Source: Halichondria panicea
Lineage: Eukaryota > Porifera > Demospongiae > Suberitida > Halichondriidae
Direction of reading: 5' to 3'
Length of the DNA: 64,000 nucleotides
Assembly: GCF_963675165.1 (NCBI RefSeq)
Contig: NC_087389.1
Coordinates: 2,204,001 to 2,268,000 of the forward strand
Part shown: piece by piece, positions 1 to 64,000 of the stretch
Layout of the letters: every line of letters begins with the position of its first letter
Numbering within the stretch: position 1 is the stretch's first letter
Translations under genes and position numbers: made by a program
The notes under the pieces: generated by a model
Databases searched by the model: none
What the model saw: only the letters and a program-made list of their open reading frames with translations
What the model was told of the DNA's origin: nothing

Positions 1-218
1 GCGGATAATGTTCAATCAAAGACTAATTGCTGAACTACACCGTGCCTGTCGTACCTCCTCTGATGGCTATATATACAGCTGTTAACTTCGCAGCAGCGTC
101 AGCAGCATGTGCATGATTGTAATACGGGTATCGTTTACACATAATTATGTATGATTGTATCCAATTGTAATTTAGGACCCCAAATTAGATGAGCAGCTAG
201 CTCACTAAATCCACTTAC

Positions 219-12959
<12,741 letters not shown>

Positions 12960-13752
12960 ACTAGACTTCAGCAGAGTTATACAAATTCCTCAGTAAGCTT
13001 AGAGTGTTTTGGGGTCTGAGATAACCATACTAGACTTAGTAGATTTATACAAATCCGTCAGTATATAAGTTTTTATAAGCAGCTTGGGTCTGAGATCATC
13101 ACATTTGGCTGAGTCCATACCCCCGGCCCCGGCCCCATCACCAATAAAAGCACAGTGACAGAGTTCACTCAATAGCCAGGTCAGCACTTTTGTAAATGTG
13201 GAAGAGTCGATCGAGTGATCGTGAGTGAGTGGCGAGTGCAGTGCTAGTGGTATGGCATAGATGATACAGTACTGTATCATCTATGGGTATGGTGGATGAT
13301 TTGCCCTGATTTGCCAGAGGATCTAGGACCACCAGGAGTTGATCAAATAGTGTAAGTGAGCAGAACAATGGATTGTAATATTTAAGATCTGTGGTATCTA
13401 TATATATCTAGTATCATTATAAATATTAAAAAACAGGCATAGGTAGACACTAGGTAGTTGCCATTATTGTAGAAACTCTACTGGTACCTGCCATGTAATT
13501 TTATAAGGTTGTGTGCCCAATAATTTGTTAGCTCCGCTGTTAATTAGTGTTGTGGAAATAGTTTCGTGTGCCCCCCTCCCTTTGTTACTGCAAGTGACTG
13601 AATACCACACATCTAGTTCCCAGTCAAACAACTACAAGCAATCTACCCCCTCTGTTGTACAGTTTTTTGGAACTTGCAGCCATAGTCTGCAAATACTGTT
13701 TGTTGTGTACTAGAGATATTATGGTTCATTGTTGCTAGTGCCTCACACAACT
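12960..13752. other. Upstream region of Cav, duplicated
   Basis: This is about 790 bp upstream of the Cav start codon and contains no supported gene. It is shared with 21972-22752, so the duplicate carried the putative promoter and 5' UTR. A local palindrome around 13258-13283 (GATGATACAGTACTGTATC) occurs only in copy 1. Confidence 0.6.
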
Positions 13753-13945
13753 GTGTAGAAACATTGTCTCATGAATCAGTTGCCCTCTATAATAAGACTC
13801 GTGATTTGGCCGCCCAACGTTTAGAGGGCGGCTGAAATATGAGACTAGCAGAAGTGCAGTGGCCACTACTGCTGAGTCAGCAAAACGAAAAGCAATTTGG
13901 CCTGGAATGTCATTAAAAGGTCATAATTAGTGAAAGTTCAAGTGA

Positions 13946-14554
13946 TGTCCGACCTCCTCTGGTTTCAAGAGGCAACCACAGAGGAGGTACGACACGCGAT
14001 TAAGCTCACGTGGCTGCTATTTCTTGATTGAAGGCAAAAAAGACAAAGAAGTCGTTACAAATGCATTCCAATGACGACATTCAACTGGTGGCAAGTAAGC
14101 GCCATAAAGAGACAAGTTTAGAGCATAAAACTCAGTGAATTTGTTGCTGGCTAGTAGCTAGAGTTTTACAAGTAGAGATTAGATTTGTTGTAACAACCAA
14201 GGCTCAGATGTTGGCAGTGATCCTATTCTGAATGCAGGCACAGAATACTTATTAAACACTCTAAAACAGAATTAAACTAAAAACAATAATATCTCAAAAT
14301 CTAAGTGGTGGTTGAAACTGGTTGAAAAGCTATTTCACATCCGTATAAGCCCAGCAATGAACCATCCTGATCTTAGAAACGTCAAGTTTATTTCTTGAAA
14401 GATACACGCCAAACCAAATCCACTATCAAAGTACACAGTCTTGAATGATATTCATGCACAAGTTAATGAGATTCATAATCCTTTTGGCTTGTCATGTGAC
14501 CGTGTCGTACCTCCTCTGAGGCAACCAGAGCAGAGGAGGTTGGACAGTATCACG
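13946..14554. repeat. Inverted-repeat element with hairpin ends (CCTCCTCTG)
   Basis: The left end carries GTCCGACCTCCTCTG and CAGAGGAGGTACGACAC. The right end carries GTGTCGTACCTCCTCTG and CAGAGGAGGTTGGAC. The two ends are reverse complements of each other, and each also folds on itself. Similar fragments occur near 45-66 and 16543-16556. The exact element limits are uncertain. Confidence 0.6.
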
Positions 14555-14854
14555 TGCAACAATCTAGATTGTCACATGACCTCTTACTTTTACCTTGTTT
14601 TGATGGTACATTTCATAGCTAAGAAACTGTGTAGTTTGTAGCTGTTTTTAGCTATTGGTCAAAGAGAGGAGGTCAAACTACACTGATATCCATCGCCAAC
14701 CCTGTTCAACCCCATATTAACGAAGCCAGGAAATTGCGTTGAAGGTAAACTGTCTGTACTAGCCACAGTGTTACTGTATTTGGTGTAGAACATTAAAATA
14801 GTGATTATAGAACATTGTAAGTAGAAAGTGTCTATGCTACTCTTAGGTTCAACC

Positions 14855-15423
14855 AAGGGCGTATACAGAGAAGAGGGCATGCAAACTCACCCTATTCTCA
14901 GAATCATCTGACTTCGTATTGAGCTATTTTTAGAACTGCCCACAAAAATACCCACGCGTAACCTTTGACCGCACAAGGTAAATCAAGATTTTTTTGTATC
15001 TGCAGCTAGCTCGATTGCAGCATGGATAGAACTAGTTCTCAGCAGCAGTATGGCTCGTACTAGCAGTGTCAAAGGCAAAGGCAAACCATCCAACAGTTGC
15101 AACGCCAAGAAGATGAAACCTTGGACCATAAACCTGTCTTCCTGAGTCTCTGGTACTTCTTAACAATACGCCCAGCACTTAACTTCCCTCTCGAAGGGGT
15201 TGTCTTGGACCTGGCTGGACTAGGACTGGTCATGACACTTCTCTAAAATAGCTAGCTCTGATTGATGTACACGCCCATAATTATAACTCTGTAAATACAC
15301 CGCCCACTTGTTCCTGTCCGTATACTGGATTCTATTTTTAGTATATCCGGCCTTTGATACGAAGTCGGATGAGTACGTAGGGCACATAGTGAGTTGCATG
15401 CCCTCTTCTCTGTATACGCCCTT
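14855..15423. mobile_element. Mutator-like MITE, AAGGGCGTATA family (copy 2)
   Basis: The terminal inverted repeats are about 34 bp (AAGGGCGTATACAGAGAAGA at each end, continuing GGGCATGCAA). The element is flanked by a perfect 9-bp direct repeat GGTTCAACC at 14846-14854 and 15424-15432. A 9-bp target duplication is typical of Mutator-like elements. The 569-bp interior has no transposase-sized frame. Confidence 0.92.
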
Positions 15424-15777
15424 GGTTCAACCTAGTATGGAAGAGCTGACGAAGGCAGAGGGTACTCCCGAGGACGCAACGATGGATGTTCCTTTACTGA
15501 CGTTAAAGGAGGTAAATATGCCTATGAATCTGGTTGTGATACATGCACTCTTTTGTAGACATTTATGGATGGCGAAAAGTGACCCTCATGTTTTGGACAT
15601 GGGCCTATTTATTGCTGTATAATTGTGCATCGACAAAAGAGGTTGATCTGATTGAAGGTGATCTTACAGATTTCAGCATTGGTGCAAAAGAGACCAACGT
15701 AGCCGTCCCCACCCGAAGCAAGATAACACTTAAACAAGCAGTTTCACAAACACCCTGTGACTGTGGAGCTACCACCT

Positions 15778-15829
15778 TAGTCTCGCGGACCTAGACCCCT
15801 GATAGTATATTGGCTGGTCCACGAGACTA
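15778..15829. mobile_element. 52-bp foldback element, TAGTCTCGCGGACC (copy 1)
   Basis: The arms are TAGTCTCGCGGACC and GGTCCACGAGACTA around an AT-rich centre. A near-identical 51-bp copy lies at 16266-16316. Confidence 0.8.
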
Positions 15830-16065
15830 CTACCACCTCCTCCTGCTAGACCTTCAAGAACTCTCATAATGTCAACTCATATTGTGTACTCAATAATATT
15901 ATTCTACTGATATATCTGCTCACTCTATAACTAAGAGTGATGTGCTTGAAAGATCTACAAGAAACAGCCATCTCTCTTGTATCCATGTAGCCTCAATTCC
16001 AAGCCGCCGTGGATCGAGGCTAGTATCAATGCAGCAATGCAGCAGAGCCAGAGCAGCAGAGCTCC

Positions 16066-16112
16066 TAGCCTCGAATCCAGGCCGTATTTTAATCGGCCTG
16101 GTCTCGAGGCTA
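16066..16112. repeat. Small palindrome, TAGCCTCGA-TCCAGGCCG family
   Basis: The arms TAGCCTCGAATCCAGGCCG and CGGCCTGGTCTCGAGGCTA face each other. Relatives occur at 52149-52201 and 59507-59572, with half-copies near 15990, 39055 and 54920. Confidence 0.7.
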
Positions 16113-16206
16113 CAGAGCTCCAGACTCTGGCACCTCTGGCAGAGCTCTGTCAATGCAGTGTGCTTAGTTGAGGTCAAAGTTCAATAAATTATTGCATTCC
16201 AGTAAT

Positions 16207-16522
16207 TACCGTATAGCGTGTAATTTTCGTACTCACTTTCATTTTCAAAAAAAATGGAATTTTTGTAGTCTCGCGGACCCAGACCCTGATAATATATCGG
16301 CTGGTCCACGAGACTATAATTTTCGTGGGGGCAAAATATTCATGGTTTTTGTGTTTGGAGGTCTGACCACGAATATTTTACCCACGAATGAAGCGACCTT
16401 GCCTACCTTTACCCGCAGTGCAAGCTCCAACCACGAAAATATTACCCACGAAATGTCTCAATATTGCTGAACCACGAATACACGAATATTTTGTCCCCCG
16501 AAAATTACCTGCCATACGGTAC
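16207..16522. mobile_element. Foldback MITE, TACCGTATAGCGTGTAATTTTCG family (copy 1)
   Basis: The arms are TACCGTATAGCGTGTAATTT and its imperfect complement ending CATACGGTA. The interior shares ACGAATATTTTACCCACGAA with the copy at 36988-37198. This copy carries extra sequence that includes the whole 51-bp element at 16266-16316, a nested insertion. Confidence 0.85.
16266..16316. mobile_element. 51-bp foldback element, TAGTCTCGCGGACC (copy 2), nested
   Basis: This has the same arms as 15778-15829 and lies inside the MITE at 16207-16522. The related MITE at 36988 lacks it, so it arrived later. Confidence 0.8.
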
Positions 16523-16572
16523 TTTACCTATAGGTGCACGTGATACTGTCCAACCTGTTACTACTCTTATCT

Positions 16573-19110
16573 ATGGATATGGATGAAGATAGCCACGATG
16601 GAGAACTAGATGATAGCGAAGATTCTGAAGATGAGACACTTACTAAAACACCTCCAGTTTCATTAAACTTGAAGCTTTACTGTGCAACAGATGAGGCCCA
16701 GTCTAGATCTGTTAAAATTGTCACTCCCTGCACACCAAGAACTATTCTAGATGTTAAACTGTGTGTAGAGAACGAGCTCAGCATACCAGCCTGTTGTCAA
16801 GAATTGAGCTTTGAATCTCAGAAGCTGCGAGATTGTGATTCTGTCGAAGTGTTAAAAATTAGAGAAGGGGATACGTTGACAATCAACTATGAAAGTGAAG
16901 GAATGGTTGAGGATGTCAGGGAGATCATCAAAGGAATGAAATCTATGAATCGTATTCTCAGAAAAAAGACGATCAGAAAGTGACTAGAAAATGGCGGTGG
17001 ATGTGATACCGAAATTTCTAATAATCTAGACACAGTTAAAGTTAAAGTTCAGTTACTGGCTTCTGCATACTTTCACCCACCTACCGACCCTAGGAGCAAA
17101 GCTAACCGGTTGTTCTTCGTAAGCAACAACGGCCTTCAGATCATGCACCAACTTCACGTAGAGCTGCTTAGATATCCATGGGACAAATGTGTGCTGGAAA
17201 TGCAGTATCTAGAGCATTCAATTTTAAATGTTCTATGGGATCTTTCGGCATCTTTTTCGATCAGACTGCTGCTGCTGGAAAGACCAACTTTGGAGGCTGT
17301 GATAAAGTCACTAGTTAGAGTAGAAATTCCCGCTAATTCATTTTTTCATGGTCCGATTGGGTCATCATACGAGTACAAGAGAATCACAAGTGAAATGCTA
17401 TACATGGCTGTTGGAGTTGTTAGCAAGTAAGTACTACCTAAGACATCACTAATCAAAAAGAGGTTTATCGCCCACGCTCATAGTAAAACATAAACAACTA
17501 CTACCCATAATTATGCCTCGGTGCGCATGCGCAAGCGAGGTATACGGTAGTGTGTTTTTGTGTGTGTGTGTGTGTGTACGTGTGCATGTGTAGACTGCTA
17601 CAGCTGCTCAAGGATGAATCAAGTGCAAGTAAGAGTTTCTATAGGCTTCTAGTCATGTTTTCTTGGATTTTATTTCGTGGATTTGCAAAATAATGCTTCG
17701 TTCTCGAGTTATGCCTAGTTTTGCTTACTTGGAATACCATTGCAACCTTTTCAGAAGAGCACGTAAGAGTGAGAAGAGAGCTGAAAAGCTCTGCTGATGG
17801 CAACCATTACGCACTTGAACTTTTGGCATTGATCGTTAATTTTTAACAACAATTATGGTCAATCATTACCCACTCTTTGAGTTTGCATGCAGTAAAATAT
17901 TGCAAAAATAGCTATTAGTAGCTTTATAGCTTTGGCATCTCCACCGAGGCATCAACACCTGCGGTGCTTTCATTACTATGGTGGTTATTTTAATATCCAT
18001 TTTCAACTGATAACCACAAACATCAACATGTTAAAATTGCAATACCTACAAACATAATATTTATTATCTAAACACATAGTTTGGCTGAAATCCCTAACTG
18101 TCGAGTGGCAATTGCGTCCAGGAAGGATGTGCTGGATCAACTACTGGCCACACTGACCTGTCCTACCTACACTTACATTGACTCACTGGTGCGTCTGTAG
18201 GGCTACTGTGTCTTGCTTACAGGTGAACACCTTGTACATAGCAATGAGATTATGATAATCAATTGATATAATTATTGTACATACATTATTACAATTAATA
18301 TCATAACTACACGCGCAGACAATCACATGATTATAATTTATATGCATGCAACAACGTTCTCTCTCTATACATACATACATGAACTCACAGCCCTGAAACC
18401 CACCAGTATCTGATTAAAGACAATGTTATCCGCAAGTTTGACAAAGCATGTGACTCTGTCAAGGATCACACTCACATGGACGAACAGCTGCTTAAGTAAG
18501 TCAAACGGTATCTCAACTATGCGTTTGAAAGTCATTATTTCTGTACAGATACTTTTGTTGCGTATTTTATGCTCTACTGCTGTCCACCTCACCGGCCATG
18601 ATCCCAACTCATGCGAAACTACAGATGAAACATGCCATGAAAAACTTTCTAGAGTCAGCTGATTATGAAACAATTAGAGATCACGAGAAAAAGAACGGGT
18701 ACACTTGGACGACTGTTACTCACTTCGTCAAGCTCGTTTACATTCCTAAGCAGAGTTCCCAGTGGTCTATCTGCACTCCAAAGGAGGTCATAGCCGAAAA
18801 CAACGAACTAGAAGATCTCTGCATCGAGACTGGTGTCTTTATTCTACAAAACGTGCTTCTATCCAACGACACTCGAGAGATTCTAAAGGCTGAATCATTG
18901 GTGGACTATATAGTATGCATGCCCTGGCATCTGTCACCGGATACAAAGGCACACGTAAGAGCATGTGCTCTAAGACAGTTTCTAAGCAGCAAAATGCAGT
19001 TACAACCTCCAACGCTTGTTAACCTGGCCAAGGCTAAACTTGCTGTGAGTCATTGTGGGCTAGAGAGAGCAGTGAAAGCCCGAGGCTTGCATGACATTGT
19101 TGCAGCATAG
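16573..19110 (+). pseudogene. Ubiquitin-like/helical-repeat family member A, disabled copy
   Basis: Four exons (about 16573-17426, 18081-18222, 18391-18500, 18549-19110) match the intact gene at 47579-49992 closely, including intron positions. Copy A has an in-frame TGA at 16981 where the intact copy has CGA. It also has a one-base deletion in exon 2 (CTGGTGCGTC against CTGGTAGCGTC). The 17-residue N-terminal repeat region of the intact copy is missing, and homology starts at the acidic DEDSHDGEL segment. Intron 1 holds a 458-bp repeat insertion absent from the intact copy. It ends about 75 bp before the junction with the duplicated Cav segment. A shorter product from downstream ATGs cannot be excluded. 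Confidence 0.85.
17514..17971. mobile_element. TGCCTCGGTGCGCATGCGC repeat family (copy 1)
   Basis: The element starts TGCCTCGGTGCGCATGCGC and ends CGGTGCTTTC, with GCCTCGGTG/CACCGAGGC inverted near the ends. It is flanked by ATTA on both sides. The matching intron of the intact paralogue (near 48845) has a single ATTATTATGG there, an empty site. Other copies are at 39087-39633 and 55914-56403. Confidence 0.85.
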
Positions 19111-19519
19111 GCCATTAGTGTGTGTTCGTGTGCATTTTTAACTGGCTTTATAGATGGTATTTTTGTAAACCAACAACCTTAATACAAATTAATGGACACA
19201 AACATTGCAATAATCATGTTTACAAAGCTAACTACACTAGAAAATCCTTGGATATGTGCATCACTGGGATGTGTGGATTTGTTCTTGTATCGATCTTTGA
19301 TTTCCCCCTGCCCCTCTCCTGCTACACACAGGAAGGAGCCCCACTGTCCAGCACTGACCAGAAGAAGCAGTGATTCAGGTGTTAGCCTAACGAAAGACCT
19401 GAAGCATACAAAGGGACCGGCAATTCATATTTTCCATTCAGTTGAAACGAATTGGGCTGGGTATAGTTACTCACAGGACCATACAAATACAAGTTCGTAC
19501 TTTGCTATGGGGACACTCA
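19111..19519. other. Junction of family member A with the duplicated Cav segment
   Basis: Similarity to the 3' flank of the intact ubiquitin-like gene fades near 19163. The Cav duplicate starts at about 19184, so two unrelated duplications abut. I see no gene in this stretch. Confidence 0.65.
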
Positions 19520-21971
19520 CTAGATAGAGGATCGTGATCCTATCACTTGGAACACAGTGAGATAAGCAAATATCATGTTGTTAAAGGAGATGATGCCGCG
19601 ACGAGGCCCCTCAGGCCACTCTGCACAGGTGCTACCGTATGGGCAGCTGTGACTGCCATCAATACTCTGATTTTGAGTACAGGGGAACTCACTCACTAGC
19701 ACAGTCCTGTTTATACCTGCAAAGGTCAAATGTGTGTATAGCACATGCGTAACTCCATACTAGGCAACTACACATGTAGTATATACATGTAGCATATAAT
19801 AATTGTAATAAAAAACAGTAGAGCATTCACCGACCGTAACATTATGGGGAATGATTGTGAATCTATAAAGCATCGATTAGAAAACTGTGTTTTTGGTGTT
19901 TTTGTTGCCTTCAAGATCGGCCTAAAGTTTCAACTATAAGTAGCCTATTTTTTCAACCACTGTCTCATTTCAGCAGTCCATCAAAGTGTTTAGTTCGCTC
20001 AAACAGCTCATTATTGTGTCCACACACACACACACCAATCACTCTACCCCTGCTGCGCATGCACGGGGTAATTATAATAATTATAACATAGACCAAATCT
20101 ACGTGTACAAGAACAAACACTTAAGAAATGAGTCACACAAATGTACACTCTACAACCAAGCACAACGAGCGATAGAGCCTAGATAGCAACGATTAATGAT
20201 TCATACCAGCTGGAGTGAGGTGTGAGGCGAAGCATCCTTTATGTAGTCTGCCGTTAAACAGCTGTATACCAATTAGTGCCAGGAAGGTGATGACAATGAA
20301 AGTGAGGACACCCAGGTAGAAAAGAGGAGCAACCGACTTGGCCAGAGCCTTCAAAATGAACTGGACACCTACAATGAATTGACTGATGAGGGTTAGATGC
20401 CCCAGAATAAACTCACACCAAATAATACACTATACATGCATGCATGTGTACTAGTACCAGCTCTGAATCATAATACTTGCTACAGTCTTGTGGATGTGAT
20501 ATTGTCAAACACTGTGGTTCAGGCTGTAGTATAACTTTAGGGGTGTTTAATTTTGGTTAAGAAGTTGGTGTCGGGTCTTGGCCACATTTCAACTATATAG
20601 CTACACCCGTACCGAGCATAACAAATAATTTAGTAAGTATCAATCACTATAGCAGGGTGTACTAGCAGTCTTACTTTCCGATAAGGCGAACAACTTGATG
20701 AGCTTGAAGGCCATAAATGAAGCAAAAATCTCTCCGACCAGCGGGTTAATATTGGACGTTGCTATATACAGGATCCTGAATTGAAGAGTGTGGAACACAG
20801 CTTTCAATAAGACGTGTGAAACAAATTGTAGCAAATAAAGAAAGTAGGAAAACTAACTTTGAAAGCTGCCACATTCATAACTGTACAATCATCAACAGTG
20901 TAAAGACAACTGCTAGAAAAGCTGACAAGTTGTCAACTAGCTAACGTAATACACTCCACACTCACCCCACAATGATGACAAAGATGTCTAGGACATGAGC
21001 GTATTTCCGTAAGTAAGCCTTCGGAGAGTGGACCAGGCTGTAAGCTATGATGTTGAGTACTGCCTCCATTATGTACAGGACTAGTACCACTACGGTAACA
21101 TAATACTGCAAGGATAATTAAGAGAGCATTGCACGGCATCAGTAAACTAAAATTGACAGGTACAGGTAGAAAAAACACACTACATGTGTCTGCAATGGTG
21201 TAGCGAATCTCACACCCCTCCCAGCTGAATAAGAAGAAAACACTGCGGGCCAGTGCCTATTAATCTAGAAGTTCTATAATTGCCACGTACGATAACTGTA
21301 TTGATAAGGGTATCATCTCCGTTTATGGTTGGAATGTAGAAACACTGTGTCACAAAGTGCAGCAGCACCACCAGAGCCATGAAGAGCTTGAACACTCTGC
21401 ACAGAAAAAAAGGAAATATGCTAGGTAGTTACGCAAACAACTTACCCTGACTTGGCTATTTTCTTCACATTTTTTCTAAACCAGCCATTTTTATGGAAGA
21501 TGAACAATGAGTAGTGTTCTCTGCTGCTTCCAATCTTATTGATAAATCTTCGTACTCGATGGAGGAGTCTGCTTTCTGTAGTAAATGTCCCCTGAACAGA
21601 CCCCCTGTGGTGAAGGACACGACTTCTCAGGGCCTGAATCTCGTGATCGGAGATGTTCACCTCCTCAAGAGTGTTTACACGGAGTCGGCGAAGGCTTGAG
21701 GATTGCCTACAGATGAGTGAACAAGCGGACCGTTTAAGCGTCAAAATGTCACATGTCACTATAAAAAATTATCATTACAAAAAAATGCCGAGATTTAAAC
21801 TGATCTTGAGATTCAAACCTCTGTTCTAAATTTTACACGACAGGACCAACCATACACAACTAACCTGGTTTCAAGTGAGGTGAATGACTGGTCAATAAAT
21901 GGGCTTGCAGGACGTACTCCTGACCCCACAGCCTCTGACAAGCTCTGTCTTCTCCTCCTGAATGCAGCCAT
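19520..21971 (-). pseudogene. Truncated calcium channel alpha-1 copy (domain I only), frameshifted in the pore
   Basis: Counterparts of Cav exons 1-7 are present with intact frames and splice sites from the start codon at 21971. In the last exon, 13 bases equivalent to 10469-10481 are missing. They encode S-L-E-G and the first base of the W codon, the domain I selectivity filter. The frame then reads VIGSRSSI and stops at 19520-19522. IS6, the alpha-interaction segment and domains II-IV are absent. If transcribed it could give a protein with S1-S5 of domain I and no working pore. I call it a pseudogene, but a truncated regulatory product is possible. Confidence 0.88.
21786..21847 (-). pseudogene. 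Decayed tRNA-Gln-like sequence in the duplicated Cav segment
   Basis: This is the copy of the 12773-12835 tRNA pseudogene carried along in the 19.2-22.75 kb segmental duplicate, with a few further differences. Confidence 0.7.
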
Positions 21972-22752
21972 ACTAGACTTTAGCAGAGTTATACAAATTC
22001 CTCAGTAAGCTTGGAGTGTTTTTGGGTCTGAGATAGCCATACTAGACTTGAGTAGATTTATACAAATCCGTCAGTACATAAGTTTTTATAAGCAGCTTGG
22101 GTCTGAGATCATCACATGTACATTATTTGGCTGAGTCCCATACCCCCATCACCAATAAAAGCACAGTGACAGAGTTCACTCAATAGCCAGGTCAGCACTT
22201 TTGTAACAAATTAAATGTGGAAGAGTCGATCGAGTGATTTCGAGTGGCGAGTGCAGTGGTGGATGATTTGCCCTGATTTGCCAGAGGATCTGGGACCACC
22301 AGGAGTTGATCAAATAGTGTAAGTGAGCAGAACAATGAATTGTAATAATGCGTTAAGATCTGTGGTATCTTATTAAACTAGTGTAGATCTATGTATCTAG
22401 ATATATTATATAATTATATATAATATCATTATAAATATTAAAACAGGCAGAGGTAGACACTAGGTAGTTGCCATTATTGTAGAAACTCTACTGGTACCTG
22501 CCATGTAATTTTATAAGTTTGTGTAGAATCTTAGCTCCTCGTGTTAATTAGTGTTGTGCAAATAGTTTCGTGTGCCCCCTCCCTTTGTTACTGCAAGTGA
22601 CTGAATACCACATCTAGTTCCCAGTCAAAACAACTACAAGCAATCTACCCCCTCTGTTGTACAGTTTTTTGGAACTTGCAGCCATAGTCTGCAAATACTG
22701 TTTGTTGTGTACTAGAGATATTACAGTTCATTGTTGCTAGTGCCTTACACAA

Positions 22753-23093
22753 TGAAAAGCATTCGTAATTACTCTGCTGATATAAAGCTGGTAGATTGGC
22801 TGGGATAGATAGATTGTGGTCAAAACTTCACCTATTGTTGGTGTACAAGCAAGAGCTCAGCTGGGGCTTGTAGTGTACAAGCTTAGCTCAGGTATAATAA
22901 TTTTATGACTTGTTAGTGTACAAGCTAGTCTAAGAGCTGATAGATTATGTACCGAGGACTATTGATTAGTAGCATTTGTATCCAGTCACTTTTTCATACT
23001 GCTAGGATCGAACAGCTAGGATTGTACTAACTTGTGAAACCTGGAACGCTGAATTACATGTAAATTGTGAACACACACCCACAGTGAGTCATA
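22753..23093. other. Intergenic region upstream of Bicaudal-D
   Basis: No gene is seen. Tandem-like AAGCT/GTACAAGCT motifs occur around 22845-22935. The stretch ends at the Bicaudal-D start codon. Confidence 0.5.
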
Positions 23094-26000
23094 ATGGACG
23101 TAGTGCCGGCCCTCTCACTGGACGCCATCCCCTATCCCCTGAACGAGCAGTCGCTGATGGACAAGGTGGAGAGCTTGACGGCAGCCATTGCTGAGGCTAA
23201 CGAGGAGAGGGCACAGGCAGCTGAGTATGGGTTGGTGCTGTTGTCAGAGAAACAGGCCCTGAGGAGTCAATACGATGAGCTGAGTGGACTGTACGAAAGC
23301 ACGAAGAGGGAGCTGGAGAACTCAGTCGATGTGAGTCTCTGTTGCACATATAGAGCATTGTATGTAATTTCTTCACATCAGGCAGTTTGTGCTCCATAAG
23401 TTATCTTACTGTAGTACATGATTATATTGAATCATGCATCTTATGTGTGTGCATGCAGGCTATCAAGCAAGTCCAAGCCGACTATGAGAAGAGGCTGAAG
23501 GAGGTGGAGTCACAGAGAGAGCAGCTGCTCGACGAAATGGAGACCAGAGAGACCTCTCTTATAGCAAAGGTGTGAGTGGGTCATCTTTATTGAGTGAATG
23601 TATACCGTACAATGAGTTGAAATTGCATGTGTCAAGGGAATGTCATAAATAATTACGTGTACACACTCATACTTGAAATTGGCAGCCGAGCCATAAACAT
23701 GAACATGCATGCCTGCTGCTCTGTATGAACTGAGAACTGAGACTGTTGTGCATGTTTTAGGTTGACAAGCTGGGGGAGGATATACGGCAACTAGAGAGGA
23801 AGCTGAAGCAGTCTACCTCAGAACAGGAGCACCTTAATGGCCATAACACATTCCTTAATGCTGAACTGGACAGGTGAGCAATGTAAATTAATTATAATTA
23901 TCTCCTGCGTACTACGCTATAATTATTTATCTATACGTGTAGATGCTGTAGAAATTCTAGTTTCTAATACATAATTATACATGTATTTGTAATTACTGTG
24001 TAGACTGTCCCTTATAAACGTGTTCCATTGTTGGCTCGCACCTTGTGTATATTTATGGATACAAGGATAAATTCTTTGTTCTGGCTTGGCCATATTTTAC
24101 TCATGGGTAGTAAATAGCATTGGTTGTTGATTCTGGGATGATCTCATAGTTGTAGTGGTTCTACAGCGGTACTATCGGCAGTAGTAGTTACCATGGGAAC
24201 GGTAGTTGAGTTGGTTGAACAATGAAGCACGAGTGCACCAGTTTGCACTTACTATTAGTACGTAGAAGCAGAAGGAGAAATAACGTATTATTCATTGTCG
24301 CTGCAGGCATAGGAGAGAGTGTGATGTTCTACGAGAGGATAACAGAAGATGGAAGCAAGAACAATTTACAGCTAACAGAGAGACAGATGACATGAAAAAA
24401 TACATTGAAAAGTTGGAAAAGAGAATTCAAAAACTGCTCAAATTTGAAGATGAATGTTCTGTGTTACAAGAAATGAACCAGACGCTGGCTCAAGAGTCTG
24501 AGTCTTTGTCTCATCAGTATGAACTCATTCTAACAGAAAAAGAAGAGCTAGAGAACCAGGCGAAACAGGTAGTGGAGGCACTCAACGAGGAAAGAGAAGC
24601 CAAGTCAATTCTCGAGACCAAACTCCAAGAAGAAGAGATACGTTCTCCGCCCCACCCCAGCTGGGCCATTGAGCGAGAGAGTGCCAGTCCCCCTCTGTTA
24701 TCCAGTAGCAAGAGGAACTCAATTAAGACGACTCCTGATCACACGAGACTCACGTCTCTCTCACCCACCCAGCGTGATGGTAGCTTAGAGCCCAACATGC
24801 AGTCGACACCGTACTCTCCTAAGAGAATGCCTAATTTATTGAGTGAGCTACAAAATTCATTTATGGGAAATGTGGACTCTGCCGAGCTGGAAACATTGCA
24901 GCAAAGGTGCCAGGAAGCTGAAAATACTATTACCTCTCTTCAGAAAGAGAAACTAGTATTGGAAGAGAAGGTTTCATCTTTTTCACTAGAGAAAACTGAA
25001 ACATTTACACGAATTGACAGTGTTAAGGAAGAGTATGCCAAAGCCATTTCCGAGAGGGACACATTGATATCTTCTCTTAAAGAGGATGTGCTCACGAAGG
25101 AGGAAGCCATTGGGCGATTAAGAAATCGACTCAACTCTGCATCAGCTGAGAAATCTTCAAAAGAAATTGAAGTTGAAGGTTTGAAGGACGAACTACAGCA
25201 CATCAAGGAATCATCTGTATGTGAAATGGAGAAAGCACAGAAAGAATACGTTGAAGAGCAGGTGAAAAATGCAGAACTGAGAGGTGAAGTGTCTGTGCTT
25301 GAAGAGCAGCTTGTATTTTTCTCTAACACAATTGAAAAACTCGAGAACATTATTTTCAGCTCACAAACGGAACTGACTTTGATGGCAGACGATCTTCACA
25401 ATCTCCACAAGACAGTGGTCACTCTCGGCTCTGAGAACAAACGTGGAGGGCCATCCCCATCCCCCAATAATCTAGTCGGAAATGACATAGCTCCTAATCT
25501 ATCCAATGAAGATGACAGTCTGAATCCATTCTACTCAATAAAGCTTGTGAAAAGAAAAACATCTGTTCCTGTCCATCACGAAAGCCAATCTTTGTTCGCT
25601 ATTGTCCAGCTTCATCAACAACTCCGTTCAATGAGGCTGCCACTAGAGCATTTTACAAAAACAATGCTCGAAAAATCTCTGGCTCATTCGGCAATCAAAC
25701 GTGTACCTTCAAACCCCACCTCTCCCACACTAGGTGCAGCTGGTGACAAGAAGACTAACCTTGATTTAGAAGCGAGTGTCAACAAATGGAAGGCGAAGCT
25801 TGCTCACAAGATTGAAGAAATCAGCAATCTCCGTGCCATCATGAAGGCTCGATCCACAACCACTGACGTTGCCATCAGCAGTCTGAGAAGCAAGCTAGAG
25901 GGACAGGCTAGAGCCTACCAAACAGAGCTCACCAGACTAAAGCACCAGCTAAAGATGTTGAGGAAAGAGAAAGATGAGCAGCTCAATTTGAGGACCATGT

Positions 26001-26209
26001 ATGCCAAACGTTGCCAAGAGCATGCAAATGAGATCACAAAATTGAAGAGAGACATTGAGAGCATGACTATTCAGTATGAAGATGTGATGATATCGCTCAA
26101 GAAGACCATTCAGCGCAAACTGGAGCTAGCTACTGAGCTGGATGAGTACAGGATGGAGCAAGAGAGACTCCACCTTATTCCCAAACTGTTAGGCTCTTCT
26201 AGAATATAG
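23094..26209 (+). CDS. BICD: Bicaudal-D homologue (dynein/dynactin cargo adaptor)
   Basis: The four exons are 23094-23330, 23459-23569, 23761-23873 and 24307-26209, giving 787 residues (human BICD2 has about 824). The protein is almost all coiled coil. Residues about 35-60 carry the CC1-box region (QAAEYGLVLLSEK), the dynein light-intermediate-chain contact in BICD proteins. The C-terminal block (NLRAIMKARS, RSKLEGQARAYQTEL, LRTMYAKRCQEHANEI, TIQRKLELATELDEY) matches the conserved cargo-binding coiled coil of the family. By family knowledge it links dynein-dynactin to Rab6 vesicles, RNA or nuclear-pore cargo. A serine/proline-rich linker lies near residues 230-300. The large last exon holds about 80 percent of the protein. 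Confidence 0.92.
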
Positions 26210-26543
26210 GATCATACTTTTCAAATTTTAATTTTGGAAATTTTACCCTTTCTAATATTTGTCAGTGGGTGGACTATAATATATTTTTGTAATCAAGTCA
26301 CAATTTTCGATTTCGTTTTGGCCTATCTGAAGTAATTACTATTCAAAGAACAAGTCCAATTCCAGGTATGTACATGTATAGCAACCCCATGAACGTTTTG
26401 CCAAAACAGCTACAGGTTGTAATTGTACATGCATGTACACACCGAGTCAAGATGAATTCGAACACACAATACGATGAAGAGATTAATTGGCATACATAAT
26501 TATATATACAACATTGCTATAAGGTACGGTGACACTACATAAG
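26210..26543. other. Convergent 3' flanks of Bicaudal-D and NDUFB11-like gene
   Basis: This AT-rich stretch lies between two stop codons facing each other. No gene or clear repeat is seen. Confidence 0.5.
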
Positions 26544-27397
26544 CTATGAGTCCGTCTCTGAGTTTTCACTAGACAGCCTCTCGATTGCTTTGGTTCTTGC
26601 CCAACCACTAACACTGCAGACAACAATTATAAAGGTATGAAAGTCATGGGATAGGATTTGAGTATAGAGCAAAAGTGCACGAACGCTATAAAAAGGCTGT
26701 CCTTAGACTGTCAAGAGCAAGCAGCCATATGGTCTGTTGGGTTACTTGATACGGACCATACTGTAATACCTCGATTTAAAGCGACACTTTTAAAAAAATT
26801 ACGAAGCCAGAGGTAGCTTCTTTTGGAGGTTTAAAGATTATGCTGCTGGGTGTCACATATATAGAGGCTCGCAGTTAGTCTACTATCTCAATTTTCAGGC
26901 TGCTTAGAATTCTCTAATGGCCAGGAATCAAGGCTAGGTGTGGCTACATTTGACCTCCATTTAGGGAGCGACAACGCAGCTATCACTCTTTTTAAAGCCT
27001 AAGCTCGAGGGTGTTGCATTTTGGAGGGTCACTTTTTAAACTCAAGGAAATTGGTGTGTACATGTATGTATCCTTACGATGTGTCTGGCTTGAATGCCAC
27101 AATTCCAATGACCAAAAGAAGGTTCAGTGTCATGCCATACACCCAGACATTCTCCCATGACTCCTTCTGCCTTTTCTCGCCAGGTAACAAGGGCTGTATG
27201 GACCGTGTATATAATAGCGTAGTGGTTAATTTTAGTGTGCATTAATTGAAATCACAACAAACACTGACTTTCTCATTGAAGAGAAATCCATTTGGTGGCT
27301 CTGGTCCCTCTAAATTCTCAGCAGATGAGTTTTCTGATCTAGATATCCGAGGAACCCGCCATAATCTTGGACGAACTGAGCTCAGCAGTCTATTCAT
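26544..27397 (-). CDS. NDUFB11: NDUFB11-like subunit of mitochondrial complex I (ESSS)
   Basis: The three exons are 27269-27397, 27078-27193 and 26544-26613, giving 104 residues plus stop with consistent phase. The N-terminus (MNRLLSSVRPRLWRVPRIS) is basic and lacks acidic residues, as a mitochondrial presequence would. One transmembrane helix (about residues 60-78) is preceded by ESWENVWVYG and followed by a PD motif, then SGWARTKAIERL. This mirrors the W, G, PD and W-R-A-R pattern of NDUFB11. The small size and weak overall similarity leave some doubt. It is divergent with the FSIP1-like gene, with 84 bp between start codons. Confidence 0.75.
26764..27052. repeat. Degenerate CCTCGATTTAAAGCGACAC element
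   Basis: The left end (TACCTCGATTTAAAGCGACA) matches the clear element at 40368-40534. The right end is degraded (AGGGTCACTTTTTAAACTC). It lies in intron 2 of the NDUFB11-like gene. Confidence 0.5.
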
Positions 27398-27481
27398 CTT
27401 GGAGGCAGTCTACTTAAGTTTTGTTCATGTCCGTGTACATCCGTAAACCAACTACAGTAAAAGTGGGAGGGGCTGGTGCAA
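27398..27481. promoter_or_regulatory. Putative bidirectional promoter, NDUFB11-like / FSIP1-like
   Basis: Only 84 bp separate the two divergent start codons. Both 5' UTRs and core promoter elements must lie here or overlap the first exons. I see no TATA box at a convincing distance. Confidence 0.6.
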
Positions 27482-30400
27482 ATGTGCAGACGTCAGCAGT
27501 TTAAAAAGAAGGAAGAAGCCGATGTACGTACGTATGTACTAGGTACTCGTCAGGAATATGTCCTATTCAAATGTAATGGAAGTGATTACGAAGGGAAGGT
27601 GAGAGTAAGAGAGTTCTAGTGGTAGGACCTGGGTATAATCTTATGTACACAGTGTACAATGCTATCTGGTCTCCATGGAGACTGAAATACATGTTAGTGA
27701 TGGTAATAATTATAATATTGTTATAGGTACGTGGATGAAGCATCTGACACTGCTGTCGAACCAGTTTTAGGTCGATCATCCACCTCTCAAAGTGTAAGCT
27801 CGTACAGTTCCGTGTATAGTTCCCTAGAATGACACACCAACCACTCTATACCAAACTAGTTTACCGTAATTTACTAGAATGTTTTGCGAGCATTAAACAT
27901 TTGCGAACTTTGCGAGGGTTGATCAATTCGCAATAATAAAGTAAAAATACACACAATCCTTGTCAGAACGTAATAGTTAAATCGCAAAGGATCAACTTTT
28001 CTGCTCATTACTTAGCAAAGGTTTTTCACCCGCAAAATATACTAGTAATACGGTATATAACTTCATAGTCGGGCGGAAATAATAACTTCATAGATCTAAG
28101 CAGGCAGACATTACTATTGCCCCCCAATTGTCACACTGTAGACACGAACAGAGAGTCAGCTGTCTCTGGAATACCTCCCTCCAGAAGGTGCGTCCACCAT
28201 TCCTGCAACTGATAATTATGTCATGCATTTTACTTCATCCACTGTTATTTATAGTTACCTGCATTAGTAGTCTAGTCTTGGACTCATTCTTTGGTAGCAT
28301 GGTCGTCCAGTAATGATATACTGTGTAAACTCAGTGTAATTCATACAGCTCCCTACTATGGAAGTGCCAGTGCTGGCCTACAAGGCCAGGACCCCCAAGA
28401 CTTAGATCAAGAGGTTCAAGCCGAGGCCACCACTCAACTGTACCAGAGGATTCAAGCTCTGAGTGATCAAATCCACACTGAGTTAGACACCATGATTGAT
28501 ATCGAGTCAGTCAGCTCCCACCAGCCTACACCACTCCCTCCAGAGGAACATTCAATGAGAACATCCCTGGATACCTCTAGAGACTCAGACCTGTTTCTAT
28601 TAGAGCAAATTCACTCTAACATCAATAGTGATAAGTGCAAAGATATCGTTCTTGTGCCTGACAAAGAAGAGGATGTGCTATCTCCTAGAGACTGTGACAG
28701 CACATTGACTGCAAGCTCAGCAACTGTTGAGCCTTTGTTTAATAGCATGGATCCCAAGTTGAAGAAAGCCATTGAGAAGATGAGGAAATTGGATGAGAAG
28801 CTTGCTGATTTGGACAAGGTGACAACACTAACTTTATTTTACATGCCATGTGTACTCTCTACCTGCAATGGGAGGGTAACATGTTCATTGTTGGCAAGCC
28901 TCAACCTGCTTGCGGGATACATAATTTATTACAGAGGAATCTTCCCTTTGTACTTTGGGGCCAAAATAATTTATAAGGTGTCCTTTATTCAGACATTTTT
29001 GTATGTAAACAGTGCACCTTGTGCTATATCTTCCCCATTTCACTGACCATTAATGTCTATTCACTGGTTCTACAGAAAGAAAGGGATGTCAAAAAACAAC
29101 GAAAACTACTAGAACAGCAAATAGACTCAAACATTAGTCTTCAAACCAGTTCAACACACTCATTGGACCGACAAAGTGAGCTGTACATATATCAATCAAT
29201 TCAACAGTTGCCATTATATTTTTGTTTACAGAGTACCCACCAGTGTTTACAACACAGCTGAACGACAATGCCAGTTCAGGTACAAATCTCAGTGTATGAT
29301 TGCATGTACTCATTTTTTGTCTGTTTCGTAGCTGGAGATAGTACCAGCTGCACTGTAAAATCCCATGGTTCAGCTAAGAGGAATCATATCCACTCAGAAA
29401 CAGAGAAAACTGCTGACCTTAAAACTAAACCCAATACACAGACCGAGATTAGTGGCACTAACTTCATCCAAAGAAACATTGAGGTATGAACATGCATCAA
29501 TGTATGTGTTGCTACATTATTTTAGATGCTATTTATTATTCTAGTTGGCTAGTGATGCTGGAGCTCTGGTGGCCATGACTGAGGCTGAGAAACAAAGGCT
29601 AGATGAGCTACTTAGTGGAGAAAACAAGGCAGAGGTTTGAATATGCGTATAAATTTGCAATGATGATTAACTTGCCTACAGGAAATAGATCCTAACGAAA
29701 ACGAGTTGATTTTATGTGTGAGAGACATTCGTGAAGGATTTGCACTCAAACAAGAAGACCTGGATAGGATGAAAACTATTGACAAGTACATGTACCGTTT
29801 GATTTGGGCGACACTCCCAGTATGAATATACTGTACCGTAATGAGTGCTTTCAATTGCGTGGAAAGAATTGAATTGCTCAATTGAACCTGTAGTCATCCA
29901 CGTACAGTACCAATACATTAACCCCCTATGTTTTGTACAATACACACACAGACATGTTGCTTTCATATAATTTTGTTCTCACACAGCCAGCTGCAGGCCA
30001 TTCTGCCACCTAGTGCTTGGGAGTCTCTCTCCTGCTCATCGCGCACTGGCTCACACAATCCACAAGAGCTGGGCAGTGAGAGTGGGCACATCAGCACCAT
30101 AGGTTGTGACAGCAGTACAGAAGATGAGGAGGGAGAACCTGAAGTGGACAAGGGGACACATATAGGAATAGGAATAGGTAAAATCTAGGCTACGTCTAAG
30201 TATGTATAAAAAAATACCACTATAAGCGAGATGTTCATGGCATCACTAATCCATGCAGTGCCTGGAGAGGAAGTGCTCCACCAGTTTCAGATGTCTCGCA
30301 GTGAGAGTGAGCGACTGAGAAGCATTGATGACAGACTCAGAGCTATACACGCTGAGAACCAACTGATACTAGTAAGTCCCGTTTATTACTTACTCCTCAT

Positions 30401-30735
30401 CGACATCGAGTTATATAATTAAAATATTTGTCTGTTAGGGGTTGTCAGCTAGTCATGTCTAGATTATTTTTCGTAATGAGTGTAAATTTTGGTACTCGAC
30501 ACATTTGTGCTGTGTTACGTACTACAAGGCTGTACATACCCAACTGCATTTCGCTAGACAAAATGAGCCATGCATAATATTATTATCTAAGCTAGCTCCC
30601 TCTATGTCCCTCATGCAGCCATTGCCTACATCAGATCTCCAGGCTCTTTTGGACGAGTGTCGCTCTGGTGAACAACTTGGTACTCACAAAGAGTTTCCAC
30701 CTCGGGACGAGAACACAAACAAACTCTTAGACTAA
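27482..30735 (+). CDS. FSIP1: Fibrous sheath-interacting protein 1-like (FSIP1)
   Basis: Twelve exons with consistent phase give 515 residues (human FSIP1 has about 580). They are 27482-27531, 27727-27793, 28142-28187, 28349-28818, 29076-29175, 29232-29279, 29332-29483, 29545-29634, 29682-29785, 29987-30177, 30259-30371 and 30619-30735. The best family evidence is a charged coiled coil, DPKLKKAIEKMRKLDEKLAD continuing into KERDVKKQRKLLEQQ, followed by NFIQRNIELASDAG and MTEAEKQRLDELL, which resemble FSIP1. In vertebrates FSIP1 is linked to sperm flagella and cilia, so a flagellar role is possible here. Exon 1 is short and its donor (GTATGT at 27532) was chosen by phase. A MITE sits in intron 2. 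Confidence 0.7.
27862..28055. mobile_element. Foldback MITE, TACCGTA-TTTACTAGAAT family (copy 2)
   Basis: Same family as 811-1030, with matching arms and interior (GAGGGTTGATCAATTCGCAA). It lies in intron 2 of the FSIP1-like gene. Confidence 0.85.
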
Positions 30736-31002
30736 CAGAATTATTTTCATGTTGTCTCTTAACTGTCACCATCATTTATAATTTCTTATTGTATACCGTA
30801 CATTGTCATTATTGTATACTGTAAAATTATAATTATGTTTGTCGTAAGAATTGTGTGTACAAAACGGGAGTAATAATAATATAAATATATATAATAATTA
30901 TACTTGCAGAAAAATAACCACTTTGTCACAATACAACATAATTATTATACTGTTTGTTATAACATACATGCACCTAATAATATGTCATATGCATGCATGG
31001 GA
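30736..31002. other. Convergent 3' flanks of FSIP1-like gene and APPL
   Basis: This 267-bp AT-rich stretch lies between two stop codons facing each other. No gene is seen. Confidence 0.5.
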
Positions 31003-34000
31003 TCAGCTTTTTCTAGAGGAGTGAGTCACAAATGACCCACCAAAAGAAGTGGGTACTCCACCCAAGTCATCTTCATCTGGTAATGGTGGCAACCAGTTGT
31101 CGTCATCTCCAAAATTGTCACCTCCTAGATTATTGCCAGCTGTAGAATCGAAGGGAGGATATCCATTACCATTCACGCTTGAGCTGGTCGAAAAGTATGC
31201 TGTACTTGTAGACATAGCAGGTGTAGTTTGATCAGCGTGGTAGTAACCACTTGAAGTGGTTTGGGCTGCAGAGTAGCTAGTTTGAAAGTTTGAGCCATCA
31301 CTGTAAGGCTCGTCTGCTAGATCACTGAGCAGGTCCACAGGTTCCCCTAAGTCATAATCCTCATCTTGATTATTCGTAGTGTCCAGGACCTGAGATGAAG
31401 TGGAGATTGGAGGATAGCTTGCAGTGGAGAAAGATGATGTCCCCATCGAGGTTGAAGTAGAGTAAGTAGAGGAGGTCAAGGTTGAATAACTAGACGGCTG
31501 TGCAGCTGGTTTTGTCGTACCCAAAGAGCTAGATTGTGAAGGGGTAGTTCCTTGAGAGGTATAGTAGCCACTGGTGGAGCTTGGATTGAGCGATTGTTGC
31601 TTGGACTGAAAAAAGTCAGTAGACATTGTGGAATTGGAGTCATTGAAAGTGTCTTGGAATAAATCAAAGTCTTCAGCGAGGTCTTGGGGCTCCCCCACAG
31701 AGCTAATCCCACCATCAGCCTTGAAATAGCCAGAGTCAGCTGTCGTGCTTGGCTGCCCACCGACGCTAGACCATACCGACTCGTTATCAATTGACTCACT
31801 CACAGCTGCGTTTGAGAAGTAACCTGCGCCTTTGGTTGTGTCTGGAATGCTTGAGGGTGTCACAGTGAAGCTGGAGTCACTGATGTAGCTGGAGTCTGTT
31901 GTGTGAGTACCAATCGAAGGGGGTGGTGAGTCTAGAGGTGGAAGGTCATCCAGGTCCGGAGAATACCGATCAGAATCTTGCGTGGTGAAGTTATCTGTGA
32001 ACTTGTTTTCAGGAGGTGGTTTTCCTGTATGAAAGACGTTAAAAAAACAGTAATGCGGCTTGTAGGTACCTATTCTGTGTATGTTATTTTAATCTATATC
32101 CATGATCTCTGCCTATTCATGTAAATGTACATGTAGGTGCAGTCATGTACATACATGTACATAATTAATGTGCATAAGCGGACATAAACATGAATCCCTT
32201 CCAACCTTGGCTGGTGACGTTGTCTTTAGAGAAGAGGTCACCAGAATTGGAACTTGATGAGGGTGGTTGAGGGGGTAACGTTTGTTGTCGAGATGATCTA
32301 TTGGTCAGGTTGGGGGCAGACGAAGTATTTTGCATAGCGGTAGAAGCAGTAGACCGAGATGCCTATAGAGAAATACACATTACGATATTGGAAAATCGAA
32401 GACTATTATCGTTAATCCCGGCTCTCTAAAGTACGGTCACCTCGATATACAGGTTGTTTCATTTGGCATGGATTGCTAGCTTGATCTTTACTGCACAAAA
32501 CCTGCCTTGAAATGCGACCAACTCTATTCCGTCAGTTCTGGCTGCCCCAAATTAAGTTTTTAATGTACGGCTGGATATGATGTTTTGGGTGTGGTTTGGC
32601 AGATAAAATTGGATTACACATCCAAGAGCATAATGGTTCATTATCCTCGAGACAAAACTGCAAGATCATTCAGTCATTAGATTTGAGGTAGGTTTGCTTT
32701 TATTTGAAATGCAGCCACCTCGCTATTCTGGCCAAACTACCACTTTCCCACGGGTGACCAGATTAACGAAAGTCTACTGTATCAAGGGCTTATAAATCTT
32801 TATCTTTATCTTTTCTTTACAAGCCCTTGCTTATATGGAAGAAACACTGTTCGGCTACTGACTACCAGATCTTGTGTATCTATAGCAACATGCGTCTAAC
32901 TTTACTGTGTATTGTACCACTCACATTAGCAGCTACAACTTGGTCATTATCAAAGGTTACATATCCCGAGGCGTTATAGGTTGGTTTGAAGATAGGAGGA
33001 GGTGGTCTCCTTGGCACCATCGGGGCCTGGCCAGAGTAGCCCTGAGAGAAAAAGTAACAGTGGAAAACTTGAAGACTCAACATGCAAACTTTGGTCAATA
33101 CAAATGCACACAGGAGCATATACATGTAGGCAGACTCGGATTTTTTGACAGAAACAATGACACACCATGGAGGGTTGAGATGAGGGTTGAGATGAGCCAT
33201 GAGGTGACTGCTTGGGAGGCAGAGACATATGACTGTTCAGCGCAGCACGGACAGCATCGTCTACCACCTTGCAAATCTGTGGAGAACAGTAGAGAACTTC
33301 ACAGCCATGCTCTACACTTACAACTGTACATGGCAGCAAGCTGGAGTACGAACCCTAGCTGTAACCCAACAACTACATGTACATTCTTTATCTACGTACA
33401 TGTATCAGTATGTATCTATGGCCAGATAACACACCAGCTGTTCACATACCTGACTGCTCTCAAACTCACTCTCCAGCACATGGCAGATGTACCTGGTCTT
33501 GTCAGCGTCTGCATTGGACTGGTTCACTACTCCCAGGAGTCTGTACACACCAGAGTGGAATATGGAGTGATGAATAGTTGGCACAACTCACTTTAGATTG
33601 TCTGGGTGTGTCGAGCATCGCACAACTCCTTTTAGTTGTATCTGTCAAGAAAAGAGTGTACATAGCATGTGACCAGTGGGAGACACATGTAGTACGCAGT
33701 GCTCTAACTATGCAGGAAAACGTAACCTAGTCTAGATCCTGTATAGAACTGCCCCAGTAATTAAGAACCTTCACTAATAATGCCATAACTGATTTAGTTA
33801 CCTCAATAGGGAAAGAAATGCACTGTAAAGCTGGGGTAGCAGAGTATCGTAGTAAAGTCAGTCTTCACCTACATGTACATGTAACTAAGAATGTTTACCT
33901 GACCAATTGCTTTCTTTGCTTCCACGTCCATAAACACAATGGATTTCGTAGCCACAGTCATTTCGATATCAATGGCTGACTTCACATTCTGTACCGAGCG

Positions 34001-37000
34001 AGCAGCCATCACTTTGCGAATGGTGTCAGTGATAACAGTTGGAGCTGTGTGTGTGGGAACAGCACATGCAGTCATATCGAGGGCCGTTGTTAATTGAAAC
34101 TAATTACCCTTCCCATCCTTAATCTCGGTGTGGCCAAGGTACTTGACGGAGAACTTCCCTGAAGACACAACAGCAGGTGTGGACTGAGAGGGAGGCACAC
34201 TGACAGCTGCAAGGGAAATAATAAAGAGCTAGTACATGTATTATTAGCATATAAATTAGGCATAGGCCCCATCATCTACAATTAATTTGGTGAAAGTATG
34301 CAGGCACTTGCCTACAATGACAAACAGTGGAAATAAAAATGGCCTATTATTACAAGCACTCCTTAGAGCTGACCTAGCACTTTCTCTGGCTGCAGTGGTG
34401 TGGGCAGCTGGCCAAGTGAGGAGGGTGAGGGAGAGAGGGGATACGGTCCAGAGGTCGGGTCTTGTTTCTTTGGTTTAAATACTCGAGGTAGGACGGGAGA
34501 ACGAGTGGGAGATTTGACGGGTTTGATGAGGGGGAGATTGGGAGCAGAGGAAGTGTTACTGCGGGTGGGTCTGGTAGTATTGGCTCTATCTCGTATCTTT
34601 GGAGGGCGGATCTCCTTGTTCACCCACGAACGAATCTCTTCTCTCTTCTGTCTGCAATAGAGTGAGTGAAAATTTCTCTGCATACATGTATTATTACACA
34701 TCCACAGACTGGCACACATATTTTGTCAATCATACATGTCTTAATTAAAAAACATAATCAACCACTGAGATATTTTTCATTGTCCAGACACACACTTCGT
34801 GTGATAGCTAGACGACTGCTTACTTGATGAACTCTGCATCGCCGGCTGAGTTAGGCTGGTGGGAGCTCCTCTCTTGTCTATTGTTGTTGATCGTTGCTAT
34901 CCACTGGTGAGAGAGAGATTGGTACGTGTACACAAAATATCAATACCACAGTAAAAGTAGAATCTAGTGGTTTGCTTATAGTCATTAACACCAGTTGCAC
35001 AACAAAGCCAACTACACACTGATACTCACCTCATCTTTCTCCACTTCATTCTCAGCCATTAGGTAAAACGGTCTGGGGAAGGAAAGGAGGTGACAACAGT
35101 AAAAACTAGCACTGAAGTGCTAACCCTCGGCTGTTCACATAAATAATGAATATCAATATAGCAGCCAAAAGAGTGATACACGATAAACGCTGGCTAAGCA
35201 GCAAGTAACAGGAGCTAGAGGTATGTAGAACTGAGTTTAGTAGTGTATGAAGCGCATGCATTGTGGACTAGGATCACAGCAAAGTTAGCAAAGTCAGCAA
35301 AGAAGCCCGCAAAGAGTCTTAAATATGGCTCCTAGTGTCTGGGGCTAGGATAAGCAACGAAGCAAAATGGCGAGTGGAATATGGAGTGATGGTGTGATGA
35401 ATAGTTTCTACTTTAGTGACCCAGTTCCTGGTACAGAATCACTTCAGCTGTAAGCACGTACCTCGAATAAAAGCCACGTGTAGCCAGCTAACCGTGCAGC
35501 CAACATGCAAGTTCAAGCTTTTTAGTTTTTATTCGACAACGAAGCTTTAAGATCAAAATCTGCCATTATTACAACTAATAACTTAAGCGGACAGTAGTGA
35601 ACATGAGGTCAAGTAGTCAACCGGGAGTACATTGTATTTTAGTACTTAGGACTGCCTATATCATCAAGTTTGTAGGCTTTACATCACCAACTCTAGTTTT
35701 AAAACTACAAGGAAGCTACGTGTAGACACACCTCTGTTATAATTAGCTTATAACAGTGCTACCTACATGAGAGCAAAAATAACGAATATGGGGTACCTAC
35801 AAAGCACAATACTTTCACTGACCTCTTATGAGAAGAGTGAGTGACTTGAAGGACGTATCGACGGTCATCCATCTCCCCCGGAGAGGCATCTGCTCCTTTC
35901 AATGTAAACAGAGGCTCTGCATTCTGTGAGACACAGGTATTGACATTACATCCATCTTTAATTAAGCAAGCACAAATTATTTGGAATCATATCAAACCTC
36001 TCGTTTTTATTAAGCCATTAACATTTTGTTAGAGGATAATCACAGATCTATCAAATCCAGTCTAAACTAATTTGCGAACCCTCTGAGGGAAGTGGGAGAA
36101 CAGTTGACCCTTCTTGGTGAAGAAGTAGCCTCTGTCCCACTGAGACCCGAACCCAGTCTTCTGCCTACAGTAAATGAAGAGTGAGGTGTGAGGGGATGGG
36201 TGGGAAATACAGCCACTAGATACACGCGTCACATAATTATCTGATCAACGTCATACGAACCAAGTAAAATCGATACTTGCATGTCTACTGTTACAGCAGT
36301 AACAGAGGAATTCCATGTAGACAGCAGCTAAACACAATAAGCTCTCTACATACATATCTATAATCTTTCAGTGTACACTCACCCTCGGAGGAAGAGGTAG
36401 CCGTTCTTTGATGAGATTATGGTCTTGGGAGGGTGATAGTCAACGAAGGGGTCGTTTGGATCAGGGTCGGGTAGACACAAACCGGGGAAGGAGAGCTCAA
36501 TCTCCTCCCTCTCTTCAGCCATGGCCGCCATGTCCGACTGATATTGGTTGTGGAACCTAAAGTGGGTGGGGGTGGAGGTTTTTATGACTAGGAAATTTCG
36601 AAAAAGGTCAATAGAACACACTTTCGGAAACTTTTAACAACAATACTGCAATACTGATAATTGACTCATTACACAAAGACCTTATTCAATCGATAGTGTG
36701 GACATTTGGGGCTAAGTATTGCCTGAGTAGGTAAAGCTTCCTACAAAACCCCTCATAACATGGATGATGTTTTGTAGAGAAGAGAGCACAGCTAGTACAC
36801 AATAATGCATGGCGTACTCACTTCTGGGCCTCAGTGTTGAGTTCATTTAAAACCTTTCCTAGCTCTTTGTTCAACACTTCATGACCAGCCTTGAAATAAG
36901 ACATCTATGAGGATAGTAAAAGCAAATTGAAAAACAGAACACGGCTGCAGTAATTTAACTGGAGTACTTAAAATACTACATATATAGTACCGTATAGCGT

Positions 37001-40000
37001 GTAATTTTCGTGGGGCAAAATATTCGTGGTTTTCGTGGTTGGAGGTCTGACCACGAATATTTTACCCACGAATGAAGCGACCTTGCCTACCTTTACCTGC
37101 AGTGCAAGCTCCAAACCACAAAAATATTACCCACGAAATGTCTCAATATTGCTGAACCACGAATATTTTGTCCCCCGAAAATTACCCGCTATACGGTATT
37201 ACATGTAACAGCTGTACATGTAATTACCCGTATAAACGTGCACTTTTCATACCATAAGAATAACATGCACTTTTATCGCTGCACTAGCAATGATAAGCAC
37301 AATTGCCACGACCCTATACCTGAGCATGCATGTATGTGAGTAGAGGTTCCATTAGAGAATACTTCCACTTGAGTTTGAACCCATTCAGTTTGGTGTAGTA
37401 GTCAAGACAGCTATCGTAATACTTCTTTCTGGCAGTGAACAGATCTGCGTTGGCTTCAAAACGGGTCTAGGGTGTACGTTAAAAGCAAATAATTTATGAC
37501 AAATGTGATAAGAGTATGAAGTAACATGTGATACATACATGTATGTTGTGTCTACAATAGGATGCAATACAACTTCATTTATTCAAGTGAGGTGAAAAGA
37601 ATTGTGCATGCATGTAGATGTACTAGTCAGTTCATAAACATTAAAGACTGCATAAAGTACAACTGAACATACATGTACATGTACCTTATCCGAGTCTTTC
37701 TTTCTGGAGACTCTACTGTACTTGATTGTGGCCTGGTCATGGTCTGTGTAAGAAAAGAAGGGAATCTAGATTACATGTATTGGATAAACTCAAAATGTCA
37801 GTTATTACTGCAACACAGCTAATATTCAATGTTTGAATCGATCAGTATTAATTCCGTGAATCTTTTACAATGTACAACTGTATATATACAACACAAAAAT
37901 CTTGCTCACAGCTATCTGTCACATCAATCATAATTATGATCGATGTACATAAAATTATAGACACAACATTACATAAAACACTGTACATGACGCATTCTGT
38001 TAAATTCAGCCAAATTAAAACACAAGCGCAGAAGGCATTTTCCACCACTTCCTCTTACCATGCCAAGCTGACTCAAAACTCTCTTTGACTTTTTCAATGT
38101 CAGAGAATTCATTGGAAATGAACTGTGAGAGCAGTTCTATCACGGCATTCTGCAACTGAGAGCTCAGCATGTCCTGACACGAGTGCAACTGCCAGTGCAA
38201 GTGTGAATAAACAAGTAATAATTATTGCTGAGTCATCAGACAGATATGCATATACACCGTATAATTAAGTTAGATTGATCTGAGGCCGCAGTCAAATAGT
38301 AGCCTCCCTACAGCCCATCTTCAGTGCAATAGAAGCCGCTAGCCTCAGTGGCCAGGGTTCTGCCAACAGTGGTCGGCACCGACCACTGCAGCTCTATAAC
38401 CGACCACCACTAATACCTCTCTGCGTCCACTACTGACTAGTAACTCTACAGCTCAACTCATCCTGGGCAGAACCCTGAGTGGCTATGTCTCTGCACATTC
38501 AGCCATATTGCTACTGGTATCTACGGCAGTAGCTAGCTAGGTAGCAGCTTGTTAGTGCTTTTGAAAGATTTTCTCATGGCAGAGTTGGAGTTTGTGCAGG
38601 TGAAAAGAACTTTTGATGATAAACTAAATATTAAGGTTGTTAAATTAGCTGGGGTGTTAGTAGGCCTACACTAAACGCCTCTCTCGAATTGTAGCCTCCT
38701 TTGCCAACATTCAGTAGCCGCAGCCTCTGATCAAGCATATATGGCAATTACATGTAATAGTACATTTTGGACAAAGTCTATAATTAATGTATTACCCGTA
38801 AACGCACAAAATTCTTGTACATGTATGCAAAATTAGTTGAGAGGTGGCTAGACCACAAACAGGGGGTCTGGGGGCTTGGTATATTTATGCTAGATTCAAT
38901 TTGAGCAATTCTAGAGAGAAATCATCAAATGAAGACACTAAATGATATTTTCACATGCAAGTAACATTGATGCAAGTATATATAATTATTGAATCACTAC
39001 TTGCTGGTTCAACTGCTGCAGCATCATTAGCCTCCTGTGCAAGGCCTTTTTCAGTGCGGCCTGGAATCGAGGCTACTGCATCATTATGCCTCAGTGCGCA
39101 TGCACAAGCGAGGTATACGGTAGTGTGTGTGTGTAGACTATTTCAGCTGCTTAAGGATCAATGAAGTGCAAGTAAGAGTTTCTATAGGCTTCTAGTCATG
39201 TTTTCTTGGCATGCTATTTGTGGATTTGCAAAATAAAGCTTCGTTCTCGAGTTATGCTTAGTTTTGCTTACTTGGAATGCCATTGCAGCCTTTTCAGAAG
39301 AGTCCGTAGCAAAACTTGTTCACCGAGTGTTGCTACTCTACGTAGTAGTTAGCTCTGCACTAGAACGCTAGCTATTGGTAGCTGCAAGAGTGAGAAGAGA
39401 GCTGCAAGGCTCTACTGACTTGCAGCCATTAATTTTAGACTTGAACTTTTGGCATCGATCGTTTTTAACAACAATCATGGTCGATCATTACCCACTATTT
39501 GAGTTTCCCTGCGATTACAATGCAGCAAAATTAAAAATGTTCATCATGCAATGATAGTATAAAAGCTAGCTAGTAGTTTTATGTTATGTAGCTTTGGCAC
39601 CTCCACTGAGGCATCAGCACCCGCGGTGCTTTCATTTGCTGAATAACTTAGTTCTTGACATATCCTCTTGGAACTAGGACCACTCTCTAGCTGAGTCTTT
39701 GGGACTAGACCTAGCACTAACTAGTTCAGAATAGACATTTTTGTAATGGATCCATGTGGTGGGAGCTTGTACATTATTGCGGAGTAAGCAGTAGTACTGC
39801 AGACTCAGAGAACAGCTACAGCTGTAGAGTTACTGTAGCTAGTCGTCGCAGAGAGTAAGTTCTGGTCGCTTATAGAGCTGCAGTGGTTGATACTGGCAGT
39901 GGTCGATACCGACCACTGCCGACCAGTGTGGGCAGGCATAGTCTACAAACACAATTTGGAAATCTAACACCACAGAAATAATTATCATACAAAGTTATAA

Positions 40001-41069
40001 CCTATACTACATGTACATGTAGGTATACCCACCTCGTTGAGGTATCTTCCAATACGACTGAATGAACCAGACAGGAAACTGTCATCCTCACTCAGAGCCT
40101 ATAGAAACAGTTATATAGTGTGGTTTGTAAGGAATGAGGAAAGAGCAGGTTCTCAGAATACTACATGTAAACAATAATCACTGTAGTAAAGCAAGTCTGA
40201 TTGCTCCCACACACACCTACACTACATGTACATGTACCTGATGGCACCTACATTTAATGACCAATTTCCAGGAAAGTAGCTTGGATAGGAAGTCAGTATT
40301 TACCACAGCTTCTGACATAGCTTTGCTAACCATACACCTACACTTCATCCCTCAGGGTTTGCATGTGTACCGTAAAACCTCGATTTAAAGCGACACTTTT
40401 AAATAATTAGGTTTTGCAGAAGTAGAATTTTAATGTACACAAAAATATGAATTTTATAATGGTGCTATAATTATGGGCAAAATGTCCAAGTGTCGCTTAT
40501 TTAGAGGGTCGCCTTAAATAGAGGTTTTACGGTACATACAACCACTGCATCTACACATAATTACATAAACGTAATTAACAAGCAGCCAACATGTACATGT
40601 ATGTCATGCATCATATCTACACATAGAGCACAGACTTACATCTTCTTGAAATGATTTGAGTAGTTTTGTTAAAGTCTCTGTTCCTTCGCAAACCTTTAGC
40701 TGGGAAGAGAGGGGACAGTTTCAAGGACATTGCAGGAAGATTTATAATTTACGTGGATTGCAATTAATACATTATATATTATATCTACATAATTATTATA
40801 GCTAGCTAGTACATGTGTGTACATGTACACAGGCCAGGCACACAATTTATACCTGATGGACACTGCAAGCTTGAAACGTGTCTCTGAGCAGAACAGTACA
40901 GTCTTTCATGGGAGCAATGTTGCCCTCCAGCCTGGAGATTTGGGCCTGGACCTATGTTGAATGTACACACAGTGATGAAGTTTCATCTCATCATACCAGA
41001 TCATGCCTATAAATTTACCTGAGGGCTGTCCTCCAGTGAGGACTTGAGGTCTATCTTGTCTGTAGGCAT
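31003..41069 (-). CDS. APPL1: APPL family endosomal adaptor (BAR-PH-PTB)
   Basis: I traced 22 exons with consistent phase, from the start at 41069 to the stop at 31003, giving 1086 residues. The N-terminus (LKSSLEDSPQ) matches the APPL BAR start. Further BAR segments include DHDQATIKYSRVSRKK and YSLMEPLLTYMHAQ. The PH domain follows LPDPDPNDPF and contains KNGYLFLR, WDRGYFF, DDRRYVLQVT and EWIATINN. A linker with proline-rich blocks leads to a PTB domain (FSVKYLGHTEIKDGK, ITDTIRKVMAARSVQN, SQICKVVDDAV). APPL proteins act on Rab5-positive early endosomes and bind receptors and AKT through the PTB domain. At 1086 residues it is far longer than vertebrate APPL (about 700). The last exon (31003-32024) encodes a 340-residue S/T/G/D-rich tail with repeated GYY/GYF motifs. 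Confidence 0.87.
32435..32781. repeat. Possible pogo-like remnant in APPL intron
   Basis: The right end reverse-complements to CAGTAGACTTTCGTTAATC, similar to the pogo-like family here. The left end (GGTCACCTCGATATACAGG) is degraded. It lies between the last two APPL exons' upstream neighbours (32362 and 32925). Confidence 0.4.
35100..35560. repeat. Dispersed repeat in APPL intron (pair with 53395-53945)
   Basis: Blocks such as GCACTGAAGTGCTAACCCTC, CAGCAAAGAAGCC and CCTGGTACAGAATCACTTCA recur in reverse orientation and order in MCM2 intron 4. Limits are approximate. Confidence 0.6.
36988..37198. mobile_element. Foldback MITE, TACCGTATAGCGTGTAATTTTCG family (copy 2)
   Basis: The arms TACCGTATAGCGTGTAATTT and complement (CCCGCTATACGGTA) are nearly perfect. 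It lies in an APPL intron between exons 37320-37466 and 36832-36904, and lacks the nested insertion of copy 1. Confidence 0.9.
38340..39940. repeat. Large inverted-repeat structure in APPL intron 4
   Basis: ACCGACCACTGCAGCTCTAT near 38385 faces a complementary block (ATAGAGCTGCAGTGGT) near 39871, each with several further GTGGTCGG-type motifs. About 1.4 kb lies between, including the repeat at 39087-39633. A smaller palindrome CAGGGTTCTGCC/GGGCAGAACCCTG spans about 38346-38478. Confidence 0.6.
39087..39633. mobile_element. TGCCTCGGTGCGCATGCGC repeat family (copy 2)
   Basis: It starts TGCCTCAGTGCGCATGCAC and ends GCGGTGCTTTC, and shares the interior AGTTTCTATAGGCTTCTAGT with the copies at 17514 and 55914. 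It lies in APPL intron 4. Confidence 0.85.
40368..40534. mobile_element. Foldback MITE, TACCGTAAAACCTC family
   Basis: This 167-bp element has arms TACCGTAAAACCTC and GAGGTTTTACGGTA. Inside these, AAGCGACACTT faces AAGTGTCGCTT. It lies in an APPL intron between exons 40640-40699 and 40033-40098. Confidence 0.88.
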
Positions 41070-41295
41070 AATTACTAACACAGTCTATCTTTCTGTAAAC
41101 ACAGACAGCACAGTACAGCTAAACAGAGAGCTAGTTTCAACATAAATTATATCTACGGTGGGAGGGACATGCATGTGACGAAAGGTCATTCTTGGGAATT
41201 CCCCTTAATTAATTGTCATCTGACCACTTTAATTAGATTCAGTGGAGATAAATATAAAACTCAGCTAGCTGGAACAGTCAAAGTACGTATCGACT
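41070..41295. promoter_or_regulatory. Short divergent intergenic region, APPL / ubiquitin-like gene C
   Basis: These 226 bp separate the APPL start codon (41069) from the divergent start at 41296. A shared promoter is inferred from the spacing only. Confidence 0.45.
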
Positions 41296-43230
41296 ATGTA
41301 TATGGATATGGTTCACGAGGATATATCTTTGCCTTGTAGATCTAGTTACAACATATTTCTTCATTGCACTACAACAAAGCAATCCGAACAGAAAGTGGTG
41401 AGTTTCGACAACACTCCTCTGAATATTTTGGATGTGAAACGACAAATCGAAAAACGTTTTAGCATTCCAGTTTGTGTGCAAGTCATTGCGTACAATAGTT
41501 GCATCTTAAAAGATGATACCATACTGATAGCACTGAGAATTCGTGACGGGGACACCTTCCATGTGAAATACTTGGAGAAAGGTCATTGCTCTGAGATTGT
41601 TGAAATCATTGATTGGATGAGACTTGTTTTGGCTGGAATTCAGCTTGAGAATCCTTCAGCTACTGTTGACATGAGTTGGGAGCTCAATAATCTGGTCACA
41701 CGAGGTATAAATAATGAGATGATTCAGTCTCTTGCTTTTAAGTATTTTTTTCCGTGGCTTGACCCAGTGAAGTATGTGAACAAGCTCCACTTTGCTTACC
41801 ATGGTGGTGTTGAGATCTTAATGGAGTTGGATGGAGCTTTACTTCAGGAAAAATGGCAGGAAAGGCATATGATATTACAACTCGTTGAATCGTTGTTGTT
41901 GAGAGTCATATGGAATCTTTCAGAAACTTTTCCTCTACGCCGAGCTATAACTAAGAATAAGGGCATTGAGAGATGTATTCAGTCGATGCTTCACTACAAA
42001 CTGGAGGAAGGGAGCCGATTTGAGTATGTAGTATCCAACCATTCATTTGAGGGAGTACTGAGAGATACTATTGTTGGTGGGCTGGGAGTGTTATGCAAGT
42101 AAGCTCATGAGATATCGTTTTGCATGGTGTATTTCTGGATATAAGTATATTCATGGGTTTAATATACAGTCATGTAGGTGCTAGATTTAACTACACTGTT
42201 ATTTCCGTGCAGTTTGAGTGAACTACCAGAGTGTCACTTGGAAATAGCCTCCAACGAAGATGCTTTGGAGCAGATGACTAACATCGGTGCATCACCATAT
42301 CTGCCAATTGATTGCTCGCATCATGTGGTGACCATTTTCCTCTGTCTGGCCCACACTCCTGGAACACATGAGAAGATAAGCAAGCCCAGGTATCTTACAA
42401 AACTGCTGGATGCTCTCAGCATTGAAAGAGATCTGGATGCAGACCAGCTCGATATTGACCGTATACCAGACTGCTCTCACCTTCTTCTCAGGTATTATTA
42501 AAAAAATATTGACATTAATTTTGAGCATTGTTATATATATACCAGTGTTCAAGGCTCACTTCCCGACCAGTTGTTGGGCAAAATTTACAGCTGCACTAAA
42601 AACTGAAATAATTTTATGTGAAACTGCTGTTCCTATAATAATTATGTACGTCATTATAACTAGACGTTTTGCACATGCAGGTATTTTGTCCTCCTATTCT
42701 TGGCTCAAGTGGCTCTAGCGTCACCACAGTGCATCCCTACTGACTTACACCTAACCATCATCGATGAAATGATGTTACTATTGCGATTCACATGCTATGA
42801 GATTATCAGGCGCGGTGAACTGACGCAGAATTATGTGTGGTGTACGTACATACCCTACATCAAGCTTGCCTATATTCCAAGTACCCCGCATATAAACAAT
42901 CCAGCTTGCATTCTACAGGTGTGGAGTTTGGAAATAATCATATTTGCACTTCAAAATATGCTTGGTCGTGAAAATCATAGAGAATTTCTCGTGAAAGAAG
43001 GACTTTTAGATTTTGTTACATGTATGCCACAGTACGTCCCCCCTTCATTGAAATCCCGAGCTACAAACCTGGTGCAAATGGTTGCTTCTTCTCCAGATGT
43101 CCCAGAGGGACCTCCCAAACTGCTGAACTTGGTGAAAGCACGATTAGCTAAAATGCACTTTGGATTGGAGAATGTTCTTTCTATGTCTGTCAGCGAAATT
43201 GTTTCTCAAGCTTTTGCCACCAATTTTTAA
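41296..43230 (+). CDS. Ubiquitin-like/helical-repeat family member C (uncharacterised)
   Basis: The three exons 41296-42098, 42213-42491 and 42681-43230 give 543 residues with intact frame. Residues about 15-95 look like a ubiquitin-like beta-grasp domain (NILDVKRQIEKRF, LRIRDGDTFHVKY). The rest is predicted helical and armadillo-like (VIWNLSETFPLRRAI, LVKARLAKMHFGLENVL). It parallels member B throughout, including NLSELPECHLEIAS against NLAEIPNCRVAIAS, but exon 2 corresponds to two exons in B. It has no signal peptide or membrane segment. I do not recognise a named family. By architecture alone, a scaffold or ubiquitin-pathway role is conceivable but unsupported. The first ATG was chosen; the next in-frame one is at codon 3. 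Confidence 0.75.
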
Positions 43231-43416
43231 CCAACATTCGTACTTTAATTTGCTCTGCTCATTTTTGCTAGTGTGTATAATTATAATGATATAACGTACC
43301 AAACAATAATTTTTATACAGTCGACAGTGTGGAGTGTCACACATCACACTAATTATTATGAAAAGCTATTGTATATAATACAAACAGTCAACAAACAAGG
43401 GGTGAGGTTAATGAGT

Positions 43417-46400
43417 TCACTTAACAAAATCAGGTGGATTTAATCGTTTAATGAACGTTTCTTCATCATTGAGGCTCCCATATGAACTGGACGAACCAAA
43501 GCTCTCAGCCAATAGCGAGTTGTCAGGGAAGCGGGATTTCTTTCTAATGCCTAGAGGCTTTGTTATGCTCCAACTGGTCACTTTGAATGGGTCGACAGAT
43601 TTGTCCCTTACTGATACATTGATTTCCCCGTCCCGGGACGCGGCAGTCTCTTGCTTCAGATCTTTGTTCATTCTACGGTGAGAAAATGTAGCGATGGATT
43701 GGTGTAAACGAGCCCTATATGAAGTGTAAGTGCAGTCCAGGCTATATGTAAGAAGCTAAGAAGCATACTATTACAACCAGTAGTACAATTTCAGTAATCA
43801 TGCTGCAGTGGTTTCTCAACAAACTGTGGCCACAAAATGTACTAACCTGAAGTAGTTACTAAGGAAAATCCAATAAACCACTGGTGGAAAGGTTGTTATG
43901 TAGATGACGTTTGTGATTAGGGTAAGACTGTGTGGCGAGAAACAATGCAGAATTATTGCATATACTATTGCATGTACAGTAGCGACCTTTTGCTTACCAA
44001 ATCCCTGCACTCCCAACTTCTTCATTATTTCCTCCTTTGATCCACATTAGACTACCCGTTGTCTGAACAAGGTTTACCAATGACAGAAACAAGGCATACC
44101 TATAAAAAGATTTTTTAGCTGCAAGCAAGGGAAAAGTAACATTTAAGGTCAGTACATGAAAACATTAATGTTATTACTTACATGGCAAACTCCAACGCTC
44201 ATGTAGTTTGAACAAGTACATTCCGTACGTAATCAGGTAAGCCTGTGACGATTCAGTACACCAGAATAATTAAAGATATGCATTTCGCTCAACTTACAAA
44301 TGTGAAGAGTATCGATGTAAGAAATAGAAACACCATCCCTCCATGAGTAAAAAAATTGAAGTCATAGCAAGCCAAATGCAATGGTTTTTCATACTCCATC
44401 ACTCCCTGCACAAATATAAAAAACAAATAATATTATGTCATGTACAAGGGCATAGGGCATTGAGGGGGGGGCAGGCGTTCCCATATTAGTTATATATCCA
44501 TAATTATTATTAAGAGTCAGCACGCCCTGCCAACGCCAGAACCCCTCTACTGGCATAAGTTGTCTACGCCCTTGATGTACATGGTATAGGCCTATGCAAA
44601 AAATTAGTACCTCTATGATTGTGAACAGCCCAGCCACTGTTAGAATGATACAAACTGTAACAGCCAACTTGCATTGCTTGTTGTTGTAGAACTCTGCAGA
44701 ATAGAAATTAAATGAGTGTTGTAGTGAGTAGAGAGACTCAGAGGGCGGCTATACATTGAAGCGAGTGGCCCATCCTTATCTAGCCTCGTTCCCAGATCGA
44801 TTTTTTTTTAATAGAACAAAGTTGAAAAATACTAGTTGACGACCTAGTGTTATTTTAGAGACAACGAGGCTTGGGAACGAGGCTAATCCCTATATCATGA
44901 TCAACAATCACTCTGAGCTATGAACATTATACTCTGAATTTGTAGCTCTGCAGTCTGCAGTCCGTAGTTAAAATCTATCATTACAGACCTGAGTCATAAA
45001 CTATGTTGTTAAAAACCAACAGAATAGCGAAGTTGAATAGTAAGTGTGCCGCTGGAGCATAGCGTTGTGCATTGTCTGAAACTAAAGTCTATTTGCGTTG
45101 AGTTCGGAAACCTCTCCGACGTCTGGTGATTCAGAACGATCATTCAGTCAATGTTGCGGACTAGGCTAGACGAGGGGAGTTGAATGGAGGACATAGCACC
45201 CAACAGTACCACTGTGGAGAAGACACTTTTGTTAGAAACCATTGTTGTTGGACTGGGTACACTTACAATGACTATAATTATATTGTGTGTGTATTGCTGT
45301 GTGCCCTACAGCATACAGTTTGAGTGAGCTACCTGAGAGTCACATGGAAATCGCCTCCAATGACGATGCTCTCCACCAGCTGACCTGTATCTCCCTAATG
45401 CCTTCGGTTCGCATCGTATCTCCTCCAATTTTGGTTTGTTCCTCTGTGTATCATACACCCCAGAGACACACAAGTAGATTCGTAAACCTGTCCAGGTGGT
45501 TGCTTTATGCATACAAAATACCTCGATAAGTGCTAGGGAAGAAGACCTCCCCTTGCTCAGGTAAAGTACTGTGCTACGTACCATATCCACATGTATGTAC
45601 AGTAGAACCTCGCTAATCCGGACCCCTTTAACCTCGAAAATCCGGACAAAATGGCAAACTGAAAAAGAGGAGGGGCTGTCAGTAGAATAGAGTACTGCGC
45701 ATGCGCAAGGAAAATTGCTTAGCTGAATCAGCAAAAATTTTATTGATAAACTGCTTAAGACAATGGCCACTGCAAAGAAAACGAAGAGAGAGCTCACAAG
45801 ACTCACTGTATTGGAGAGAAAGTTGAGATAAAGACTATTCTAGCTAGCAGCTTCCCTTCTGGCCACAGTAATATCATAATACATGTACAAAAGTGTCTTC
45901 GTTAATGATATTCATAATCAATTAATGACATCTGTTAATCCGGAAATTTCATGTATTCGGATGGGGTCTGGTCCCGCTCTATTCGGATTAGCGAGGTTCT
46001 ACTGTACATAATAACCACGTCACTATAATACTACCCAGACACCTGAGTCGTAATCGCTATACTCCTGTACATATACAAGCCCAGGCAAAGCTATTATTAT
46101 GTAGCCATATATGGCGATTACTTTCCTGTATAAGAAGAAGTTGTAAGGCAATACCCACATTTAAACATATAGTATCTACCTACCAAGGCATACCGTCACT
46201 TTGTTATGACAATTAATACACTGACAGGCGGGATGGTTATATGGTCTTATTTATGGCTGGAATGCAGCACTTATGCTAATCTCCTAATCAAATGTCACTT
46301 CAGGTTCACCATGGTATTACATATTATTATTACATATTCCTTGCTCTAGTCTCCATGGTATCACCGCAATACACCCCACAAAAGTACCAAAAGCAAATAA

Positions 46401-49400
46401 TCAATCATTGCTGCAAAACGATATAATGCAATAATTATGAAGCTAAACACTGGTATGTGTGGGCTGCCTTACATCAAGTTTGCCTATGTGCCCAACACGC
46501 AGATTGAGGATCCATGGCAAACATTTCAACTACTGAGCTTAGAAGTGTAAAAAGCAGACTTTGCAATGTTATATACATGTATATGCCACAGTACGTCCCC
46601 CCTTCATTGAAATCCTGTAGCTCAGTGCAAATGGTTGCTTCTTCTCCAGACGTCCCAGAGGGACCCTAAACTCGGTGAGCACGATGCACTTTGGTTTAGA
46701 ACATTTTATTTTTAGTGAGAAGTTGAGCCTTGATTATTCGAACCCCGATCATCTGAATTTGGATGAAAGATTCGACCAGGCAAACACCTACTCGCGCATG
46801 CGCATTAAGTGCCCACGTGGTTGTGTTGCTGATTAGCAGAAGTAGTTAGCCTAACATGCAGTGTAGCTTGCTACCTTGTTCTGTCCACTGACTGATGCAT
46901 TATGTCCAAGACTAGTACATTTGTAAGAGATCGTTTGCTGATTTTGCATGCAGAGGCTATTTGAATAATTGATGGGCATGGATCATTATTTTAGAGTCAT
47001 TAATATTTCAGCCATCCGGATGAGGTGGGGACACCAGGTATTCGAGGCTCAACTGTAGTGAGACATTTTTGAATGTTTACATGTACGTGTGAATACATTT
47101 TTGTGGTTGAATTATGGTTGAACTTAGTACTGATGAGTCAGCAATAATTATTAGCAGGTACCTTACTTTAGCTAGCTAGCTAAGCTTGTATTACTACTAT
47201 ATGCTATTCGTGGTAACACCAGGTATTCGAGGCTCAACTGTAGTGTGAATGTTTACGTGTGAATACATTCTTGTGGTTGAATTATGGTTGAACTTAGTAC
47301 TGATGAGTCAACAATATTAGCAAAAAGTAGGTACCTTGCTATAGCTAGCTAGCTAAGCTTGTATTACTACTATATGCTATTCGTGGTAACACCAGGTATT
47401 CGAGGCTCAACTGTAGTGAGACATTTTTTATGTTTACATGTGAATACATTCTTGTGGTTGAATTATAGTCAAACTAAGTACTGATGAGTCAGCAATAATT
47501 TAGCAAAAGTAGGTGGGGTACCTTGTTAGTGATCTAAAGCTATTCAGTCACATAGCTAGCTAGAGCTAGAGCTAGACAATGGGTAACAAACACCCACAAC
47601 CAGGAACCAAGAAGGCAGTACAAGCAGTAGCCGAAAGAGACGAACCAGATCACCCTGAAACTTGTTCTAAAGACCAGAACAGTGAGCCTAACAAAACAGT
47701 TCACCCTGAAGTGTCTTCTAAAGATCAAAACAGTGATCTTGACGAAACAGTTCACCCTGAAGCCACTTCTAAAGACCAAAACAGTGATCCTGACGAAACA
47801 GTTCACCCTGAAGCCACTTCTAAAGACCAGAGCAGTGATCATGACGAAGCAGTTCACACTGAAGAGCTTTCTAAAGACCATAACAATGAGCCCGATGAAG
47901 ATAGCCATGACGGAGAACTAGAGGATCAAGATGATAGCGAAGATTCTGAAGATGAGACACTTACTAAAACACCTCCAGTTTCATTAAACTTGAAGCTTTA
48001 CTGTGCAACAGATGAGGTCCGGTCTAGATCTGTTAAAATTGTCACTCCCTGCACACCAATAACTATTCTAGATGTTAAACTATGTGTAGAGAACGAGCTC
48101 AGCATACCAGCCTGTTGTCAAGAATTGAGCTTTGAATCTCAGAAGCTGCGAGATTGTGATTCTGTCGAAGTGTTAAAAATTAGAGAAGGGGATACGTTGA
48201 CAATCAACTATGAAAGTGAAGGAATGGTTGAGGATGTCAGGGAGATCATCAAGGGAATGAAATCTATGAATCGTTTTCTCAGAAAAAAGACTATCAGAAA
48301 GCGACTAGAAAATGGCAGTGGATGTGATACCGAAATTTCTAATAATCTAGACACAGTTCAAGTTGAGTCACTGGCTTCTGCATACTTTCACCCATCTGCC
48401 GACCCTAGGAGCAAAGCTAACCGGTTGTTCTTCGTAAGCAACAACGGCCTTCAGATCATGCACCAACTTCACGCAGAGCTGCTTAGATATCCATGGGACA
48501 AATGTGTGCTGGAAATGCAGTATCTAGAGCATTCAATTTTAAGAGTTCTATGGAATCTTTCGGCAGCTTTTTCAATCAGACTGCTACTGCTGGAAAGACC
48601 AACTTTGGAGGCTGTGATAAAGTCACTAGTTAGAGTAGAAATTCCCGCTAATTCATTCTTTCAAGGTCCGATTGGGTCATCATACGAGTACAAGAGAATC
48701 ACAAGTGAAATGCTCTACAAAGCTGTTGGAACTATTGGCAAGTAAGTACTACCTAAGACATCACTAATCAGAAAGAGGTTTATCGCCCACACTCATACAT
48801 AATATTAGTACAAAAGCATAAACAACAACTATTACCCATAATTATTATGGTGGTTATTTTAATATCCATTTTCAACTGATACCACAAACATCAACACGTT
48901 AAAATTGCAATACCTACAAACATAATATTTACTGTCTAAACACATAGTTTGGCTGAAATCCCTAACTGTCGAGTGGCAATTGCGTCCAGGAAGGATGTGC
49001 TGGATCAACTACTGGCCACACTGACCAGTCCTACCTACACCTACATTGCCTCACTGGTAGCGTCTGCAGGGCTACTGTGTCTTGCTTACAGGTGAACACC
49101 TTGTACTATACACATAGCAATTGCGTTATGACACTTACAGCACAATGAGACTATGATAATTAATTGACATAATTATTGTACAAATACAATTAATAATTAT
49201 CATAACTACACGCGCAGACAATCACATGATTATATATGCAACAACGTTCTCTCTCTATATATGAACTCACAGCCCTGAAACCCACCAGTATCTAATTAAA
49301 GACAATGTGATCCGCAAGTTCGACAAAGCATGTGACTCTGTCAAGCATCACACTCACATGGACGAACAGCTGCTTAAGTAAGTCAAACGGTATCTCAACT

Positions 49401-51887
49401 ATGCTTTTGAAAGTCAGTATTTCTGTACAGATACTTTCGTTGCGTGTTTTATGCTCTACTGCTGTCCACCTCACCGGCCATGATCCCAACTCATGCGAAA
49501 CTACAGATGAAACATGCCATGAAAAACTTTCTAGAGTCAGCTGATTATGAAACAATTAGAGAACACGAGAAAAAGAAAGGGTACATTTGGTCGACTGTTG
49601 CTCACTTTGTCAAGCTCGTTTACATTCCTAAGCAGAGTTCCCAGTGGTCTATCTGCACTCCGAAGGAGGTCATAGCCGAAAACAACGAACTAGAAGATCT
49701 CTGCATTGAGGCTGGTGTCTTTAGTCTACAAAACGTGCTTCTATCCAATGACACTCGAGAGATTCTAAAGGCTGAATCATTGGTGGACTATATAGTATGC
49801 ATGCCCTGGCATCTGTCACCGGATACAAAGGCACACGTAAGAGCATGTGCTCTAAGACAGTTTCTAAGCAGCAAGATGCAGTTACAACCTCCAACGCTTG
49901 TTAACCTGGCCAAGGCTAAACTTGCTGTGAGTCATTGTGGGCTGGAGAGAGTAGTGAAAGCCAGAGGCTTGCATGACATTGTTGCAGCATAAGCCATTAA
50001 TGTGTGTTCGTGTGCATTTTTAACACACTCATTTATTTTTCTTATAACCATGCATACAGATGGTAATTTTTTGTTTTCTTCTTTCACATAATGTTATTGT
50101 ACAATTTGCATTAAAATGCTTTACGCTTTTAGGAGCATCAATCTATTGGCTATAATTAACTGATGCTAAACGACAACTAAGAAAATCAACCAACCATGCA
50201 GATTTGTACGTACATATATAGCATTTAATTCAACTCAATTAACTCACTGAAGAAGAGACCGAAGACAACAACACATAGCTCAGTCATGAGGATAGAGCCC
50301 CTCAGAAGTGTGTGCAGAGCCTGCATGTGAAATCGAACCAATTTGTTAGGAATGTATAAAAGTCTTAATGATTGACAGATATAAAAATGACAACATGTAT
50401 CAGATCCAAACATGCATTGTGCATTACGTTATACGTTATTGAAAATGTCACTGTGGCCAAGGCTATTACATGGCACATGTCTACAAATGTACACCCATAC
50501 ATGTACCTTAGCAGCAACAGTGTAGTATCCGATGCACATGGAGACCACTCCATACAGGCAGCTCATTGTCGGGATGACAAACACCTGCACCGACAATAAT
50601 GCAATGAATATTGATACACAAAATTCACGATACATTAATAGTTCAAGATACATAGTTATGCTAAGTGGATTCAGTGAATACTGAGTCAAAATTTGCACCA
50701 ACACATTGTCTAGGTATTGAATTTCAGTAGTGCATTATACATGTAGAATATAGTTATAGTACAGAATTTCACTGAATGTACATTAATTGTCTCTCTACGC
50801 TACAGTCATCATTCTCATCACTGGGATCATTGAAAACACAGGCATCACAGGACTAAGATTTAATCAAAACACAACACATAGAACACGTACATGCATATAC
50901 ACCATATACCACAAAACAAGCAATAGAAATGTACTAACCATAAAGTAGAGGATCCTGAAGAGAGCCACGCTACCCTGCAGCTTGCGCACCATGGCAACCA
51001 ACTGAATGAGCAGGAAGCAGAGGAACAAGGCACTCAGAACCAGCAGAACCAGGTCGTACACCCGTACACTGTGAGAAAGGGGTTATAAAAATAAACAACT
51101 CTTCCATGATTATAATAACTACTCATGTGTCTTAGATGATATGATTATACCAAGGTTTAGCTGTGTCCCTAATTAGACATTATAAAGCTACCTGGTTATA
51201 GAGACCACAATTTTATTGTAAGAGGCCATCAGACCTATTCTCATCAAATAATACATGGAAAATTAATCGACCCAGCAGTAACAAAACAGTACCTGACAGT
51301 TTGTGGCAAATGGATGATACAAACGACTATAACAATGTGGTCAAAGGGAGAGAGCAATATTGATTGCTCGTTGTAAAAGTGACAGCCAATCACATTATTA
51401 GCTTAAACGCAGGTATTGTAAAGGGCAATGTCATCTTGGTACCTACACAGGAGTGAAGTGAAATTCTCTATAATCGCATGTTGTCCTACTATTCACTGTA
51501 ATTCGTACAGTGATTAATCGCGTATCAGTAATTGCACGTCGTCAAGAATGACGTGCAATTACGCGGCTACTGAAACTGCAGCTAAAAATGTCCTTAAAAC
51601 TGCGATTAACAATCAATAGCGCTATAGCATGGCTACTCGTGCTATTAATCCCATATTGCACTCTTAGCCATACTAGTAATTATACTAATTATCATTACAG
51701 TAACTCACAGAGTGTTATCGACTCTCCAGCTGAGCACTTGTACACAGAAGGGGAAGACGATGCAAGAGGAGTTGGTGAGATTGGTATCATTACAGCCTCC
51801 TAGTTCCAACTTTGGTGGTGGGAACAGTATGTGAGTGTACTCACAGTCACGATTAATGAAGCACCAGGATTGGTTCTTACTCTCCAT
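43417..51887 (-). CDS. TPRA1: TPRA1 (transmembrane protein, adipocyte-associated 1; GPR175) orthologue
   Basis: The eleven exons are 51841-51887, 50939-51068, 50507-50584, 50248-50320, 44989-45075, 44611-44693, 44298-44405, 44182-44242, 43998-44118, 43847-43927 and 43417-43672. They give 374 residues, almost the human length of 373. The protein has seven hydrophobic segments. Diagnostic stretches are VRVYDLVLLVLSALFLCFLL near the N-terminus, DFNFFTHGG, and LHERWSLPSKKSFYRYA, which aligns with KERISLPSRRSFYVYA of vertebrate TPRA1. It is a putative orphan seven-pass receptor of uncertain function. Intron 4 is 5.2 kb, very large for this window, and contains an intact opposite-strand gene (47579-49992). 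The first donor (GTACAC at 51840) was set by phase and is the weakest join. Confidence 0.86.
44781..44885. mobile_element. Small foldback element, TAGCCTCGTTCCCAG family (copy 2)
   Basis: The arms TAGCCTCGTTCCCAG and TTGGGAACGAGGCTA flank an AT-rich loop. It is related to 6782-6899 and lies in TPRA1 intron 5. Confidence 0.8.
45213..46700 (+). pseudogene. Ubiquitin-like/helical-repeat family member D, degraded
   Basis: Fragments in the same order as member C are visible. These are an exon 1 tail (LLLETIVVGLGTL, about 45216-45266), exon 2 start SLSELPESHMEIASNDDALHQ (from 45319), and exon 3 pieces near 46341 (VSPQYTP), 46451 (PYIKFAYVPNT) and 46583 (MPQYVPPSLKS, then VASSPDVPEGP). Stops and frameshifts separate them, and a pogo-like element (45600-46014) interrupts the region. 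It lies in TPRA1 intron 4. Confidence 0.8.
45600..46014. mobile_element. Pogo-like MITE, CAGTAGAACCTCGCTAATCC ends
   Basis: The terminal repeats CAGTAGAACCTCGCTAATCC and GGATTAGCGAGGTTCTACTG are near-perfect, with TA on both sides. At 415 bp it has no transposase frame. It is inserted in pseudogene D. Confidence 0.9.
46721..47058. mobile_element. Pogo-like MITE, GTTGAGCCTTGATTATTCG ends
   Basis: The left end GTTGAGCCTTGATTATTCGA faces the right end TATTCGAGGCTCAACTG, followed by TA. The interior includes GCGCATGCGCATTAAG, as in other pogo-like copies here. Confidence 0.75.
47034..47530. repeat. Tandem repeat, about 175-185-bp unit (2.7 copies)
   Basis: Units begin CCAGGTATTCGAGGCTCAAC at 47034, 47219 and 47392 and contain TGATGAGTCAGCAATAAT and GCTAGCTAGCTAAGCTTG. 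The first bases of each unit are the right end of the MITE at 46721-47058, so the array grew from a MITE end plus flank. It ends about 50 bp before the start codon of gene B. Confidence 0.9.
47579..49992 (+). CDS. Ubiquitin-like/helical-repeat family member B (intact, nested in TPRA1 intron 4)
   Basis: The four exons 47579-48741, 48948-49091, 49273-49377 and 49431-49992 give 657 residues in one frame. Residues about 25-115 hold 17-residue repeats (TSKDQNSDPDETVHPEA; 51-bp DNA period) rich in D/E/S. An acidic patch follows (DDSEDSEDE). Residues about 133-215 are a ubiquitin-like fold (SVKIVTPCTPITILDVKLC, LKIREGDTLTINYESEG). The remainder is helical and armadillo-like (LRVLWNLSAAFSIRLLLLE, LVDYIVCMPWHLSP). 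It is near-identical to pseudogene A and distantly similar to C. No named family was recognised and no catalytic motif is seen. It runs opposite to its host gene TPRA1, between TPRA1 exons 4 and 5. Confidence 0.83.
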
Positions 51888-52380
51888 AATAATAGTCTAT
51901 GTGGCCTGTCATGCATGAGTAGAAAATGAGTGTGCGATATTAATGCCTTTTTTCTACAAGATCTAGATCATAAATATATAGAAATCTACGTCTATGGTAG
52001 CTATGGCATACCTTTATTGATGGCTGACAGATCTACAGGTACTAGTCTAGCTGTACAGGACTAGACTAGTTGTGATTCTTGCATAGAGCTAGCTAGATCT
52101 AGCTAGTTATCATTGCAATTGCTCACTCAGCATTAATTTGGCATTTGGTAGCCTCGATTCCACGCCGCTCTCAATTGGTGAGAGGGGCGGTATCGAGGCT
52201 AGGCATTTGGTACACTCTAGTCGTGGTCTCACCAATCAAACTGTATGTAGCTAGCATGTGACAGTGGCGGTGATTTGGAATCGCCCCCCATTGGTCAGGT
52301 CTAGAAGCACAAGTACAAGTGAAAGTGGTATTAAAAACTCCTGCTTGTTGCAAGTTAATTGAAGGGCCTGTGCATCTGAA
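51888..52380. promoter_or_regulatory. Divergent intergenic region, TPRA1 / MCM2
   Basis: These 493 bp separate the two divergent start codons and include the palindrome at 52149-52201. Promoters for both genes are expected here. The sequence ATTTGGAATCGCCCCCC near 52272 is a possible MCM2 proximal element, but no motif is certain. Confidence 0.45.
52149..52201. repeat. Small palindrome, TAGCCTCGATTCCACGCCG
   Basis: Arms TAGCCTCGATTCCACGCCGC and GGCGGTATCGAGGCTA face each other in the TPRA1/MCM2 gap. It is a member of the palindrome family also at 16066 and 59507. Confidence 0.7.
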
Positions 52381-59399
<7,019 letters not shown>

Positions 59400-59653
59400 A
59401 ACCACAAACACATTAACCGTTGCATGCTTATATACATAACATACAGAATTATTTATGATCTATCGTGCACACGATCCGTGCCAGGTGATCACAGACAGTA
59501 AGCTGTTAGCCTAGATCCAGCCCCTCTCACTAGAGGTCTTTCTCCACTGAGAGCGGCCTGTAATCGAGGCTAGTAAGCTGTGTGTTTTCAATGTCTATTT
59601 TAGATCTATCGTGCACACGATCCGTGCCAAGTGACTGCAGAAGACTGTTTTCA
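59400..59653. other. Gap between MCM2 and the enoyl-CoA hydratase gene
   Basis: It holds the palindrome at 59507-59572 and a repeated segment (TATCGTGCACACGATCCGTG at about 59461 and 59608). In-frame upstream ATGs at 59582 and 59591 precede the chosen start of the next gene. Confidence 0.6.
59507..59572. repeat. Small palindrome, TAGCCTAGATCCAG family
   Basis: Arms TAGCCTAGATCCAG and GGCCTGTAATCGAGGCTA flank a CTCTCACTAGAGG-type hairpin. It belongs to the same family as 16066 and 52149. Confidence 0.6.
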
Positions 59654-62600
59654 ATGTCTAGAACACTGCTCCGTGCTGTCTCCACCTTTGGTGTAATTAG
59701 GGTAGCTGCTTTTAGAGGCTCATCTGTACTACAGCAAAGATGCTATACCCCTGGATCTGCCCTCAATGTCACTGTGGAGCACCTGCAGGATGAGCATACT
59801 GGTATTATAATTTTACCTTTTAATTATAGCATAAACCGCCATACAAACCTCTTATGGAAAATTATGCTGGGTGGGCGCGAAATGTCCACGTAATTCCAAC
59901 AGCATATATGGGGTCCTGATTGCTCCTGAATGCAGCCTGTAGTGTACACACTCTACTAGCAATTAATTTATAAGTTTATAAGTGATTGTGGGCCAGGGCT
60001 GCTATACAATTGATTGAGTAGTCGGTACATGTAGTACATAACTTGTGAATTTCGAAAATTGTGTTCTCAGTACTAGCTGGGAACTCCATGCCTATGGAAT
60101 TATTTTGGGCGTACAGTTATATGTGCTTATAGTTGACAATTTATCCCTGCAGAGATTGCAATCCAGTAGCTAATTTGATTATTCTTTTCTTCACAGGGGT
60201 TTCAGTGATTGCCTTCAACAGACCTGAAGCATTGAATGCAATGAGCAGAAAGTTTGTGAGTGAGGTAAAACCTATTCATCTTGTGTGCCAGGTTAATAAA
60301 TTGTGAATACTCTCTTCCATCAGTTTGATGATGCCCTTGGCTCCCTCCGATTCAACCGCAATGTTCGAGTGATCATTCTCAGGAGTGTGGTTCCGGGAAT
60401 TTTTTGTGCTGGTGCTGACTTGAAGGAGAGGAAGACAATCCCACCCGAGGATGTGGGGCCATTGGTTGCTAAGGGGCGGAGGATCATTGGAGACCTCAGC
60501 AGCATGCCTATGCCCGTCATCACCGCCCTAGATGGAGGGGCATATGGAGGAGGACTGGAGATGGCCCTGGCAACAGATATAAGGATTGCAGGTATAAGGG
60601 ATAATTACACTTTTAATACTGTACTCATCATTTGCTTTCTTCTTTTAGCTGACTCTGCAAAAATGGGTCTCACTGAAACGCGTCTTGCTATTATCCCCGG
60701 TGGTGGTAAGTGCAATAGATTGCCTGATTGCAACACTTTAGTTGGTGCCATGGTGGCTGGTTAATCATTGTTTTGTACATTGTTTTGTACATACAGTATA
60801 ACCCCGATATCTGAACACCTTGGTTCTAGAGGCAGGCCGGATAACTAATTGTGCCGGATAATCGAATAGATAACCATGCCTTGATCCACCCACTTAATTG
60901 ATAAACAACAGTGCCACATGGTTGTTTGCGTGCATGCGCAGAAGATAAGCAGGCCTGTCTTGATAGTAACAGCTGCAATGCGCATGCGCATTTAAGGGAC
61001 ACGCCCATTTTTTGAATTATTAAAAAGAAAATTGTCAAGGCAAGCCGGATAATCATAATGGAGGGCGGGATAATCGAGATTCTACTATGTACTGTGTAAT
61101 TCGAAGTAACATTCTAGCTCCGCCCAACTACTTCTTGGCACACCCCAATATTATTATTGGATAGAGCTGACCAAAGTGATGAACATGCGTAACGAGGTTG
61201 CACTCTTAGTGTATCCTAGTTTAGCTACTTGTCAATTCTCAGGAGCCACAGTATAGAGAGACTATTTTGTATGATAGATGAACTCTGACCCTTTTCAAGG
61301 CTATAGCTAATATAATAACTGAAAAGTTGGCAGGAGATGCACAGGGTGTTGTGTGTTTCCAGGATCACTAGGAGAGTTAAATGTGTGCATGCCTAGAGCC
61401 TACATCAAGAGGTCATGCCATGTCACTGTTGAGCCCAGATATAGATATAGAGAGACTATTATTTTTGTATGATAGATGAACTCTGACCCTTTTCAATGCT
61501 ATAGCTAAATAACTGAAAAGTTGGCAGGAGATGTTCAGGGTGTTGTGTGTTTCCAGGATCACTAGGAGAGTTAAATGTGTGCCTAGAGCCTACATCAAGA
61601 GGTCATGCCATGTCACTGTTGAGAAGAGTCTTGTAGGAGAGCATTCAATAGCTACAATGAGCCTAAGCAGAGCTCCAGTAAACAGCATCGACTTGGCACT
61701 TGCTCAGCAGTTCAATGAGACTCTTAAGAGCATACATCAATCAGGAGACTGTGATGCCTTGGTTATAAAATCATGTATTCCCAAAGTGTTCTGTGCTGGC
61801 CTGGATCTTGCTGAGTTGTATCAACCGTCAAAATCCCGTTTGGAAGAGTTCTGGAGGGAGATTCAAGAGTTGTGGCTTGGTCTGTATTCATCCAAGCTGC
61901 CGACTGTAGCTGCCATTAACGGACACTGCCTTGCTGGAGGATGCATCATTGCCTCTTCATGTGACTATCGGATTGCAGCTAAAGGGGACTATTCGATTGG
62001 TGTGATTGCGGCTAAGGTCGGTGTAATAGCTCCACCGTGGTTTCTGAAGATGTTAGCTCATCTAATTGGGCAACGAATGACAGAGCTTGCTCTCCAACAA
62101 GGACGACTATTTACTCCCGATAATGCCTTAAAAATCGGACTTGTGGATAAAGTGTGTGATCCTAGTGATTTGAAAGAACAAACTCTAGAGGCAGTGTCTC
62201 CATTTCTGAGTGTGTCCCAAGAATCACGTTCAACAATGAAGTTGTTTATGCGATCTGAACTCATTGAATCCTTCAAAGCTTTAAGAGATAGAGAGGTTTT
62301 AACCTTTATCAGCTTTATCATGGCAGATTCAGTACAAGAAAAACTTGGACATTACATACAAAAACTAAATCAGAAGTAATAATACAGTTGATATTGATTT
62401 ATGTGTATTTTTCTACTATTTACTATAGGGGGAACCCAGCGTTTGCCACGGCTGGTGGGTATTGGTAAAGCCAAAGAACTCATTTACTCTGCCAAAGTAG
62501 TGTCTGGCACCGAAGCAGCAGACATAGGACTTGCTGAGCATGTGGTCCCACAGAATGAGAATTCAGACGCTGCATACCAGAGAGCATTACAGTTAGCTAC

Positions 62601-62955
62601 AGAAATTGCAACAAAGGTACATTAATGCTTTAATATCTCACGAATTGTTGACCTCTTTCTTTCAGGGACCTATAGCCATATCCATGGCCAAACTTGCTAT
62701 TGATAACGGAATGCAGGTAAGCGCATACCCAACTGCCTAAGTTTACATGTGTAATGGATTTAACTGCTGTGTGTTACAGACTGACATCAGCACTGCTCTG
62801 AAAGTAGAGGAATCATGCTATGCACAGGTAGGTGTAATTAGCATTTTCTATTATTCTCACACAACACAACTGTGTAGGTAATTCCAACTAAAGATCGTCT
62901 TGAAGCTCTCAAAGCTTTCATGGAAAAACGAACACCATTGTTTCAAGGAAAATAG
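59654..62955 (+). CDS. AUH/ECHDC2-type mitochondrial enoyl-CoA hydratase
   Basis: The eight exons 59654-59801, 60197-60264, 60324-60591, 60649-60705, 62429-62616, 62666-62716, 62780-62827 and 62878-62955 give 301 residues with consistent phase. The start at 59654 gives a mitochondrial presequence (MSRTLLRAVSTFGVIRV); two upstream in-frame ATGs are possible. Crotonase motifs are PGIFCAGADLKER (oxyanion hole), GGAYGGGLEMALATDIRIA, MGLTETRLAIIPGGGGTQRL (catalytic Glu region), and a C-terminus with CYAQVIPTKDRLEAL. AUH hydrates 3-methylglutaconyl-CoA in leucine breakdown, and ECHDC2 is its close paralogue. The ending KRTPLFQGK and NENSDAAYQRAL slightly favour ECHDC2. Intron 4 (60706-62428) contains a complete second crotonase gene. 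Confidence 0.88.
60794..61089. mobile_element. Pogo-like MITE, CAGTATAACCCCGATATC ends
   Basis: The left end CAGTATAACCCCGATATCTG faces the right end GGATAATCGAGATTCTACTATG. Interior GCCGGATAAT and GCGCATGCGCATTTAAGGG are shared with the copy at 500-794. It lies in intron 4 of the hydratase gene. Confidence 0.82.
61254..61626. repeat. Tandem duplication of the ECI1 5' end
   Basis: A unit of about 180 bp (61254-61437) is repeated at 61446-61626. It contains upstream sequence (TGAACTCTGACCCTTTTCAA) plus the first 30-odd codons. In the first unit ATGCACAGGGTG replaces ATGTTCAGGGTG and the frame breaks after GTTAAATGTGTG, so only the second unit leads into the gene. Confidence 0.9.
61531..62379 (+). 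CDS. ECI1: ECI1-like enoyl-CoA delta-isomerase 1, intronless, nested
   Basis: A single 282-residue open frame starts with a basic presequence (MFRVLCVSRITRRVKCV). Family features are APVNSIDL, VFCAGLDLAELY (oxyanion hole), WREIQELWLGLY, INGHCLAGGCIIASSCDYRI and FISFIMADSVQEKL, each close to ECI1. The enzyme shifts 3-enoyl-CoA to trans-2-enoyl-CoA in mitochondrial beta-oxidation of unsaturated fatty acids. The length is typical (human about 300). It lies on the same strand inside intron 4 of another crotonase gene. It has no introns, while most genes here have many, which suggests a retrocopy or intron loss. The frame is fully open, so it is probably functional. Confidence 0.9.
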   Translation: MFRVLCVSRITRRVKCVPRAYIKRSCHVTVEKSLVGEHSIATMSLSRAPVNSIDLALAQQFNETLKSIHQSGDCDALVIKSCIPKVFCAGLDLAELYQPSKSRLEEFWREIQELWLGLYSSKLPTVAAINGHCLAGGCIIASSCDYRIAAKGDYSIGVIAAKVGVIAPPWFLKMLAHLIGQRMTELALQQGRLFTPDNALKIGLVDKVCDPSDLKEQTLEAVSPFLSVSQESRSTMKLFMRSELIESFKALRDREVLTFISFIMADSVQEKLGHYIQKLNQK

Positions 62956-63327
62956 CTGGACACTAGGAACAGCTAGCTGGAGATAGTAGAATTCTACAAG
63001 TTACTTCTTTTTGTACTTCAGAGCTTCATTTTTTAATTCCTGAATTGCGCTCTTTACCATTAATATTAGTGTCAGAGTCTGACAATGTGTATTATGACCT
63101 TTGATTGCCATAGTAACAGCTCAGTCTAATGTCTACTTTATAATAAAGACGTTGTGTTTGATCAAAGAACCTTGAACAAGCGCAAGGACAAAGTGCATGT
63201 AAAATGTGAGCTATGTCTAGTGACCTTGCTTATTGCATGTTGGAGATAATGTAGAGCCAATGTGTATAATTATGGCTAGATCTATAATTTTGCTCTGCAC
63301 CATTAACATAATAATTATAAATAGAAG
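62956..63327. other. Intergenic region after the hydratase gene
   Basis: No gene is seen. An AATAAA polyadenylation signal (TTTATAATAAAGACG, near 63137) probably serves the hydratase transcript. Confidence 0.6.
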
Positions 63328-64000
63328 ATGCACAGCGGGCACCAAGCTCTCCGTAGTCCTCCACACGACTCCAGAGCTGGGATGAGTGAGACCAGTCCAC
63401 CAGGTGTGCCTCGCCCTGTGGGCATGGATGCCAACCAGCTCAAAGCGCGGCTGTATGCAACATCAGAGGTGCATAACAACGCTCGTCCCCAGTTGAAGGT
63501 CATCATGAGAAGGAGGTCGAGAAGTAGCGAGGTGGGAAAGCTTTCTGTACTTATTCTAGTGGTACAATTTTTTTTATGTAGACCTCTCCTCTACGAGCGA
63601 AGCAACCCAAATTAGAACCGTTGGTAAGTGAGGAATCCCAATATTTATTGAATGTATGATTGATTGTTCCTGCAGCCCGCCCTATCCACCTACCAGCGTA
63701 AACTTCACCATGACGTTCATGGTCCCAATGAGCCTCTTCCCGAACCTCTGGCCAAGAGACAGAAAAGCGGCTCTGTGGACCCAATTAGAGTTACGACCAT
63801 CTTTCCTCTTCCTGAGCTACCTGGAGACCTACTACAGAAACAGAAATCACTTACTGAACAGCGTGACCCTAAACCAGCGGAGACTATCATAGTGCGTCCA
63901 CCCACTACCCCACGAGATGAATCAAGGATTAGGCTTTCCTCAAAACGCAGAGAAAGTGCTGCTGTTCGTAAGCGGTCAAGCACCCTGCTCTTGAGTTCTG
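63328..64000 (+). CDS. Unrecognised gene, 5' part (runs off the right end)
   Basis: The exons 63328-63531, 63582-63623 and 63676 to at least 64000 join in phase (SSE|TSPLRAKQPKLEPL|PALSTYQRKL). The predicted protein is hydrophilic and rich in S, P, R and K, with basic clusters (IMRRRSRSS, SSKRRESAAVRKRS) that could be nuclear localisation signals. No signal peptide, membrane segment or known domain is visible. The first ATG was used; a second in-frame ATG lies 18 codons on (MSETSPPG). I do not recognise the family. Confidence 0.55.

Follow-up and report, generated by a model that had tools for sequence, protein, structure and literature searches.

A small gene family joining a ubiquitin-like domain to a probably armadillo-type helical region in the sponge Halichondria panicea

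Gene Cluster and Gene Models

The window, i.e., the whole stretch of DNA that was analyzed, comprises 64,000 nt of Halichondria panicea (GCF_963675165.1, NC_087389.1, positions 2,204,001-2,268,000, forward strand). It contains four members of a gene family coding for a ubiquitin-like (Ubl) domain and a helical region, which were designated A, B, C, and D. An earlier note on this DNA, made from the sequence alone, had placed four members in the same orientation inside 35 kb, and this was confirmed: all of them lie on the plus strand, with 33.4 kb from the start of A to the end of B. The four-copy family, with two intact and two broken members, is confirmed as an observation. The following features were assigned to the cluster:

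16579..19110, + strand: A, nearly identical to B but disabled (in-frame TGA in exon 1, exon 2 damaged, N-terminal tail missing)
17515..17971, + strand: insertion of an interspersed repeat in the first intron of A (the B intron is without it)
41296..43230, + strand: gene C, intact, 3 exons, 543 aa (GT-AG introns; intron columns common to B and to the paralogs E and F, see below)
41296-42098, 42213-42491, 42681-43230, + strand: exons of gene C (GT-AG)
about 45142..46711, + strand: D, a degraded copy of C between C and B (tblastn and blastn fragments)
45594..46010, no strand: transposon-like element inside D with perfect 27-nt terminal inverted repeats
47579..49992, + strand: gene B, intact, 4 exons, 657 aa (continuous frame, GT-AG introns)
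47579-48741, 48948-49091, 49273-49377, 49431-49992, + strand: exons of gene B (introns read as GT-AG)
47639..47889, + strand: acidic coding tandem repeat of 17 aa (51 bp), 4.9 copies, in the N-terminal tail of B (TRF)

The gene models of B and C are established by sequence, and both genes were found to be intact, as had been proposed, with multi-exon models of 657 and 543 aa and GT-AG introns. They are very divergent from each other, as the earlier note had also stated, with 28% identity in exon 1 (E=9.3e-31), which is beyond chance, and 39% in the last exon. For the acidic N-terminal tail of B no counterpart was found in C, in the paralog E or in the part of A matching B. Just 5′ of the start codon of B, a 173-bp tandem repeat with 2.4 copies was observed at 47084-47514.

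The disabled member A is located 31 kb upstream of B. Its exon 1 is 92% identical to residues 104-388 of B and carries one in-frame TGA, its last exon is 95% identical to that of B, and about the first 105 codons of B are missing. The match of A to exon 2 of B ends early. The similarity covers exons, introns and some of the 3′ flank, and the intron and 3′ pieces compared show 95-97% identity over aligned bases. A is thus near-identical to B and yet disabled, which agrees with the earlier description. The repeat inserted in its first intron has at least 93 matches in the genome (40 scored of 3024 first-look candidates). D, which had been described as degraded, consists only of broken fragments of C with stops and frame changes.

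The gene neighborhood of the cluster is ordinary. Eight other frames of the window were scanned, of which one, at 24284-26206, matches Bicaudal-D (PF09730, E=7.3e-12) and two, on the same strand at 60300-62379, match enoyl-CoA hydratase/isomerase. Furthermore, one tRNA-Gln gene was found at 9450-9521 on the minus strand.

The Ubiquitin-Like Domain

Two Ubl domains were located in the intact genes:

41341..41580, + strand: Ubl domain of C, about residues 16-95 (PF00240; phmmer against PDB)
47975..48223, + strand: Ubl domain of B, residues 133-215 (PF00240; family profile against PDB ubiquitins)

PF00240 matches three of the four paralogs B, C, E, and F at E<=10. C reaches 27.4 bits, which is over the curated cut-off of 25.4, and B aligns to the same model region at 19.5 bits (E=8.5e-4), which is under it. 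The Ubl span proposed earlier for B, residues 133-215, encloses the stretch matched by Pfam (162-209), and the sequence evidence favors a Ubl domain at this position. In PDB, the family profile picks up ubiquitins as well as single ubiquitin-type domains such as DSK2 (6.8e-6), and a phmmer search using just C recovers designed ubiquitins at 1e-5 and DSK2 at 3e-4. Pfam, family profile and phmmer thus bear out the claim of a ubiquitin-like domain, and as far as sequence can tell, the small domain is of ubiquitin type in B and C as well as in the profile of the family. Used alone against PDB, the Ubl segment of E gave no matches and that of F gave four, none of them significant (E 0.09-1.6), which include one DSK2, the IQ and ubiquitin-like domain-containing protein 8j07 (E=1.5) and 2daf (FLJ35834, E=0.09). 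The latter is presumably IQUB, a Ubl. Since these single-segment searches were empty or weak, the Ubl assignment of E and F rests mainly on the alignment.

The ubiquitin core is largely kept. Out of 12 core positions of ubiquitin that were compared, 9 are occupied by I, L, V or F in all four paralogs, the others being positions 15, 17, and 23. I36, P37, and K27 are invariant across the four. Other positions differ: the residue at I44 is S, A, S or R and that at V70 is N, K, T or Q, so that both are polar or small in every paralog, and L71 is replaced by Y in all of them. Only C retains H68 and only F retains K48, and K63 is present in none. Of the hydrophobic patch, the comparison covers positions 44, 68, and 70.

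A C-terminal GG tail was not found, and in B, C, and E the chain continues past the beta-grasp in the same exon, so the domain is a fixed part of the protein. A conjugated ubiquitin-like modifier was rejected on the same grounds, as there is neither a GG end nor a chain end after the beta-grasp.

The Helical Half

The second half of the protein was assigned as follows:

48224..49989, + strand: helical half of B, probably of armadillo type, with its introns (profile comparison; low-confidence all-helix model of the last exon of C)

No significant match to this half was found in Pfam, NCBIfam or by PDB sequence search. Below significance, Pfam gives WAPL (E=0.059) and DUF2238 (E=0.11), in one member each, and no Arm match appears in the four members at E<=10 within the HMMER filters. 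Enzyme domains were likewise absent among significant matches in Pfam and NCBIfam.

The armadillo assignment derives from hhalign. The helical profile of the four members, aligned to an ARM stretch from this genome, gave a score of 29.7 and E=0.0018 with an HH-suite probability of only 14.8%. None of 100 shuffles of the ARM stretch reached this score, the highest being 19.6. Five ARM/ELMO targets were tried in all, and the scores of the remaining four, 11.6-17.5, fall among those of the shuffles. Four controls against the same helical profile scored 11.4-14.4, and two armadillo proteins of the same genome, compared as single sequences, scored 16.2.

Against PDB, the helical profile gave 11 matches, led by Sec4 at E=0.68. 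Five of them form the series 6s9l-6s9p (E 2.2-3.8), of which one entry is named a designed Armadillo repeat protein; they fall on the same stretch and stand behind unrelated matches. An HMM of a single repeat, built from the Arm repeats of the genome, gave no clear family signal, but is uninformative, as its positive control, an APC-like protein, was also without a useful match. APC-like, ANKAR-like and importin-like are names that we assume for the Arm-matching loci L058, L059, L061, and L062.

For structure prediction with AlphaFold, exon-wise alignments of the window sequences with three rows each were used. The model of C exon 1 (mean pLDDT 38.5) shows strand-strand-helix followed by helices, and that of the last exon of C (46.7) is all helix. 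The models are poor because of too few sequences and, at this mean pLDDT, were not counted as evidence for the fold. With the poor exon-1 model, none of 211 Foldseek matches reached E<=0.001; among the best 50 of the 211 are several armadillo domains of APC, at E 0.65 or higher, and one Ubl of tubulin chaperone E (E 1.3).

That the helical part is of armadillo type is likely, being supported by the profile comparison but not proven. Of the armadillo-like region claimed by the earlier note, the helical character is supported, and the armadillo type is moderately backed by the ARM comparison at 14.8% probability.

Paralogs, Introns, and Selection

Using the exons of B and C and full-length E and F as queries, the family was found at five loci in the genome (A, B, C, E, and F), which is a lower bound. 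Four further places with E 4-9 do not belong to the family and were taken as chance. D was detected only by the search of the window and is absent from these five loci, so further decayed copies could be missed. The two paralogs outside the window are:

C1:14938023-14940345: E, 518 aa (genome search, hand-built model)
C4:955070-957717, minus strand: F, 624 aa (genome search, hand-built model)

Identity to B is 32% for C, 25% for E, and 21% for F. Alignment columns 407 and 505 each hold a phase-2 intron in all four paralogs, which indicates that the family is old. B and F have an additional phase-2 intron at columns 457 and 461, i.e., within four columns of each other, and F carries three more besides. 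The junctions of E and F carry some bias, as their models were drawn up manually with splice signals and homology as guides. The divergent B, C, E, and F with their common introns and the near-identical A and B support the old as well as recent duplications that had been suggested. A scan of viral contigs with one peptide pattern revealed no relative.

Between A and B, dS is 0.064 and dN is 0.029 over 498 codons, giving a dN/dS of 0.46 (bootstrap 0.25-0.81). By exon, the ratio is 0.67 in exon 1, 0.08 in exon 3 (34 codons), and 0.34 in exon 4. This suggests that constraint acted during much of the divergence of A and B, and that the loss of A came late. The dN/dS of B and C, which the earlier note had put forward as a check, was computed, but is uninformative due to saturation of synonymous sites (pS 0.80); these are saturated between B and F as well (pS 0.76). 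The ratios of 0.51 for B-E and 0.47 for C-E, at a dS near 2, are a rough sign of constraint.

Comparison With Known Proteins

The earlier note could not name the combination of a ubiquitin-like fold with helical repeats. According to PMC6318265, Ubl plus armadillo is a known build, as in both ELMO and FHOD the armadillo repeats come after a ubiquitin-fold domain, ELMO acting as a scaffold. There, the RBD of ELMO2 is described as ubiquitin-like, as forming an interface with the armadillo region (ARR), which FHOD1 shows too, as resembling FHOD1 and as binding active RhoG. For FHOD, a ubiquitin superfold preceding the armadillo repeats is given in PMC6318265 and PMC11589041.

The B/C family shares the order of ubiquitin-fold domain and armadillo, the latter being probable here, with the arrangement RBD-ARR-ELMO-PH outlined for ELMO1-3, but has no ELMO_ARM, ELMO or PH match. 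A separate ELMO_ARM gene is present in the same genome (C13:3468758), and no significant similarity was found between the family and the ELMO of this genome. Membership in the ELMO family was rejected due to the missing ELMO_ARM and ELMO domains and the separate ELMO gene.

In FHOD formins, a ubiquitin-superfold GBD stands before the armadillo part, like the Ubl before the helical half in the B/C family, which however has no FH2 or other formin match. FHOD membership was rejected as well, as no formin GBD or FH2 was found and a separate Formin_GBD_N match exists at C9:527284. We take Formin_GBD_N to be of the FHOD type.

Ubls of the ubiquilin/DSK2 type are, beside ubiquitin itself, among the PDB sequence relatives of the family Ubl. 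These proteins differ from the B/C family, which lacks a UBA domain and is changed at the I44 and V70 positions. The similarity to IQUB consists of the non-significant matches of the F Ubl to 8j07 and 2daf, and the family has no IQ motif match in Pfam.

Proposed Role and Alternative Explanations

The reading that we hold, as somewhat better than an even bet, is that of a small, old family of intracellular, non-catalytic Ubl–ARM scaffold proteins. The chain would run from an optional tail through a built-in ubiquitin-like domain into an armadillo-type helical solenoid. By analogy to the RBD and ARR of ELMO, the Ubl would pack beside the solenoid as one unit, which might bind another protein, perhaps a small GTPase or the tail of a receptor. 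Duplicates arise locally and then decay.

It is about evenly balanced whether the family is already on record among animal proteins, under a name or as uncharacterized. This is compatible with scaffold proteins and touches only their novelty. Old paralogs with common introns make relatives in other animals likely, but the helical half is without a significant Pfam match, and among the titles and abstract openings of the papers listed, no description of such a Ubl–helical family was found.

An adaptor of the proteasome/ubiquitin pathway is improbable. Such a protein would dock with its Ubl on proteasome receptors or on UBA/UIM and hold a client with its helical part, as DSK2 shuttles do, and the Ubls of DSK2 and ubiquilin are indeed among the sequence relatives in PDB. 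I44 and V70 serve Ubl docking, and an I44-type hydrophobic patch marks the UBL-UBA shuttles, but all four paralogs carry polar or small residues there, and neither a UBA nor another ubiquitin-pathway domain was found by Pfam in the four members. A proteasome-docking role of the Ubl is therefore unlikely, judged by these residues.

An immune or self-recognition cluster under birth-and-death selection, a speculation of the earlier note to which two broken members out of four and the strong divergence of B and C would fit, is very unlikely and was not supported, as the loci are few (five by genome search, a lower bound, plus D), the divergence of A and B looks constrained (dN/dS 0.46), Pfam reveals no immune domain and ordinary duplication and loss would give the same picture.

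The members of the B/C family are most plausibly scaffolds of the ELMO/FHOD sort, by analogy of domain order. More tentatively, and with odds that we put clearly against it, the family could represent an undescribed third class of Ubl–ARM supramodule beside ELMO and FHOD, which would be old in animals and still gaining and losing copies in this lineage; that the ubiquitin core was kept while the binding face was rewritten, and that the tyrosine found at position 71 in every paralog may serve to anchor the Ubl on the armadillo region, belong to the same joint and doubtful claim. Unless the fold is confirmed, the locus would be a small, unremarkable cluster of paralogs, two of them pseudogenes. 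If it is confirmed, a separate family would be added to the proteins carrying a ubiquitin fold on an armadillo solenoid, and this would provide another case for asking how often the Ubl–armadillo pairing arose in animals.
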